DNA from: Winogradskyella forsetii
GTDB taxonomy: Bacteria > Bacteroidota > Bacteroidia > Flavobacteriales > Flavobacteriaceae
Length of the DNA: 64,000 nt
Direction: 5' to 3'
Assembly (NCBI RefSeq): GCF_013394595.1
Contig: NZ_CP053348.1
Coordinates: 3,382,501-3,446,500, forward strand
The position numbers and the translations under genes were made by a program. This document shows positions 1 to 64,000 of this stretch, one piece after another (the stretch's first letter is position 1; every line of letters starts with the position of its first letter). The notes below the pieces were generated by a model. The model worked only from the letters and a program-made list of their open reading frames with translations, was not told the DNA's origin and ran no database searches.

Positions 1-1650
1 ATAATATAATGTATTTCGGGTTATGAAGTCTGGCACATTGAGGACGTCTTCATCGCTCACCACATTTTGATACATGATTGTATTGTCTAAGCCAAAATTA
101 CCTACCCTAAATTCCTTTTGAAGTTTTAACCTTAAATATTGAAGTGGTTTATCATATTGTTTTGGCTCAATAACATCAATTTGATCTACAGTTTCCTTTA
201 GATTAAAATAAGTATAATTATCTATATTGGATATATCGAGTGAAGCGTTAAAAAACTTTTGTGATTGTACATTAAATTTTAACTGTTGCGTATTAATGTT
301 CTTGAAATTATCAAAATTATACCAATTGTAATTGATGTAATCACTTTGGTATAACAAATAATTATAATTGGCAATTCTGGAATTGATTGCAATGCCTCCT
401 GAAAGTGCTATGTCTTTGTTTAGTTTTAGACTAATTGTTCCATCTAAAAAACTACCAACAAATGTATCGGATAGATTTAGCCCACCTTTACCAGAAAGAT
501 TAAAACCTTTATAGGTCTTAGAGTATGTTCCTTCAATGCCGAGGAAATTAGATATAATTCTATTGGGTATAGTTTGCTGATTTGGAAATAACACGATACT
601 ATTATAACCATAATTAATATCGGTATAGTTCAAAGCAAAACCCACTTGACCCAATGTATTATTAGAATAGTTAAAACCAAGTGATGTTTGAAAGTTCTCT
701 AAGGTTACTTTATCATTAATACTATTAGTAAAAACATCGCCAAAGTAAGCGGTCGCAGCTGCAGGTTGATTAAACTGATAGTATTTGTCTTCGAAAGCGA
801 CTTTATTAATTAAAGAAATAACATTGTTATTTAATGAGTCTTTTTCTTTGGTTATTCTATAAGAGTGTTGAAAATAGAACTGTTTCCCTTCTAATATGTT
901 TTCCGCATTCTCAAAATTTGGATCGAATACGGATCGGTCTTTGAACTCTTCGTTTCCAGATGTGAAATTTTCTAGGTCCTCATCTTTAATTCCACCATTC
1001 TCTTGATTTAGTAAATCTTGCATGACGATATACCCTTTGGCAAAATACCTATTGTTCTTGGTATTATAGTTTGCAGTGAAACGAAAATTGCCAGAACTTG
1101 TTAATATATTTTGATACTTCCCTAAGGACCTTAGTCCTTTATACGCCAAGGAAAAATTAAACTGTTTAGATAAATTAACCGTAAAAAAAGCATCTAACAG
1201 TTGCCCTTGCTCAAAAGCGGTTTTATAAGTTAGTCTTGTCCACGGTGTCGGTACTTCATAAAACAGAATGTCTTCATGTTCTAAATAATTAAAGTGACGG
1301 GCTCTCGCACCAAAATTAGGTTGAGTTTGATTTTCTGAAGCATTAAAGCTTAGTGTGTTATAGGTCTGCCCAATATTAGCAAATGGCATTAAGCCAAAAT
1401 TATCTTTTTGTAAGTAATTGAATTTGTAGTCTTTTTTAATTGTTAATGTGGTATCAACTTGAATTGAATCTAAAGTATTATTAAACTGTAGATACATATC
1501 AATTTTTGCTAACTTTTCAAACCCATTAGATCTTTTGGTTAGAGAAGTATCTTGTCTATTACCCGAACTTCTGCCTGTAAGTTTGGTTTGACCATCAACA
1601 CTTAGAGCAAACAAAAAAAATATGATTATATAAGAATATCTTAGGCGCAT
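1..1650 (-). CDS. Putative outer-membrane porin, 3' end beyond window
   Basis: The frame is open for 550 codons from the ATG at 1650 to the window edge, so the C-terminus is missing. It begins with a signal peptide (MRLRYSYIIIFFLFALSVDGQ). It continues with the alternating, aromatic-rich strands of an outer-membrane barrel, for example 'RARHFNYLEHEDILFYEVPT' and 'QFNFSLAYKGLRSLGKY'. This pattern matches the Bacteroidota putative-porin family (PF14121-like, usually 600-700 residues), so roughly 100 residues are probably outside the window. It is the last gene of the minus-strand block, after the subtilase and its terminator, so it probably has its own promoter between 1650 and 1730. Family assignment is from recognition of the sequence style; substrate is unknown. 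Confidence 0.8.
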   Translation of the reverse strand, partial: MRLRYSYIIIFFLFALSVDGQTKLTGRSSGNRQDTSLTKRSNGFEKLAKIDMYLQFNNTLDSIQVDTTLTIKKDYKFNYLQKDNFGLMPFANIGQTYNTLSFNASENQTQPNFGARARHFNYLEHEDILFYEVPTPWTRLTYKTAFEQGQLLDAFFTVNLSKQFNFSLAYKGLRSLGKYQNILTSSGNFRFTANYNTKNNRYFAKGYIVMQDLLNQENGGIKDEDLENFTSGNEEFKDRSVFDPNFENAENILEGKQFYFQHSYRITKEKDSLNNNVISLINKVAFEDKYYQFNQPAAATAYFGDVFTNSINDKVTLENFQTSLGFNYSNNTLGQVGFALNYTDINYGYNSIVLFPNQQTIPNRIISNFLGIEGTYSKTYKGFNLSGKGGLNLSDTFVGSFLDGTISLKLNKDIALSGGIAINSRIANYNYLLYQSDYINYNWYNFDNFKNINTQQLKFNVQSQKFFNASLDISNIDNYTYFNLKETVDQIDVIEPKQYDKPLQYLRLKLQKEFRVGNFGLDNTIMYQNVVSDEDVLNVPDFITRNTLYY

Positions 1651-1731
1651 TTAAAACTATGTGATTTTCAAACAAAGAAAACTATAAAATATTGTTTACA
1701 GGTAGAAAATTACAATATACTTAACATAAAA

Positions 1732-1763
1732 AGACCAACAGTCATAGATAATTGTTGGTCTCT
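1732..1763 (-). terminator. Terminator after subtilase
   Basis: AGACCAACA at 1732-1740 pairs with TGTTGGTCT at 1753-1761, just past the stop of the subtilase gene read on the minus strand. There is no long T-run, so strength is uncertain. Confidence 0.6.
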
Positions 1764-1788
1764 TGAATTTAGAATAGAATAAATGTAT

Positions 1789-3765
1789 TTATTCTATAAT
1801 TATTTTATGTGATGTGATATGACTTCCTTTAGAAATGTTTGCTATATAAATACCCGAAGCCACTCCTCCTAAATTGATAGTCTTATTAAACTGAACAGTA
1901 TTATTAACAAAGTTCTTATTGTAAACTATACGTCCGCTAATATCGTGAATCTCCACTTTTACATCTTCGTTATTACTTAAGTTAGAATCAAAGCTTATTG
2001 TAAATTCGCCTTTATTTGGGTTTGGAAAGACAACTAAGTTATTAGTCAATAGATTATTATCAACACCAAGAGTCACATTGTTGCCTGTTACTATTAAAGC
2101 AAAATCCTGACTTTGCGGATCAAAAGGACCACCTACGTTACCTTTTAAAACACCTTTATGGGTTACGGTTAAGGTATAAGTACCAGAAGAAGGAGCGTCT
2201 ATATCTATCCTTTCAATATTATCCCTAATATTATCACCTTTTGAGTTAGAAAACCCTGAAGCAGCAGAAAACTCTAATTTCCATGGTAAATATTCCACAC
2301 CATCCTTGGCAACTCTTAAGTCTAAGTCATTTACCAATCTAGGATCTTGGTTATTAGTAGCTCCATTCGCAACAGCAGCACCAGGCATATCGGTCCAACA
2401 AATTGTAGTACTTAATTTATCGCCTGCCTGAGCTGAAAACGTAACACTATAGGTTTCACCTTGGTCCAAAGTTAATTCATTTAAAATAGCTTCACCATTT
2501 AGAGCATCAGTTATTGTCTCTGCAGAAGCCTTTGCGTCTAAAAATCCCCATCCAAAAATAGGATCTGGACCCGTATTTGAAATATCATCAACTGCGGTAT
2601 GGCAAACTAGCCCTCGTAAAGTTGATGAATTCATATAATCTCCATTTACCTGATTGTAATATTGTTGCAACAAAACCATAGTCCCTGTAGTATTTGGGGC
2701 TGACATTGATGTACCAGAAAGAGTAGCATAATTATTATCAGGATATGTAGAAAATACGCTACTACCGTCCGCCGCTATATCAGGTTTAATCCTTAAATCA
2801 TCCGTAGGCCCCTGACTGCTGCTTGGATTAATTGCTAAATTTGTAATTTCATAGTTACCACTAAATATTGGTTGTTCAGCTACAGATGGATTCGCATTAG
2901 CAATAATGAGGCTATTCTTAGCATTTTTATCATCAGTTAATTTATCAAAGCCTGCATAAAGACCACCTGTATAATTTGTTGAACCAGCATTTCCAGCAGA
3001 CATAACCATCAAATATTTAGGATTATTTTTAGCTATATTATCAATTGTACTAGCACTTTGAGTATATGCGCCAATGAAGGAGGCATCTAGTTGAGTTCCA
3101 TCATCTCTATCTATTGGAACACCGTAAGAATGATTGGACAACAGAATAGGATTTGCAGCACTATTAACAGCCACCAGCATTTCAGCATTATCATTTGTCC
3201 AATTGTATGACTTAACATTAACGTTAGGAGCCATACCTAATGCGTTCGGATCAGTTCCGTTAGCCGCTATTGTACCCGTAACGTGAGTACCATGTGAACT
3301 AAAACCCGAATCACCATCAACAGTAGCACCATCTATTACGGTAATACGAGATCCAGTATTAGTACTATTAGCAAATTCTGGGTGCACGTCATATGCTGGT
3401 CCACCATCCCAAACCCCAACAGTCATATTGGCTCCATCAAGATTTAAACCTAAGCTTCCACCTGGTTGTAGGGCTGTAGTCTTGGTGGCTCTAGCCTCAT
3501 TTAAATTATAGGAAGATCTATATAGCACATGACCATTTATCACATCGTAAATATGAGTAATGTTTAAACTATCTTTGAAAGTTATGGTCGTATTTGGATT
3601 TGCTACCAAATAGGCATCAATTCTAGCTAATCTTTCAGCCTCTTGTTTCTCAAGATATTTTAACAATTCGGCATTTTCAGTAGATAATTTAACCGTTTTG
3701 ATATTTTGAGCAAAAGTACTGCCAAACATCATAAATATGGCCAGTGTAATTAAAAAATTCTTCAT
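1789..3765 (-). CDS. Secreted subtilisin-like serine protease (S8) with T9SS sorting domain
   Basis: Extracellular endopeptidase of the subtilase family. An upstream in-frame ATG at 3783 exists, but the ATG at 3765 starts a normal signal peptide (MKNFLITLAIFMMFGSTFAQ) and is preferred. Numbered from 3783, the catalytic triad is Asp126 (GVWDGG), His164 (SSHGTHVTG) and Ser359 (GTSMSAP), with oxyanion Asn265 (SAGNAGS). A beta-sandwich follows the protease domain. The last ~80 residues are a type A T9SS sorting domain (VVFPNPNKGEF, then DISGRIVYN and GIYIANIS), so the enzyme should be exported across the outer membrane. It lies after the SusC/SusD genes but is separated from them by a terminator at 3838-3868. 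It may supply peptides to that transporter; this is inferred from position only. Confidence 0.93.
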   Translation of the reverse strand: MKNFLITLAIFMMFGSTFAQNIKTVKLSTENAELLKYLEKQEAERLARIDAYLVANPNTTITFKDSLNITHIYDVINGHVLYRSSYNLNEARATKTTALQPGGSLGLNLDGANMTVGVWDGGPAYDVHPEFANSTNTGSRITVIDGATVDGDSGFSSHGTHVTGTIAANGTDPNALGMAPNVNVKSYNWTNDNAEMLVAVNSAANPILLSNHSYGVPIDRDDGTQLDASFIGAYTQSASTIDNIAKNNPKYLMVMSAGNAGSTNYTGGLYAGFDKLTDDKNAKNSLIIANANPSVAEQPIFSGNYEITNLAINPSSSQGPTDDLRIKPDIAADGSSVFSTYPDNNYATLSGTSMSAPNTTGTMVLLQQYYNQVNGDYMNSSTLRGLVCHTAVDDISNTGPDPIFGWGFLDAKASAETITDALNGEAILNELTLDQGETYSVTFSAQAGDKLSTTICWTDMPGAAVANGATNNQDPRLVNDLDLRVAKDGVEYLPWKLEFSAASGFSNSKGDNIRDNIERIDIDAPSSGTYTLTVTHKGVLKGNVGGPFDPQSQDFALIVTGNNVTLGVDNNLLTNNLVVFPNPNKGEFTISFDSNLSNNEDVKVEIHDISGRIVYNKNFVNNTVQFNKTINLGGVASGIYIANISKGSHITSHKIIIE

Positions 3766-3837
3766 TTTCTCTTTATATTCCATTTTATTTGCAATATACA
3801 GTAATTTTTTTTGATTTCATAACTCATAATTTAATAA

Positions 3838-3868
3838 AAAAGCCACCTAATTTATTAGGTGGCTTTAA
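3838..3868 (-). terminator. Terminator of the SusC/SusD operon
   Basis: A strong hairpin, AAGCCACCTAA / TTAGGTGGCTT with loop TTTA, is flanked by A and T runs. It sits 20 bp past the stop of the accessory lipoprotein gene and divides the SusCD unit from the subtilase. Confidence 0.85.
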
Positions 3869-3888
3869 AAATAATAATAGTTGGAAAT

Positions 3889-4668
3889 TTAATCTATTGT
3901 AAATGTAGCGGATCCTGAAGTAGGTACATTTGCAGGATTTCCTCCCGGTACGTCACCAGCAACAAGCTCATCATCACCAACTGATACCACAAAACCACCA
4001 TCAGTATCTTCTCCATCTGCATTTACTCCATTTGCAATACCATCACCATATGCATCGTAAACTACAATACCATAATCACCTGATTCAAGACAAAACTCCG
4101 TAAGTATCGCTGAAAAATCATCGGCAGGATTAGCATAAGGCCCACCTGTTTGAATCACTGTTGGTGTTCCACTTAAATCATAAAGCTCCCATGTGGTTTC
4201 ATCTGGCCAATCATCTGTAGTAATCACTAAATTAACAATTGTATCATCGCATCTTTGAGATACTCGAATTGTAAGATCATCACCAAAAGAAACACCCGCT
4301 AATGGTTCAAACGATAATGTTAACTCTTGAGGTTCAAAACCAAGAGTCTCATCATCAGTTATTGAAATTGACAGTGTTCCAACGTTAGAGTTGGCAGGAA
4401 TTGTAACTTGTGCAGGTACAGAATTCGCTACAGTCAAATCATTTTCTACAACATTAACAGCAAAGGTTCTATCAGATGCAGTGACCGTACTAGATGCAAC
4501 TAAAACATCGTAAGAATCCGAAACATCCTCGGTGACTAAAATTGTAGGCTTAGCTTCGAAACCTACAAAATTTCCTAGATCACCCTCTAGCTCGGCTTCG
4601 CATCCCACAAATGCCCCAGACAATAATGCCAGACAAATACATATTTTTATATTTCTAATTTTTTTCAT
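3889..4668 (-). CDS. Accessory lipoprotein of the SusC/SusD operon
   Basis: A 259-residue lipoprotein with lipobox Cys23 (FVGC). It is the third gene of the operon, starting 11 bp after the SusD stop. Residues about 45-135 look like an immunoglobulin-type or Calx-beta-like sandwich (SISITDDETLGFEPQELTLS). The rest carries a Cys-flanked domain with 'DDWPDETTWELYD' and 'YGIVVYDAYGDGIANG'. That pattern is common in secreted flavobacterial proteins, often beside proteases, and the acidic DGxxDG stretches suggest calcium binding. By analogy with third genes of SusCD operons it is probably a surface ligand-binding protein. Function is not established. Confidence 0.75.
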   Translation of the reverse strand: MKKIRNIKICICLALLSGAFVGCEAELEGDLGNFVGFEAKPTILVTEDVSDSYDVLVASSTVTASDRTFAVNVVENDLTVANSVPAQVTIPANSNVGTLSISITDDETLGFEPQELTLSFEPLAGVSFGDDLTIRVSQRCDDTIVNLVITTDDWPDETTWELYDLSGTPTVIQTGGPYANPADDFSAILTEFCLESGDYGIVVYDAYGDGIANGVNADGEDTDGGFVVSVGDDELVAGDVPGGNPANVPTSGSATFTID

Positions 4669-4679
4669 AATTACTAATT

Positions 4680-6191
4680 TTAATTGTTTTGAGATGAAAT
4701 GTTAGGATTATTAATTATCTCAGTTTCAGGAATCTGAAAAGACATCTCATCGGAATCATACTCAAAAGTTGTATTAGGTAGAAATAAGTGATTACTTCCA
4801 CGCGTAACAGTTGCTTGATTACGCTTCATAGCCAAGTAGGTCTTTCCTTCGCCCCACATCTCAACACGTGTTTGAAAATAAACTTCGTCTATTAGTGCCT
4901 GGCCTGAAAACCCAGCTAAATAGGAAGTCGCCTCAGCTCCACCTCCATCAAGTCTAATAGATAATAAAGTCGAAAGACGCTGTTTTGCTTCAGCTTCATT
5001 GCCAAGTTTAGCAGCACACTCTGCACTTAATAAATAAAATTCTTCTATTCTCATGTAAATATAATCTGTAGTTACATTTCCTTGACCACCTTGAACTCTA
5101 CCTGCATCAAAAAACTTATTAAGTGGCTGCAAAGGTGCAAAACCACCATTTTCAACAAACTGCGTTTTTCTGATGTCTGTATCTGGAATTTGAGAATATA
5201 ATAAATTATCTATAGATTTAGTGTCTCCAGCTGAAGCATAACTATAAGTAAAATAATCGATTTGTCCCCACCAAGAGACTAAACCTACACCTAATTCTGG
5301 CGTATTATCAAATCCCCACATCCATGAAGGCGTGTTAACAGAAGTAAATCCAGATCCTTGACCAGGAAAAGCCAACTGACCGCGAGTAGTTAAAGGATAG
5401 GCGCCTGATGCAATAATAGCATCTGCCTGAACCTTAGCATTGGTGTAATCTCCCATTGCCGCATAAGTGTATGCCAACAAACCCCTTGCAACAGATTGAT
5501 CTATTTCATTTTTAGCTGCTCTAGTATAACCCTGTAAATTCTCAACAGCAAAGGTTAAATCACTAACTATTAAATCATAAATCATCGACGCCTCTACTTT
5601 TGACGTAATAACCTCGTCAATAGCGTATAGAGGTAAGATTTCTTCATTAGGGTCGTATGCTGTTTGAAGAAATTGAGTCAAATAAAAATAAGAATAAGCT
5701 CTGTAAGCTTTGGCTTGAGCATTTATTCTAAGTACTCCAGCTGCCGTACCATCAGGTGGATTATTACCACCTGAAGTTTGAATAACTGAATTTGCCACAC
5801 CAATAATTCTATAATAATAATTCCAAACAAGATTATTTTCCTGTCTTGTAAAATCTGTAGTAACAACAGTGTTAGCTGATGCATTATACCAACCAAAAGA
5901 ACTAGTAGCCAACGCCATATCACCTGCGACGATATCAGAAAATATATCAATACCTTTCTGACCAATATCATAGTGACGAGCTGCTGTTGCACCTAAAGTT
6001 CCAAAAGGCTCTGCTATAAAACCACTTATACCATTTAAATTCCCCTCTATCAATGCTGGATTTAACTCTGCATTTTCAGAAATGCTAACATTAGTCAAAA
6101 TACTAGTATTTCTTACTGGTTCTAAAAATTCCTCACTACAACCAAAAAATAAGGTCGCCAGTGTAAATAAATAAATTACATTTTTTTTCAT
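4680..6191 (-). CDS. SusD/RagB-family surface nutrient-binding lipoprotein
   Basis: A 503-residue protein with lipobox Cys18 (TLFFGC) and a helical TPR-rich body typical of SusD/RagB. Examples are 'RINAQAKAYRAYSYFYLTQF' and 'ARGLLAYTYAAMGDYTNAK', and a C-terminal RagB part with 'YIYMRIEEFYLLSAECAAKL' and 'VEMWGEGKTYLAMKR'. SusD proteins sit on the outer face of the outer membrane and cap the SusC channel, delivering glycan or peptide ligands. It starts 11 bp after the SusC stop and is translated in the same operon. No glycoside hydrolase is nearby, so the substrate may be peptide rather than polysaccharide. Confidence 0.95.
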   Translation of the reverse strand: MKKNVIYLFTLATLFFGCSEEFLEPVRNTSILTNVSISENAELNPALIEGNLNGISGFIAEPFGTLGATAARHYDIGQKGIDIFSDIVAGDMALATSSFGWYNASANTVVTTDFTRQENNLVWNYYYRIIGVANSVIQTSGGNNPPDGTAAGVLRINAQAKAYRAYSYFYLTQFLQTAYDPNEEILPLYAIDEVITSKVEASMIYDLIVSDLTFAVENLQGYTRAAKNEIDQSVARGLLAYTYAAMGDYTNAKVQADAIIASGAYPLTTRGQLAFPGQGSGFTSVNTPSWMWGFDNTPELGVGLVSWWGQIDYFTYSYASAGDTKSIDNLLYSQIPDTDIRKTQFVENGGFAPLQPLNKFFDAGRVQGGQGNVTTDYIYMRIEEFYLLSAECAAKLGNEAEAKQRLSTLLSIRLDGGGAEATSYLAGFSGQALIDEVYFQTRVEMWGEGKTYLAMKRNQATVTRGSNHLFLPNTTFEYDSDEMSFQIPETEIINNPNISSQNN

Positions 6192-6202
6192 ATTGCTTTT
6201 TT

Positions 6203-9200
6203 TTAAAATTTAATTCTTGCTCCTAAACTAAAAGTTGTTAATGGCATGTAAATACCAGAGCTAGGCGCACCAATAGCCGTTGTTGGGTTTAAACCATCCC
6301 TTTGACTTAGCATCATTAAGTTATCACCAGCTATAAATAAACTAAGCGCATCCATTCCTAAAGACTCTACCACTGAAGGAGAGAATCTATAATTAATATT
6401 TAGGTTATTAAGACCAAAAAAGTCTGCTTTAGTCAAAAATCGTGATGACACTGCGTTTTGCTGACTATCAAGACCAAAATTAGCCGAAGTCCTTGGCACA
6501 TCAGTAATATCGCCTGGTTGTTGCCATGCATTTCTTATATCTGAAGAAAAATTGGTTGCACCTATAACATCATTATCCATAAGCAATGAGTAAGCACTAT
6601 CATAAACATATCCACCAATACTATAACTAAACTGAGCTGATATATCAAGATTTTTATAACCAAAATTCAATCTAAATCCTCCTCTAAAATCAGGTATTGA
6701 AGATTTACCTGTAAACACCGGAGTTGCATCACCATAGGTATTGGTTGTAGTAGTCCGTACGTTCGTACCAGGAGCCAGTTGCTGATACTCATAGAGCGTA
6801 CCTGATGCATTATCATTAAATCCATCACCATCAACATCAATTTCAAAAGATCCACCATTAGCAGAAGATAACTCACCTTGATCAAAACTACCATTGTTGT
6901 TATCGTCTACATAATACAAATTCCATAATGCTTCACCATTTGCTGGGTTAACCCCTGCCCATTCTCTCATGTACCAATCAAAATCGGATTTACCAGCAGC
7001 GATCTGATTAAAATCATCAAATATAGGCGATTCACCAGTAAAAGGATCTGTTGGCATCTCTATGATCTCATTTTTGAATGTCTCAGCATTGAAATTCACA
7101 GAAAATCTAACGTTTTCAGTTTCAATAATCCTTGCACCGATATTTAATTCAATACCTTTATTTTGTAATTCACCGCTATTATAAAAAATATTTGCTTGAC
7201 TACTTGACGGTGACAAATTCGCTCGTTGGATTAAATCTCTAGTTCTTCTATCGTAAAGATCTACATCTACATTAAGTCTACCATTTAACCAACTAGACTC
7301 AAAACCAACTTGAGTCACATAAGACGTCTCCCAAGTTAACTCTGGATTAGCAGCCGTATTACCAATCGTATAGGAAATTCCTCCATTAGGATCTTGATTA
7401 ATAATAAATGACTGATAACCATTAGTATACCCAGTACCTGTATCTCCAATGATACCATAACTTGCTTTTAATTTCAAAAATTCTAGAGCGTCAAAATTAG
7501 ATAAAAAATCTTCTTTTGTTACAATCCACCCTAAACCAACAGATCCGAAAGTTCCCCATTTATCATTTAAGAATCGTGATGAACCATCACGTCTTATGGA
7601 CGAAGTTAAATAATACTTGTCTGCATAATCATAATTTAAACCTGCAAAATAACTATCCAATGTCCATCCCAATCTAAAACTCTCAGCTCTACCTGTAGAA
7701 GCAGCATATTGATCTAAATCTATGGCCCCAACAGTAAGCGCCGTTTGAGCAGAACCGCTTATTTGTCTAAAACGGTCGTCAGTAGATTCATGAGCAGCAA
7801 AAAGCTCTACATCATGGTCACCATAACTATTCTTAAAACGCAGCAATTGCAAGAAATTCTGATTAGTCCTAACATCGTCACTAAGGAACAAAGATCCACC
7901 TACTTCAGCCCCACCACCATAAAATTGGTTTTGTGTTGTTGCATTATTTCTAGCATCATATTGACCGCTATACCTCATTTCAAAGGAAAGCCAATCCGTA
8001 ACTTGAGCATTAACATTAAAAGTTCCGAGTAAAGTTGTCGCATCATTACGACGTGTATCATAAGTTGCTACACCAACAGCATTGGTTGAAGTCCAAACAC
8101 GTCTACCTGAATCAATACCATAATCATACTGATTTCCACCAAAAACTGGATCAGCAACAAGATTACCATCACCATCCCTTAAAAACACGTCATAAATAGC
8201 TGGTGTTGTATAATAAACACGGAAAGGGTTTGCAGAACTGGCGGCAACTGCTGAACCAGCATTAGTATTACGAGAACCAGTCCAAGCAATATTACTACCA
8301 ATTGTTAACCAGTCTGCAGGCTTATGCTCTAGATTCAATCTTGTTGAAAATCTTCTATATCTTGAATTCACTGCATAGCCTTCGTTATTTAAGAACCCAA
8401 CAGATGTCGCATACTTCGTAGTTTCATTACCACCTGAAAACTGCAAGTTAGATTCTGTTCTTTGGCCTGTTCCAAAAGCCGCATCACCCCATTTAGTTGG
8501 CGTGTAACGCCGTTGAACGCCTGAATTAAACCTACCTGTTGTAGGATCTATTAACTGATTACCAGGTGTACTCCATATATTATAAATATCACTAACACCA
8601 ATAGATGTTCCATATAAATTATTACTTGCATAAGCTTCAGGGTCAGTATTACCACTTAATATAGCATTGTTTCTTAAAGCTTGCCAAGAAATCTCAACAT
8701 ACTCCTCTGGAGAGGTGATAAAATCGTATTCTGGCAAAAACAAAGTATTGACACTCGTAGTAACATCAATAGAAACCCTATTCACGCCAGCCTTACCCTG
8801 TTTTGTTGTAATCAAAATCACACCATTTGCACCACGTGATCCATAAATGGACGTCGCAGCAGCATCTTTTAAAACAACCATTGATTCAACATCAGCTTGA
8901 TTCAGAGACTGCAAAACTGCTGTATCATTTCCATCAATTGGCGCACCATCAACAATATAGAGTGGTAATGAATTTCCATCAATAGAACCAAAACCTCTTA
9001 TTCTAACTTGAGCAACACTCCCTGGCGCTCCACTAGTAGTAATAACATTTACGCCGGCAATCTCACCTCGCAAAGCTTGGGTTACATTGGCAACTACTTT
9101 TTCATTAATACCATCCATATCCACAACTGCCGCTGTCCCTGTGAATGATTCTTTTGTAGTTGTACTATAACCTACAACTATCACTTCATCTAAAGCACTA

Positions 9201-9496
9201 TCAGCTTCTAATGCTACATCATAGGTACTTGAAGAACCAACTGTAACTTCGACATTCTTCATACCTACATAAGAGATGAGTAAAACATCTCCTTGATTGA
9301 CCTGAATGGCATACTTACCATCAAAATCTGTTTGTTGACCCTTTGAGGTCCCTTTTACAATTACACTAGCTCCTGGAAGTGGCAAACCATCTTCCGCTGT
9401 TGTAACTGTACCTGTGACAGTTTTCTCTTGTGCAAAAGAAAACTGCATCACGAACGCCATAAAAAGCGTTAATAACCATGTTAATTTTAATTTCAT
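6203..9496 (-). CDS. SusC/RagA-family TonB-linked outer-membrane transporter
   Basis: A 1097-residue TonB-dependent transporter. In order it has a signal peptide (1-22), a carboxypeptidase-regulatory-like beta-sandwich (about 26-95, TVTGTVTTAEDGLPLPGAS), and the SusC signature DEVIVVGY at 103-110. A plug domain follows (VRIRGFGSIDGNSLPLYIVDG), then a long 22-strand-type barrel ending in terminal Phe (LGARIKF), as expected for assembly by BAM. It imports large ligands captured by the SusD partner using TonB energy. It is the first gene of a three-gene operon. The 203-bp region to the divergent rnhB gene should hold its promoter. I saw no sigma/anti-sigma or hybrid two-component regulator nearby. 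Confidence 0.97.
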   Translation of the reverse strand: MKLKLTWLLTLFMAFVMQFSFAQEKTVTGTVTTAEDGLPLPGASVIVKGTSKGQQTDFDGKYAIQVNQGDVLLISYVGMKNVEVTVGSSSTYDVALEADSALDEVIVVGYSTTTKESFTGTAAVVDMDGINEKVVANVTQALRGEIAGVNVITTSGAPGSVAQVRIRGFGSIDGNSLPLYIVDGAPIDGNDTAVLQSLNQADVESMVVLKDAAATSIYGSRGANGVILITTKQGKAGVNRVSIDVTTSVNTLFLPEYDFITSPEEYVEISWQALRNNAILSGNTDPEAYASNNLYGTSIGVSDIYNIWSTPGNQLIDPTTGRFNSGVQRRYTPTKWGDAAFGTGQRTESNLQFSGGNETTKYATSVGFLNNEGYAVNSRYRRFSTRLNLEHKPADWLTIGSNIAWTGSRNTNAGSAVAASSANPFRVYYTTPAIYDVFLRDGDGNLVADPVFGGNQYDYGIDSGRRVWTSTNAVGVATYDTRRNDATTLLGTFNVNAQVTDWLSFEMRYSGQYDARNNATTQNQFYGGGAEVGGSLFLSDDVRTNQNFLQLLRFKNSYGDHDVELFAAHESTDDRFRQISGSAQTALTVGAIDLDQYAASTGRAESFRLGWTLDSYFAGLNYDYADKYYLTSSIRRDGSSRFLNDKWGTFGSVGLGWIVTKEDFLSNFDALEFLKLKASYGIIGDTGTGYTNGYQSFIINQDPNGGISYTIGNTAANPELTWETSYVTQVGFESSWLNGRLNVDVDLYDRRTRDLIQRANLSPSSSQANIFYNSGELQNKGIELNIGARIIETENVRFSVNFNAETFKNEIIEMPTDPFTGESPIFDDFNQIAAGKSDFDWYMREWAGVNPANGEALWNLYYVDDNNNGSFDQGELSSANGGSFEIDVDGDGFNDNASGTLYEYQQLAPGTNVRTTTTNTYGDATPVFTGKSSIPDFRGGFRLNFGYKNLDISAQFSYSIGGYVYDSAYSLLMDNDVIGATNFSSDIRNAWQQPGDITDVPRTSANFGLDSQQNAVSSRFLTKADFFGLNNLNINYRFSPSVVESLGMDALSLFIAGDNLMMLSQRDGLNPTTAIGAPSSGIYMPLTTFSLGARIKF

Positions 9497-9675
9497 AAAA
9501 CAATTATTTGAGTTAGTCTATTTGCAAACATCATAATTAAATATTAAATAACCAAGTGTTTTTACTAAAAAAATGTTAATGCTTTACGTAACCGTCTACA
9601 AATCATTTTTTAGCTTTTTTACTAATTAACTCAATAGTTAGATGCAAAAACTGTAAAAGGGTTGCGTTAAAATTT

Positions 9676-9683
9676 TAACTTTG
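9676..9683 (+). promoter_or_regulatory. Candidate -7 box for rnhB
   Basis: TAACTTTG matches the Bacteroidota TANNTTTG element and lies 17 bp before the first rnhB start. No clear -33 TTTG is present. Confidence 0.4.
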
Positions 9684-9699
9684 TTTAAAATTTATCATT

Positions 9700-10302
9700 T
9701 TGGCATTGAAAATTCAATATTCTTCTTATAATTTAGAATGTGGTACAGATGAAGCAGGGAGAGGCTGTTTGGCTGGTCCTGTTACAGCAGCGGCAGTTAT
9801 ATTGCCACCTACTTTTGAGAATACTTTATTAAATGACTCTAAACAACTTTCAGAAAAAAAAAGATATTTATTAAAACCTATTATAGAAAATCAAAGTGTT
9901 TCTTTTGGGATTCAACATATATTTGAAACCGAAATAGATTCCATAAATATTTTAAATGCGTCCATAAAAGCGATGCAAGGGTCTATTTCCCAATTAAGGC
10001 CAGAGCCTGAATACATTATAGTTGATGGAAATAGATTTAAACCTTATCAATCAATTCCATATACTGCTATAGTGAAAGGCGATAGTAAATATTTAAGTAT
10101 TGCAGCGGCTTCAGTATTGGCAAAAACATACAGAGATGATTATATGGCGAAAATCCATAACGAATTCCCTATGTACAATTGGAAACAAAACAAAGGCTAC
10201 CCCACAAAAGAACATAGAGCAGCCATTGAAAAATACGGTGTGACCAAATACCACAGAAAATCATTTAGATTATTACCTCAGCAATACAAATTGGATGTAT
10301 AA
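9700..10302 (+). CDS. rnhB: Ribonuclease HII
   Basis: Removes RNA from RNA-DNA hybrids, including single ribonucleotides left in DNA. The 200-residue protein has the full active site: Asp17-Glu18 in DEAGRG, Asp109 in IIVDGN and Asp128 in VKGDSKY. The conserved C-terminal block '[18 protein letters not shown]' and 'TKYHRKSFR' is also present. The start is a TTG at 9700, with a second TTG at 9706; no ATG fits the conserved N-terminus. It is divergent from the SusC operon and 34 bp upstream of the lipoprotein gene that follows. Confidence 0.96.
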
Positions 10303-10336
10303 CTTTTTATATTTGTAGTTTTAATATTCAATGTAA

Positions 10337-12694
10337 ATGAAGCGACTAGGTTTTTTAACTATTTTTCTTATCACCCTATTGTCCTGTCAAAGAGACTACA
10401 ACAAAACCAAATTACCTTATAAATTTATTCCAACAGAAACCAATGCCATTATTAAAGTCAACGAGCTCAATGACTTTCTAAATAGTATAGAAAATAACGA
10501 AATTCTTTCTGACATATATAGTAAAGAGTTGGAAAACACTTCCAAAATTCTAAAACATTTCAATACCACCAACCCCATTTATATAGCGTATGCAGATTCA
10601 ATTCATTCAAATTATTTAATGCTCACTAAAAATGACAGTACGTTATTTGTTATAGATTCTATCCCGAATCATATGTCAGAAACTTTGGTGGAATTAAAAA
10701 TCGAAAAGACTCAAATAGATGACAATATCATTTACCATAAAATTATCGGAAACACTTTTGCCGGTTCAAACGATCTAGAACTTTTAAAAACTCTGAATTA
10801 TGAAAATGAAAACACGGAGCTCAAAAAACTAATTGAAACTACTGATGAAAAATCGGTCGCTTCCATTTTATTTAACTCTAAAGCATCAAATTATTCTAAA
10901 TTGCTATTTTTAGATGCTGTAAATAAAGACAACAGCAACTTCACAGTTTTAGATATTGGTTATTCTGATAAAGGCATAAATTACAATGGAATTTTAACCT
11001 CTAATGATTCAAGTGCCAACGTTCTCAAGAGTTTCAAAAATACCATTCCGCAAAAAATTAATGCGCCTTCAATTGCACCTTATAGTGTGAGTTCTTTAAT
11101 CAGTATTGCCTATGATGATTTTTCAGTATTCCATAGAAATCATTCAAAAGACAGCACAATAGCAACTTCTGAAACCTTCTTGAACTTTACCAATGAAATT
11201 GCACTCATCGACAACGCACTTATTCTTCATTCACTAGACACAAACTTAATTTTAGAATCCATTGAAGATAAATCTCATTTTGAGTCGTTTAGAGATATAG
11301 ACATCTTTGAATATGGTGATTCAGAGGTCTTCAAGTCCAATCTCAAACCCTTTGTAACTTTTGAAAATGCCAATTACTTTTCAGTGTTTGAAAATTTTAT
11401 AGTTTTTGCCAGTTCTACCGAAACCCTTAAATCAATTTTAACGGATGTATTAAACAACAACACCTTAGCAAATTCAGAGGCGTTTCAAAGTATCAATGAT
11501 AATTTAAGCGATGAAGCTTCACTATTTATCTTTAAGAATTCGGAAGGTTTATCCAATATTCTGGGTAAAACCATGAAAGGTTATAATGCCAATGCCGTTC
11601 AGTTTATAAATGAAGACAACTATACGCACATTAATGGAGTTGTTCAGAAATTTAAAAAGAGGGCAGCTTCAAATTCTGTCGCCGAAACATTCACTACTCA
11701 GCTTGAAGCTACGATTTTAATACCACCACAAGCGGTTAAAAACCATGTGACCAATGCACAGGATATTGTGGTGCAAGACGTCAACAACATGCTTTATCTC
11801 ATTTCGAGTTCTGGTAATGTTCTTTGGAAAAAACAGTTGCAAGGAAAAGTCCTTGGTCACATTGAGCAGATTGATATGTACAAAAATGGTAGGCTGCAAC
11901 TCGCTTTTACAACGCAAAACCGATTGTATGTTTTGGATAGAAATGGCAAAGATGTGTCGCCCTTTCCGTTAAAATTCAACGATGCTATTACGCAACCACT
12001 TTCCGTCTTTGACTACGATAAACGAAAAGATTACAGATTATTGGTAACCCAAGGAAAACATCTATTAATGTACAATGCTAAAGGGCAAACTGTTAATGGT
12101 TTTAAGTATAAAGCTAATGGCTCTGATATTAACTCACAACCCAAACATTTTAGAATAGGCTCAAAAGATTATATTGTTTTCGGAGCAGGCGAAAACCTTC
12201 AGATTTTAAACCGACAAGGCGATGTGAGAATCAATGTGAAAGATAAAATTCGCTTTTCGGACAATGCCATTTACTTATACCAGAATAAGTTTACTACCAC
12301 TAATACGCTTGGTCAACTTATTCAGGTCGATACAAAAGGAAAACTAAGCACAGAAAACCTCAACTTAACCAATAAACACCAAATTACAACAACAAGCAAA
12401 ACTCTGGTTTCCTTGCGCGAAAATAGATTGGTTATCAAATCTAGAACTATAGACTTAGATTATGGCGACTATACCGAGCCGAGAATTTTCTATTTGAATG
12501 ACAAAATCTACGTGACCACCACCGATTTACAATCCAAAAAAGTATATCTATTTGATAGCCAAGCAAAATCTATCCCAAATTTTCCGGTTTTTGGTAGTGC
12601 AAGTGCAACTCTAGTAAAATTGGATGGTGAGCGCGGTTTAGAACTCATAACACAAAGCGACGATAAAACGATAGTCGTTTACAAAATACACTAA
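10337..12694 (+). CDS. Large lipoprotein with C-terminal beta-propeller
   Basis: A 785-residue protein with a lipoprotein signal (MKRLGFLTIFLITLLSC, Cys17). The first ~450 residues form a globular domain that I do not recognise beyond its occurrence next to rnhB in flavobacteria. The last ~330 residues contain repeated PQQ/WD-like blades, for example 'NNMLYLISSSGNVLWKKQL', 'NRLYVLDRNGKDVSPFPLKF' and 'HLLMYNAKGQTVNGFKYK'. These suggest a six- or seven-bladed propeller used for binding. It was probably co-transcribed with rnhB (34-bp gap). Likely location is the periplasmic side of a membrane; function unknown. Confidence 0.75.
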   Translation: MKRLGFLTIFLITLLSCQRDYNKTKLPYKFIPTETNAIIKVNELNDFLNSIENNEILSDIYSKELENTSKILKHFNTTNPIYIAYADSIHSNYLMLTKNDSTLFVIDSIPNHMSETLVELKIEKTQIDDNIIYHKIIGNTFAGSNDLELLKTLNYENENTELKKLIETTDEKSVASILFNSKASNYSKLLFLDAVNKDNSNFTVLDIGYSDKGINYNGILTSNDSSANVLKSFKNTIPQKINAPSIAPYSVSSLISIAYDDFSVFHRNHSKDSTIATSETFLNFTNEIALIDNALILHSLDTNLILESIEDKSHFESFRDIDIFEYGDSEVFKSNLKPFVTFENANYFSVFENFIVFASSTETLKSILTDVLNNNTLANSEAFQSINDNLSDEASLFIFKNSEGLSNILGKTMKGYNANAVQFINEDNYTHINGVVQKFKKRAASNSVAETFTTQLEATILIPPQAVKNHVTNAQDIVVQDVNNMLYLISSSGNVLWKKQLQGKVLGHIEQIDMYKNGRLQLAFTTQNRLYVLDRNGKDVSPFPLKFNDAITQPLSVFDYDKRKDYRLLVTQGKHLLMYNAKGQTVNGFKYKANGSDINSQPKHFRIGSKDYIVFGAGENLQILNRQGDVRINVKDKIRFSDNAIYLYQNKFTTTNTLGQLIQVDTKGKLSTENLNLTNKHQITTTSKTLVSLRENRLVIKSRTIDLDYGDYTEPRIFYLNDKIYVTTTDLQSKKVYLFDSQAKSIPNFPVFGSASATLVKLDGERGLELITQSDDKTIVVYKIH

Positions 12695-12775
12695 AAATAG
12701 CCTCTATTTTTCTTGAACAAAAGATTTCTATTTTGAACTCTGAAATTCTTAAAAATAAAGACCAATAATTTACTC

Positions 12776-13825
12776 ATGATAAAAAGACAGAAAGCCTCAA
12801 TTAAAAGTTGTATTATCCACAAGGTCGGCAACAAATTCAATGGCACAAAAAATGCGTTTTCAGATGCTATAGTACATTTCGATGAAGCCACTTACAATTT
12901 AATGTTACCCTATCTTTTGAAGCCATTTGTAAATGTTGCAGAAAGTTATCGGTTCCACCATCATAGTGACGTTGGACTCAATGAAATCAATACTTACAGC
13001 GAACAATTATTTAAAGACGATGCGGATTTTGTTGATATTTCTAAACACATCGTCACACACCTTTTTGAGCAAAGTAATTCGGCTCAAATCAAAACTGGTG
13101 ATGTGCTTATTTGCCATTTTGAAAACGTGCAGTACGAAGACTATTTTACTGACGCCATAGGTATCTTTAAAATTGAAAATAAAACGGAGTTTTTTCAGAC
13201 GTATTTAGAAGATAATAACTACGATATTTTAGTCCAAAAAGGCATTCAAGCCAAAAAGGTGGATAAAGGTTGTTTAATCCTAAATACCTCTGATATGGAA
13301 GGCAAAATTGTGTTCAGTGTTGATAACAATACTTACGATACGCAATATTGGATAAAAAGTTTTCTAAACATCAAATACCCAGACGATAGCAACCAACATA
13401 CCAAGAATTGTATTGAGCTATGTAGGGAATTTTCAAAAGAAGTTTTACAACCCAATTTTGGAGGCCGAGAACAAAGTAATTTTCTGGCTAAAACGGTTGA
13501 TTTTTTTAAGGAAAATGAAATCGTAAATATTGATACTTTCAAAGAAGAAGTCTTTGACGAAGAAGACCATATTCAACTTTTTGAAGACTACAAAAAGAGC
13601 TACGAAACCGACAATAAAGTCCTCATTAGAAATCAGTTCGATGTTTCTGAAATCGCCCTAAAAAAGCAAAAACAAAAGATTAAAACCGAAATAAAACTAG
13701 ACACCAATATCCAAATAAAACTTGATGTTGATGCACCAGATGCTTCTGCAGAATATTTGGAACGCGGTTACGATGATGAGAAAAAAATGCACTTTTATAA
13801 GGTGTTTTTCAATGATGAGAGTTAG
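12776..13825 (+). CDS. Nucleoid-associated protein, NdpA/YejK family
   Basis: A 349-residue soluble protein of the YejK/NdpA family (PF04245), whose members associate with the nucleoid. The family is recognisable from the N-terminal 'KASIKSCIIHKVGNKFNGTK', 'GDVLICHFENVQYEDYFTDA' and 'AIGIFKIENKTEFF'. The C-terminal basic 'KKQKQKIKTEIKLDTNIQIK' is also typical. It has no signal peptide or membrane segment. The start ATG at 12776 follows an 81-bp gap after the propeller lipoprotein. It ends 3 bp before the small membrane protein, so the two are likely one transcript. The biological role in Bacteroidota is not known. Confidence 0.85.
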   Translation: MIKRQKASIKSCIIHKVGNKFNGTKNAFSDAIVHFDEATYNLMLPYLLKPFVNVAESYRFHHHSDVGLNEINTYSEQLFKDDADFVDISKHIVTHLFEQSNSAQIKTGDVLICHFENVQYEDYFTDAIGIFKIENKTEFFQTYLEDNNYDILVQKGIQAKKVDKGCLILNTSDMEGKIVFSVDNNTYDTQYWIKSFLNIKYPDDSNQHTKNCIELCREFSKEVLQPNFGGREQSNFLAKTVDFFKENEIVNIDTFKEEVFDEEDHIQLFEDYKKSYETDNKVLIRNQFDVSEIALKKQKQKIKTEIKLDTNIQIKLDVDAPDASAEYLERGYDDEKKMHFYKVFFNDES

Positions 13826-13828
13826 ACT

Positions 13829-14110
13829 ATGAAGACATTTGTAAAAATCTTTATAATTGTCCTGTTATTAGATATACTTCTAGGCTTTACCCTGTCCTAT
13901 ATCGTTGGCTGGGGTCAACCAAATTTTATATTTGAAGTAATTGACGAAATTATTTCCTTCCCAATTAGTTTATGGAATCGATTAATGCCAAATCATGGGA
14001 TTTACGCTAATTCTACAAGTGTTTTTTGGCTTGTGATTATTTTTAATGCGCTCATACAAGCACTTGTTGTTTTTATGATAAAAAAATTATTAAAACGATC
14101 GAAACAGTAA
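13829..14110 (+). CDS. Small two-helix membrane protein
   Basis: A 93-residue protein with hydrophobic segments at about 4-28 and 63-86 and a basic tail (KKLLKRSKQ). This predicts two membrane helices with an extracytoplasmic loop containing Trp and Pro. The ATG is only 3 bp after the stop of the nucleoid-associated gene, so it is translated from the same message. I do not recognise the family. Confidence 0.6.
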   Translation: MKTFVKIFIIVLLLDILLGFTLSYIVGWGQPNFIFEVIDEIISFPISLWNRLMPNHGIYANSTSVFWLVIIFNALIQALVVFMIKKLLKRSKQ

Positions 14111-14171
14111 AATTATCAGGATTTAGTTATAACCTGACTCTGTAAATTTAAAAGCCCAACTTGGTTGGACA

Positions 14172-14192
14172 TATGCTGAACTTGTCTCTGTA
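14172..14192. repeat. Degenerate copy of a dispersed intergenic repeat
   Basis: TATGCTGAACTTGT at 14172-14185 is repeated exactly at 54989-55002. Both lie in intergenic DNA. The 258-bp gap around it (14111-14368) holds no gene that I can see. Confidence 0.4.
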
Positions 14193-14368
14193 TCACTTGA
14201 CATAAAACACCGACAAAACAATCAGCTATCCTCTAAAAAATTAGCTATAGGTCATTTTAAACGAAAGTCTTGAAATAAAGAGAAAAAGCGCGATCATTTG
14301 AGTATCATTCTTGTTTTTATTTGGATTTAAACATTTAAACAAATAACTTAGAACATCAATAGAATATT

Positions 14369-15316
14369 ATGAGAAGATTTGTTCAATTAATCGTTTGTGG
14401 TCTAGGTTTATTGTTTTTCCTTTTTGTTAAACCAATTGTAAATTATGTCAAGAATTTCGCAGGTTTTGAAAATTGGGAAAGCTCTATCATTATTCCACAA
14501 AGAGAAAATTTTATAATTGCATTAGTTGCTTGGTTATTAATTATTTTTTTACGCAAGGGAAAACGGATTTTCTTGAAACAATATGATCTTTCTGCAGAAG
14601 ATAATTTAGATGCGAGAAAAATGTATACCCAAATAAATCTGTTGGAAAAAATCATTATTTTCTTTATTGTTCTTTTTGCGGCTGGCTTTATATTACTGTC
14701 TTTTGATGGCATTAAAAAAATAGGCTACGGTATATTTGCTTCCGCGGGTTTAGCAGGAATTATTATTGGTCTGTCGGCTCAAAAAGTAGTTGGCGCCTTA
14801 TTGGCCGGAATTCAAATTGCGATTACACAGCCCTTTAGAATTGACGATGCCGTTGTGGTAGAAAATGAATGGGGCTGGATAGAAGAAATAAACCTCACCT
14901 ACGTTGTAATTCGGCTCTGGGATAAAAGACGTTTGGTGTTGCCATCAAACTATTTTTTGGAAAAGCCATTCCAAAACTGGACCAGAACCTCTGCAAATAT
15001 CATTGGCTCCGTTTTTATCCATACCGATTACACCGTTTCTTTTGAAGCAATGAGAGAGGAATTAGACCGCATTTTAGAGCATACCGATTTATGGAATAAG
15101 GAAGTGAAGGTATTACAAGTTACAGATGCAAAAGAACACTCCGTAGAAATTAGAATCTTAGTTAGCGCAAAAAATTCGCCTACAGCTTGGGATTTACGTG
15201 TTCATGTACGTGAAAAAATGATTGAATTCTTACAGAAAAATTATCCGGAAAGTTTACCAAAAACACGTATTTTATTAGATGATAAAACAAAACCTGATAC
15301 TAAATTAGATGAATAG
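14369..15316 (+). CDS. Mechanosensitive ion channel, MscS family
   Basis: A 315-residue inner-membrane channel. Hydrophobic segments lie at about 7-25, 44-62 and 91-110. The pore helix 'GLAGIIIGLSAQKVVGALLA' is the typical Gly/Ala-rich TM3 of MscS. The beta domain follows ('QPFRIDDAVVVENEWGWIEE', 'LPSNYFLEKPFQNWTR'), then a C-terminal alpha/beta part. Members open on membrane tension and release solutes during hypo-osmotic shock. It stands alone, with 258 bp upstream. Confidence 0.92.
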   Translation: MRRFVQLIVCGLGLLFFLFVKPIVNYVKNFAGFENWESSIIIPQRENFIIALVAWLLIIFLRKGKRIFLKQYDLSAEDNLDARKMYTQINLLEKIIIFFIVLFAAGFILLSFDGIKKIGYGIFASAGLAGIIIGLSAQKVVGALLAGIQIAITQPFRIDDAVVVENEWGWIEEINLTYVVIRLWDKRRLVLPSNYFLEKPFQNWTRTSANIIGSVFIHTDYTVSFEAMREELDRILEHTDLWNKEVKVLQVTDAKEHSVEIRILVSAKNSPTAWDLRVHVREKMIEFLQKNYPESLPKTRILLDDKTKPDTKLDE

Positions 15317-15386
15317 CCATAATTAACTGTCAACATCTAAATGTTATTTTCATATAGCGAATCAGTTAGTTTGATTCATATCACGC

Positions 15387-16100
15387 CTATACCAATTTTG
15401 TTCTATCAAAGTTAGCCTCAAACAAATCTTCAAAATGCTTCAAAAGTTTCCGCTTAACCTCGGCTTCATCGACCAAATCGACTCCTAATTCAACATTCAA
15501 AGACGTAACCGCTTTTCCTTTAATTCCACAAGGAATTATATGATCAAAATAACCTAAATCAGCATTTACGTTTAGCGCAAATCCATGCATGGTAACCCAA
15601 CGACTTGCTCTTACACCCAAAGCACATATTTTTCGAGCAAACGGCGTACCAACATCTAACCAAACCCCTGTTTCACCAGGACTTCGTTCGGCTTTTAAAT
15701 GGTATTCTGCTAATGTGCGAATAATCATTTCCTCCAAAAAACGAAGGTATTTATGGATATCTGTAAAGAAATTATCCAAGTCTAGAATCGGATAACCTAC
15801 AATTTGCCCTGGCCCATGATAAGTGATATCTCCTCCTCTATTTATTTTATAGAAGGTGGCATTTTTTTCGATTAATTGTGTTTCAGAAAGCAACAGATTA
15901 GATAAGTCGCCACTTTTCCCTAACGTATACACATGAGGATGTGCTACAAAGAGAAAATAATTATCGGTTTCCAAACCTGCGTCTTCCCTTCTATTCTTAA
16001 TTTTAGTGTCTAAAATATTTTTAAAAAGGGTTTCTTGATAATCCCAAGTAGCTTTAAAATCTTTAGTACCTAAATCTTGGAGCTTTATGGTTTTATTCAT
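15387..16100 (-). CDS. lipB: Lipoyl(octanoyl) transferase
   Basis: Transfers octanoate from acyl carrier protein to lipoyl domains, the first step of protein lipoylation. The 237-residue protein has the substrate motif RGGDITYHGPGQ at 88-99, Lys157 in RKICALGV and the catalytic Cys191 in IIPCGIKGKAVTS. Length is near the family norm (210-240). Its ATG lies inside the last codons of the upstream lipoprotein gene (8-bp overlap), so the two are translationally coupled. No lipA is present in the window. Confidence 0.96.
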   Translation of the reverse strand: MNKTIKLQDLGTKDFKATWDYQETLFKNILDTKIKNRREDAGLETDNYFLFVAHPHVYTLGKSGDLSNLLLSETQLIEKNATFYKINRGGDITYHGPGQIVGYPILDLDNFFTDIHKYLRFLEEMIIRTLAEYHLKAERSPGETGVWLDVGTPFARKICALGVRASRWVTMHGFALNVNADLGYFDHIIPCGIKGKAVTSLNVELGVDLVDEAEVKRKLLKHFEDLFEANFDRTKLV

Positions 16101-16905
16101 CTAGAAATTCAACTTTCATATCCAAAGACATCGGATTTTTAAGGTATTCTATCCAATTTTTTTTATAACTTACTGTCTTTTTGTCGTTTGAGAATTCAGC
16201 ACCCTCAATAGAAACAGATTTAACAGCCTTTGGAAAGGTAAATTTTACGTTATAGAAGGCATTTTCAAAATACTCCATAAATTCCTGATTACTTTCATCC
16301 TCATCATTAAATAATTCTTCCATAATCTCCTCTCCTTTCCCTTCTGGAATATCAATTTTTGTGACTCTAGAAAAGCTATTTTCTGTCAGGCTATAATTTG
16401 TTCTGTTGTTTTCACTACCAAAAAAATTACCTAGCGGTGAGTTTTCTTTCATAGCATCAACTTGACCTCCCTGTGAATTTAAACTTTGTGCTTTTCTAAT
16501 TTTATCATTGATGTTCTTTAAATCGTCAATTGATTCAAAATTAAGCCCTATTCCCATATTCATGATACCTTCGTCTTGATCCATTTTCATGTTCATAAAC
16601 ATATCTTTTACAGCTTCCAACGCCAAACGTTTTTCAGGTGGTAGAGCCGCAACACTATCTTTATAAGTCTCCATTATATCAGCAAATACCATCGTAGTGT
16701 CCATAACCTCCCCTCCTTTTTTCTTTTCATTATCAGCACTATCTCCACCCATGGTTTCAGACATAGCTTTCATGGCTTCACCCAATTCATAGGTTATTAA
16801 AAACTGACCAGAACCATTCTCATTAAAAACAATAGATTCGGTAACATTACAGCTCGTTAAAAAACAGGCAAATGTGAATAATAGGATAATTTTTTTCATT
16901 CCCAT
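16093..16905 (-). CDS. Lipoprotein of unknown function upstream of lipB
   Basis: A 270-residue protein with a lipoprotein signal (KKIILLFTFACFLTSC). The second Met (16899) is an equally good start. The mature part contains 'ESIVFNENGSGQFLITYELG', a Met- and charge-rich helical region, and a C-terminal 'SVSIEGAEFSNDKKTVSYKK' strand region. This layout of a signal followed by 'NxxGSGxF' recalls periplasmic lipoproteins of unknown role common in Bacteroidota. It overlaps lipB by 8 bp. I cannot assign a function. Confidence 0.7.
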   Translation of the reverse strand: MGMKKIILLFTFACFLTSCNVTESIVFNENGSGQFLITYELGEAMKAMSETMGGDSADNEKKKGGEVMDTTMVFADIMETYKDSVAALPPEKRLALEAVKDMFMNMKMDQDEGIMNMGIGLNFESIDDLKNINDKIRKAQSLNSQGGQVDAMKENSPLGNFFGSENNRTNYSLTENSFSRVTKIDIPEGKGEEIMEELFNDEDESNQEFMEYFENAFYNVKFTFPKAVKSVSIEGAEFSNDKKTVSYKKNWIEYLKNPMSLDMKVEFLDE

Positions 16906-17043
16906 CTTAACCTTCCCATTTGGAAGGAATTTATTAGTTAATAATTCACAAAGTTAGGTAAAATCGAATTTAATCGATTTAAATTTTAAAATCAAAACTA
17001 TCCGAAATCGTTTTTCCCCTTTGGGGAAATTAAAAGGGCTAAT

Positions 17044-17202
17044 TTATCGTTCAGGATTGTTCAATATAACTAAAGCGGCGATAACACCGGGAACCCATCC
17101 ACAAAGCCATAATAAAAACGTAATAAGAATAGAACCACAACCTTTATCTAAAACCGCTAATGGTGGACAAATAACAGAAAGAATAACACGCCAGATACTC
17201 AT
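17044..17202 (-). CDS. Pmp3/YqaE-family small membrane protein
   Basis: A 52-residue protein read from the ATG at 17202 to the TAA at 17044. It begins MSIWRVILSVICPPLAVLDK, continues with GCGSILITFLLWLCGWVPGV, and ends IAALVILNNPER. The 'ICPPLAV' and 'WLCGWVPGVIAA' blocks and the two hydrophobic helices are diagnostic of the Pmp3/YqaE stress-associated membrane proteins (PF01679), which are normally 50-60 residues. A plus-strand frame covering the same bases has no protein-like character. It is probably transcribed alone, from the region shared with the divergent LuxR-type gene. Confidence 0.9.
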   Translation of the reverse strand: MSIWRVILSVICPPLAVLDKGCGSILITFLLWLCGWVPGVIAALVILNNPER

Positions 17203-17312
17203 AATTCGTTTTTTAATTTGATGTAATTATGAGACGTTAATTGACTCAAAATGTTACATTTTTTGTGATTTCTATGTATTGAAATAAGAATAAAATTATG
17301 TAGTTTCGTTAC

Positions 17313-18368
17313 ATGCGAATAAAAATTCTTTTCGTCTTTTTAGCCGTTGCTTCAGTTTGTAATGCGCAATATTCATTTTCGGGCTATACCAATCCAGAAG
17401 AATGGGATCGGTCTGTATATCTTTCTATAGTTGAAGATTATCGAAAAATGTCTGGTGTCTATTCCGAACAAATTATTGCGAAAACCACAGCAGATTCCAC
17501 CGGTTATTTTGAATTTAAGGGCAATATGCTCGATGCAGAAAACCGAATCTATCGTATTCACGTCGATCGCTGTTCTGAAGTCCAACAAGGTATCAATCAT
17601 TTTAATGGACATTGTAACGACAGTGAAGCACTGCTCTTCATTGCCAAAAATACGGACAGTTTGAAGCTGCCCTTATCGTTTGGCGATCAGGTTTTTTGTA
17701 GTGTAGAATCCAATAATCCCAAAGCCAATGCGTTTGTAAAAATCGATTCGTTGAAAAACGATATGCGTTTTGCTTATGGCGAATTTAGAAGCGAAGCCAA
17801 CCGTAAACTCAACAACAAAAAGTGGTTTAAAACCCTTCAGTCTTTTGGGAAAGCTTTGAATGAACCTATTGCAGAACTTTACATTTATTCATATCTATCA
17901 GATAGAAGTAGTGATTTGCACAGTTATTATGTGGAGGACTTGAAACAAAATGATTATTATGATCATCTCAAATCACGATTGGAAACGGCATATCCAAACG
18001 CTACTTACACCCAACAATACACAAACGAATTAGAAGCCGACCGTTATATGTTAGCCGCTTCAACAGGACATACGCCTTCCAATTGGAATGTTCTACTTTA
18101 CATCATTTTAGGACTTTCCGTAATTCTGAATTTATTCTTCTTGTACCAATTTTGGCAACGACACCAATCTAAAATAGACGATCTCAAATCCAAATTATCA
18201 AAACAAGAGCAAGTCGTTTTAGAGCATTTGCTCTTGGACAAATCCAATAAAGACATCGCAGAAGCCCTTTTTTTGAGCGTAAATACGGTTAAAAGCCATA
18301 CGAATAACATTTATAAGAAATTAAATGTCCAATCTAGAGACGACGCAAAATCCTTATTTATCAAATAG
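17313..18368 (+). CDS. Membrane-anchored LuxR-type regulator with periplasmic domain
   Basis: A 351-residue protein with an N-terminal signal peptide (1-18) and a ~235-residue extracytoplasmic domain with three Cys (87, 101, 129). A single membrane helix lies at about 258-281. A short coiled coil (SKIDDLKSKLSKQEQ) precedes a LuxR/GerE helix-turn-helix at about 296-351 (NKDIAEALFLSVNTVKSHTN, IYKKLNVQSRDDA). It is therefore a one-component transmembrane regulator: a sensing domain outside and a DNA-binding domain inside. There is no kinase or receiver domain. The downstream DUF1573 gene begins 109 bp later and is a plausible target. Confidence 0.82.
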   Translation: MRIKILFVFLAVASVCNAQYSFSGYTNPEEWDRSVYLSIVEDYRKMSGVYSEQIIAKTTADSTGYFEFKGNMLDAENRIYRIHVDRCSEVQQGINHFNGHCNDSEALLFIAKNTDSLKLPLSFGDQVFCSVESNNPKANAFVKIDSLKNDMRFAYGEFRSEANRKLNNKKWFKTLQSFGKALNEPIAELYIYSYLSDRSSDLHSYYVEDLKQNDYYDHLKSRLETAYPNATYTQQYTNELEADRYMLAASTGHTPSNWNVLLYIILGLSVILNLFFLYQFWQRHQSKIDDLKSKLSKQEQVVLEHLLLDKSNKDIAEALFLSVNTVKSHTNNIYKKLNVQSRDDAKSLFIK

Positions 18369-18477
18369 TTACAAAATTCAACCTTGGTACTAGTACCAAT
18401 TTCCAACCTTATTTTTTCAGAATTTACATATTTAATCTTGATGTTTGTTTCAACATTAATCAATAAAATTTTTTATT

Positions 18478-18885
18478 ATGAAACGAACATTAAACATTGC
18501 CATTCTTTTAGTTTTAACTTTAAGTTTTTTTAATGCGGCACCAACTGAATTTGACAAATACGATTCTAAAGTCGCTGTCATAAAATTTAAAACCAAAGTC
18601 GTTGACTATGGCTCCATTGTTCAAAATTCCGATGGCACACGACTTTTCACCTTTACCAATACTGGTGATGCACCTTTACTTATAACCAATGTAAAAACCA
18701 CTTGTGGCTGCACAGTGCCAAAATATTCTAAAGCACCTATTTTGCCTAGTGAGACTGGAGAATTAAACATTAAGTATGACACCAAAAGACTTGGCGCTTT
18801 TACCAAGACCGTTACTGTGATGTCAAATGCTGAAGGCGGTAACAAAATTTTGAAGATTAAAGGGACTATTGTTGCTGCAAAGTGA
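18478..18885 (+). CDS. DUF1573 secreted protein
   Basis: A 135-residue protein with a signal peptide (MKRTLNIAILLVLTLSFFNA) and one DUF1573/ASPM-SPD-2-Hydin-like Ig-fold domain. The signature is 'VDYGSIVQNSDGTRLFTFTN', 'TGDAPLLITNVKTTCGCTVP' and 'ILPSETGELNIKYDTKR'. The conserved CGC (CxC) is present. Family members are periplasmic or surface proteins of unknown function that are very frequent in Bacteroidota. It follows the LuxR-type regulator and is followed by a long imperfect palindrome. Confidence 0.9.
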   Translation: MKRTLNIAILLVLTLSFFNAAPTEFDKYDSKVAVIKFKTKVVDYGSIVQNSDGTRLFTFTNTGDAPLLITNVKTTCGCTVPKYSKAPILPSETGELNIKYDTKRLGAFTKTVTVMSNAEGGNKILKIKGTIVAAK

Positions 18886-18903
18886 AAAAAATCAGATGGG
18901 TAT

Positions 18904-18991
18904 TGTCATTTCGAATGAGGCACGAATGAGAAATCTCAACTTCAAACAATGAGATTTCTCGTCGCTCATTCTTCGCTCTGTCGAAATGACA
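18904..18991. repeat. Imperfect 88-bp intergenic palindrome
   Basis: Nested inverted arms: TGTCATTTCGA (18904-18914) with TCGAAATGACA (18981-18991), and GAGAAATCTC (18928-18937) with GAGATTTCTC (18951-18960). The right arm is several bases longer. It has the form of the dispersed REP/MITE-like repeats seen between flavobacterial genes and lies between the DUF1573 and thioredoxin genes. Confidence 0.75.
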
Positions 18992-19017
18992 TCAAAGTCA
19001 CGTAAAGATATATCATC

Positions 19018-19908
19018 ATGAAAACAAACCTTTTAACACTAATAATCGCGTTACTTTTTATATTTCAAATCAGCGCACAATCAATTAATCAAGAAATCAT
19101 TGAAAAGGGAGAAGCACCATTTTTACTCGGAAAAATTGACAAAAGCGGTTTGGAAAGTGAAAATTATAACGCTTGGTTTTCTAAAAACCATAACGCTTAC
19201 GAACCTAATTCTAAATGGATAAGCGACATAGCTCCAAAATTAAAAAACTATGCCATCACTCTTTTTATGGGCACGTGGTGTGGCGACAGTAAAGCAGAAG
19301 TCCCGAAAATCTATAAAGTTCTAGAAGCCTGTGATTTTCCAATGGAACAACTTACGCTTATTGCTGTAAGCAGAAAATCAGATATGTATAAACAAAGTCC
19401 GCAACATGAGGAAGCGGGTTTAAACATACACCGCGTACCTACCCTAATTTTTTACAAGGATGGTAAAGAAATCAACCGCATTGTGGAGCATCCTATCGAT
19501 ACCTTTGAAGAGGATATTCAGAATATTATTACGGTAAATGATTACAAATCGAATTATCAGATCGTGGCAAATATTGAAGACATATTAAAATCTTCTGGTA
19601 TAAAAGGCTTTAAGAAGAACAAAAAACGAATTCTGAAAACCTATAAAGACCAATTAAAAAGCATGCATGAATTAAACACGTATGCACACATTTTGTTTAC
19701 CACCAATAGACAAAATGAAGCCCTAGAAGTCCTAAAACTAAATACAAAACTGTTCCCAACAGAAAGTTACACATATATGAGCTTAGGAAATAAGCTTTCA
19801 GCAAACGGAGACCTTAAAAAAGCTTTAAAACAGTATAAAAAAGCGCAGAAATTGGATCCTGAAAATGAGCAAATTCAAAAAAACATCTTGGCGTTAAAAT
19901 CAATGTAA
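19018..19908 (+). CDS. Secreted thioredoxin-fold protein with C-terminal TPR
   Basis: A 296-residue protein with a signal peptide ending near ISAQ (20-21) and a thioredoxin fold at about 60-175. The active-site loop reads MGTWCGDSKAEVP with only one Cys (Cys88) where thioredoxins have CxxC. The cis-Pro loop is normal (HRVPTLIFYKDGKE). Residues about 215-296 form TPR-like helices ('YMSLGNKLSANGDLKKALKQ'). A single-Cys site cannot form the usual internal disulfide, so it may act by mixed disulfide, as a reductase partner or as a binding protein. It starts 26 bp after the palindrome and ends 79 bp before lysS. Confidence 0.82.
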   Translation: MKTNLLTLIIALLFIFQISAQSINQEIIEKGEAPFLLGKIDKSGLESENYNAWFSKNHNAYEPNSKWISDIAPKLKNYAITLFMGTWCGDSKAEVPKIYKVLEACDFPMEQLTLIAVSRKSDMYKQSPQHEEAGLNIHRVPTLIFYKDGKEINRIVEHPIDTFEEDIQNIITVNDYKSNYQIVANIEDILKSSGIKGFKKNKKRILKTYKDQLKSMHELNTYAHILFTTNRQNEALEVLKLNTKLFPTESYTYMSLGNKLSANGDLKKALKQYKKAQKLDPENEQIQKNILALKSM

Positions 19909-19938
19909 AAAGGTGTTCGCTAATTTTCTGAAATAACG

Positions 19939-19946
19939 TAATTTTG
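19939..19946 (+). promoter_or_regulatory. Candidate lysS promoter (-7 box)
   Basis: TAATTTTG matches TANNTTTG. TTCG at 19916-19919 sits 19 bp upstream and is one base from the -33 TTTG. The predicted leader (about 19953-19987) contains a hairpin, TCTGCC (19953-19958) with GGCAGA (19965-19970). Confidence 0.55.
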
Positions 19947-19987
19947 CATCGGTCTGCCGAAAAAGGCAGAATTCTAAAATAACAAGA

Positions 19988-21676
19988 ATGCAACTTTCAG
20001 AACAAGAATTGGTAAGACGCCAAAAGTTAGAAAAGCTAAGAGCTTTAGGGATCAACCCTTATCCAGCGGATTTATTTCCTGTAAACCATACTTCGAAACA
20101 GATAAAATCCAATTACGAAGACGGTAAACGGGTCGTTATTGCTGGTCGTCTCATGGCCATTAACATTCAGGGAAAAGCATCTTTTGCACAATTACAAGAT
20201 AGTGAAGGTCGTATTCAAGTCTATTTTAATAGGGATGAAATATGCGAAGGCGAGGACAAATCCAAATACAATGATGTCTTTAAAAAATTATTGGATTTAG
20301 GCGACTTTGTCGGTATTGAAGGGACACTTTTCACCACGCAAGTTGGAGAGAAAACCGTCATGGTCAAAGATTTCAAATTGCTCAGTAAAGCTTTAAAACC
20401 CTTACCAATCCCTAAACAAAAAGATGGGAAAACCTATGATGCATTTACAGATCCTGAGCAACGTTACAGACAACGTTATGCCGATTTGGCGGTCAATCCG
20501 CATGTAAAAGAAGTCTTTGTAAAGCGTACAAAATTGTTTAATGCGATGCGCCAGTTCTTTAATAACGCTGGTTATTTTGAAGTGGAAACGCCAGTTTTGC
20601 AACCTATTCCTGGAGGTGCAGCAGCACGACCGTTTGTAACGCATCACAATAGTTTAGACATTCCGTTGTATATGCGAATTGCAAACGAATTATACCTAAA
20701 ACGTCTTATCGTTGGTGGATTTGATGGTGTCTATGAATTCTCTAAAAATTTCCGTAATGAAGGTATGGATAGAACCCATAACCCAGAGTTTACGGCCATG
20801 GAAATCTACGTTGCTTATAAAGATTACAACTGGATGATGGATTTCTGCGAGCAATTATTGGAGCATTGTGCCATTGCTGTTAACGGAACTTCAGAAGCTA
20901 CTTTTGGTGAGCATAAAATTAATTTCAAGGCGCCATACAAACGTATTACGATGCGTGATTCTATTTTGGAATTCACAGGTTTTGATATTTACAATAAGTC
21001 TGAAGACGACATTAGAGCGGCTGCAAAAGGTATGCATATCGACGTGGATGAAACTATGGGTAAAGGCAAGCTGATTGATGAAATTTTTGGCGAGAAATGT
21101 GAAGGGAATTATATTCAGCCAACTTTCATTACCGACTATCCAAAAGAAATGAGTCCGTTATGTAAGGAACACAGGGAAAACCCTGAATTGACGGAACGTT
21201 TTGAGCTGATGGTTTGTGGAAAGGAAATCGCCAATGCCTATTCTGAGTTGAATGATCCAATAGACCAACGTGAACGTTTTGAACACCAATTAAAATTAGC
21301 AAAAAAAGGTGATGATGAAGCTACTGAATTTATAGATGAAGACTTTTTACGTGCTCTAGAATACGGCATGCCACCAACCTCTGGTATGGGAATTGGTATG
21401 GATCGTTTAATTATGTTCTTAACAAACAATCAGAGTATTCAAGAAGTATTGTTCTTCCCACAGATGCGCCCAGAGAAGAAAAAAGTTGATCTTAGCGATA
21501 ATGAAAAAGCAATTTTAGAAATTCTAAAACCTGAAAAACGAATGGATCTAAATGTGCTAAAATCAAAATCTGGATTAAGCAATAAAGGCTGGGACAAGGG
21601 CATTAAAGGTTTGGGCAAACATGGTTTAACAAAGGTTGAAAAAACGGATGATGGTTTATATGTGGAGATGGTTTAA
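19988..21676 (+). CDS. lysS: Lysyl-tRNA synthetase, class II
   Basis: Charges tRNA-Lys with lysine. The 562-residue protein has the N-terminal OB fold (about 45-150, 'VVIAGRLMAINIQGKASFAQ') and the class II core with motif 2 'FRNEGMDRTHNPEFTAMEIY' and motif 3 'GMGIGMDRLIMFLTN'. Beyond the usual ~500 residues it carries a ~60-residue C-terminal extension ('NEKAILEILKPEKRMDLNVL') that looks like a small winged-helix domain. Its last codons and terminator are duplicated 1365 bp downstream, on the other side of the META-like gene. Confidence 0.97.
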   Translation: MQLSEQELVRRQKLEKLRALGINPYPADLFPVNHTSKQIKSNYEDGKRVVIAGRLMAINIQGKASFAQLQDSEGRIQVYFNRDEICEGEDKSKYNDVFKKLLDLGDFVGIEGTLFTTQVGEKTVMVKDFKLLSKALKPLPIPKQKDGKTYDAFTDPEQRYRQRYADLAVNPHVKEVFVKRTKLFNAMRQFFNNAGYFEVETPVLQPIPGGAAARPFVTHHNSLDIPLYMRIANELYLKRLIVGGFDGVYEFSKNFRNEGMDRTHNPEFTAMEIYVAYKDYNWMMDFCEQLLEHCAIAVNGTSEATFGEHKINFKAPYKRITMRDSILEFTGFDIYNKSEDDIRAAAKGMHIDVDETMGKGKLIDEIFGEKCEGNYIQPTFITDYPKEMSPLCKEHRENPELTERFELMVCGKEIANAYSELNDPIDQRERFEHQLKLAKKGDDEATEFIDEDFLRALEYGMPPTSGMGIGMDRLIMFLTNNQSIQEVLFFPQMRPEKKKVDLSDNEKAILEILKPEKRMDLNVLKSKSGLSNKGWDKGIKGLGKHGLTKVEKTDDGLYVEMV

Positions 21677-21733
21677 AATCAATTCAAATTATACAATGAA
21701 GAAAGGAATTATGGTGAGATAATTCCTTTTTTT
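21631..21733 (+). repeat. Direct repeat, copy A (lysS 3' end plus terminator)
   Basis: About 103 bp from the last 15 codons of lysS through its terminator. It is repeated at 22996-23099 with a base change plus one-base indel in an A-run and one more substitution (GTGGAG versus GTTGAG). Weaker similarity continues upstream to about 21615. Confidence 0.95.
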
Positions 21734-21734
21734 T
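21702..21734 (+). terminator. lysS terminator
   Basis: AAAGGAATTAT pairs with ATAATTCCTTT around loop GGTGA(G), followed by eight Ts. It lies 26 bp past the lysS stop. Confidence 0.9.
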
Positions 21735-21809
21735 GGTTTAAAACCAATATATTAGTGGATAAAAATTGATAATTTGTGCATCAATTTCAACTATTTTAAA
21801 CACTCTGAC

Positions 21810-22937
21810 ATGAAAAAAAACTACTTAATCTTATTCATCTTTTTTTCTATATCAGCATTCTTAAATTCCCAAAACTTCAGAGGTAATTGGAATGTAGTTT
21901 CCCTTGAATCCAATGGTAATATTATAAATTTACCTTCAACAGTTACTACTTCACCCAACATCGATTTTGGTATAGGATTCAGCAGTCCACCGCCAGACAC
22001 ATCTGACGAATATTATGGGTCGTACGTTAATGGTAACGGAATTTGTAACTCATTTGTTTCTTATTATGAAGATGCTACAGGCAATGCAATAAGTCTCATC
22101 CCTTATTTCGATGTTTCCAACAATAGTTGTAATACTAGTGAAGAAACAACTTTTGAAAATTTATATTTTTCAATTTTACAGGAATCTGGCAACTTAAATT
22201 ATATATTTTCTGACGATTTACATGAGTTAAGTATTGTTAATAGTCTTGGTGAAGTTATTAATTTAGGTCGTGAAGATGACTCTTCGAACCAGTTAAGTGG
22301 TGAATGGTTTCTATATTCTATTTGGGACTATGATATTTTATTAGAAAATACTTTCGACCCAAATTTGAATATTATTTTTTCTGATGTTGAAAACAACGGT
22401 CAAAGTGACTTTTATGGCAATTCAACATGTAATGGATTTGGTGGCACATATGATAACCCAATACAAGACAGCACCTTTATAAAAAGAAGTATTAACTGGA
22501 CTCTAAGCCAATGTAATACACTCGAAGAGGAAATTTTTGAATCTTCATACTTACAGTTTTTTGAAACCAACGGTTATTTTGAAAACATACTAGAATTTGA
22601 AATTACAGGAAGTGGTTCTGATGCTATCCTTTATATATACAATGGTTATGGTTCCGATATTACATATGGAAGACTGGCTTTATCAATAAATAATTTCGAG
22701 AAATCAAGAACACAAATTCTAACTAATCTAACTGAAAATAAATTAAAAATCATATCTGATACCGTTTTAGCTAATTCATCATACACTATTTATGACATGT
22801 CTGGAAGACTTATGGCTTCTAATTATTTAAATGGATCTAAAACTATAACAACAAACAATTTAGCCTCTGGAATGTATTTTTTAAATATTCAAAACTCAAA
22901 AAACAAGTCTGAAAGTTTTAAATTTCTGAAGAAATAA
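21810..22937 (+). CDS. Secreted META-like protein with T9SS sorting tail
   Basis: An in-frame ATG exists at 21774, but the ATG at 21810 begins a clean signal peptide (MKKNYLILFIFFSISAFLNS) and is preferred. The mature protein has two similar units, each starting 'GxW.lxS' and containing a Cys-Asn or Cys-Asn-Gly-Phe core ('GNGICNSFVSYYED', 'GNSTCNGFGGTYDN'). This recalls the META/HslJ fold. The C-terminal ~75 residues are a T9SS sorting domain ('SSYTIYDMSGRLMASNYLNG', 'ASGMYFLNIQNSKNKS'). The gene sits exactly between two ~103-bp direct repeats of the lysS 3' end, which suggests it arrived by insertion or by a duplication event. Function unknown. Confidence 0.8.
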   Translation: MKKNYLILFIFFSISAFLNSQNFRGNWNVVSLESNGNIINLPSTVTTSPNIDFGIGFSSPPPDTSDEYYGSYVNGNGICNSFVSYYEDATGNAISLIPYFDVSNNSCNTSEETTFENLYFSILQESGNLNYIFSDDLHELSIVNSLGEVINLGREDDSSNQLSGEWFLYSIWDYDILLENTFDPNLNIIFSDVENNGQSDFYGNSTCNGFGGTYDNPIQDSTFIKRSINWTLSQCNTLEEEIFESSYLQFFETNGYFENILEFEITGSGSDAILYIYNGYGSDITYGRLALSINNFEKSRTQILTNLTENKLKIISDTVLANSSYTIYDMSGRLMASNYLNGSKTITTNNLASGMYFLNIQNSKNKSESFKFLKK

Positions 22938-22995
22938 TTTGGAGCTTATTCACATTTTAAAACAGTAAAAGATGTTATAACAAACATAGCTCTAA

Positions 22996-23099
22996 AAAGG
23001 TTAAAAAAAACGGATGATGGTTTATATGTTGAGATGGTTTAAAATCAATTCAAATTATACAATGAAGAAAGGAATTATGGTGAGATAATTCCTTTTTTT
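22996..23099 (+). repeat. Direct repeat, copy B (orphan lysS 3' end plus terminator)
   Basis: This is a second copy of 21631-21733. It still encodes TDDGLYVEMV-stop, but the upstream coding part is absent and the A-run has a one-base indel. The terminator hairpin is intact, with seven Ts. It is best read as a fragment of lysS left downstream of the META-like gene. Confidence 0.95.
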
Positions 23100-23193
23100 A
23101 ATCTCATCAAATCCTAAAATCAATAAATTCTTGCCAATTGCCACATTTTTAGTATTTTCACATCTGCTATAAATAAAGAAATATGTCCCTATT

Positions 23194-24450
23194 ATGAAAA
23201 AGAGTATTATTCTATTGGTCGGTATGGTTTTAATGGTTTCCTGTGGTAATGACACTGACGATCTTATACCTGTACCAGTTTGCGACACTGTAACTAACTT
23301 ATCGTCTAACTCAATTACCAATAGTTCAGCGATAATTACTTGGGAAACTTCAAATAATTCAGCTTCTTACGCAATAGAATATGGCATTTCCGGATTTGCC
23401 TTAGGTAGCGGAACAACAGTTTCTGAATCTGATGCAAACGTTGAACTTACAGGTTTACAGGCCAACACCACATATGATATATATATTCAAACGGTTTGTA
23501 GCGCAAGTAATACTAGTCCATATTCAGGTGTTTATAGTTTTACAACTTTAGTTCCAAATGTAGTTGCAGCATTTCAAACCAACCTTTCTGAATTGAATTT
23601 ATTTACTGGTAGTTTAAATGCACTCAACATCAGCCCAAAAGCATTTGAATATAACTTGAATTCTGCCTTGTTCACAGATTATGCCCACAAACAACGTATA
23701 ATTGCTTTACCAGAAGGCACAAGCATGGAATTTGATGGTGATGGCTTACCAATTTTTCCAGACCATACGGTTATTGCAAAAACGTTCTATTATAACATTG
23801 ATGAGCGCGATCTTTCCTTAGGACGACAAATTATCGAAACTCGTATTTTAATTAAATTAAATGGTATTTGGGAAACGGGAGATTACAAATGGAACGCGGC
23901 ACAAACAGAAGCTGTATTGGATTTAGAAGGAAGCACACTACCCGTGACTTGGATTGATGCTACAGGCAATACAAATTCAACAAACTATAAGATACCATCA
24001 AATACAGATTGTTTTACCTGCCATGCCAATAATGAGGAGATATTTCCTATAGGTCCAAAACTAAGGTCTATGAATTTTGACATTAATGGTGTAAATCAAT
24101 TGGAACAATTTATAAGTAATCAGTATTTAACAGGACTGGAAAATAGCGCTTCAGTTAGGGTGCTTCCAAATTGGGAAGACACTTCACTTCCGTTGGCTAC
24201 CAGAGCACGAGCTTACATGGACATCAACTGTGCGCATTGTCATATTCCTGGAGGTACTTGCGCTGACCAGTCTTCTCTGAATCTCGCACTTGAAACACCT
24301 TTGGAAGAGAGTAACATCGTTGAGCAAAGTGTACAAATTGACTATAGGGTTTCATTCTTTTCAGAAGGCCTAAGTATGCCATTTATTGGAACTACCATGC
24401 GTCATGCAGAAGGTTTGGATATGATTCAAGAGTACATGAACTCACTTTAA
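23194..24450 (+). CDS. Di-haem cytochrome c-like lipoprotein with FN3 domain
   Basis: A 418-residue lipoprotein (lipobox MVLMVSC). Residues about 30-125 form a fibronectin type III domain ('SSAIITWETSNNSASYAIEY', 'LQANTTYDIYIQTVC'). A large domain follows with 'FEYNLNSALFTDYAHKQRII' and 'FPDHTVIAKTFYY', as in the family of conserved di-haem proteins sometimes named after SO2930/HNE_0200. Two CxxCH haem sites are present, Cys273-His277 (CFTCH) and Cys346-His350 (CAHCH). It probably acts as a periplasmic or surface electron-transfer or redox protein. No partner oxidase is adjacent. Confidence 0.8.
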   Translation: MKKSIILLVGMVLMVSCGNDTDDLIPVPVCDTVTNLSSNSITNSSAIITWETSNNSASYAIEYGISGFALGSGTTVSESDANVELTGLQANTTYDIYIQTVCSASNTSPYSGVYSFTTLVPNVVAAFQTNLSELNLFTGSLNALNISPKAFEYNLNSALFTDYAHKQRIIALPEGTSMEFDGDGLPIFPDHTVIAKTFYYNIDERDLSLGRQIIETRILIKLNGIWETGDYKWNAAQTEAVLDLEGSTLPVTWIDATGNTNSTNYKIPSNTDCFTCHANNEEIFPIGPKLRSMNFDINGVNQLEQFISNQYLTGLENSASVRVLPNWEDTSLPLATRARAYMDINCAHCHIPGGTCADQSSLNLALETPLEESNIVEQSVQIDYRVSFFSEGLSMPFIGTTMRHAEGLDMIQEYMNSL

Positions 24451-24564
24451 ATTTCAGTAGAAGTTAAGGTTGTGAGTATCACGTTAAAAAAATACTAAAA
24501 ACGCCCGTCTAGTTGGAAGATTCTGAATAGAAACTGTATTTTCATCGAAATTTTATAAAAAACG

Positions 24565-27051
24565 ATGATTTTAAAACACTTTTCCCTTAAACTGCTTATT
24601 ATAGTTTCAGCTTTTCTAGCATTTTCATGCTCAACCGCAAAAAAAGCTGGCAAATCAAAAAATGACGCCACAGCCATGGCTCAATCAGGAAAAAAACCTG
24701 GGAAAAACGATCCAAAACCTTATGACAAAGTTATCACTAAAGATGCTGTAAGTGATGAAGGTTTATTCACCGTTCATACTTTAGATGACAAGTTCTATTA
24801 CGAGATTCCAGATTCTCTTTTTAATAAGGAAATGTTGATGGTGACCCGTATTTCCAAAACAGCTTCAGGACTCGGTTTTGGAGGCGGAAAGATGAACGAA
24901 CAAGTATTGCGTTGGGAGAAGAAAGGTAAAAAAGTAGTGCTTAGAGTTGTATCTTACAACGTCGTTGCTGCTGATTCACTTCCTGTTAAAGAAGCGGTTT
25001 TAAATTCTAATTTTGAACCCGTTTTATTCACATTCCCTATTGCGGCATACAGCAAAGATTCTACAAGTACGGTAATTGATGCCTCGCCTCTTTTTGAAAA
25101 AGATGTAAAATCTTTGGGCTTGTCGCAACGTGCAAGAACACCTTATAAAATCTCACGTTTAGAAAGTGATAAATCTTTTATTGAAAGCATTAAAAGTTAC
25201 CCAAGAAATATTGAAGCGAGACATGTAAAAACCTATGCTGCCGGAAAACCACCATCAAATTCCAGTACAGGAACCATCTCTATAGAAATCAACAACTCTA
25301 TGATTTTATTGCCAGACAACCCAATGAAGCGTCGTTATTTTGATGAACGTGTCGGCTGGTTTACAAGTAGCCAAACTGATTATGGTTTAGAAGATCAAAA
25401 AAGTAAATCTTTACAATTTTTGGACCGTTGGAGACTAGAAGTTAAGGATGAAGACATCGAGAAGTTTAAGCGTGGCGAATTAGTCGTACCCAAAAAACAA
25501 ATTGTGTACTACATTGATAGAGCAACACCAGAGAAATGGAGAAAATATATAAAACAAGGTATTGAAGATTGGCAAGTGGCTTTTGAAGCTGCAGGATTTA
25601 AAGAGGCTATTATTGCTAAGGATCCACCAACAGTTGAGGAAGACCCTGAATGGAGCCCTGAAGATGCACGTTATTCAGTGGTACGTTATTTAGCCTCTCC
25701 GATTCCCAATGCTAATGGACCACATGTAAGTGATCCTAGAACAGGAGAGATTTTAGAAAGTGATATTAATTGGTATCATAATGTGATGTCATTATTACGC
25801 GGATGGTTCTTTGTACAAACCGCAGCTATTAATCCTGATGCGCAGAGTCCACAATTTAAGGATGAAGTCATGGGACGTTTAATTCGTTTTGTATCTGCTC
25901 ATGAAGTAGGACATACTTTAGGTTTACCTCACAACATGGGAAGTAGTGTGGCTTATCAGGTTGAAAAATTACGTGATGCTGAATTCACTAAAAAATACGG
26001 TACAGCACCATCCATTATGGATTATGCACGATTCAATTATGTTGCACAACCTGGTGACGAAGGTGTGGCCTTAATGCCAGATATCGGAATTTACGATAAA
26101 TACGCTATTGCTTGGGGTTACCGACCAATTTTAGACAAAACGGCAGAAGAGGAAAAATCAACTCTTAACGAATGGATTACAAAACATGCAGGAGACTCAA
26201 TGTACCGTTTTGGACACCAACAAGCTGGTGATGTTGTGGACCCTAGTTCTCAAACCGAGGATCTAGGCGACAACGCCATGTTGGCCAGTGCATATGGTAT
26301 TAAAAATTTAAAGCGAATTGTACCTAATTTAATTGAGTGGACTACAGAAGCTGGTGAGGATTATGACGATTTAGAGGAAATGTACGGTCATGTATTATCA
26401 CAGTTTAACCGTTATATGGGACACGTTTCCAATAACATTGGTGGCGTTTATGAATATTACAAAACGGCAGATCAAGAAGGTGCGGTTTATACCGCAGTTC
26501 CTAAGGCACATCAAAAGGAAGCTATGGAGTTTATTCAAGATAATTTATTTGAAACACCAGAATGGTTAATTGATAAAGAAATTTTTGATCGTATAGAGTT
26601 TTCAGGTTCTGTGGAGCGCCTTAGAGGACTGCAAGCAAGAACGCTTAATAATATCATGAGCTTAGGCAAAATGCAACGTTTAACAGAAGCACATACTTAC
26701 GATAGCGCGAGCTATTCTTTAACAGATATGATGAGCGATTTACGTAAAGGGGTTTGGAGTGAATTGCGTTCTGGAAAATCAATTGACACGTACAGACGTA
26801 ATTTGCAACGTGCTTATATCGATAGAATGGCCTACTTGATGACGGCAAAAGATCAAAGCGGAAAATCTAGAAGTCCTTACGTAAAAATGACAGCCGTTAA
26901 CACTAGCCAATCCGATATCAGAGCAGTTGTAAGAGCTGAATTGAAAACCTTACTTGGTCAACTTAGAAATGCTCGTGGTAACGATGCTATGAGTCGAATT
27001 CATATTGCAGATGCTATGGAACGTATTGATCTTATTTTGGACCCAAAATAA
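24565..27051 (+). CDS. Zinc-dependent metalloprotease lipoprotein (DUF5117/DUF5118 type)
   Basis: An 828-residue lipoprotein (MILKHFSLKLLIIVSAFLAF then SCS). The gluzincin/metzincin-like site is HEVGHTLGLPH: His446, Glu447, His450 and His456, followed by 'NMGSSVAYQ' and a Met-turn-like 'APSIMDYARFNY'. The N-terminal part ('SDEGLFTVHTLDDKFYYEIP') and C-terminal part match the large Bacteroidota zinc-metalloprotease family with DUF5118/DUF5117/DUF4953 domains (750-850 residues). It is probably surface-attached or periplasmic and digests protein. It is followed by a strong terminator. Confidence 0.93.
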   Translation: MILKHFSLKLLIIVSAFLAFSCSTAKKAGKSKNDATAMAQSGKKPGKNDPKPYDKVITKDAVSDEGLFTVHTLDDKFYYEIPDSLFNKEMLMVTRISKTASGLGFGGGKMNEQVLRWEKKGKKVVLRVVSYNVVAADSLPVKEAVLNSNFEPVLFTFPIAAYSKDSTSTVIDASPLFEKDVKSLGLSQRARTPYKISRLESDKSFIESIKSYPRNIEARHVKTYAAGKPPSNSSTGTISIEINNSMILLPDNPMKRRYFDERVGWFTSSQTDYGLEDQKSKSLQFLDRWRLEVKDEDIEKFKRGELVVPKKQIVYYIDRATPEKWRKYIKQGIEDWQVAFEAAGFKEAIIAKDPPTVEEDPEWSPEDARYSVVRYLASPIPNANGPHVSDPRTGEILESDINWYHNVMSLLRGWFFVQTAAINPDAQSPQFKDEVMGRLIRFVSAHEVGHTLGLPHNMGSSVAYQVEKLRDAEFTKKYGTAPSIMDYARFNYVAQPGDEGVALMPDIGIYDKYAIAWGYRPILDKTAEEEKSTLNEWITKHAGDSMYRFGHQQAGDVVDPSSQTEDLGDNAMLASAYGIKNLKRIVPNLIEWTTEAGEDYDDLEEMYGHVLSQFNRYMGHVSNNIGGVYEYYKTADQEGAVYTAVPKAHQKEAMEFIQDNLFETPEWLIDKEIFDRIEFSGSVERLRGLQARTLNNIMSLGKMQRLTEAHTYDSASYSLTDMMSDLRKGVWSELRSGKSIDTYRRNLQRAYIDRMAYLMTAKDQSGKSRSPYVKMTAVNTSQSDIRAVVRAELKTLLGQLRNARGNDAMSRIHIADAMERIDLILDPK

Positions 27052-27077
27052 TTTATCAAATAATTCACAAAACAAAG

Positions 27078-27109
27078 AAAGGCTTCAAATTAATTTGAAG
27101 CCTTTTTTT
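27078..27109 (+). terminator. Terminator after metalloprotease
   Basis: AAAGGCTTCAAAT pairs with ATTTGAAGCCTTT, followed by a T-run. It lies 26 bp past the stop. Confidence 0.92.
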
Positions 27110-27164
27110 AGTTTCAATTATTTAATACCAGTACTAATTATAAATTATCGAAAGGACTGAAACC

Positions 27165-27986
27165 TTAAAACAAAACCGCTTTTATAGTGTTATGATAGTC
27201 TTCAAACTCTATGAGATTATTATGACCTGCACCTTCTACCGTTGTAAATTTCAAGTTTTCAATAGGTAATTCTGAAAGTTTCTTTCCAGAAGCGTAAGGC
27301 ACAACACCATCAGCAGTTCCATGGATAATTGTGATTGGAAATGTTGCTTTGGGTAAATATTGATAGGTCGGAAAATGATATTTCAGCAATTGTTTAACAG
27401 GAAGTATAGGAAATCGGTCTTTCGCCACATCCAGAATACTGTAGTAAGGTGTTTCCAAAATGAGCTGTTTCGGATGGTTTTTTGAGGCTAAGTAAGACGC
27501 AATCCCAGTTCCTAACGATCGCCCGTATAAAGTAATTTGGTCTGCAGCATAGTGTTTCAACAAATAGTCATAACAATATTGAGCATCATGGTAAAGCGCA
27601 GCCTCACTTAACTTCCCCGTACTTTTTCCATAGGTTCTGTAATCCATGATGAGCACATCGTGTTGTTTTTCAACAAAATATTCTGCAATCGTTCCCCAAC
27701 GACTTAAATCGCCAGCGTTACCGTGAAAATAAAGTATGACGCCCTTTGGATTTTCAACCTTAAAATGAAGGGCATTTATTATCGTGTTCTCATCGGTTTT
27801 CAGAAATAATTCTTCAAAAGTATGATTGAACTGATAGTGATAGTCTTGCTCCAAGGTTGTTGGCAAAAACAATAACTTTTCCTGAAAAAAATAAAGTGCG
27901 GATCCTATCATAACATATAAGCTAAAAAGTACAATACTGAACTTTTTAAGCCTTTTTTTTAGTGGGTTTTGAACTGTGGATGACAT
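27165..27986 (-). CDS. Membrane-anchored alpha/beta hydrolase (copy 2)
   Basis: A 273-residue serine hydrolase with an N-terminal membrane anchor (KKFSIVLFSLYVMIGSALYF) and the alpha/beta hydrolase core. It has 'YFHGNAGDLSRWG' (oxyanion region), the nucleophile elbow GRSLGTG, the acid in 'IIHGTADGVVPY' and the catalytic His in 'GAGHNN'. It resembles the BEM46/FrsA-like group. The ATG lies inside the end of the preceding paralogue (41-bp overlap); later Met codons would destroy the anchor, so the overlap is real. Substrate unknown. Confidence 0.88.
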   Translation of the reverse strand: MSSTVQNPLKKRLKKFSIVLFSLYVMIGSALYFFQEKLLFLPTTLEQDYHYQFNHTFEELFLKTDENTIINALHFKVENPKGVILYFHGNAGDLSRWGTIAEYFVEKQHDVLIMDYRTYGKSTGKLSEAALYHDAQYCYDYLLKHYAADQITLYGRSLGTGIASYLASKNHPKQLILETPYYSILDVAKDRFPILPVKQLLKYHFPTYQYLPKATFPITIIHGTADGVVPYASGKKLSELPIENLKFTTVEGAGHNNLIEFEDYHNTIKAVLF

Positions 27987-28857
27987 TGATACTTGTGGTT
28001 TGTAAGTCGATGGTCTTAGGTTTGCTATTCAAAATATCGTCTAACATGTTGTGATAGGCTTCAAAATTATTCAAATTTTTGTGTCCACCTTGGATAACCG
28101 TATGCAATTTTGTGAGACTTGGATTGATCTGAGCTAATTTCACACTCGATTTATACGGAATCAACTTATCGTGTGTGCCATGTATAATATGAATTGGGCA
28201 TTGCACATATTTTAACCACTTATATGTTGGCAAAGGATATTTGATCAATAGGGACAGTGGCATAAATGGCATATAACGTGCCGTCACTTTGGTTAAACTA
28301 TAATATGGCGCATCCAAAATCAATAGTTTAGGGTGATTCATGGATGCCAACTTTGCCGCAAAACCAGAACCTAAGGACCGACCATAAAGTATAATTCGGT
28401 CTTCGGTGGTTTGCTTTTTAATTTCATCATAGACCAATTGTAAATCACGCTTAATGGCTTTTTGCGAGCGCTTTCCAGTGCTTTTTCCGAAACCACGATA
28501 ATCCACCATCAACACGTTATAGCCATGCCTGGTAAAATCGACGGCAAATTTCCCCCATCCTTTTATGCTTTTTGAATTTCCTTTGAGATACAGCATCACA
28601 CCTTTGCTTTCCTCTTTCGGAAAAAAGCGCAAACCGTTAATTATGGCGCCATCCCTAGTTTCTAAATTATACTCTTTGGTGGCTTGGTTTTCATAATCAA
28701 ATTGAAAATCCTTATGCAGTTTTTCAGGTTTAAAAAGCATATAATCCTGCAAATAATATAGCGCAATGCTAACTGCTATATAAATGGCTAAGATTAAAAT
28801 TATGATTGAAATCCAGTACGACATATCAATAACAAATACTTTTTTTAAAGATAGCAA
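27946..28857 (-). CDS. Membrane-anchored alpha/beta hydrolase (copy 1)
   Basis: A 303-residue hydrolase with an N-terminal helix ('SYWISIIILILAIYIAVSIA'). The core has 'YLKGNSKSIKGWGKFAVDF', nucleophile elbow GRSLGSG, acid 'IIHGTHDKLIPY' and His in 'QGGHKNL'. It is colinear and clearly paralogous with the next gene ('VMLYLKGNSK' versus 'VILYFHGNAG'), but has Lys in place of the usual His in the HGxx oxyanion motif. It carries an extra basic C-terminal tail, whose coding region overlaps the start of the second copy. An in-frame ATG at 28827 also precedes the helix. Confidence 0.86.
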   Translation of the reverse strand: MLSLKKVFVIDMSYWISIIILILAIYIAVSIALYYLQDYMLFKPEKLHKDFQFDYENQATKEYNLETRDGAIINGLRFFPKEESKGVMLYLKGNSKSIKGWGKFAVDFTRHGYNVLMVDYRGFGKSTGKRSQKAIKRDLQLVYDEIKKQTTEDRIILYGRSLGSGFAAKLASMNHPKLLILDAPYYSLTKVTARYMPFMPLSLLIKYPLPTYKWLKYVQCPIHIIHGTHDKLIPYKSSVKLAQINPSLTKLHTVIQGGHKNLNNFEAYHNMLDDILNSKPKTIDLQTTSINVIHSSKPTKKKA

Positions 28858-28867
28858 AAATTAATGC

Positions 28868-29560
28868 TTAGAGGTATTTCATAAAAATATCAGCAAATGG
28901 GTCCTGATTAACGACCGTGTAATAAAATAAAGCACCCAACCAACCATGTACTATGCCAAGCACATAAATATTCTTGGCTTTCAAATAGATATAACCGTAG
29001 AACAAAGCCAAAACAAAAGTCCCAAGTATTAACCATAGTGATGGATAATGCACAACAGAAAAAAGAATAGCAGTTATTAATATAATTAAGGGTTTTGAAA
29101 GTTTAAAACTTTTAATGTGATTTAGATTTCCAGCAACCAATGCGATAGTCAAAAATTGTTGCACAGTTCCCCAAATAGGATAAGTGATGAGAAGTGGCAG
29201 TATATGCCATGTGACATTTAAAGTACCTTGAATATATCCTATCATAACGAAAGACATTATAGAAACTAAAGAAAATGGCAAGACCAGCTTAAGAACTGCT
29301 AGAAAATTATCTGTTCTAAACCCCCAATCCGTAAGTACCAACTTATCCTTTTTATAGCGATACATCAAATATGCTGACCAAGCTAGTATGGTCACATTTA
29401 CAAAAGATAATCGCCAATTTAAATAATCGACAAAAACGAATTTGCTGACTGCTGTGATGACAACGGCTAGGATTTCTAAAATTCTAACCTTGTCCGAGGC
29501 TGGTCTAGTGAGATTTAGGCTTGAAAACTCAATTAAATATGAAGTAAGTCTATTTTTCAT
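28868..29560 (-). CDS. CPBP-like integral membrane protein, degenerate active site
   Basis: A 230-residue protein with six or seven hydrophobic segments. The C-terminal half follows the CPBP/CAAX-protease pattern: 'VVHYPSLWLILGTFVLALFY', 'GYIYLKAKNIYVLGIVHGW'. The first motif, normally EExxxR, reads 'GTVQQFLTIAL', so both catalytic Glu are replaced by Gln. The His of the other two motifs are kept. This suggests a non-proteolytic relative or a changed mechanism. It is encoded 10 bp before the hydrolase pair, so co-transcription is likely. Confidence 0.65.
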   Translation of the reverse strand: MKNRLTSYLIEFSSLNLTRPASDKVRILEILAVVITAVSKFVFVDYLNWRLSFVNVTILAWSAYLMYRYKKDKLVLTDWGFRTDNFLAVLKLVLPFSLVSIMSFVMIGYIQGTLNVTWHILPLLITYPIWGTVQQFLTIALVAGNLNHIKSFKLSKPLIILITAILFSVVHYPSLWLILGTFVLALFYGYIYLKAKNIYVLGIVHGWLGALFYYTVVNQDPFADIFMKYL

Positions 29561-29574
29561 AATGTAATTAATTT

Positions 29575-29610
29575 AAAACCTCACAGTAAGCTATAATACC
29601 ATGAGGTTTT
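29575..29610 (-). terminator. Possible terminator after yiaA-like gene
   Basis: AAAACCTCA (29575-29583) pairs with TGAGGTTTT (29602-29610), in the gap between the yiaA-like gene and the CPBP-like gene. The T-run is short. Confidence 0.5.
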
Positions 29611-29637
29611 GGGTTACTAATTAACCTATCATCAAAA

Positions 29638-30129
29638 CTAATCGTCGTCTTCTTTTGTTTCTAACTCATTATTGATATAAGCCACATCTCTTGTGTTTTT
29701 CTGAACAGCAATGGCCGAGAACAAACTTAAAGTGAAAGACATCGCATAGAAACCTTTTTCGCTGAGTTCCAAATCCGCGTTCCACAGGCCTATGGTTAAT
29801 AAAACAATAGCTGCAATTGAGGTAAACCAACTGATACCGTAATACATTTCTGTAACTTGGATGTTTTCTAGTTTGTCCCTAACAGCTTTTTGCACTGAAA
29901 TTACCGAAAATAGGCCAAAGAGTAAAATGGTAAAATAATAGCCTTTTTCATTGAGTTCCATAGTGGCATTCCAGAGGCCAACGCAGTAAGCGACCATACC
30001 AATGAGCAGAGCCGTCCATGAAGCTCCAATAAATGCAGGTGTGGGTTTATGATTATACACCTTTTTTTCTCTCTTTTTCGATTTAGCGTTTTCGTCGTCT
30101 TTTAATGATACTGTCGTTTGATAATTCAT
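29638..30129 (-). CDS. YiaA/YiaB-family inner-membrane protein
   Basis: A 163-residue protein with two copies of the YiaAB two-helix domain (PF05360), at about 33-85 and 97-148. The copies share 'GLWNA.(M/D)EL(N/S)EKG' and end in '(S/A)VQK..RD', showing internal duplication. Four membrane helices are predicted between a charged N-terminus (KSKKREKKV) and an acidic tail (ETKEDDD). The role of this family is unknown. Confidence 0.85.
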   Translation of the reverse strand: MNYQTTVSLKDDENAKSKKREKKVYNHKPTPAFIGASWTALLIGMVAYCVGLWNATMELNEKGYYFTILLFGLFSVISVQKAVRDKLENIQVTEMYYGISWFTSIAAIVLLTIGLWNADLELSEKGFYAMSFTLSLFSAIAVQKNTRDVAYINNELETKEDDD

Positions 30130-30280
30130 ATTGTTTTGTTTTAATGATTATGGGTCAAAAGTCGAACAAAAGAGAGAGTTCATAAAACCAAATTTTCAAT
30201 ATAACTGACGATATATTTTATTATATATATCTAAAAAAGCCTATTTTTAATGTGATAAAACAATTTTTAATGACGTTTAA

Positions 30281-31777
30281 ATGAATGATATTAAATCTAT
30301 AATTGACACATTATCGGTTGAAGACCATCAGAAATTTGTGTCTTATCTTCAACAAAAGAATAAGCGGAAAGACACTAAAAATATTCAATTGTTTAAATTA
30401 CTTTCCAATTCCGATGACGATTCGAAGGTCATTTGCAAACAACTTTATAATGTTGAGAAAAGCAACGCTTATCATGCGCTTAGAAAACGTTTGTTTCAAT
30501 CTATAATAGATTTTACTGCCAATAAAAACCTTGATGACGAAAACTCCATAGATATGCAGATTGTTAAATATATCTTGGCATCACGCACTTTCTTGCTTCA
30601 GAACAATTTCAATATTGCTTACAAAATTTTGGACAAAGCAGAACGGCTTGCAGATGAGCATTTGCTTTTCACGATACTTAATGAAATTTACCATACCAAA
30701 ATTCAGTATGCTTCCCATTATCCCAAAATAGATTTAGAACAATTAATAATCAAACAAAAAGTAAACCAGAAAAAACATCAATTAGAAGACCAACTTAATA
30801 TTGTCTATGCCAAATTGAAATCCATGTTGAATGAAGTCAGCTATCAAGGAAAAGTCATCAATTTTGAAACTGAATTGGAAATTTTACTAAAAGCACATCA
30901 AATTGAAATTAATTCTTCTCTTTCTTTTAAGTCATTATATCAGATTTTATCTATTGCGAATATTTCGGCATTAGTCACCAAAAAATATTACAGTATAGAA
31001 AGCTTCGTCATGAAAAGCTATGACATTCTGAAACAGAAAAAGGAAACCGACAAACAGCTCTATTATCAAATTCAGATTGTTTACATAATTGCCAACACGC
31101 TTTTCAGAAATAAAAAATTTGCAACATCTTTAAACTATATTAAAGAGATGGAACAATTGATGCAACTTAAAAAAAAGGCTTATCATAAATCCTTCACATT
31201 AAAGAAAACTTTGGTTGAAGCATTAAATCTCAACTACAGCAACAAACAAGAAGAGGCTATTTTAATTACCGAGAGCGTTATGAACAAAAAACACGATGAT
31301 CTTGAAGCCATATTGGACCTGCATTTATCTTGTTTTATGTTTTACTTTCAAAGTGGCAATTTTATTAAAGCGAAATCAATTTCAGCAAAATTTTATCATA
31401 CAGATCAATGGTACAAAGAAAAAGCAGGCATAGATTGGGTCATTAAAAAAAACGTCTCAGAACTCCTATTATATATTGAATTACAGGAAGACGATTTATT
31501 CTTTTTGCGATTAAAAAGTTTTAGGCGTGTGTATTCAAATTATCTAAAAAACATAGGACAAAACCGGATTCTTACGTTTTTGAAATTTGCAGAACACTAT
31601 TACCTAAAACCAGAAAGTGTAAGTACCGAAGAATTTAAAAACAAATTAGAAATTGCCTTTGAATGGGTCACCATTAATGAAGAAGACATTTTTGTAATTA
31701 GCTTTTATGCTTGGCTGAAAAGCAAAGTAGAAAACAAGGATTTATATCAAACTACGCTTCACCTGTTAAATCCGTAA
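30281..31777 (+). CDS. Cytoplasmic helical-repeat protein, unknown function
   Basis: A 498-residue protein without signal peptide or membrane segment. It is almost wholly alpha-helical and Lys/Leu-rich, and several stretches look like TPR-type helix pairs ('NNFNIAYKILDKAERLADEH', 'NKKFATSLNYIKEMEQLMQL', 'SGNFIKAKSISAKFYHTDQW'). The N-terminal 'SIIDTLSVEDHQKFVSYLQQ' is a compact helical domain. A regulatory or scaffold role is possible, but I cannot name a family. It is divergent from the yiaA-like gene. Confidence 0.7.
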   Translation: MNDIKSIIDTLSVEDHQKFVSYLQQKNKRKDTKNIQLFKLLSNSDDDSKVICKQLYNVEKSNAYHALRKRLFQSIIDFTANKNLDDENSIDMQIVKYILASRTFLLQNNFNIAYKILDKAERLADEHLLFTILNEIYHTKIQYASHYPKIDLEQLIIKQKVNQKKHQLEDQLNIVYAKLKSMLNEVSYQGKVINFETELEILLKAHQIEINSSLSFKSLYQILSIANISALVTKKYYSIESFVMKSYDILKQKKETDKQLYYQIQIVYIIANTLFRNKKFATSLNYIKEMEQLMQLKKKAYHKSFTLKKTLVEALNLNYSNKQEEAILITESVMNKKHDDLEAILDLHLSCFMFYFQSGNFIKAKSISAKFYHTDQWYKEKAGIDWVIKKNVSELLLYIELQEDDLFFLRLKSFRRVYSNYLKNIGQNRILTFLKFAEHYYLKPESVSTEEFKNKLEIAFEWVTINEEDIFVISFYAWLKSKVENKDLYQTTLHLLNP

Positions 31778-31865
31778 TGTTAAATTTGCTGTTAAAAATA
31801 AACCTCTTATTAAACGTTTTAAATCATCATCTGTCTAAACAAGTATAACAATAAATTATAAAAAG

Positions 31866-32309
31866 ATGAAAAAATTAGTAATTATTGCCCTAGCTCTTGT
31901 AAGCTTGAACGCTTTCGCACAACGAAAAGAACACAACAAGATGGACAGAGAAAACCGTTCTGAATTACGAAAGGATATGACGCCATCTGACATCGCAGAT
32001 TTAAAATCGAAACAGCTAACTTTAAAATTAGATTTAACAGATGCGCAACAAAAAGACGTACACCAATTGATTTTTGATGAAGCCACAACAAGACAAAGCT
32101 TAAGAAAAGCAAACAAATCGGCAGATAGCGAAAAAAGAGCAAAACCTTCTAAGGAAGATATTGTAAAGATGCAAAACGAAAGATTGGACGCCCAAATAGA
32201 AATGAAGCGTAAAATGAAAAAGATTTTAACCGAAGAGCAATATGCTAAGTTTGAGAAAATGAAACCTAAAAAACATAAAAAAAGAAGAAAGCATAATATA
32301 AACAATTAG
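31866..32309 (+). CDS. Small secreted Spy/LTXXQ-like protein
   Basis: A 147-residue protein with a signal peptide (MKKLVIIALALVSLNAFAQ) and a helical, charged body. Two LTxxQ-type motifs are present ('LDLTDAQQKDVHQLIFDEAT' and 'ILTEEQYAKFEKM'). Spacing and motifs resemble CpxP/Spy periplasmic chaperones and related stress proteins. The tail is strongly basic (KPKKHKKRRKHN). It ends 25 bp before a terminator. Confidence 0.72.
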   Translation: MKKLVIIALALVSLNAFAQRKEHNKMDRENRSELRKDMTPSDIADLKSKQLTLKLDLTDAQQKDVHQLIFDEATTRQSLRKANKSADSEKRAKPSKEDIVKMQNERLDAQIEMKRKMKKILTEEQYAKFEKMKPKKHKKRRKHNINN

Positions 32310-32330
32310 ATCAAACTTCTTTTGACCATA

Positions 32331-32358
32331 AAAAGTATCGGATATCCGATACTTTTTT
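32331..32358 (+). terminator. Terminator
   Basis: Perfect palindrome AGTATCGGATATCCGATACT at 32334-32353, flanked by AAA and followed by six Ts. Confidence 0.9.
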
Positions 32359-32413
32359 ATTTTATTGAATAAAATGATTACTTTAGTACCTGAATTTAAT
32401 TAAACAATCCAAA

Positions 32414-32758
32414 ATGAAAAAAGTATTTACACTATGTTTATTTGTATTTGCAATGTTTCTTGGAAACCAATCTGTGGTTGCACAAAATAGCAAACTAGAA
32501 GCAAAACAAGAAATAAATTCCGAAGCTGCTGATAAAACCGAAGCTTTGAGACAATATGTGAAATTTAGCAAAGAACAACGCAACGAAATATACACAGCTT
32601 TGCAATCTTATGGACAGAGCAAAGCACGTATAGCTGCTAATCCAGTAACTGAAGCAGAAGTTGCAAAAATTGAAAAATTGTTGGACGATAGAGTCAAATC
32701 GATTTTAAACGACGAACAATATGAGCGTTATAAAGCTTACATCGCAGAAAATCAATAA
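32414..32758 (+). CDS. Small secreted helical protein, LTXXQ-like
   Basis: A 114-residue protein with a signal peptide (MKKVFTLCLFVFAMFLGNQS then VVAQ). The body is helical and ends with the same '(I)LNDEQYERYKAYIAENQ' style as the preceding Spy-like protein ('ILTEEQYAKFEKM'). The two are therefore probably distant paralogues, though separated by a terminator. Function unknown; periplasmic location expected. Confidence 0.7.
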   Translation: MKKVFTLCLFVFAMFLGNQSVVAQNSKLEAKQEINSEAADKTEALRQYVKFSKEQRNEIYTALQSYGQSKARIAANPVTEAEVAKIEKLLDDRVKSILNDEQYERYKAYIAENQ

Positions 32759-32787
32759 AAAAAGCCTCGTTTAACGAGGCTTTTTTA
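32757..32787. terminator. Bidirectional terminator
   Basis: AAAAAAGCCTCG, loop TTTAA, CGAGGCTTTTTT. It serves the LTXXQ-like gene on plus and hemL on minus. Confidence 0.92.
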
Positions 32788-34074
32788 TTACAATGTTTTG
32801 GCGATATTTTCTACTGCCGAAATCGTTGTGTTCAAATCCTCGTAAGTTAAGGCATCTGTTATAAACCAAGTTTCAAAAGCACTTGGCGCGATATAAATGC
32901 CTTCGTTAAGCATGCCGTGAAAGAATTTCTTAAAGGTCTCATTATTTCCTTTGGCAGCTGAATCAAAATCTACCACAGTAGTCTCAGAAAAATGAACAGA
33001 TATCATAGAACCGATTCTGTTAATGGTATGGACAATGTTATTTTTATTTAAAGCGTCAGAAATACCATTATGAAGATATTTCGTTTTCTCTTCTAGCCTA
33101 TTCATCAATCCCTTATCTGAGTTAATTGTTTTTAGCATAGCCAAACCTGCCGCCATCGCTAAGGGATTTCCACTTAATGTTCCAGCCTGATAGACAGGTC
33201 CAATTGGAGCCAAATAATCCATAATTTCATTTCGGGCAGCAAAAGCACCAACTGGCAATCCACCGCCAACGACCTTACCAAAACAAACAATATCTGCATC
33301 GACATTTTTCAGCTCTTGCACGCCACCTTTGGCCAATCTAAATCCAGTCATTACCTCATCAAAAATCAATAAGATACTATGCTCATCACATAAGGCTCTC
33401 AAACCTTCAAGAAAACCATCAACTGGCGGAATACAGCCCATATTTCCTGCTACAGGCTCTATAATAATAGCTGCGATTTCGTTTCTATTCGATGAAACGA
33501 GTTCCTTTACATTATCGATATCATTATATTTAGCCAACAAGGTGTCCTTCGCCGTTCCTTGGGTTACTCCAGGACTATTTGGTGTTCCAAAAGTAATGGC
33601 ACCACTTCCTGCTGCGATTAGAAACGAATCGCTATGACCATGATAACAGCCAGCAAACTTAATAATTTTGTCTTTTTTTGTAAATCCTCGTGCCAATCGA
33701 ATGGCACTCATACACGCTTCTGTCCCAGAATTCACAAACCTAATTTTATCAATATTTGGTACCATGGAAACCGCCAATTCTGCAATTTCGGTTTCAATCG
33801 CCGTTGGCATTCCAAAGGAGGTGCCTTGTTTTGTTTTTTCAATTACGGCATCTACAACAGGCGGAAATGCATGACCCAATAACATCGGTCCCCAAGAATT
33901 TATATAATCTATAAAACGATTTCCGTCCTCGTCATAAACATAAGCGCCTTTGGCTGATTTCGCAAAAATTGGAGTACCACCAACGGCATTAAAAGCCCTT
34001 ACAGGCGAATTTACGCCTCCAGGAATAACCTTTTGCGCTTCTTTAAACAGAGCACTACTTCTTTGATATAACAT
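32788..34074 (-). CDS. hemL: Glutamate-1-semialdehyde 2,1-aminomutase
   Basis: Converts glutamate-1-semialdehyde to 5-aminolevulinate, the C5 route to haem. The 428-residue PLP enzyme has '[17 protein letters not shown]' (phosphate-binding loop), Asp239-Glu240 in [11 protein letters not shown] and the Schiff-base Lys267 in [14 protein letters not shown]. Length is normal. It begins 3 bp after the stop of the glucosaminidase gene, so it is probably co-transcribed. hemA and other haem genes are not in the window. Confidence 0.97.
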
Positions 34075-34077
34075 AAA

Positions 34078-34896
34078 TTAATTAGGAATAATAAGTTGTT
34101 GACCTATAGTAAGATTATTTGATCTTAAATTGTTTTCGGCCTTAATGGCGTCAACGGTAGTTTTATACAATCTTGAAAGGGAATATAAGGTATCACCTTT
34201 TGTTACCGTATGTTTTTTTGTGACAGATTTTTTATGTCCTTCAATTATTGTAGTTGATTTCCTTGCAGTTTTAGATACTGTTCCTTCAAGGACCTCATCA
34301 TCATATTTATAAAGTTGATAACGCTCTATTAAACTAATCAGTTTTTGAGGATATTGCCTATCAGTAGCATAACCCGCAGCTCTCAAACCTTTGGCCCAAC
34401 CTTTATAATCATCTGGTTTTAATTTGAACAAACTCGCATAACGACTTCGTCCTGTTAAGAATTCTGAATGGTCCTCATAAGACATCTCTGCTCTTTGATA
34501 TTTTCTGAAACATTCTTGGGAACGATCATCATCGTGGTAGATTTTAGCACCTTTCCAGCCATGACATTTAATTCCAAAATGATTATTCGCCTCTATTGCT
34601 AATCGGCCTCGTCCAACACCAGATTCCAACACACCTTGAGCCAATGTAATACTCGCCGGAATTTTATGGGTTCGCATTTTGTCTTTAGCTATTTCGGCAT
34701 AAAGCGCTATATAAACCTCTACAGTACTAGGTGCTTCATTAACTTTTACGATGGGTTTTTCGCTATCCTTTTCTCGCTCCTTAACAACGACTGTTTTATT
34801 TCGACTATCGTTTTTCCTCTTTGTTACAATGCCCTTTTTGGGACCACAACTCATTGCAGACAAAACTATTAATATGACTATATATCTAATCTTCAT
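34078..34896 (-). CDS. Peptidoglycan glucosaminidase lipoprotein with LysM
   Basis: A 272-residue lipoprotein (lipobox SAMSC, Cys17). A glucosaminidase domain (GH73 type) spans about 58-215, with the catalytic Glu91 in LAQGVLESGVGRGRLA and the following 'NHFGIKCHGWKGAKIYHDDD'. A LysM domain spans about 227-272 (HTVTKGDTLYSLSRLYKTTV, LTIGQQLIIPN). It should cleave glycan strands of peptidoglycan while bound to the wall. It lies between an ACC-deaminase-like gene (4 bp upstream) and hemL (3 bp downstream), forming a tight three-gene unit. Confidence 0.92.
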   Translation of the reverse strand: MKIRYIVILIVLSAMSCGPKKGIVTKRKNDSRNKTVVVKEREKDSEKPIVKVNEAPSTVEVYIALYAEIAKDKMRTHKIPASITLAQGVLESGVGRGRLAIEANNHFGIKCHGWKGAKIYHDDDRSQECFRKYQRAEMSYEDHSEFLTGRSRYASLFKLKPDDYKGWAKGLRAAGYATDRQYPQKLISLIERYQLYKYDDEVLEGTVSKTARKSTTIIEGHKKSVTKKHTVTKGDTLYSLSRLYKTTVDAIKAENNLRSNNLTIGQQLIIPN

Positions 34897-34900
34897 TATT

Positions 34901-35806
34901 TTACACTTCGATTAAAGGCTGATTTTTACGTTTCAACATGGCATTAACTCCAGCGATACCTTGTAGGCCTCCAGTATGGATCACCAATAGTTTCGAATCT
35001 TTTGGAAAAAACCCTTTTTCAATTAAATCAAAAACACCAAATAGCATTTTACCGGTATATATAGGATCTAATGGAATGTTATAAACTCTCTTGAATCTGT
35101 TTATAAACGTAATCAATTCAGGCTTTATTTTACCATAACCGCCAAAATGGTAATCCGTTATTAAATCCCAATGGTCTTGATTTGCAAATTTACGAATATC
35201 TTGTTGTAAAAAATCACCTTTCAAAGCAGGAAAACCTAATATTTTCTGATGCCTTTGCGAAGCATTGATTATTCCTGAAATTGTTCCACCAGTTCCTACC
35301 GCGCAACAGATATAGTCAAAATTAAAATCATCTGCTTGTAAAATCTCTTCGCAACCTTTAACGGCCAAATTATTTGTTCCACCTTCTGGAAGTAAGTAAA
35401 AATCACCAAAACGGTCTTTTAATTCGCCGATAAAATCTTTACTGGTTTTCTTTCTGAAAGATGCTCTTGAAATAAAGTCAAGATGCATGCCACAGGTTTT
35501 CGCAAATTGTAATGTTGGGTTTAATTCTTGGTTTAATCCTAGCTCCTCACCTCTTATAACACCAATAGTTTTGAATCCATTTACTTTTCCTGCATAAGCC
35601 ACTGCTGCAATATGATTTGAAAACGCACCACCAAAAGTTAATAATGTTGTTGCACCAATGCGTTTGGCTTCCTTTATATTATATTTTAATTTTCGGTATT
35701 TATTTCCAGAAATAAAGGGATGAATTAAGTCCTCTCGCTTAATGGCCATTTTTATAGAAGAATTTTCAATAAACAAATAATGATTAGCAATATCGAAATT
35801 AAACAA
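34901..35806 (-). CDS. 1-aminocyclopropane-1-carboxylate deaminase / D-cysteine desulfhydrase family
   Basis: A 301-residue PLP enzyme of fold type II. The PLP Lys36 is in FISGNKYRKL, followed by 'LLTFGGAFSNHIAAVAYAG' and the phosphate loop 'AVGTGGTISGI'. The family includes ACC deaminase and D-cysteine desulfhydrase; sequence alone does not separate them here. It is the first gene of the unit with the glucosaminidase and hemL. A TACTTTTG box on the minus strand lies 13 bp upstream of the ATG. Confidence 0.88.
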   Translation of the reverse strand: MFNFDIANHYLFIENSSIKMAIKREDLIHPFISGNKYRKLKYNIKEAKRIGATTLLTFGGAFSNHIAAVAYAGKVNGFKTIGVIRGEELGLNQELNPTLQFAKTCGMHLDFISRASFRKKTSKDFIGELKDRFGDFYLLPEGGTNNLAVKGCEEILQADDFNFDYICCAVGTGGTISGIINASQRHQKILGFPALKGDFLQQDIRKFANQDHWDLITDYHFGGYGKIKPELITFINRFKRVYNIPLDPIYTGKMLFGVFDLIEKGFFPKDSKLLVIHTGGLQGIAGVNAMLKRKNQPLIEV

Positions 35807-35818
35807 ATCTTTTTTTTA

Positions 35819-35826
35819 CAAAAGTA
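35819..35826 (-). promoter_or_regulatory. Candidate -7 box for ACC-deaminase-like operon
   Basis: Read on minus, TACTTTTG matches TANNTTTG just upstream of the ATG at 35806. The -33 element is weak. Confidence 0.45.
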
Positions 35827-36081
35827 CTTAACTCATTTTTAATAAATTCTTTGTAGCATTAAAAAACAAAATGAAATGCTTTTATAGATTGTTTTATAGT
35901 TTAAAGTTTACCAACCATCGAACCGTATGGTTTACTCATCGAAAAATACTTGTTAGCAGATGCATGTCTTTTAATTTTGCTTAAGAATTTATCCCTCTTT
36001 AGTGTGAATTACTTATTGCGTATTCATTTTAATGATTTCTGATTATATTGAGATTTAGTAATAAAAATACTCATTTAAGTG

Positions 36082-36131
36082 TTTTATCGATGTTTTTAAT
36101 CGTTTTATCGGATAAAAATTATTTTTTATCG
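36082..36131 (+). promoter_or_regulatory. Three TTTTATCG direct repeats at 21-bp spacing
   Basis: TTTTATCG occurs at 36082, 36103 and 36124, exactly 21 bp apart (two helical turns). The middle copy is half of the palindrome TTTTATC-G-GATAAAA (36103-36117). They lie ~105-155 bp before the 1622-residue gene, inside a 430-bp gap (35807-36236) that otherwise shows no gene. The phasing suggests binding sites for a regulator. Confidence 0.5.
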
Positions 36132-36236
36132 GATTTTTTTATTACACTTGTCAAAATTTTAAGGTCTAAAACAACAAAGAACCAAAAGAAATTACGTACA
36201 ACCATTTAGATATCCCTCGTCTAAAACCTACTTACT

Positions 36237-39200
36237 ATGAAGAATAAACTACATTCTCCGTTATATTGTCTATTTAACATTTGTTTAAATTTCGATAAAA
36301 AACCTATTGTTTTATTACTTTTTACAAGTTTACTATTGACCAGTAGCTTAGCCCAAGCACAGTTACCTCAATTCGATAATTTTGAATCGGGCTGGGGAAA
36401 TTGGAACGATGGAGGTGGTGATTGTGAGTTAGATAACAATGGGTATATTAATGGTAATGATACGGTAAGACTGAGAGACGACAGTGGAACTGACTCCTCC
36501 ACATTTAGTGATACTATAAACTTAACATCCTATTCTTCGGTAACTTTTAGTTTTCTATTTTATCCTGTAAGTATGGAAAATGGAGAAAATTTCTTTGTAG
36601 AATATAACGATGGAAGCGGTTATACAACAATAGCAAACTACATAAGAGGAACCCATTTTAATAATGATACGCTTTATTCGGATTCCATAACATTAACTTC
36701 AGGGGCATATACTTTCAGTACAAACTCAAGATTTAGAATCCGTTGTGATGCCAGTGGTAATGGAGATTATGTTTATATAGACGATATTAATATAACTGGC
36801 GTAACCAGTGCTATATCATATTGTAATCCTACTGGGTCAGACTCAGATTATTATATCGATGATTTTTCAACATCTGGTGGTGTTACCAACATTACAAACA
36901 ACAATACAGGTTATTCTACAAATGGTTATGGCAATTATACTAGTCTATCTGCAAGCCAATACAGAGGTTCAAGCTTAAATTTTTTCAGTAATTTTCAAGA
37001 TCCTACATGGCAGAACGGATTTGGGTTTGGATTATGGGTAGACTTTAATGACGATGGAGATTTTAATGACGCAGGAGAGACTCTTTACAACAATGGTTAT
37101 ATTGATCCTGTTAATGATAGTTTTACAATCCCTATTGGAACCACACCAGGAAATTATAGAATGAGAATAGTTGCCGATTGGGATGATGCTACACCAAGTT
37201 CTTGTCCTAATTCAATTCGAGGAGAGTCTGAAGACTACACCTTAACAGTATTAGACATTCCTCCATGTACTGAACCAACCAGCCAACCCACTAACCTAAC
37301 TTTTAGTAGTACGACCGAGAACTCTATGATTGTTAATTTTACACCTGCACCAAGTACTGCTGATAGTTTTTTGGTAGTCTATAACACTACAGGTACAATT
37401 CCTGGGATTGGCGATAACACTACTTATAATGTTGGTACCTATGGCGGCAACATAGTTATTGGCAATGATGATACTACAAGTTTCAATTTAACCGGTCTTG
37501 CAAACGACACTACCTATTATTTTTACGTGTTTGCGTTTAATGGTAATTGTAGTGGTGGTCCAGATTACTTAAGAACTTCTCCTTTAACGGGTAATGAAAC
37601 AACAGAATCCTATTGCATACCTAGCAGTACTAATTCAAGTAGATATATTGATGATTTTTCTACCACAGGAGGTATGGCTAATATTACTAATAATAACAGC
37701 GGTTTTTCAAGCAATGGTTATGGTAATTTTACATCTAACTTTGTCTCGCAACAGGCTGGTTTAGATATAGCTTTTACTGCAAACTTTCAAGGTGGTAATC
37801 ACGGCTTTGGTATATGGGTAGATTTTAATAATGATGGTGATTTTACAGATACAGCGGAACAAGTTTACTTAAGTGGTTCATACGCAGACCCAATTAGTGA
37901 CACCTTTACAATCCCAACAGCTACATCTTTAGGCAGTTACCGAATGCGTATTGTTGCAGATAGAAATGACTCCACTCCAAACCCTTGTAGTATTAGTGGT
38001 TCTGGAGGGGAAGCAGAAGATTACACTTTGAACGTGGTGCCTAGACCACCGTGTGCAGAACCGACTGACCAACCTTCTAATTTAAGCTTTAATAGTACTA
38101 CTGAAACCTCTATGATTATGAATTTCACACCTGCACCAAGTACTGCAGATAGTTTTTTGGTCGTTTTCAACACAACGGGTGTAATTCCTATAATTGGAGA
38201 TAATACAACTTATAATGTTGGCACCTATGGCGGCAACATAGTTATTGGCAATGATGATACCACAAACTTCAGTTTAGATGGTCTTTCAAGTGACACTATC
38301 TATTATTTTTACGTGTTCGCATTTAATAATAGTAATTGTACAGGTGGCCCAGATTACCTAATGAATCCATTAGTTGGAAGTAATGCCACCTTCGAATTCT
38401 GTTCCCCATCTAATGCCTTAGGAACCTCAGATTTAGGATGCCCTTCTGTAGATGCTGGTGGCGCAGGATTAAATGGATTGGATATTAACCTAAATTGTTT
38501 CGATTCTTATACAACAACTTTAGAAGCACAATTTCTGGAATTAGGAGATACCTCAAGCTATGCTGTAGAATCTATTGACTATAATCCGCCATTTCAATAT
38601 GGATGTCTTGCAAATCCTGTTAGTGTAAACGTTGATGATGTATGGTCCGATGTTATTAATTTACCTTTCGATTTTTGTTTTTATGGGACTACGTACGACT
38701 CCTGTGTCATAGGCTCAAATGGTGTTATATCTTTTGATACAAGTTTGGCTGATTCCTATTCTGGTTGGGAAATCACAACTGACTTACCAAGTTTCAGAAA
38801 TACTGACGCAGGTTATTTCGGACCTTCCATTTATGGTGCCCACCATGATGTGGATCCTAGTGTTGGTGGCGAAATTGGTTACCAACTAATTACATTAGAT
38901 TCTGGTTGCCAAGCGCTAGTAGCTTCATGGTATCAAGTCCCTATGTATGAAAATAATTCTATAATATATACGGGAATGATGGTATTTTATGAAGCCACCA
39001 ATATTATAGAGGTCTACATAAAAGAGAAAAATATCGATGGTACCTGGAACGATGGAAACGGAGCTATTGGGCTTCAGAGAAATGGTACAGAAGGGATTGT
39101 TGCCCCTGACAGAAATTCATTGGATGATGACTGGCAGGTAAGTGAAGAAGCTTGGCGCTTTGTACCGTCCGGACCATCAATAACGAGTTTAAAATGGTAT

Positions 39201-41105
39201 GAAAACTCTATTTCAGCAGCCAATGAAATTGTAGACCCAAATAACGATGGACAAATTACCGTAACACCTTCTGACACCACCACCTACATTGCAGAAGTTT
39301 CTTATGACGTTTGTGATGGCCCAACGTTGGTAACAACAGATGCTACAACAGTGACTATCTCTGGTCGGAAAATATGGAATGGTTCAGTAAACTCTAATTG
39401 GACTACCGCAAATAATTGGACGCCGTCTGGTGTGCCTAATAACACCAACTGTGTTATTATCCCTGATACTTCAAGGGATCCTATAATAACAGGTATCGTT
39501 AAAGGCAAAGGCTATAATCTAGAAATTGCAGATGGCGCCACCTTAACACAACAATCCAATTCATCGCTGACTATAGAAGATGAAGTTACAATAGATAGCA
39601 ACGGCGAATTTGAAATTAGGGATAGTGCCAATTTCATACAGGTTATAGATGTCGCTACAAATGAAAATACAGGAACTGCGAAAGTGCAAAGGGAAGTTGC
39701 AGGGTTGAATACTTATGATTACGTGTATTGGTCATCACCTGTAGAAACATTTAACGTGTCCGATATTTCCCCAAGCACTTCAGCTGGTGGCAGATACGAA
39801 TGGACGCCAACCGTAAACAATGGCACGGCCGGAAATCATGGGGAATGGATCACAACCTCAGGCACCATGAACATTGGACAAGGTTATGCCATTAGGGATT
39901 TAGAAGGCACACTAATGGCAGATATTGCACAGTTTGAAGGTAAATTAAATAATGGACAGATCACACATTTGATTAAGAGAGGCACTTATAATGGTGTTAA
40001 TTATCCAGGTATCGGCAATACAGCAACTGCAGAAGATGATAATTGGAATTTAATAGGAAACCCATACCCTTCTGCAATATCTTTGGCAGCTTTTACGGCC
40101 GCAAATCCCAACATTGATGGAACCTTGTATTTTTGGAGACACAACTCAGCTCCAAGTACCTCAGCATCGAATCCTTTTTATGACGGTTACCAATATAATT
40201 ACTCGGCCAATGACTATCTAAGCGCCAATAATTTAGGATCGACACCATTTGGCTTTAGTGATTACATTGCTGCTGGTCAAGGCTTTTTTGTACAGTTACT
40301 CCATACCGCTCCACAAACAACCGGAATTGTCTTTAATAATTCCATGAGAGGTCTTTATGATAACAGAGGGTTCTACAGATCCACCGGTTCAACTACAGAC
40401 GATGAAACTGAATCAAACGAAAAACATAGAATCTGGTTAGATTTAATTGACGAAAACAACACGGCGTTATCGGTGCTGATTGGTTATGCAACTAGTGCAA
40501 CCGATGCTATTGACAGATTATATGACGGTCATTTATTAAACGACACCAATTATCAATTTTATTCTATAGTAGAAGACCCTATCAAGGATAATAAATTGGC
40601 CATTAACGGACTTGCCTTACCTTTTGAAGATACTGATATTATTCCTTTGGGCTTTAAAGCACCTGCACAGGGACAATTCACCATAGGAATCAATAATTTA
40701 GATGGTGTCTTTGGCACCACAGATCAAGCTATTTATTTAGAAGATACCATGCTGAATAGCGTTCACGATTTAAGAGCCAACCCTTATGTATTCACATCAG
40801 ATCAAGGTACATTTGATGAGCGTTTCCGACTTAGGTTCAGTACGCAAACCCTTAGCATTAAGGATCAGGAAGCACTCGCTAATTTAACGATTACAAATCG
40901 TAACAGTACCATTGATGCCATAGCGCCACGCGAGACCATTAAAACATTTGAATTGTTTGATATCACTGGTCGTGTCATTCACAAAAACCTTAAAGTGGAT
41001 AGCACCAACTACAGTTACCAAACCCAACATCTAAGCCGTGGAACTTATGTGGTTACCGTCACGCTTAGCAATGGTGCAACCAAGTCTAAAAAGTTGATCA
41101 TTTAG
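36237..41105 (+). CDS. Giant multidomain secreted protein with T9SS sorting domain (1622 aa)
   Basis: An unusually long signal region (hydrophobic 23-41, then AQAQ) precedes an Ig/jelly-roll N-terminal domain. Next come GEVED-type domain 1 (about 199-340, GFGLWVDFNDDGDFNDAGE), FN3 domain 1 (344-455), GEVED 2 (459-600, FGIWVDFNNDGDFTDTAEQ) and FN3 domain 2 (605-715). A lectin-like region follows ('DLPFDFCFYGTTYD' style). The ~580-residue C-terminal module starts near 1043 (IWNGSVNSNWTTANNW) and ends in a T9SS sorting domain (ELFDITGRVIH, LSRGTYVVTVTLSNGA). It should be secreted and surface-attached, probably an adhesin or matrix protein. The C-terminal module is shared with the next gene. Confidence 0.88.
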   Translation: MKNKLHSPLYCLFNICLNFDKKPIVLLLFTSLLLTSSLAQAQLPQFDNFESGWGNWNDGGGDCELDNNGYINGNDTVRLRDDSGTDSSTFSDTINLTSYSSVTFSFLFYPVSMENGENFFVEYNDGSGYTTIANYIRGTHFNNDTLYSDSITLTSGAYTFSTNSRFRIRCDASGNGDYVYIDDINITGVTSAISYCNPTGSDSDYYIDDFSTSGGVTNITNNNTGYSTNGYGNYTSLSASQYRGSSLNFFSNFQDPTWQNGFGFGLWVDFNDDGDFNDAGETLYNNGYIDPVNDSFTIPIGTTPGNYRMRIVADWDDATPSSCPNSIRGESEDYTLTVLDIPPCTEPTSQPTNLTFSSTTENSMIVNFTPAPSTADSFLVVYNTTGTIPGIGDNTTYNVGTYGGNIVIGNDDTTSFNLTGLANDTTYYFYVFAFNGNCSGGPDYLRTSPLTGNETTESYCIPSSTNSSRYIDDFSTTGGMANITNNNSGFSSNGYGNFTSNFVSQQAGLDIAFTANFQGGNHGFGIWVDFNNDGDFTDTAEQVYLSGSYADPISDTFTIPTATSLGSYRMRIVADRNDSTPNPCSISGSGGEAEDYTLNVVPRPPCAEPTDQPSNLSFNSTTETSMIMNFTPAPSTADSFLVVFNTTGVIPIIGDNTTYNVGTYGGNIVIGNDDTTNFSLDGLSSDTIYYFYVFAFNNSNCTGGPDYLMNPLVGSNATFEFCSPSNALGTSDLGCPSVDAGGAGLNGLDINLNCFDSYTTTLEAQFLELGDTSSYAVESIDYNPPFQYGCLANPVSVNVDDVWSDVINLPFDFCFYGTTYDSCVIGSNGVISFDTSLADSYSGWEITTDLPSFRNTDAGYFGPSIYGAHHDVDPSVGGEIGYQLITLDSGCQALVASWYQVPMYENNSIIYTGMMVFYEATNIIEVYIKEKNIDGTWNDGNGAIGLQRNGTEGIVAPDRNSLDDDWQVSEEAWRFVPSGPSITSLKWYENSISAANEIVDPNNDGQITVTPSDTTTYIAEVSYDVCDGPTLVTTDATTVTISGRKIWNGSVNSNWTTANNWTPSGVPNNTNCVIIPDTSRDPIITGIVKGKGYNLEIADGATLTQQSNSSLTIEDEVTIDSNGEFEIRDSANFIQVIDVATNENTGTAKVQREVAGLNTYDYVYWSSPVETFNVSDISPSTSAGGRYEWTPTVNNGTAGNHGEWITTSGTMNIGQGYAIRDLEGTLMADIAQFEGKLNNGQITHLIKRGTYNGVNYPGIGNTATAEDDNWNLIGNPYPSAISLAAFTAANPNIDGTLYFWRHNSAPSTSASNPFYDGYQYNYSANDYLSANNLGSTPFGFSDYIAAGQGFFVQLLHTAPQTTGIVFNNSMRGLYDNRGFYRSTGSTTDDETESNEKHRIWLDLIDENNTALSVLIGYATSATDAIDRLYDGHLLNDTNYQFYSIVEDPIKDNKLAINGLALPFEDTDIIPLGFKAPAQGQFTIGINNLDGVFGTTDQAIYLEDTMLNSVHDLRANPYVFTSDQGTFDERFRLRFSTQTLSIKDQEALANLTITNRNSTIDAIAPRETIKTFELFDITGRVIHKNLKVDSTNYSYQTQHLSRGTYVVTVTLSNGATKSKKLII

Positions 41106-41136
41106 ATTATATCTAATATATATATCATTTTATCAC

Positions 41137-41171
41137 AAAGGCCTTGATTTCAAATAATCAAGGTCTTTTTT
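41137..41171 (+). terminator. Terminator of 1622-aa gene
   Basis: GGCCTTGATT pairs with AATCAAGGTC, followed by TTTTTT. A near-copy follows the next gene at 46007-46040. Confidence 0.85.
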
Positions 41172-41516
41172 GTTATAGATAATTCAACGTTAAAAGACAA
41201 ATTTTTACAGTCCAGATGCCAATTTTCTATACGAAATTATCAGCATTATAATTTTAATGTTTAGATCCATTTTAATGATAATTAAAGGAAAAATACGGAA
41301 TTTAAATTGCCATAATGTGTAATGATTTTTTATCATTAGTCAACGCTACAATCATTCTTAACTTACTCAAATTTAAAAAAATAAGCTCATTTCACTGATA
41401 AAAAAGTGATTTGAGCGTCCAAATGGCATGTTTAGTCGAAAATCTGACAATCAAATCTTTATAACTGACTGATATATTGTAAATTATATTCACATTTACC
41501 CCCTTATTAAATTCAT

Positions 41517-44500
41517 ATGATGAAAAAATTACTTTTACTAGTCATTTTAACAGTTTTATTGGGCATTAAGTTAAACGCTCAAGGAGACTCTGTTGCTAAC
41601 TCAGAAGCATTTTGTTCTGGTGGTGGAGAATTAGTATTTAATAATATAACTGGGTCACCCAATTCTACAACTGTTGGTTGTTTGGGTACTATACCGAACG
41701 CTGCATATTATTTTTTGGAAACAGATCGTCCAGGTGATTTGGTTTTTACTATATCACAAACGGATCTAGGTGGTACACCAATAGATGTAGATTTCATTGC
41801 TTGGGGACCTTTCGCGTCAATTGCTGCGGCTGACGCAGCTATTAATTTAGCTCCATGTACTCCAATAGCATGTCCAGACAATACTATTGATCCCACTTTT
41901 TATCCCTATGCGAGTGACGATATAGTAGATTGTAGTTATGATCCCGCTCCAATAGAAAATTTGAGCATAACCAATGCCATGGCTGGAGAAATATATATTG
42001 TTCTCATTACTAATTATGATGATGTCCCTGGGAACATTTCTATCCAACAAACTTTTGGAACGGGCTCTACAAGTTGTAGCGGTATTCCTGTTTGCGGATC
42101 GGGCTTTTATGATAAAGCAGGACAAACTACTGATTACGCTAATAATGAAGTAAACGACATCACTACGATTTTCCCTGATGTTGCAGGTGGCATAGTAACT
42201 GTGACGTTTAATTCTTTTGATTTAGTAGATGCTGGTGACACTCTGGCAGTTTATGATGGAGATTCTGCAACCACGTTGATAGGCACATATTCTGGCACTA
42301 CAATACCTGGTCCATTCACGTCAACAGATCCCTCTGGCGCATTAACCTTTGTATTTAATAGCAACGCATCTGGTGTTGCTTCAGGGTGGGATGCAGACGT
42401 TACTTGTACAGAACCTCCACCGACTTTAGTTTGTGGAACCACTTTTACAGATAGTGGAGGTATCGGATCAGATTACTCAAATGATGAATACAATATTACC
42501 ACGTTTTATCCAGATACTGCAGGAGAAGTAATTACAGTAACCTTTACGGCATTTGACATAGAACCATTTGATCCTTTTTTTGGATTTTTTGATTATATGG
42601 CTGTCTATGATGGACCAAACACCTTAGCATCTTCTCTAATCGGGCGATTTGCAGGGACGGAATTAGCTTTAAGTTCATTTACCTCCACACACCCAACTGG
42701 AGCTCTAACCTTTTTGTTTGTTAGTGACAGTTCATTAGTCTATCCTGGCTGGACAGCAGATGTTACCTGTGGTATTCCGACTTCAGATTGTGGTATTTCC
42801 TTTTATGACACTGGAGGTTCTGTTGGAGATTATTTAAATGATCAATTCCATGTCTCTACCTTCTATCCAGATAGCCCAGGAGATTTGGTCACCGCTACAT
42901 TCAATGCTTTCAACATAGAAAACACTTATGATTTTTTATATGTCTTTGATGGCCCTAATCAATTTTCAACCCAATTAGTAGGCTCTCCTTTTACTGGCAA
43001 TACCATTCCTGGACCATTTACGTCAACTCATGCATCTGGCGCATTAACTTTTGTCTTTATTAGTGATTTTAGTAATACATTATCTGGTTGGGAAGTTGAT
43101 ATAACCTGCAGCAATCCGCTAGATATTTGTGGCACAACTTTTTATGATGATGGTGGACAGGGTGGAAATTATTCTAATAATCAAACTGATGTCACTACAA
43201 CCTTTTTTCCAGATAATCCTGGTGATGTTGTTACAGCTACATTTACATCGTTTAATACTAGATTATCTCCAGATAACCTTGAGGTTTTTGATGGCCCAGA
43301 TGCTACATATCCTTCTTTAGGTGTATATTTTGGAAATATAACCCTTGGACCTTTTACTTCTACAGATGTTTCTGGTGCATTAACTTTTGTGTTTAATAGT
43401 AATAATAGTCAAAATCGAGCCGGTTGGGCAGCAGACATTACATGCAGCACGTCGCCATGCAATCTAACCATTAGGGACATCCCAAATGGACCTTCATGTA
43501 ACCCAATATACACAGAACTTTCTGTGAGTGACAACGTTGTTTTTTCTGAGAATTTTGATGCTTTTGGTACGCCTTCGGGTTGGACTATCGACAATGGTCC
43601 TAATAATACAGAATGGTATGTTAGCAATTCATCAAATGCTGGTGGTGATGCAAATGAATTTATTTTGGCTTGGTTAAGAGGAAATCGAAATAGTAACGGA
43701 ACATGGAGTTTAACAAGCCCAGTAATAAACATAAATGGAATTACAAACTTGGAATTAAGTTATTATCAATTTTTAGAAGATTTTGATTTTACGAATTATC
43801 CTTATTCAATTTTTATTGAAACATCTTTAGATAGTGGCCCATGGATTGCACAAAGTTCAATGACACCTACTGGAGATGTAGGACCAAACATCCCAAACAT
43901 TGATTTATCCACTTTATCAGGAACAACGTTACAAATTCGATTTCGAATGACCGGAATGCCATATGGCTTTTTTAATTGGGCAATAGACAATGTATTGGTT
44001 ACTGGAGATGAACCTCCATCTGGTGGACAAATCACGTGGTCACCAATTACAGATTTATTTACCGATGCATCATTGACAACAGTATATTCTGGTGGATTTG
44101 CAGAAACAGTATTTGCAGCCCCTAATAGCACTACAACCTATACGGCTACTGACACTTCAAATAGCTGTACGGCTACTGCAGATGTCATTATAGACCTTAA
44201 AACTTGGATTGGTGGAGATACAACAGCACCTAATACTGATCCTGTTGATTGGATGAATGCTGGCAATTGGTCTGGTGGTACTATACCATCTGCTACAGAT
44301 TGTGTGCTTATACCTAATACTTCAAATAACCCAATACTTTACTCAGGTGATAATGGAACCAGTCTAAATTTAACTATTAATGCTGGCGGCATTCTAAATC
44401 AAGAATCGAATTCCACGCTTACTGTAGTGAACAACATTTTAGTTAGTACTGGAGGTAATTATAACATGGAAGATAGTGCGAGTTTAATACAAGTAGACAA

Positions 44501-45986
44501 TGTAGCTAACACGGTTGATGGCGCATTTACCATGCAAAGAACAGCAAACATCATAGAAAACGATTACGTCTATTGGTCGTCACCTGTAATTACTTTTAAT
44601 ATTGAAGCTATATCACCGGGAACTCCCAATGGATATAAATATAGATGGCTACCAACAGTAGGCTCTCGTTTTCCTGGACCTGCTCCAGATTTTGTCCCTA
44701 ACGATTATGGTGATTGGCAAAGTGCTAACACAGGACCCATGGATGTAGGCAAAGGCTATATTGTAAAAGGACCAACTGGTTTCGGATCAACACTGGCACC
44801 ATTTACCGCAACTTTCTCAGGCACACCAAATAACGGAGTTATTACACAAGCAATTGAAAGAGGAACGTATACAGGTACTCCCTATACGTATATTCCAAAT
44901 GGATCTGCAACACTTACTGTAACTAGTGACGATGACAACTGGAATTTAATAGGAAATCCATACCCTTCCGCCTTACATTGCATAGACTTTTTATCGGCTA
45001 ATACCAATGTAGATGGCACCGCCTACATCTGGACCCACGGTACGGATATTGGTGCTGGAAATGGGCAATCTTTTTATGATGAATTTACTTATTCTTACAG
45101 CGGAGCGGATTACTTGGCAGTTAATGCCACAGGAAATTCAATTCCAGAAACTTATAAAGGTTTTATTGGTGCAGGACAAGGCTTTTTCGTTTTAATGATG
45201 GATACAGGGTTACCTAACCAAGTGGTAACTTTTGAAAACACCATGCGAAATTTCGATTATAGAAATGATCAATTCTTTAGAAATACAGCAACATCTGATG
45301 AAGATTCACATACCAAACATAGAATTTGGCTTGACTACATTAATCCTTCTGGAGGCACCAACACTACGCTGGTCGGATATATTGATGGTGCAACAAATCT
45401 GAAAGATAGAATGTTTGATGCCAAAACCACGAGAGGCGATGGTTTAAACCTTTATTCCATGATAAATGATGATGCCTATATTATTCAAGGCAGACAAACA
45501 CCTTTTGTAGATTCTGATACGGTTCCTTTAGGACTTAATATTACTGAAGCTGGCATACAGACCATTGCTATTAATACGTTAGACGGATTGTTCCAAGACA
45601 CCGACCAACAAATTTATATTGAAGATCTCGTAACAGGAATGATACACAATCTTAATAACGCGCCTTATACCTTTACAAGTGACACAGGAATTATTGAAGA
45701 TCGATTTATCCTAAGATATACAGCAAGCACCCTTGGAGTAAAAGATTTTGAAAGTTTAAATGGCATAAAAGTCTTTAAGGAAAATGATAAAATTGTGGTT
45801 AAATCCGATTTTGAAACCATTCAATCCATTGAAGTTTATGATCTATTAGGTAGGAATCTTTTTAAAAATTCTTCAATTAATATGACACGTTACACAATTG
45901 AAGCTATTAGTCCAGAAAAAGTGACCTTATTTTTAAAAATAAAGTTAGTTGATGGGCAGCAAAAAATAGCTAAGCTTATTTTCTAA
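41517..45986 (+). CDS. Giant secreted CUB-repeat protein with T9SS sorting domain (1489 aa)
   Basis: Signal peptide (1-21), then an N-terminal domain (to ~190). Four CUB-like repeats of ~110 residues follow, at about 193-297, 306-420, 425-536 and 541-650. Each runs CG..F.D.GG, FYPD, (V/F)DGP, GPFTST, GALTFVF, GW.AD(V/I)TC. A choice-of-anchor/MAM-like jelly roll comes next (about 680-845, 'WTIDNGPNNTEWYVSNSSNA'). The C-terminal module from ~896 is shared with the preceding 1622-residue protein and ends in a T9SS sorting domain ('SIEVYDLLGRNLFKN'). CUB repeats bind protein or sugar, so an adhesive surface role is likely. The upstream 411-bp gap holds only the previous terminator and no gene. 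An adjacent second ATG at 41520 is equally possible. Confidence 0.88.
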   Translation: MMKKLLLLVILTVLLGIKLNAQGDSVANSEAFCSGGGELVFNNITGSPNSTTVGCLGTIPNAAYYFLETDRPGDLVFTISQTDLGGTPIDVDFIAWGPFASIAAADAAINLAPCTPIACPDNTIDPTFYPYASDDIVDCSYDPAPIENLSITNAMAGEIYIVLITNYDDVPGNISIQQTFGTGSTSCSGIPVCGSGFYDKAGQTTDYANNEVNDITTIFPDVAGGIVTVTFNSFDLVDAGDTLAVYDGDSATTLIGTYSGTTIPGPFTSTDPSGALTFVFNSNASGVASGWDADVTCTEPPPTLVCGTTFTDSGGIGSDYSNDEYNITTFYPDTAGEVITVTFTAFDIEPFDPFFGFFDYMAVYDGPNTLASSLIGRFAGTELALSSFTSTHPTGALTFLFVSDSSLVYPGWTADVTCGIPTSDCGISFYDTGGSVGDYLNDQFHVSTFYPDSPGDLVTATFNAFNIENTYDFLYVFDGPNQFSTQLVGSPFTGNTIPGPFTSTHASGALTFVFISDFSNTLSGWEVDITCSNPLDICGTTFYDDGGQGGNYSNNQTDVTTTFFPDNPGDVVTATFTSFNTRLSPDNLEVFDGPDATYPSLGVYFGNITLGPFTSTDVSGALTFVFNSNNSQNRAGWAADITCSTSPCNLTIRDIPNGPSCNPIYTELSVSDNVVFSENFDAFGTPSGWTIDNGPNNTEWYVSNSSNAGGDANEFILAWLRGNRNSNGTWSLTSPVININGITNLELSYYQFLEDFDFTNYPYSIFIETSLDSGPWIAQSSMTPTGDVGPNIPNIDLSTLSGTTLQIRFRMTGMPYGFFNWAIDNVLVTGDEPPSGGQITWSPITDLFTDASLTTVYSGGFAETVFAAPNSTTTYTATDTSNSCTATADVIIDLKTWIGGDTTAPNTDPVDWMNAGNWSGGTIPSATDCVLIPNTSNNPILYSGDNGTSLNLTINAGGILNQESNSTLTVVNNILVSTGGNYNMEDSASLIQVDNVANTVDGAFTMQRTANIIENDYVYWSSPVITFNIEAISPGTPNGYKYRWLPTVGSRFPGPAPDFVPNDYGDWQSANTGPMDVGKGYIVKGPTGFGSTLAPFTATFSGTPNNGVITQAIERGTYTGTPYTYIPNGSATLTVTSDDDNWNLIGNPYPSALHCIDFLSANTNVDGTAYIWTHGTDIGAGNGQSFYDEFTYSYSGADYLAVNATGNSIPETYKGFIGAGQGFFVLMMDTGLPNQVVTFENTMRNFDYRNDQFFRNTATSDEDSHTKHRIWLDYINPSGGTNTTLVGYIDGATNLKDRMFDAKTTRGDGLNLYSMINDDAYIIQGRQTPFVDSDTVPLGLNITEAGIQTIAINTLDGLFQDTDQQIYIEDLVTGMIHNLNNAPYTFTSDTGIIEDRFILRYTASTLGVKDFESLNGIKVFKENDKIVVKSDFETIQSIEVYDLLGRNLFKNSSINMTRYTIEAISPEKVTLFLKIKLVDGQQKIAKLIF

Positions 45987-46305
45987 AATAATTTACAAAC
46001 ACAAACAAAGGCCTTGATTTTAAATAGTCAAAGTCTTTTTCGTTTTTATAAGCTTCACGTTCAAAGGAAATATTTCGGTACGCCAAATACCAATTTCCAT
46101 ATTGAATCAATCGGATAAAAAATTCAGTTATATAAATGATAAAGAACGGCACTATGAGCAATTCAAGTTGCTGTCTTAAATGGATTTTTTCATGATTTAT
46201 CAACACCTTGTTCTCCTTCAACCCCTTAAACTTTAAAAACATAAAAGGAAAAATGGTTAGACCCAAATACCCTTTTGGCACTATATATTTTGAAATTAAG
46301 ATCAT
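45976..46305 (-). CDS. Small membrane protein with HExxH motif
   Basis: A 109-residue protein with 'INHEKIHLRQQLELL' (HEKIH, a gluzincin-type zinc site). A hydrophobic stretch follows (IVPFFIIYITEFFI), and then 'NISFEREAYKNEKD', whose Glu could be the third ligand. The layout recalls the M56/BlaR-like or DUF45-type minimal metallopeptidases, but I cannot name the family with certainty. It is convergent with the CUB-repeat gene and overlaps its 3' end by 11 bp. Confidence 0.7.
   Translation of the reverse strand: MILISKYIVPKGYLGLTIFPFMFLKFKGLKENKVLINHEKIHLRQQLELLIVPFFIIYITEFFIRLIQYGNWYLAYRNISFEREAYKNEKDFDYLKSRPLFVFVNYFRK
46007..46040 (+). terminator. Terminator of CUB-repeat gene, copy of 41137-41171
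   Basis: AAAGGCCTTGATTTTAAATA followed by GTCAAAGTCTTTTT, differing from the earlier terminator at a few bases. It lies inside the convergent HExxH gene. Confidence 0.65.
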
Positions 46306-46405
46306 ACCTAGTTCGTTTCAAAAATCAAACCATTCTCATTTTCATGAGAAAAGCAACAGAATGGAAACCTTGACAATGTCAAGGAATTCTTTCTCGAATT
46401 TACAT

Positions 46406-46413
46406 TATCTTTG
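46406..46413 (+). promoter_or_regulatory. Candidate -7 box for DUF5522-hutU
   Basis: TATCTTTG matches TANNTTTG. It gives a leader of ~100 nt that contains a CTTTCC/GGAAAG hairpin near 46487-46501. Confidence 0.45.
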
Positions 46414-46518
46414 TTGATATAGCGAATTGATTTTTTATAAACTCACAAACATGAGAATTTTATATAAAATATTTATTAATGAGTTCTCTTTCCTTCGGAA
46501 AGGGCCAGGGACAGGATT

Positions 46519-46704
46519 ATGAAAAAATACGTCCCCATAGAAGATGGAGATTACTATCTCACGCCCGAAGGCTACCGCTGTTTTACAGAGCAATACCATC
46601 TAAAACGAGGATTTTGTTGCGAAAGCGGTTGCAGACATTGTCCGTATGGTTTCAACCCTTCAGCTTCACTCAGTACAGGCGACAATAAATTAAAAAAAAA
46701 GTAA
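46519..46704 (+). CDS. Small Cys-rich protein (DUF5522)
   Basis: A 61-residue protein with the conserved core 'YYLTPEGYRCFTEQYHLKRG' and 'FCCESGCRHCPYGF'. Four Cys in CC-x3-C-x2-C spacing suggest a metal or iron-sulfur site. The family is found widely in Bacteroidota without known function. Its TAA overlaps the hutU ATG by one base (TAATG), which implies translational coupling. Confidence 0.85.
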   Translation: MKKYVPIEDGDYYLTPEGYRCFTEQYHLKRGFCCESGCRHCPYGFNPSASLSTGDNKLKKK

Positions 46705-48755
46705 TGCAGACGACAACTTTATCATTCAAAGATCAAATATTAAAGGGTATTCCAAATAGTTTACCTGAGCCTAAACCTTTTGATATTTCTATAAATCATG
46801 CACCAAAACGTAAAGCTATTCTATCTCATGAGGATGAAAAACTAGCCTTAAAAAATGCCTTACGTTATTTTGATAAAAAACATCACAGAACCTTATTGCC
46901 AGAATTTAAAAACGAATTGGATACTTATGGTCGTATTTACATGTATCGCTTAAGACCCGATTATAAAATGTATGCACGGCCAATTTCAGCATATCCTGCA
47001 AAATCTAAACAAGCCGCAGCCATTATGCTGATGATTCAGAATAATTTGGATCATGCCGTAGCACAACATCCGCACGAATTGATTACTTATGGTGGGAATG
47101 GTGCCGTGTTCTCAAATTGGGCACAATACCGCTTAACCATGAAATATCTGGCGGAAATGAACGACGAGCAAACCTTAGTGATGTATTCTGGTCATCCCAT
47201 GGGATTGTTTCCTTCGCACAAAGAAGCACCAAGAGTTGTTGTCACAAACGGGATGATGATTCCTAACTATTCCAAACCAGATGATTGGGAAAAATTCAAT
47301 GCACTTGGTGTGACGCAATACGGACAAATGACAGCCGGAAGCTATATGTACATTGGCCCACAAGGTATTGTGCATGGCACAACAATAACCGTACTCAATG
47401 GTTTTAGAAAAATAAAAAAAGAACCCAAAGGGAACTTATTTGTAACTTCTGGTTTAGGCGGCATGTCTGGCGCGCAACCCAAAGCTGGAAATATTGCAGG
47501 TTGCATTACGGTGTGTGCAGAAGTCAATCCAAAAATCACACAGGTAAGATTAGATCAAGGTTGGATAGATGAAAAAATTACCGATTTAGACGAATTAGTT
47601 TCAAGAGTCAATAAAGCTAAAGCGGAAAAAGAAACTATTTCCATCGCTTATTTAGGAAACATAGTTGATGTATGGGAAAAATTTGACCAAGCCAATATCC
47701 ATATCGACTTAGGCAGTGATCAAACATCGCTTCATAATCCATGGGCAGGTGGTTACTATCCAGCTGATATATCTTTTGAAGAGGCTAATGAAATGATGGC
47801 GAATCAACACGAACTATTCAAGGAAAAAGTTCAAGAAACTTTACGTCGTCATGCGGAGGCTATTAATAAACATACTGCAAAAGGCACTTATTTCTTTGAT
47901 TATGGGAACGCCTTTTTATTAGAAGCCTCTCGTGCAGGAGCTGCCATTTACAAAGATTCATCAGGAAATTTTGTTAACAAATCCACCCTCTCTTCCCTAG
48001 GGGAAATGACAGAAAGATGGGCATATCCCAGTTATGTCCAGGACATTATGGGCCCAATGTGTTTTGATTATGGTTTTGGGCCTTTCCGTTGGGTTTGCGC
48101 TTCGGGAAAATCTGAAGATCTAACAAGAACTGATGAAATTGCCTGCCAAGTTTTAGAGGACATCAAAAAAAATTCGCCAGAAGAAATCCAGCAACAAATG
48201 GCAGACAACATTCAGTGGATTAAAGGCGCACAAGAAAACAAACTCGTCGTAGGTTCACAAGCGAGAATCCTTTACGCTGATGCGGAAGGCCGAATGAAAA
48301 TAGCAGAAGCTTTTAACCAAGCCATTGCAAATAAGGAAATAGGAATGGTAATTTTAGGAAGGGATCATCACGATGTTTCAGGAACCGATTCGCCATACCG
48401 AGAAACGAGTAATATTTATGATGGTTCACGTTTTACGGCAGATATGGCGATCCACAATGTTATTGGAGATAGTTTTAGAGGCGCCACTTGGGTCAGTATC
48501 CACAATGGTGGAGGTGTTGGCTGGGGAGAGGTAATTAACGGTGGTTTTGGTATGGTTCTTGATGGTACTAAAGAGGCATCAAAACGTTTAAAACAAATGC
48601 TGTTTTGGGACGTTAACAACGGAATTTCAAGACGCAGTTGGGCAAGAAATGAAGGCGCAGTTTTTGCCATAAAACGCGCTATGGAATCTGAACCTAATTT
48701 AAAAGTAACGTTACCCAATTTTGTTGACGACGATTTATTTGAACATTTAAAATAA
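46704..48755 (+). CDS. hutU: Urocanate hydratase
   Basis: Converts urocanate to imidazolonepropionate in histidine degradation, with tightly bound NAD. The 683-residue protein has family motifs 'GLGGMSGAQPKAGNIAG', 'DQTSLHNPWAGGYYP', 'FGPFRWVCASGKSEDLTRTD', 'GRDHHDVSGTDSPYRETSN' and 'HNGGGVGWGEVINGGFGM'. It is ~120 residues longer than the ~557-residue enterobacterial enzyme, matching the longer Bacteroidota form. hutH, hutI and hutG are not in the window, so the pathway genes are scattered. It is coupled to the DUF5522 gene. Confidence 0.95.
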   Translation: MQTTTLSFKDQILKGIPNSLPEPKPFDISINHAPKRKAILSHEDEKLALKNALRYFDKKHHRTLLPEFKNELDTYGRIYMYRLRPDYKMYARPISAYPAKSKQAAAIMLMIQNNLDHAVAQHPHELITYGGNGAVFSNWAQYRLTMKYLAEMNDEQTLVMYSGHPMGLFPSHKEAPRVVVTNGMMIPNYSKPDDWEKFNALGVTQYGQMTAGSYMYIGPQGIVHGTTITVLNGFRKIKKEPKGNLFVTSGLGGMSGAQPKAGNIAGCITVCAEVNPKITQVRLDQGWIDEKITDLDELVSRVNKAKAEKETISIAYLGNIVDVWEKFDQANIHIDLGSDQTSLHNPWAGGYYPADISFEEANEMMANQHELFKEKVQETLRRHAEAINKHTAKGTYFFDYGNAFLLEASRAGAAIYKDSSGNFVNKSTLSSLGEMTERWAYPSYVQDIMGPMCFDYGFGPFRWVCASGKSEDLTRTDEIACQVLEDIKKNSPEEIQQQMADNIQWIKGAQENKLVVGSQARILYADAEGRMKIAEAFNQAIANKEIGMVILGRDHHDVSGTDSPYRETSNIYDGSRFTADMAIHNVIGDSFRGATWVSIHNGGGVGWGEVINGGFGMVLDGTKEASKRLKQMLFWDVNNGISRRSWARNEGAVFAIKRAMESEPNLKVTLPNFVDDDLFEHLK

Positions 48756-48767
48756 AAAAAAAGCGAT

Positions 48768-49337
48768 ATGGAACAATTAATGAAACCACTTAAAATTTTA
48801 CCTGCACTACTTTTATTGGTCGTGCTCTCATCATGCAGCTCAGTTAAAGTTGCTGCCGATTATGATAGAGAAGCCAATTTTGATACTTATAAAACCTTTG
48901 CATTCTTTAAACCTGGCATTGACAAAGCAGAAATAAATGACATAGACAAGCGCAGAATCCTTAGGGCCATTGAAGCAGAGCTCATGGCAAAGGGTATGAC
49001 AAAATCTGAAAATCCAGACATGCTAGTGAGCATTTTTACAAAATCGAACCAACGTGTTGATATCTACAACAACTCTTGGGGAGCTGGTGCTTGGGGCTGG
49101 GGAGGTTTCAACCGATGGGGTTGGGGCTGGGGTCCTGGTATGGGCTGGGGAGGAAACAATGTTTCCACCACCACAGAAGGCATGCTATTTATTGATTTTA
49201 TAGACGCCAATAAAAAAGAATTAGTCTGGCAAGGTTCTGGTACTGGTTATTTGGTAACTAGAAATGTTGACAAGAAAGAAGCCCGTATCAAGGAATTTGT
49301 ATCTAAAACAATGGAACAATTTCCACCGGCGCAATAA
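48768..49337 (+). CDS. DUF4136 lipoprotein
   Basis: A 189-residue lipoprotein (LLLVVLSSCSS). The Met at codon 5 (48780) may be the real start, since it gives a tighter signal. The mature part has 'VAADYDREANFDTYKTFAFF' and 'DKRRILRAIEAELMAKGM', typical of DUF4136. A Gly/Trp-rich insert (GWGGFNRWGWGWGPGMGWGG) lies in the middle. It probably sits in the outer membrane; function unknown. It starts 12 bp after hutU. Confidence 0.88.
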   Translation: MEQLMKPLKILPALLLLVVLSSCSSVKVAADYDREANFDTYKTFAFFKPGIDKAEINDIDKRRILRAIEAELMAKGMTKSENPDMLVSIFTKSNQRVDIYNNSWGAGAWGWGGFNRWGWGWGPGMGWGGNNVSTTTEGMLFIDFIDANKKELVWQGSGTGYLVTRNVDKKEARIKEFVSKTMEQFPPAQ

Positions 49338-49362
49338 TACTTAATTGAACTTATATAAACTT

Positions 49363-49392
49363 AAAAGCATCGATTAGTCGATGCTTTTTTTT
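49363..49392 (+). terminator. Terminator after DUF4136 gene
   Basis: AAAAGCATCGA, loop TTAG, TCGATGCTTTT, followed by a T-run. Confidence 0.92.
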
Positions 49393-49430
49393 GTTTGTAT
49401 CATTCGCATAGTGTTTAAATCTAAATACTT

Positions 49431-49438
49431 TATCTTTG
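49431..49438 (+). promoter_or_regulatory. Candidate -7 box for SulP gene
   Basis: TATCTTTG lies 22 bp before the ATG at 49461. No good -33 TTTG was found at the usual distance. Confidence 0.5.
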
Positions 49439-49460
49439 CCGACTTTTAAGAGCACTTATT

Positions 49461-51137
49461 ATGATACTAGGCCAACAAACCCGAAAAAACTTTACGCAAA
49501 ACCCCAAAAACGATATTCTTTCAGGATTAACGGTTGCCTTAGCCTTAGTCCCAGAAGCCGTAGCATTTGCATTTGTTGCAGGTGTTGATCCGTTAGTTGG
49601 ACTCTATGGCGCCTTTATGATGGGAATTGTAACGGCACTTTTTGGAGGACGACCAGGAATGATATCTGGCGCTACCGGAGCAATGGCTGTTGTTATGGTG
49701 CATCTTATCCAAAAAGGAAATGAAATTGGCCTAAATCTTGAAAACCCTATTGAAAACCTTGGTTTACAATGGCTTTTTATAACCTTACTATTTGTTGGTG
49801 GTATCCAAATTCTAGCAGGAGTTTTTAAACTTGGTAAGTTTGTCCGCTTAATTCCCCATCCCGTGATGATGGGTTTTGTGAACGGATTGGCCATTGTTAT
49901 TTTTCTATCGCAATTGGGCCTGTTCCCCAATGCCGTTCCTAAAGATATTTCATTTTTAGACCAAACTTCAGAATGGTTTTCTGCTCTATTCTCTAATGCA
50001 ACATTCTGGAAAATGATGGGCTTCATTGGGTTGACCATGGGAATCATGTATGGTTTGCCTAAACTGACTAAGAAGATTCCTGCAGCCTTAATCGCAATTG
50101 TTGTAGTGGCCTGTATTACAATTTTTGGACACATTGAAGTCAGTACTGTAGGTTCATTTATAGCTGAAGGTGGCGGAGATGGATTAGAAGGTGGGCTTCC
50201 AACATTTCAAGATCAAATATTTAGCTTATTCAGCACACTTTCCGGACATTGGGGTTTAATCCTCTCTACGGCTTTTATTTTAGCAGCCGTTGGTTTAATT
50301 GAATCGCTCATGACCTTAAACCTCATTGATGAAATGACCGAAACACGAGGAAACGGCAATCGGGAATGTATAGCACAAGGTGGTGCGAACATGTTAAACG
50401 GCCTTTTTGGCGGTATGGGTGGCTGCGCCATGATCGGGCAATCCATAATCAATGTAGATTCTGGTGGACGCGGCAGATTATCTGGAGCTGTGGCAGCTAT
50501 TGCTCTACTCTGCTTTGTTTTGTTCGGTGCGCCTTTAATTGAACAAATTCCTATTGCAGCATTAGTGGGCGTAATGTTTATGGTGGTTATTGGCACATTT
50601 GCTTGGAGTAGTTTTAGAATTATAAGAAAAATACCATTATCAGATGCCATTGTGTTAATAGCCGTTTCTGCAATTACGGTTTGGCAAGATTTAGCCGTAG
50701 CAGTAATAGCAGGTGTTATCATTTCGGCATTAGTTTTTGCTTGGAAAAATGCGACTATGATTAGAGCTCGAAAACGTATTCAGCCAGATGGTACAAAAAC
50801 CTATGAAATTTGGGGCCCTTTATTTTTTGGGTCCATTCAGAATTTCAATTCAAAATTTGATGTTAAAAATGATCCAGAAAAGGTTGAAATTGACTTTGTA
50901 GAGTCACGTGTTAGTGATCATTCCGCCATGGAAGCTATCTTTAACCTGGTTAATAAATATGAAGCGGAAGGAAAATCCATTAAGTTGAAACATTTAAGTG
51001 AAGATTGTAAAGCTTTAATGTACAAAGCCAGTCCAAAATTTAAAGAGGTCATTATTGATGACATTGATGATCCTCGTTACCATTTAGCGGCTGATCCTGA
51101 GAAGTTCACTAAGCCTTTGTCCGAATACAACATGTAA
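49461..51137 (+). CDS. SulP-family anion transporter with STAS domain
   Basis: A 558-residue inner-membrane transporter. The N-terminal signature 'VALALVPEAVAFAFVAGVDP' and 'GLYGAFMMGIVTALFGGRPG' identifies the SulP/SLC26 family. 'GGMGGCAMIGQSIINVDSGG' is also typical. It has 10-14 membrane segments to ~residue 440, then a C-terminal STAS domain (about 450-545). SulP proteins carry sulfate, bicarbonate or other anions; the substrate cannot be read from sequence. No carbonic anhydrase is adjacent. Confidence 0.92.
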   Translation: MILGQQTRKNFTQNPKNDILSGLTVALALVPEAVAFAFVAGVDPLVGLYGAFMMGIVTALFGGRPGMISGATGAMAVVMVHLIQKGNEIGLNLENPIENLGLQWLFITLLFVGGIQILAGVFKLGKFVRLIPHPVMMGFVNGLAIVIFLSQLGLFPNAVPKDISFLDQTSEWFSALFSNATFWKMMGFIGLTMGIMYGLPKLTKKIPAALIAIVVVACITIFGHIEVSTVGSFIAEGGGDGLEGGLPTFQDQIFSLFSTLSGHWGLILSTAFILAAVGLIESLMTLNLIDEMTETRGNGNRECIAQGGANMLNGLFGGMGGCAMIGQSIINVDSGGRGRLSGAVAAIALLCFVLFGAPLIEQIPIAALVGVMFMVVIGTFAWSSFRIIRKIPLSDAIVLIAVSAITVWQDLAVAVIAGVIISALVFAWKNATMIRARKRIQPDGTKTYEIWGPLFFGSIQNFNSKFDVKNDPEKVEIDFVESRVSDHSAMEAIFNLVNKYEAEGKSIKLKHLSEDCKALMYKASPKFKEVIIDDIDDPRYHLAADPEKFTKPLSEYNM

Positions 51138-51218
51138 TTCCAAATTTGGCACGTTTTAAACACTAAGGTCTAACTAATTAGGACAAATTAATTATTTTGA
51201 AATAACTTGCCAAAAATA

Positions 51219-51248
51219 TTTGATTACCAACTATTTAAACTATCTTTG
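51219..51248 (+). promoter_or_regulatory. Promoter of cold-shock gene
   Basis: TTTG (51219-51222) and TATCTTTG (51241-51248) are spaced by 18 bp. This fits the Bacteroidota -33/-7 consensus and implies a leader of about 20 nt. Confidence 0.8.
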
Positions 51249-51272
51249 CCACTTAATTTAATATATTTTAAT

Positions 51273-51464
51273 ATGAGTACTGGTACAGTAAAATTTTTTA
51301 ATGACTCTAAAGGTTTTGGATTCATAACAGAAGAAGGAAATAACAAAGAGCATTTTGTACATATTTCTGGTTTAGTCGATGAGATTAGAGAAGGTGATAA
51401 TGTAGAATTCGATTTAGCAGAAGGAAAAAAAGGTTTAAATGCAGTAAATGTAAAAGTTATATAA
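51273..51464 (+). CDS. Cold-shock domain protein
   Basis: A 63-residue single-domain nucleic-acid-binding protein with RNP1-type 'GTVKFFNDSKGFGFI' and 'EHFVHISGLV'. An upstream in-frame TTG at 51207 would start before the promoter, so the ATG at 51273 is chosen. Such proteins bind single-stranded RNA/DNA and melt structure. The gene is monocistronic, with its own promoter and terminator. Confidence 0.96.
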   Translation: MSTGTVKFFNDSKGFGFITEEGNNKEHFVHISGLVDEIREGDNVEFDLAEGKKGLNAVNVKVI

Positions 51465-51492
51465 TTATATACCTTACAATCTTTTTAAGTAT

Positions 51493-51521
51493 AAAACCTA
51501 TCTTTTTAGATAGGTTTTTTT
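51493..51521. terminator. Bidirectional terminator
   Basis: AAAACCTATCT, loop TTT, (T)AGATAGGTTTT with T-run on plus and A-run upstream. It serves the cold-shock gene and, on minus, the SMR gene. Confidence 0.9.
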
Positions 51522-51526
51522 TGTGT

Positions 51527-51853
51527 TCAATTTGCTACGAATTTAAGTCCCACAATTGAAATAATTAAAGTCGATATAAAAAATAATCGCCAAAAGGTAG
51601 CGGGTTCCTTAAATACAAATATTCCTACGAGAACAGTACCTACAGCTCCAATCCCAGTCCAAACTGCATAAGCCGTTCCAATGGGTAATTCTTGTGATAC
51701 TTTTACAAGTAGATACATGCTTATAGCTAGACAAATTAAAAAACCAATGTACCAATAGGTGGTTTCATTTCCTGTTGACTCTTTCGCTTTTCCGAGACAG
51801 GCTGCAAAAGCGACTTCAAATAAACCTGCAATGATTAGTAAGATCCAGTTCAT
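51527..51853 (-). CDS. SMR-family exporter, Gdx/SugE type
   Basis: A 108-residue, four-helix small multidrug resistance protein. Glu13 in GLFEVAFA is the essential coupling residue. The block 'PIGTAYAVWTGIGAVGTVLV' and the ending 'IVGLKF' match the Gdx (SugE) subgroup, which exports guanidinium, better than EmrE. Only ~75 bp separate it from the upstream gene and I see no guanidine riboswitch. It probably functions as a homodimer; the paired partner seen in some SMR loci is absent. Confidence 0.9.
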   Translation of the reverse strand: MNWILLIIAGLFEVAFAACLGKAKESTGNETTYWYIGFLICLAISMYLLVKVSQELPIGTAYAVWTGIGAVGTVLVGIFVFKEPATFWRLFFISTLIISIVGLKFVAN

Positions 51854-51908
51854 TTTATTTATTAATCAATAATATCAAAGTCCAAAATTTCATTTGTTAT
51901 ATTCGGAT

Positions 51909-52626
51909 GTTGGCAAATCGTTTCTATTTTTAATCTGTATCAGAAGCTAATATTCCAATGTAATAGTTTTTTATAGGATTGTAAACTGTCCAAAAATGAG
52001 TTCCCCACCATTCTTTTCCATCATCAAAGTAATTCGAACAATCAGTATTCCATTTTAGAATCTCGATTTTATTCAAGTCTGAAAATAAAAATTCGCAGAA
52101 GTCAATAAAATATTTTCCTGTTTCAAATATATTATTTGATACTCTAAATCCGTGAACTGGGTCTAAAAAAGCTTGTGCAAAACCTATTGTGTACAATTCA
52201 GATGTATTATTCTTGTAATGTTCGAAATCACGAATGTTAACTATATTTTCATTTATTTCTTTACTGTCAAAATAGAATAGGTTGTTTAGATTAGTAAATC
52301 CTCTTAATATAGGTTTCTTTAGTTTGAAATCGAACAAAGGTCCTAAAAATTCTTCAACTGATATTTTATTTCCACTTTCGTTCATTTTATTCTCATCAAA
52401 ATCTATTTTGAAATAATGACTGTTTTTTTGAAGTTCCAATATGGAATTTCTTGCAGTAAGCAAGTGAGAATCATATTCGCTGGTTTTTTTGTCAAGCTTG
52501 AAAATTTTAAAGTCAATTCGACCACCATAATTATCAAACTCTTTTAGCTTATCGTTTATGTCTTTAATTTCAAGTAATTCTATGGTTTTCAAATCAGATT
52601 GTGGTTTTTCCTAAATGTTTGCCAAC
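51909..52626. mobile_element. Possible accessory cassette bounded by 9-bp inverted repeats
   Basis: GTTGGCAAA at 51909-51917 and TTTGCCAAC at 52618-52626 flank the single unknown gene 51930-52592. A structured spacer lies on the upstream side. No recombinase is present. The short repeats could be chance. Confidence 0.3.
51930..52592 (-). CDS. Unknown 220-residue cytoplasmic protein
   Basis: No signal peptide or membrane segment. The sequence is acidic and aromatic-rich, with 'IEILKWNTDCSNYFDDGKEW' and 'WGTHFWTVYNPIKNYYIGIL' near the C-terminus and 'NLFYFDSKEINENIVNI' in the middle. I do not recognise the family. It is the only gene between the 9-bp inverted repeats. It sits upstream of the SMR gene on the same strand but is probably an independent accessory gene. 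Confidence 0.6.
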   Translation of the reverse strand: MKTIELLEIKDINDKLKEFDNYGGRIDFKIFKLDKKTSEYDSHLLTARNSILELQKNSHYFKIDFDENKMNESGNKISVEEFLGPLFDFKLKKPILRGFTNLNNLFYFDSKEINENIVNIRDFEHYKNNTSELYTIGFAQAFLDPVHGFRVSNNIFETGKYFIDFCEFLFSDLNKIEILKWNTDCSNYFDDGKEWWGTHFWTVYNPIKNYYIGILASDTD

Positions 52627-52640
52627 TTGATTGTAAATGG

Positions 52641-52731
52641 TTAGTTGCGTGGTTAAGCAACTAATTTAGTAAACAAAAACTTGCCAGAGAAAATTCTGCA
52701 GTAATTTTCCAGATTAGAAATTGCTAAAGCA
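52641..52731. repeat. Structured AT-rich spacer with two hairpins
   Basis: TTAGTTGC (52641-52648) pairs with GCAACTAA (52657-52664), and ATTGC (52718-52722) with GCAAT (52727-52731). The layout recalls spacers recurring around accessory genes in flavobacteria. It ends close to ACACGGTGTTACC (52741-52753). Confidence 0.4.
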
Positions 52732-52771
52732 ATTAATTATACACGGTGTTACCATTTCGTTGTTTTTTCTT

Positions 52772-52942
52772 TTAATTTTTGGTCAGTCCTAAATTCTTTT
52801 TATAAGTATGAGTAAATTCAGTCAGCGTTTTATTCCGCAAACTTTTGTCAGTTCCGATTAAGTGAAATTCATCGGTCCAAAAAAAACGGCACTATTCTTT
52901 GGTTTAATTCAGACTTCTTATTGTTTTTTGTACTTTACTCAT
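52772..52942 (-). pseudogene. Small degraded gene with two in-frame nonsense codons
   Basis: Read from the ATG at 52942: MSKVQKTIRSLN, stop, TKE, stop, then an open run CRFFWTDEFHLIGTDKSLRN / KTLTEFTHTYKKNLGLTKN to a TAA at 52772. The stops are TAA and TAG, each one C-to-T change from Gln codons (CAA, CAG). Restoring them gives an unbroken 56-residue protein. The predicted peptide has normal composition and codon use, unlike random frames in this AT-rich spacer. Family unknown. Confidence 0.4.
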
Positions 52943-52988
52943 ATTAAAAAATGATTTTGATAATATAAACCTAATTATTTTAATAATT

Positions 52989-54452
52989 ATGAAAATAATA
53001 ACTCTACTAATTCTAATCTGTTTTATCCCTAATTTTTTGTTCGCTCAGCAAGTCTCTAAAGCGTCGCTGGACAATGAGGCAGAAGCTGTATGGTATTCTT
53101 TTAAAAATAATAGCAACATCATAAATGTACAGAACTACAAAGAAAAAGGTGATTATATGTATACGGTCACTGTTTTGGATGAGAACTTAGAAAAGATAAA
53201 ATCTACAGAATTTGAAGACCGAGATGAAGATGTTTTACGTCACGTTACATTTAATGATGGTAAACTATATTTTCTGCTTGAAGAAAACACAAAAAGCGAT
53301 TTGCAAATTAAATTTCACTTAAACATAATTGATATTGAAGATTTTAGCAAAACCGGCAAAACGTTAGTTGTTATCAATGAGAAAGATGATTCAAATGTAA
53401 TACGCAGGTTTTTTAAAGTAAATGGAGACAATGCATCCTTTGGTATTGTCAATTTTAGGGATGATTATGTGGCTATTTCTTATGAGATTAGAAATGAATC
53501 GGTCAAAGAAAGAGTTTCGTATTTGTTTGATAAAAATTATAATCAAATCTTCAAAAAGGAAAAAGAATATTCTATAGAAGATAGAGATGAAAAATTCAGA
53601 CACTATAGTAGTGATATTGGAGAAACCAATGAGACGTTGTACGTTTTAAATAATACGCCAGAATCCAATACATATAAATTGGAAGCAATAAACGATGAAT
53701 CTTATACGTCTAAAAATATTGTTTTTGACAAAGAGGGACATCGTGATTTAAGCTTAGAAAAAACAAAAAATGGATTGTATTGTGTAGGTTTTTTTATTGA
53801 CGAGAAAAATGAAAACGGCGCCATTTATTACTCTAAACTTTCTGATGATTTAGAAATATTGAGCGAAGAGTATCTTCCGTTTTCTGATAATTTTTATGAT
53901 GACTTGAACAAAAAACAAGTAAAGCGTGGGGTTTTATTGAGTCTATTTGATGTGATAGATGATGATAATGGATCATTATATATTATAGGAGAGGTAAACA
54001 GAGTTGGTGTTGCTGGTAGAGATACACAAGGTTTTAACAATTTAAATGCTATTAATGATGATGTTATTGCTTGTAAAGTAGATAAAGACGGTACTTTAAA
54101 CTGGAGTAGATTGGTTAATAAAAGTCAAAAATTTTATTATTCGCAATATGCATCATTCAAGCCATTTATTATTGATAATAAGTTGCACTATGTCTTTAAT
54201 AGTGAGTTTAATATAGAAGATGTGAAAACAGATAAGAAAAGTAATAGTGGCATGCGACCAGGCTCAGCTCAAAAATTTAATGTCTATTTAGTTAGTTTTA
54301 ATGATGAAGGTATATTTGAGCACCAACAACTAACTGATAAAAAAGAAGATTTAAGATATTTACCTGTAAATTCTCATGTTATTAAAAATGAAATTTTAAC
54401 AATGCCTGGCTCGCGTAAAAAAGAGAATGGCTTTTTAAGAGTGCAGTTTTAG
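52989..54452 (+). CDS. Secreted protein of unknown function (487 aa)
   Basis: Signal peptide MKIITLLILICFIPNFLFAQ. The mature protein is rich in beta strands and Asp/Asn. It has repeating 'YxxKLSDDLEILSEEYLPFS' and 'DKDGTLNWSRLV' units reminiscent of a beta-propeller (compare 'GSLYIIGEVNRVGV'). There is no T9SS sorting domain and no lipobox. It stands alone, with 396 bp upstream and 624 bp downstream. I cannot assign a function. Confidence 0.7.
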   Translation: MKIITLLILICFIPNFLFAQQVSKASLDNEAEAVWYSFKNNSNIINVQNYKEKGDYMYTVTVLDENLEKIKSTEFEDRDEDVLRHVTFNDGKLYFLLEENTKSDLQIKFHLNIIDIEDFSKTGKTLVVINEKDDSNVIRRFFKVNGDNASFGIVNFRDDYVAISYEIRNESVKERVSYLFDKNYNQIFKKEKEYSIEDRDEKFRHYSSDIGETNETLYVLNNTPESNTYKLEAINDESYTSKNIVFDKEGHRDLSLEKTKNGLYCVGFFIDEKNENGAIYYSKLSDDLEILSEEYLPFSDNFYDDLNKKQVKRGVLLSLFDVIDDDNGSLYIIGEVNRVGVAGRDTQGFNNLNAINDDVIACKVDKDGTLNWSRLVNKSQKFYYSQYASFKPFIIDNKLHYVFNSEFNIEDVKTDKKSNSGMRPGSAQKFNVYLVSFNDEGIFEHQQLTDKKEDLRYLPVNSHVIKNEILTMPGSRKKENGFLRVQF

Positions 54453-55064
54453 TAGTCGTTATAATAATTTTAATTCTTTAACTATTTATAGTTATTAAAG
54501 CCCGATTGATTCAATAATTCCGAAAACAAGCTAAAAAGTGAGATGAAATTTTTGTTTAATATTAGAATGTGAAATTAGCGCAATTTATTCAGAGTTTAAT
54601 TTTTCAAAATCTGATATCTTTAAATCTCAATTTTCCCGTTGTAAGTATGTTCTGCAATGAATGCCAACAAGTTATATAACAACCTTCATTACCTATATCC
54701 CGTAAATATCTCAGAATATATTAAGGTTAGAATTACTGTTATCTAGTAAAGATAATTTTTTTATAGTAGTATCCAAAAGGCTACTTAACTGCTTTAAAAC
54801 TTTAGATGCTACAAATTTATTATGTTAGTTTCTGATCCATTTTGACCTAACTGTTCTTATATGTGCCTTATGTTACTCCCTTCTTCTAAGGAAGTTCGCA
54901 GTTTAAAACGAGAATATCAAATAACTTCCAACGATTAATTTTTAAAACAATTTCTTTATCTTAAATTTACCCAAAGTTCCCACGATTGTATGCTGAACTT
55001 GTTTCAGTAAAGTGGGAAACTTCTAAAAATCACAAATATCTTAAAATAAAAGATCCCCGTTTTC
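54453..55064. other. Gene-free interval of about 610 bp
   Basis: No credible coding frame on either strand. The only structure I see is the imperfect palindrome near its end (54975-55021). The rest is AT-rich and unremarkable. The dnaG promoter should be in the last part. Confidence 0.6.
54975..55021. repeat. Imperfect palindrome with dispersed repeat core
   Basis: AGTTCCCAC near 54975 pairs with GTGGGAAACT near 55012 (one extra A). The centre is CTGAACTTGTTTCAG. It contains TATGCTGAACTTGT (54989-55002), identical to 14172-14185. It lies 55 bp before dnaG. Confidence 0.6.
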
Positions 55065-55076
55065 ATGGGGAATGTT

Positions 55077-57041
55077 ATGATCTCACAAAATTCCATAGCA
55101 CAAGTTTTTGAAACCGCTCGCGTAGAAGAGGTCATTGGTGATTTTGTACAACTGAAAAAATCAGGAAGTAACTTTAAAGGCTTAAGTCCTTTTAGCGAAG
55201 AGCGCTCTCCTAGTTTTATGGTTTCACCAGTGAAACAAATATGGAAGGATTTTTCTAGTGGCAAAGGCGGAAATGCAGTCACCTTTTTAATGGAGCACGA
55301 GCATTTTACCTATCCTGAAGCCATAAAATACCTCGCTAAAAAATATAATATTGAAATAGAAGAAACCGAACGAACCGACGAGGAAAAAGCACAAGCGGAT
55401 ACCAAAGAGAGTTTGTATTTGGTTAGCGAATATGCAAACACTTATTTTCAGAAAGTACTCCATAGTACCAATCAAGGCAAAGCCATTGGACTAAGTTATT
55501 TTAAAGAACGAGGGTTTACTGAAGAAACCATTAAAAAGTTTCAGTTAGGCTATTCGTTAGATGAATGGCAAGCGTTTACAGATGATGCCTTAGGTAAAGG
55601 CTATAAACTCGAATTTCTGGAACAGACCGGTTTAACTATTGTTAAAGGCGACAAACGCTTCGATAGATTTAAAGGTAGGGTAATGTTTCCTATTCATAGC
55701 ATGAGTGGGCGCATACTAGGTTTTGGTGGTCGTATTCTGGTCAACGATAAAAAAGCGGCTAAATACCTCAACTCACCGGAAAGCGAAATCTACCATAAAA
55801 GTAAAGTGCTTTATGGCTTGTTCCATGCGAAGCAAAGCATTGCTAAAGAAGACAATTGTTATTTGGTGGAAGGTTATACAGATGTCATTCAGTTTCATCA
55901 AACTGGCATTAAAAATGTGGTATCCTCATCCGGAACTGCTTTATCTTCAGATCAAATTCGGTTAATCAATAGGCTAACCAATAATATCACCGTTCTCTTT
56001 GATGGCGATGCCGCGGGAATAAGAGCTTCCATTAGAGGTATTGATTTAATTTTGGAACAAGGTGTTAACGTGAAGATTTGTACGTTTCCTGATGGCGAGG
56101 ATCCTGATAGTTTCTCAAAATCGAATACTTTAGAAGAACTTACCGAATACCTCAATGATAATGCTAAGGATTTTATTCAATTTAAAGCGTCTCTATTAGT
56201 TAAAGAAGCGGATAATGATCCTATAAAAAAAGCAGAGACTATTCGCGAAATCGTCAATAGTATCGCCAAAATCCCTGACCAAATAAAGCGTGAAATTTAT
56301 ATCCAAGAGTGTGCACGAATCATGGATATTAGTGAAAACGTATTGTTCAGCACTTTAGCACAGATCAACAAGAAAGAATCTCAAGACGCCAATAAAAACT
56401 ACAAACAAGATCAAAAAGCGTTTCAGGTTGTAAAAAATGAACCTCAAACCAAGCAAAAGGTTGATATTCAATTTGAATTGGAACGCAAAATCATAGAAAT
56501 CTTAATGCTCTATGGTGATAGAACGGAACAATTTGAAGACTTAATATTAACGGAAGAAGAATCTACTGGCGAATTGGTTTTAGAACCCACAAAACACGAA
56601 ACACGTGTCTTTGAAAAAATATACCTAGACCTTCAGGAAGACGAAATGCAGTTTACCAATCCGCAGTTCAAAGTACTCTACTACTCTATTATTGACAAAT
56701 TGAATCAAGATGAAAATTTTTCGACTAAAAACTTCGTGAATCAACTCGATCAAGATGCTGCAAGTACAGTAACCAGTATTTTAATGGAAGATGAACGCTA
56801 TAACTTACATGATTGGCAACGCAATCAAATTATCCCAAAAGAAAAAAAAGATTCTATTTCACAACTGGTAAGTCAAACGATATTGAGTTTACGTTGCCAT
56901 CTTATCGATAAAAAAGTAGCAGAATACAAAAATGAAACTTTAAATGAAAATGCCGACACACGTTCCATCATCGAAGATGTGAAAGACTATGTTGGTCTTA
57001 AAATGTTATTGTCCCGTAAATTAGGTAAAGTTGTTGGCTAA
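55077..57041 (+). CDS. dnaG: DNA primase
   Basis: Synthesises RNA primers at the replication fork. The ATG at 55077 (MISQNSIAQVFETARVEEVI) matches the conserved N-terminus better than the one at 55065. The Toprim catalytic core is intact ('YLVEGYTDVIQFHQTG', 'SSSGTALSSDQIRLI', 'VLFDGDAAGIRAS'). In the N-terminal zinc-ribbon fold all four ligand positions are changed: GLSPFS for GLCPFH (Ser37, Ser40) and WKDFSSGKGG for the CxxC segment (Asp58, Ser61). The fold is otherwise well kept, so DNA binding may persist without zinc. The C-terminal helicase-binding domain is present. Length (654 residues) is normal for the lineage. Confidence 0.97.
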   Translation: MISQNSIAQVFETARVEEVIGDFVQLKKSGSNFKGLSPFSEERSPSFMVSPVKQIWKDFSSGKGGNAVTFLMEHEHFTYPEAIKYLAKKYNIEIEETERTDEEKAQADTKESLYLVSEYANTYFQKVLHSTNQGKAIGLSYFKERGFTEETIKKFQLGYSLDEWQAFTDDALGKGYKLEFLEQTGLTIVKGDKRFDRFKGRVMFPIHSMSGRILGFGGRILVNDKKAAKYLNSPESEIYHKSKVLYGLFHAKQSIAKEDNCYLVEGYTDVIQFHQTGIKNVVSSSGTALSSDQIRLINRLTNNITVLFDGDAAGIRASIRGIDLILEQGVNVKICTFPDGEDPDSFSKSNTLEELTEYLNDNAKDFIQFKASLLVKEADNDPIKKAETIREIVNSIAKIPDQIKREIYIQECARIMDISENVLFSTLAQINKKESQDANKNYKQDQKAFQVVKNEPQTKQKVDIQFELERKIIEILMLYGDRTEQFEDLILTEEESTGELVLEPTKHETRVFEKIYLDLQEDEMQFTNPQFKVLYYSIIDKLNQDENFSTKNFVNQLDQDAASTVTSILMEDERYNLHDWQRNQIIPKEKKDSISQLVSQTILSLRCHLIDKKVAEYKNETLNENADTRSIIEDVKDYVGLKMLLSRKLGKVVG

Positions 57042-57046
57042 ATGAT

Positions 57047-57676
57047 TTAAGCTAAGTTATGATGTTTAGCTTGATGAATTAAATCCACAATATTAGTGAC
57101 ATTGAGTTTCTTAAACAATCGCGCTTTATAGGTGCTCACTGTTTTTTCGTTAATATCTAACTCTTGAGCAATTTCTTTGTTCTTGCGACCAATGGAAAGT
57201 AATTTTAAAACTTCAACCTCTCTAGTTGAAAGCTTTTTGAACATTCTGCTCCTACTCTTTCGTGTATCTTCATAGCGTAAATGTTTGTCCATTTTTTCAC
57301 TAAGTGACGTTTCTCCTGTGCTGATTTTACGCACAGCAGCTTCTAGTTCTTCAATGCTAGCTGATTTGTTTAAATAACCTGAAGCTCCAGCTTTAAGCGT
57401 ACTAATGGCATAAATCTCTTCTGGCTGATGGCTAAACATCAACACATTTACAGATTTATTTTCTTTTTTAATAGCTCTTAGCGCAGTGATACCATTAAGT
57501 TCTGGTAAATCGATTTCTGATATTATAACATCAACTTTATGACGTCTAACGAATTCAAATATCTCAATTCCACTGCCTAAACTGCCAATAACTTTAAAGT
57601 CTGGTTTACTATTTAAAAATAATTCTAATCCAGTTCTTACGATTGGATGACTATCAACAATCAATATATTTATCAT
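57047..57676 (-). CDS. NarL/FixJ-type response regulator with degenerate receiver
   Basis: A 209-residue protein with a receiver domain (1-120) and a LuxR-type HTH (about 144-209, NKEIAQELDINEKTVSTYKA). The receiver phosphorylation Asp is Glu54 (IISEIDLPELNG), and one of the paired acidic residues is Ser9 (IVDSHP). Ser82 and Lys104 are conserved. A Glu at the phosphoacceptor site often mimics the phosphorylated state, so this regulator may be constitutively active or controlled otherwise. It is convergent with dnaG, 5 bp apart. No histidine kinase is adjacent. Confidence 0.9.
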   Translation of the reverse strand: MINILIVDSHPIVRTGLELFLNSKPDFKVIGSLGSGIEIFEFVRRHKVDVIISEIDLPELNGITALRAIKKENKSVNVLMFSHQPEEIYAISTLKAGASGYLNKSASIEELEAAVRKISTGETSLSEKMDKHLRYEDTRKSRSRMFKKLSTREVEVLKLLSIGRKNKEIAQELDINEKTVSTYKARLFKKLNVTNIVDLIHQAKHHNLA

Positions 57677-57801
57677 GACGATTGTATTTTGGTTTTTGGT
57701 TAGGGTAATTTATGCAATTAAATACAATAGTGGAGATTTGTTAAACAAAAATAATTAAAAATTAAATAATTTAGTAACATTATTTGCCAAAAATGCAAAG
57801 A

Positions 57802-58590
57802 TTATTTTAAATTGTTGGGAATTTCGCAAATCGGTATCGCAATCATCTTATGTTTGTTTGAGGTGTTGTAACGCATAAAAATTTCAAAGGCTTTACGTTG
57901 TCTTCCTTCAAAATCTGCAACCGTTTTACCTTCATCTTTCATTTGCATCGCCCATTCCAATTCTGGATATGATGCGCCAATTTGATCCTCGTCACTTCTG
58001 GCATCTCCAAATAAACCATCACTAGGAGCCGCTTTCATAATAGATTCTGGCACTTTTAAATAGTCCCCAATTTGATAAACTTCAGACTTCAATAAATCTG
58101 CAATCGGACTTAAATCTACTCCTCCATCGCCATATTTCGTATAAAAACCAACACCAAAGTCTTCTACTTTGTTACCAGTTCCAGCGACTAAAAGGCCTAA
58201 CAGACCCGCATGATAATATAAGGTAGTCATTCGCAAACGGGCTCTAGTATTTGCCAAAGCCATATCAACTGTAGTTTGTTGGCCTTCTAAACTGACTTCG
58301 GTTTTAAATTCCTCGAACACAGGCGTCAAATCAACAACCGTGTCTTTCACATTAGGAAAACGCTTTTTTAATTGTGCAATGTGCTCTTGCGCTCTAGTGA
58401 CATGACTTGGCGCTTGATGGATGGGCATTTCAATACATAAAAGATCTAAGCCCGTTTTTGCACATAGTGTTGACGTTACAGCAGAATCAATTCCGCCAGA
58501 AATACCAATAACAAAACCATTGACTCCAGCTTTTGTGGCATAATCCTTTAACCAATCTACAATATGATTTACTACCTTTTCCGTTTGCAT
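57802..58590 (-). CDS. nadE: NAD+ synthetase
   Basis: A 262-residue ATP-pyrophosphatase-type NAD synthetase that amidates deamido-NAD. The P-loop SGGIDSAV is at 31-38, followed by 'GTGNKVEDFGVGFYTKYGDG', 'GVDLSPIADLLKSEVYQIG' and 'PSDGLFGDARSDEDQIGASY'. It lacks the N-terminal glutaminase (nitrilase) domain, so by family it uses ammonia. It is divergent from gldB, and the shared ~100-bp gap carries a -7 box for gldB. Confidence 0.95.
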   Translation of the reverse strand: MQTEKVVNHIVDWLKDYATKAGVNGFVIGISGGIDSAVTSTLCAKTGLDLLCIEMPIHQAPSHVTRAQEHIAQLKKRFPNVKDTVVDLTPVFEEFKTEVSLEGQQTTVDMALANTRARLRMTTLYYHAGLLGLLVAGTGNKVEDFGVGFYTKYGDGGVDLSPIADLLKSEVYQIGDYLKVPESIMKAAPSDGLFGDARSDEDQIGASYPELEWAMQMKDEGKTVADFEGRQRKAFEIFMRYNTSNKHKMIAIPICEIPNNLK

Positions 58591-58632
58591 AATTTTTAAT
58601 TTTTTATTTTAGAACTCATTTATAAAGAAGTG

Positions 58633-58640
58633 TACCTTTG
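58633..58640 (+). promoter_or_regulatory. Candidate -7 box for gldB-gldC
   Basis: TACCTTTG matches TANNTTTG. The start predicted from it lies before the ATGs at 58677 and 58689 and after the in-frame TTG at 58638, so the TTG start can be excluded. Confidence 0.5.
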
Positions 58641-58688
58641 CACAACAAAAATAACGCAATAGTGTTAGGATTAAAAATGTTTTACCAA

Positions 58689-59651
58689 ATGCAGATTAAA
58701 TTTTATATTTTATTAGCTGTCGGATTGCTATTTCTGTCATGTAATGAGGAGTCTAAGGTTGAAAAAGAGATAGCGACCATTGAAGCCGATTTCACTGTTG
58801 AACGTTTTGACAAGGCTTTTTTTGAAGCTAAACCCGAAGATTTATCGACATTAAAAGAAGCGTATCCGTTCTTCTTTTCTAAACGTGTCCCAGATTCCAT
58901 TGTGATTCATAGAATGAAAGACACTTTACAACATGAATTATTAACGGAAGTCCAAAATACGTTTCCAGATTTTAAAAACACAAAACAAGAATTGGAAGGC
59001 TTATTTCAACATTTAAAATATTACGATAAAACATTTACCGTCCCACGCGTAATTACATTGACAAATGACGTCGCATACCGAGACAAAACCATAGTCAATG
59101 ATTCCTTAGTGCTTATTGCTCTAGATAACTATTTAGGAGCTGACCACAAATTTTATCAGAACATACCCGTGTTTATTGCGGCAAATATGCGTAAGAGCCA
59201 AATTGTAGTTGATGTGACTGATAATTATGCCAAAAAATACAGCTTTCAAACCGATAGAAAAACCTTATTGGATGAAATGATCTACTTCGGGAAGTTACTT
59301 TACTTTAAAGATGTTATGATTCCGTTTAAAACAGATGCTGAAAAAATTGGTTATACCGAAGCTCAGATCAAATGGGCAGAAGCCAATGAAAGTCAAATAT
59401 GGAGCTATTTTATTGAAAAGGAATTGCTGTACGATACAGATCCTAAATTACCAAACCGCTTTATTGCAGACGCTCCTTTTTCTAAGTTTTATTTAGAATT
59501 GGACAATGATTCACCAGGGCGCTTAGGGCAATATATAGGTTGGCAAATTGTAAAAGCCTACGCCGACACAACAGGTGAAGATATCATAACCATAATGCAA
59601 ACAGAGCCACAAATTATATTTAACAAAGCTAAATTTAAACCCAAAAAGTAA
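58689..59651 (+). CDS. gldB: Gliding motility lipoprotein GldB
   Basis: A lipoprotein required for gliding in Flavobacterium. The ATG at 58689 gives a tight lipoprotein signal (MQIKFYILLAVGLLFLSC); the ATG at 58677 is an alternative. The body begins 'TVERFDKAFFEAKPEDLSTL' and contains 'LLDEMIYFGKLLYFKDVMIP' and 'DSPGRLGQYIGWQIVKAY', characteristic of GldB. Its TAA overlaps the gldC ATG (TAATG). In Flavobacterium gldB and gldC are also adjacent, which supports both calls. Presence implies a gliding/T9SS-competent organism. Confidence 0.93.
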   Translation: MQIKFYILLAVGLLFLSCNEESKVEKEIATIEADFTVERFDKAFFEAKPEDLSTLKEAYPFFFSKRVPDSIVIHRMKDTLQHELLTEVQNTFPDFKNTKQELEGLFQHLKYYDKTFTVPRVITLTNDVAYRDKTIVNDSLVLIALDNYLGADHKFYQNIPVFIAANMRKSQIVVDVTDNYAKKYSFQTDRKTLLDEMIYFGKLLYFKDVMIPFKTDAEKIGYTEAQIKWAEANESQIWSYFIEKELLYDTDPKLPNRFIADAPFSKFYLELDNDSPGRLGQYIGWQIVKAYADTTGEDIITIMQTEPQIIFNKAKFKPKK

Positions 59652-59989
59652 TGTCTAAAATTATTAAATCGAAAATAGTATTAAACGTTGAACTCGATGA
59701 AAATCGCGTACCGGAAAAACTAAATTGGTCCGCACAAGATGGTGGCATAAACAACGAAGAAGCGAAAGCCATAATGTTATCGGTTTGGGATGGCAATGCG
59801 CAGGAAACATTGAAAATAGATTTGTGGACCAAAGATATGCCAGTTGATGAAATGAAACTCTTTTTTCATCAAACTTTAGTCACTATGAGTGATACATTTC
59901 TAAGAGCGACCCAAGACGAAAAAATGACCGCTACCATGAAAGATTTTTGTGATTATTTTGCTGAAAAATTAGAGTTGAAAAAACAGTAA
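59651..59989 (+). CDS. gldC: Gliding motility protein GldC
   Basis: A 112-residue soluble protein ('SKIVLNVELDENRVPEKLNW', 'MPVDEMKLFFHQTLVTMSDT'). It matches GldC in length, sequence and position directly after gldB with a one-base stop/start overlap. In F. johnsoniae GldC is needed for fully efficient spreading. A strong terminator follows immediately. Confidence 0.93.
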   Translation: MSKIIKSKIVLNVELDENRVPEKLNWSAQDGGINNEEAKAIMLSVWDGNAQETLKIDLWTKDMPVDEMKLFFHQTLVTMSDTFLRATQDEKMTATMKDFCDYFAEKLELKKQ

Positions 59990-59991
59990 AT

Positions 59992-60028
59992 AAAAAATCC
60001 CAGACTAAAATTTAATCTGGGATTTTTT
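59992..60028. terminator. Bidirectional terminator between gldC and paralogue 1
   Basis: AAAAAATCCCAGA pairs with TCTGGGATTTTTT. It serves gldC on plus and paralogue 1 on minus. Confidence 0.93.
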
Positions 60029-60056
60029 AATTTTTAGGGAGTACATTATAACACCC

Positions 60057-61073
60057 TTACAGATTACCTGCTTCGTTTTCTGATTTATAATACGGCTCAA
60101 TCTTAAAACTTTCTGAAGCAACATTCATATAATCCTCTTTATTCTTTCTTTTGTGTTGCACAAACTTAGTTGGATCATAAACAGTCCAAACAGTAAGTTC
60201 ATTTAATCGACCTGTCTTTGTTCTCTTGTCAATTTCATTCTTTTTAATCAAACGATCAACCGCTTCTTGGTCACTCATTTTCTGTATTTTCTCAGAACCC
60301 TGACCATTGTTAATCCTATAAACTACCCAATAGGTACTAACGATTCTATTGGATTTTGCCAAGTCTATATTTGGCATCGTTAATTCTGCATCTTTCTCAA
60401 CACCTTTCGATGTCGATTTAAATAACGATAAGCTACTGGTCATAGGTTTCTTTTTCTCTTCTATTGCCTTTTTTTCTGCAACATTAGGTGTTTTTGGAGA
60501 TGATGCTGCTTTTTTACCAGCTACCGCAAAATCTATTTTTTTCATATGGCTTTCTTCTCCATAAGTCTCCTTATTATTATTGTTAGGTAAAGCTGATTTC
60601 TTTGTTTCTAAAGCTACTTTTATGTCTTCCTTAATAATTGGCTCTTCAATTTTTTGTAGTTCAACATCAGCAATGACTTCTTTTTTTGGAGTTGTTTTTC
60701 TGCCAAAAAGATCTGAACTATCCGTTATTGAAGGAGCTGATTCAAGAACATCAAAGGGTTCATTTCTCAATAAAGTAATCACAATTAATTTATCACTAAG
60801 AAGCGCTTCAACAATATATCTACCCACCGGAACATCTGCAATAGGTATAACAACATCATTATCCTTAACTTTTATGACACGCTCAAAATCGTCATTAAAA
60901 ATTACGACTTCATAAATGGTACGTTCACATTTAAAAATAAGGTGATCTCCAGTGTTGTTGAGATTATGCTTTAGCTCTTTGGCTCTAACATTTACATTTT
61001 GATAAAGGGTGGATTTTTGACCATAAACTATAGATGCCAAAAGCACGAATACGAAGGTATACAGTAGTCTCAT
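60057..61073 (-). CDS. Tandem two-domain secreted protein, paralogue 1
   Basis: The ATG at 61073 starts a signal peptide (MRLLYTFVFVLLASIVYGQ); the ATG at 61112 is further upstream and less likely. The N-terminal domain has AKELKHNLN, VVIFNDDFERVIKV and VPVGRYIVEALLSDK. A long charged linker, about 120 residues rich in Lys/Glu/Pro, follows. The C-terminal domain has STYWVVYRINNG, NELTVWTVYDPTKFVQ and FKIEPYYKSEN. Three more copies lie upstream on the same strand, differing mainly in linker length. I do not recognise the family. The N-domain resembles the beta-sandwich of T9SS tails. Confidence 0.8.
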   Translation of the reverse strand: MRLLYTFVFVLLASIVYGQKSTLYQNVNVRAKELKHNLNNTGDHLIFKCERTIYEVVIFNDDFERVIKVKDNDVVIPIADVPVGRYIVEALLSDKLIVITLLRNEPFDVLESAPSITDSSDLFGRKTTPKKEVIADVELQKIEEPIIKEDIKVALETKKSALPNNNNKETYGEESHMKKIDFAVAGKKAASSPKTPNVAEKKAIEEKKKPMTSSLSLFKSTSKGVEKDAELTMPNIDLAKSNRIVSTYWVVYRINNGQGSEKIQKMSDQEAVDRLIKKNEIDKRTKTGRLNELTVWTVYDPTKFVQHKRKNKEDYMNVASESFKIEPYYKSENEAGNL

Positions 61074-61373
61074 AATAAGTAGGTTTTTTGTTTTGGGAAA
61101 CAATTTGAGCATTAAACCAACTGTTGGGGCTGGCTATATGCTATCGACAAAGTTATTCGCTTTTTTGTATCCTGTTTTCTATTTCAGACGCGCTACTTGT
61201 TTTTTAGTTAATGTGCATTAACGGTCGTTAAAACACTTAAAACACCTTATAAACGGAAAATTTGAACTTTTTTTAAAGACCTTTTAATTTTTTAAAATGA
61301 GCTTAACAAATTTTCCACATAAATCTAATCTGGAAATAGAACTATTTAAAAATGGATATATCATTAGTGAACC

Positions 61374-62132
61374 CTAAAGATTGGCTACTTTATTATGGGT
61401 AGAAAAGTAGGGTTGCGTATTAAATAAATCTGACGTCAATGAATAGAAAAAATCAGGATTTGAAACCTGATGTTCCATAAATTTTGTTGTATCATAAACT
61501 TCCCAAACCATCAATTCGTTTAGTTTACCCGAAGGACTATTGAGCTCTAGCCTATGTTTCAGTATCATTCTATCAGCCGTTTTTTTATCCACTAATTGCA
61601 TGGTTTTACTAGAACCGCTTTCATTATTTATCTTCGTTACCGCCCAATAAAATTTTTGCTTTTTAGGTGTCTGTTTTTTTGACTTTGCTCCTGTTAACAT
61701 TAAGGCAATACTCTTATTTGGTGTTTTGCTTATCACATTTAGACTTTCGTCTAACATCATGCCCTTACCTTCAGCTATGTCATTATTATTGTAAGATTTG
61801 TTCTCTATATCATAGTCGTATCGCATTAAACCAAAGATAAAAATCTTATCATCTAATTTAGCTTCAACAACGAATTTGCCTTCTGGTATGTCATTTAATG
61901 GAATTTGTGCATCCAATCCATCGACTTGGACTATTTTTTCAAAATCTTCGTTAAAAATGTCAACCCGCAAAATTTTAGTTTTACTACTTAATAGTAAGCT
62001 ATCATTAGAAGCATTCAAATTATGCTTTAGTTCTTTTGCTTTCGGATTAAAGTTTTTTAACAATGTAAAATTTTGACCATAAGTACTTAAAATGGAAAGT
62101 AGGACGAGTAGTGTGCAGATGTTCTTTATCAT
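61374..62132 (-). CDS. Tandem two-domain secreted protein, paralogue 2
   Basis: The start at 62132 (MIKNICTLLVLLSILSTYGQ) gives a clean signal peptide and is preferred over the ATG at 62192. It shares AKELKHNLN, VDIFNEDFEKIVQV and IPEGKFVVEAKLDDK with paralogue 1. The C-terminal part has KFYWAVTKINNESGSSKTMQ, NELMVWEVYDTTKFME and FNTQPYFSTHN. The linker is shorter (~50 residues) and carries 'SKKQTPKKQK'. It is separated from its neighbours by ~300 bp of AT-rich DNA, so each copy probably has its own promoter. Confidence 0.8.
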   Translation of the reverse strand: MIKNICTLLVLLSILSTYGQNFTLLKNFNPKAKELKHNLNASNDSLLLSSKTKILRVDIFNEDFEKIVQVDGLDAQIPLNDIPEGKFVVEAKLDDKIFIFGLMRYDYDIENKSYNNNDIAEGKGMMLDESLNVISKTPNKSIALMLTGAKSKKQTPKKQKFYWAVTKINNESGSSKTMQLVDKKTADRMILKHRLELNSPSGKLNELMVWEVYDTTKFMEHQVSNPDFFYSLTSDLFNTQPYFSTHNKVANL

Positions 62133-62495
62133 AACATTTACTTTTAAAATTTGAGGGCGGTTTTCAAATATTGTGGTGTTAGAAAACATCAATATTTGCT
62201 TATTCTAACACTAAGTTATGATCATATATCTATACGCAATTATTTATAAGACATGTTGCATTTTTTTTAGACAATACACGCCCTTTTACGATATAAAGCA
62301 AAAAAATAGGATTTAATTGAATGGTGTAAATATGTGAAATAGCCATATAAAGTAGTCAATTTACAATAGTTTGTTCGTCATTCCTTTACGACCAATTGAG
62401 AGCGACAAAAATTAAATTATAAGACGAATAGAATTTAATTCTCTACAAGTACTAAAGTTATTTGTGAGCTTAATACAAATAGTATAAGCTATCAG

Positions 62496-63218
62496 TTATT
62501 GAGAAACCTCATTATTACTTTTTGAGGTGTAATAAGGTACAACATTAAACACATTTGATTCAGAAGATTTAAAATAGGTACTATTTCGCAGCTGCTTGCG
62601 CATAAACTTTGAGGTGTTATAGACTTCATAAACCAGCAATGTATTATTCTTTGCAATTTCTGTACTTAGTTCCAATTTATTCAAGGAAATCATTCGAGAG
62701 ACTTCTTCCTCATTTTCCATACTCATAGATTTATAGGTGCCAGAAGTTGTGTTTTTTTCATATACCACCCAATACAATGACCGAACCGTGTCTCTTTTTT
62801 TTGTTAATTTTTTGGTTCCTAATATTGAAATATGATCCGAATGTTCTACTTCACTTGTTGTAGTGACAATTTTAGGTTCCTCAACCTTTGGCTCTATAGG
62901 TTCATTATTCACGAGATACATGATAATCCGTTTTCTCCCCAGTCTCGCTTGTACAATAAATTCTCCTATTGGTAAATTGCCAACGTCAATTTTAGATTCA
63001 TTACCGTTGACCATAACGGTTTGCATATAGTCATCATTAAAAATATCGACTTGTCGGATTATTTTTTCACTCTTTAAAATTAAACTATCTGCATTTTTAT
63101 TGAGACTATGCTCCAATTCACGAGCGTCACTATTTTCATTTTTTTGAAATACTACTACCTGTCCAAAACTAAAGCTGGAAAATAGAATAAATAGTAGTAA
63201 GCAAAAATTTTTAATCAT
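62496..63218 (-). CDS. Tandem two-domain secreted protein, paralogue 3
   Basis: A 240-residue copy with signal peptide MIKNFCLLLFILFSSFSFGQ. The N-domain has ARELEHSLN, VDIFNDDYMQTVMV and LPIGEFIVQARLGRK. The linker is short. The C-domain has SLYWVVYEKNTTSGTYKSMS, NTLLVYEVYNTSKFMRKQLR and FNVVPYYTSKSN. It is closer to paralogue 4 (KFMRKQLR, NTL(L/V)VYEVYNT) than to 1 or 2. Function unknown; periplasmic or surface location expected, with no sorting tail. Confidence 0.8.
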   Translation of the reverse strand: MIKNFCLLLFILFSSFSFGQVVVFQKNENSDARELEHSLNKNADSLILKSEKIIRQVDIFNDDYMQTVMVNGNESKIDVGNLPIGEFIVQARLGRKRIIMYLVNNEPIEPKVEEPKIVTTTSEVEHSDHISILGTKKLTKKRDTVRSLYWVVYEKNTTSGTYKSMSMENEEEVSRMISLNKLELSTEIAKNNTLLVYEVYNTSKFMRKQLRNSTYFKSSESNVFNVVPYYTSKSNNEVSQ

Positions 63219-63252
63219 GGTGCATTAGAATACATTGAGTATAATATAAAAT

Positions 63253-63292
63253 AGTTTAAACGTTTTGATTTTGTGCGAAAATCCAATTTTTT
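63253..63292. repeat. Intergenic motif, copy 1
   Basis: AGTTTAAACGTTTTG followed by CGAAAATCCAATTTTTT resembles 63541-63584 (GGTTTAAACGTTTCG then TGAAAATTTGAAATTTTTTT). A shorter form, GAAAATTTGAACTTTTTTTA, occurs at 61256-61275. All lie in spacers of the paralogue array. Confidence 0.5.
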
Positions 63293-63540
63293 CACCCTGT
63301 TATAGCCTATTTTTTTTTAGAACCATATACTCAGCCATGGAACGAAAATAAACCAAAACCAGAATGAAACAATAAAAATTTTCAGCTATAAGAAAACGCT
63401 TAAACTACCTGAATACAAAGATATTAAGAATTAGTGTTATCGCATATCTTTATTTGTGCATGTCATAGTTTATTTGCGTATTTTGACGAAATTAACAGTA
63501 ATAATGTTCTACTGATACTATATAAATTTACAAATCAAGT

Positions 63541-63584
63541 GGTTTAAACGTTTCGTTTTGAAGTGAAAATTTGAAATTTTTTTG
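63541..63584. repeat. Intergenic motif, copy 2
   Basis: Second copy of the motif at 63253-63292, in the spacer between paralogues 3 and 4. The rest of this 473-bp spacer (63219-63691) shows no gene. Confidence 0.5.
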
Positions 63585-63658
63585 AACAATTTAAGTCAAT
63601 TTTGAGCGCGTAGACCGAGCAGATTTAAGTATAAAACCTTTGATTCAATAGAGCCATT

Positions 63659-63732
63659 CCTATTATAAATCAGAAAATTTAAAAGTATGATCTAATGGGT
63701 TCCTACATTTAAATTTTCTGATTTATAATAGG
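63659..63732. repeat. Perfect 25-bp inverted repeat at the 3' end of paralogue 4
   Basis: Left arm 63659-63683 and right arm 63708-63732 are exact reverse complements around a 24-bp loop, extended slightly by a G-T pair. The right arm encodes the conserved PYYKSEN end of paralogue 4; the left arm is its mirror after the stop codon. There is no T-run, so it is not a normal terminator. Confidence 0.9.
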
Positions 63733-64000
63733 GATTAACATTAAAAAATCTTGATTTAGATGATTTAAAGTATGTTGGTTTTCTAAGTTGTTTACGCATA
63801 AACCTTTTAGTATTATAAACTTCGTAAACAACCAATGTATTGTCCTTTGCAATCTCTGTACTCAATTCCAATTTGTTCTTAGAAATCATTTTAGCTACCT
63901 CCTGCTTGGTTTTAAAACTCATTGTTTTAAACGATCCCGATCCCATATTTTTCTCATAAACAACCCAATAGCTAATACTTAGTTCTTTTAATTTTTCTCT
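63692..64000 (-). CDS. Tandem two-domain secreted protein, paralogue 4 (N-terminus beyond window)
   Basis: The open frame runs from the window edge to the TAG at 63692. The visible 102 residues are the C-terminal domain: ISYWVVYEKNMGSGSFKTMS, ELSTEIAKDNTLVVYEVYNT, KRFMRKQLRKPTYFKSS and VNPYYKSENLN. An internal Met in YEKNMGSG is not a start, because the frame and homology continue upstream. Close to paralogue 3. The stop lies in the loop of the 25-bp inverted repeat. Confidence 0.8.
   Translation of the reverse strand, partial: REKLKELSISYWVVYEKNMGSGSFKTMSFKTKQEVAKMISKNKLELSTEIAKDNTLVVYEVYNTKRFMRKQLRKPTYFKSSKSRFFNVNPYYKSENLNVGTH

Follow-up and report, generated by a model that had tools for sequence, protein, structure and literature searches.

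Four tandem genes at the end of a 64,000-nucleotide stretch of Winogradskyella forsetii DNA (the window; bases 3382501-3446500 of the single-contig 4.5 Mb genome) constitute a real, unnamed and old accessory family of secreted two-domain proteins. Here, we show using profile searches and profile-profile comparison, complemented with Foldseek searches of a predicted structure, that the N-terminal domain (N-domain) of these proteins is remotely related to the T9SS type A C-terminal sorting domain (CTD), and that their C-terminal domain (C-domain) is a previously undescribed, nearly genus-specific family that has no relative in the PDB. The T9SS sorting tag of Bacteroidota directs proteins to the cell surface and normally sits at their tail end. 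In the reading that we favour, the N-domain of the array is an Ig-like beta-sandwich that descended from, or shares ancestry with, the type A sorting domain and that is no longer a cleavable C-terminal sorting tail. We tentatively propose that the array proteins act as accessory envelope adaptors, in which a flexible tether joins a CTD-like module for docking to a new module for binding.

The four-gene array and its exported products

The paralogue array comprises exactly four genes, copies A to D, all on the minus strand. Copy A (60057..61073, 338 aa), which belongs to a gldC-proximal group, has its N-domain at 60759..61016 (residues 20-105) and its C-domain at 60060..60341; a second in-frame ATG upstream, at 61112, is the less likely start. 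Copy B (61374..62132, 252 aa) carries the two domains at 61818..62075 and 61377..61658, and copy C (62496..63218, 240 aa) at 62904..63161 and 62499..62783, respectively. Copy D (63692-64408 in window numbering, of which 63692..64000 lies inside the window; L004:6192-6908; 238 aa), with its C-domain at about 63695-63973, overruns the window end by 408 bases. An earlier note on this DNA had described a tandem array of at least four such genes that runs past the window. Extraction of the sequence beyond 64000 confirmed the four tandem copies and the overrun, and fixed the number at four: there is no fifth copy in the sequence following the window, and DUF4230, rhodanese, TetR and paa genes come next (all except DUF4230 named by eye), so that the array ends with D. 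The genome encodes one more homologue, a single-domain protein beside namZ (G000:C1:3073593-3073994).

The paralogy itself is clear. Copies A and B are similar over their full length (E=8e-44), and A matches D separately in the N-domain (1e-21) and in the C-domain (8e-16) with the linker excluded, which shows that the relationship is independent of the linker and is no low-complexity effect. Pairwise identity among the copies is 35-39%, with 55% for C and D. Far from each gene matching a different known family, the copies are paralogous to one another and none is named, either as a whole or for its N-domain, by Pfam, NCBIfam, PADLOC or informative PHROGs matches, in agreement with the earlier view of an unrecognised family; a PDB sequence search with the full-length array profile likewise returned nothing. 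Weak library matches to SLAM, Peptidase_M6 and FakA-like models were scattered and below cut-off.

By inspection, all four N-termini consist of a basic residue and a hydrophobic stretch that ends in YGQ or FGQ, i.e. a signal peptide of the signal peptidase I type, and the predicted structure has an N-terminal helix here. The signal peptides noted earlier are thus present on every copy. Also as noted earlier, lipobox and sorting tail are missing: none of 80 related copies has a lipobox Cys after the signal peptide, and a PF18962 search of the own genome lists 83 places, none of them in the array genes. The array proteins are therefore most likely Sec-exported and non-lipidated, and these same three features point to a periplasmic or outer-membrane-associated location. 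The linkers, earlier put at about 120, 50 and 30 residues and regarded as the main difference between copies, do differ in length, but measure about 141, 54, 42 and 41 residues in copies A to D, respectively. Each orthologous group largely has its own characteristic linker length, and in the full-length AlphaFold2 model of copy C the linker (residues 109-144) is predicted to be disordered. Upstream of A, C and D there is a TAnnTTTG that resembles Bacteroidetes promoters; as it occurs within genes too, we do not use it as evidence.

A CTD-like N-domain and a new C-domain

With N-domain profiles, the best-scoring CTDs of the own genome reach 19.4 and 17.4 bits, compared with maxima of 6.4 and 5.1 bits for 330 shuffled or reversed controls, and hhalign aligns N-domain and CTD in register with P = 1e-4. 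Whole-genome searches with the array profile recover genuine CTDs of T9SS proteins, aligned to profile positions 40-106 and directly followed by the stop codon, and in the N-domain profile matches LN.T.D aligns on the PNP site of the CTDs. Of the NCBIfam model for a T9SS DNase, only the last 60 positions, the expected CTD part, match copy D (E=0.011). AlphaFold2 models the N-domain of copy C with a pLDDT of about 88 from a shallow alignment, and Foldseek matches this model to the CTD of RemA (8gl6; prob 1.00, TM 0.68 on target, rmsd 3.0), to the NucA-bound translocon chain 8glk_D and to the CTD of mirolase (8qb1), with prob 0.99-1.00 across 8gl6, 8glk and 8qb1. As far as a model from a shallow alignment can tell, the N-domain thus has the CTD beta-sandwich fold. 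No Foldseek match to the model falls below E=0.001 and rank 1 is DUF3244; since DUF3244 has the same fold, the sandwich might say nothing about T9SS.

Similar to the type A CTDs (PF18962/TIGR04183; RemA, RemZ, NucA), the N-domain is an Ig-like beta-sandwich of Sec-exported Bacteroidota proteins, with remote similarity that is in register. In contrast to these CTDs, it is N-terminal, at residues 20-105 of 238-338 and not at the extreme C-terminus, it lacks the PNP motif and has H.LN.T.D in its place, it is followed by a tether and a second domain, and it falls below the family model, as hmmscan gives no PF18962 or TIGR04183 match in the array proteins at E up to 5. CTDs carry a conserved Lys close to the domain end (PMC10994853). 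A Lys is conserved in the N-domain as well (86-87%), its match to the near-invariant CTD Lys being uncertain through a difference in hairpin length.

The C-domain, for which copy B served as the AlphaFold2 query, is predicted to adopt a beta-beta-alpha-beta-alpha fold (mean pLDDT 89.6). A search of PDB sequences with its profile found nothing, and Foldseek of the model gave best E values of 0.24 (PDB) and 0.03 (BFVD), with small beta-alpha matches that have no consistent theme. Structure prediction, suggested in the earlier note, was hence informative for the N-domain, which is CTD-like and DUF3244-like, and left the C-domain with no PDB relative. The conserved C-domain residues (W, N, G, L, Y, F, F, P and Y) are aromatic or structural, with neither a catalytic set nor a conserved Cys among them, and on sequence grounds the conservation reads as a binding or structural pattern. 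The domain occurs in the genus and in one other genome: a C-domain search of 248 genomes of the order returned this genome only, and the further genome (G060), which represents one other genus, was found via the two-domain profile, the only other sampled species of that genus having no two-domain homologue. With the C-domain and the N-terminal CTD-like domain, the latter present across many Flavobacteriaceae genera, two unnamed domain families are defined here.

A proposed adaptor model and N-domain relatives beside namZ

How could these parts work together? In the adaptor model, the Sec signal would export the protein to the periplasm or outer membrane, where the CTD-like sandwich would attach to a partner in the outer membrane or the T9SS, for instance a PorV-type carrier or a relative of it. 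The disordered tether, of paralogue-dependent length, would span from the N-domain to the C-domain, which has no conserved catalytic residues and would bind a second envelope or surface partner. PorV-type carriers bind CTDs by shape, mainly through hydrophobic contact (PMC10994853), and PorA of Porphyromonas gingivalis, itself a CTD protein, binds PorV and acts in T9SS signalling (PMC7712824), which makes such carriers the obvious candidates. Like the array proteins, PorA is exported and pairs a CTD, in its case one that binds PorV, with another domain in a non-cargo role (PMC7712824), but its CTD is C-terminal, its other domain is FimH-like and it is encoded by a single gene. Should the N-domain still be able to engage the T9SS carrier, it would mimic a CTD naturally without being cargo, and the regulation of CTD recognition could be approached through it; the function of the family can now be tested.

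It is almost equally likely that the array proteins are generic Ig-like envelope or periplasmic proteins, which share only the fold of DUF3244 and CTDs, have no T9SS partner and provide a scaffold for binding a ligand or polymer, e.g. peptidoglycan or exopolysaccharide. DUF3244 (PF11589; BT_1867, BVU_0276) is a small Bacteroidota beta-sandwich similar in fold to the N-domain, its structures match as well as those of CTDs, and a Sec signal with no sorting tail fits this reading. However, sequence profiles favour CTDs, and the Pfam model of DUF3244 matches no array gene of the own genome even at E<=1, yet lists CTD proteins of that genome. We know of no DUF3244 protein with an array-type C-domain.

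The surroundings of the closest relatives of the N-domain bear on the same question. These are stand-alone secreted proteins of 130-145 aa, typically encoded between a GDPD gene and namZ (exo-N-acetylmuramidase), an association that recurs in many genera and lends support to the generic reading; against it, the homologue and namZ are in opposite orientation in the cases viewed, so that there is no operon link. Homology is evident, as the profile of this namZ-side family (A5) matches all four array copies (2e-12 to 5e-14). The array profile has matches in 35 of 237 sampled Flavobacteriaceae genera, mostly to stand-alone forms, and a phylum-wide sample added one further match only, a weak one. 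Unlike the array proteins, the namZ-adjacent proteins (about 130-145 aa) have no C-domain, and the longer paralogues that some of these genera encode next to them end in a different tail, TR.EYR..NLRPNGKPYD.

Returning to docking by a CTD-like module, a more specific form of it seems unlikely to us, namely that a T9SS sorting domain has been exapted: released from cargo and now N-terminal in periplasmic proteins, it would have expanded across the genus into a set of adaptors or regulators that occupy the cargo-CTD site of the carrier or translocon and so tune the choice of surface proteins for export or the place of their anchoring.

Genus-wide distribution and selection

Among 69 genus members, 60 have at least one full two-domain gene and nine have no intact copy. 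Copy number varies between related strains, as the earlier note had thought worth asking, from 0 to 4 at the main locus (69 genomes) and from 1 to 4 in the largest cluster of carriers. Relatives with a name comprise Winogradskyella species and one Flavobacteriaceae MAG, and the array genes are missing from most of the Flavobacteriaceae. In 11 genomes members lie in more than one place, for most of them at a second locus, although some clusters may be split by contig breaks. A gene for a T9SS CTD-bearing protein (DUF7619 in the one scanned) follows the second locus 129-302 bases downstream in the same orientation in four of five cases, an arrangement that speaks for the adaptor model.

The main locus reads gldB-gldC-[0 to 4 copies]-DUF4230, and the site between gldC and DUF4230 is the same in every main-array context viewed in the genus. 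In the window, the conserved neighbours gldB (58638..59651; PF25594, TIGR03514) and gldC (59651..59989; PF19937, TIGR03515) are on the plus strand. This fixed place might suggest that the proteins are accessory components of the gliding machinery. We consider this improbable, as the array is convergent with gldC and not in its operon, with a terminator-like inverted repeat for both strands between gldC and copy A (59988..60032; 22-nt arms, 1-nt loop), and as copy-free genus members retain gldBC intact. Furthermore, the two-domain homologue of G060 is away from gldBC, and the main locus also holds unrelated passenger genes. In four of the seven viewed genomes that have no intact copy, gldC and DUF4230 are adjacent (73-157 bases apart), in two an amidohydrolase-like gene (named by eye) stands beside gldC, and one (G234) keeps a decayed copy with 15 internal stops. 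Since intact copies are absent from nine of 69 genus members and from most of the family, the genes are dispensable for gliding and for T9SS in general.

Are the copies products of a recent, diversifying burst? In a tree of 80 copies, 32 rows form group A (support 99/93) and 12 rows, among them the second locus, form group C/D (100/100), the third group being B with its relatives; the paralogues are thus old, with orthologues throughout the genus. Comparison with the sister genome G229, in which all four genes are also present, gives dN/dS values of 0.03-0.15 in the N-domains, 0.01-0.12 in the C-domains and 0.17-0.36 in the linkers of copies A-C, and the copy D protein is identical to that of G229. 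All regions are under purifying selection, the linkers being relaxed, with no sign in this comparison of positive selection on linkers. A block from 62600 through 64000 and on to about 65000, which covers the C-terminal part of C, all of D and the sequence on to DUF4230, shares 97-100% identity with the sister species G229, with sharp edges and flanks of mostly 74-94% identity; this block, which includes D and the larger part of C, has recently been swapped between species. The exchange, the tandem arrangement and the copy number of 0-4 could be taken to indicate a recognition or conflict array, in which diversifying paralogues face phage, competitors or surface ligands, and the earlier note had read local expansion and linker diversification as a hint of a recognition, envelope or conflict role. 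With three old groups, strong purifying selection on both domains and linkers that are merely relaxed, this idea is unsupported and quite improbable; PADLOC gave no match, and PHROGs only two weak matches, to families of unknown function (E 0.04-0.06).

That the array proteins are themselves true cargo of the T9SS, sorted by the N-domain as an internal signal of non-canonical type, is most improbable despite the CTD-like fold, the signal peptide and a T9SS-rich genome (83 CTD places), because the domain is N-terminal, has no PNP motif and fails PF18962, whereas in canonical cargo the CTD sits C-terminally (PMC12618676). The earlier note had missed both the likeness of the N-domain to T9SS CTDs and the constant gldBC/DUF4230 setting, and CTD-like sequences away from the C-terminus may more generally escape cargo-finding models.

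The block shared with the sister species

Most of copy C, the entire copy D and most of the DUF4230 gene fall inside a block (window 62600-65000; L004:5100-7500 in the extracted stretch) that is nearly identical to the sister species genome G229. Identity is 97-100% here against 74-94% in the flanks, the mark of recent inter-species recombination. An inverted repeat (window 63656-63690 and 63701-63735; 35-nt arms, 91% complementary, 10-nt loop) reaches with one arm into the coding sequence of copy D at its 3' end, and is large compared with a plain terminator.

Accessory genes, copy loss and a second locus

The gldC-DUF4230 interval is a hotspot for accessory genes, and unrelated passengers (acetyltransferase-like, amidohydrolase-like and small proteins, named by eye) sit among the family copies in L076, L080, L007, L008 and L081. 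In the genus member G234, a decayed two-domain copy with 15 stops (G234:C2:3567-4127; L135) adjoins an intact gldC, a case of ongoing gene loss.

At the second locus (L073, L075, L077, L084), the gene immediately downstream of the two-domain gene, on the same strand, encodes a large T9SS CTD-bearing protein, which in L077 is DUF7619.

Stand-alone N-domain and CTD proteins

The own genome also encodes a stand-alone N-domain protein (L069:5581-6009; G000:C1:3073593-3073994), with further members at loci L011-L036. RE and GKH are invariant throughout this family, its longer paralogues end in TR.EYR..NLRPNGKPYD, and GDPD and namZ flank the gene in many Flavobacteriaceae. Elsewhere in the own genome, a PF18962 CTD (G000:C1:2806016-2806228; L101) occupies half of a 143-codon open frame, predicting a small, nearly CTD-only protein.
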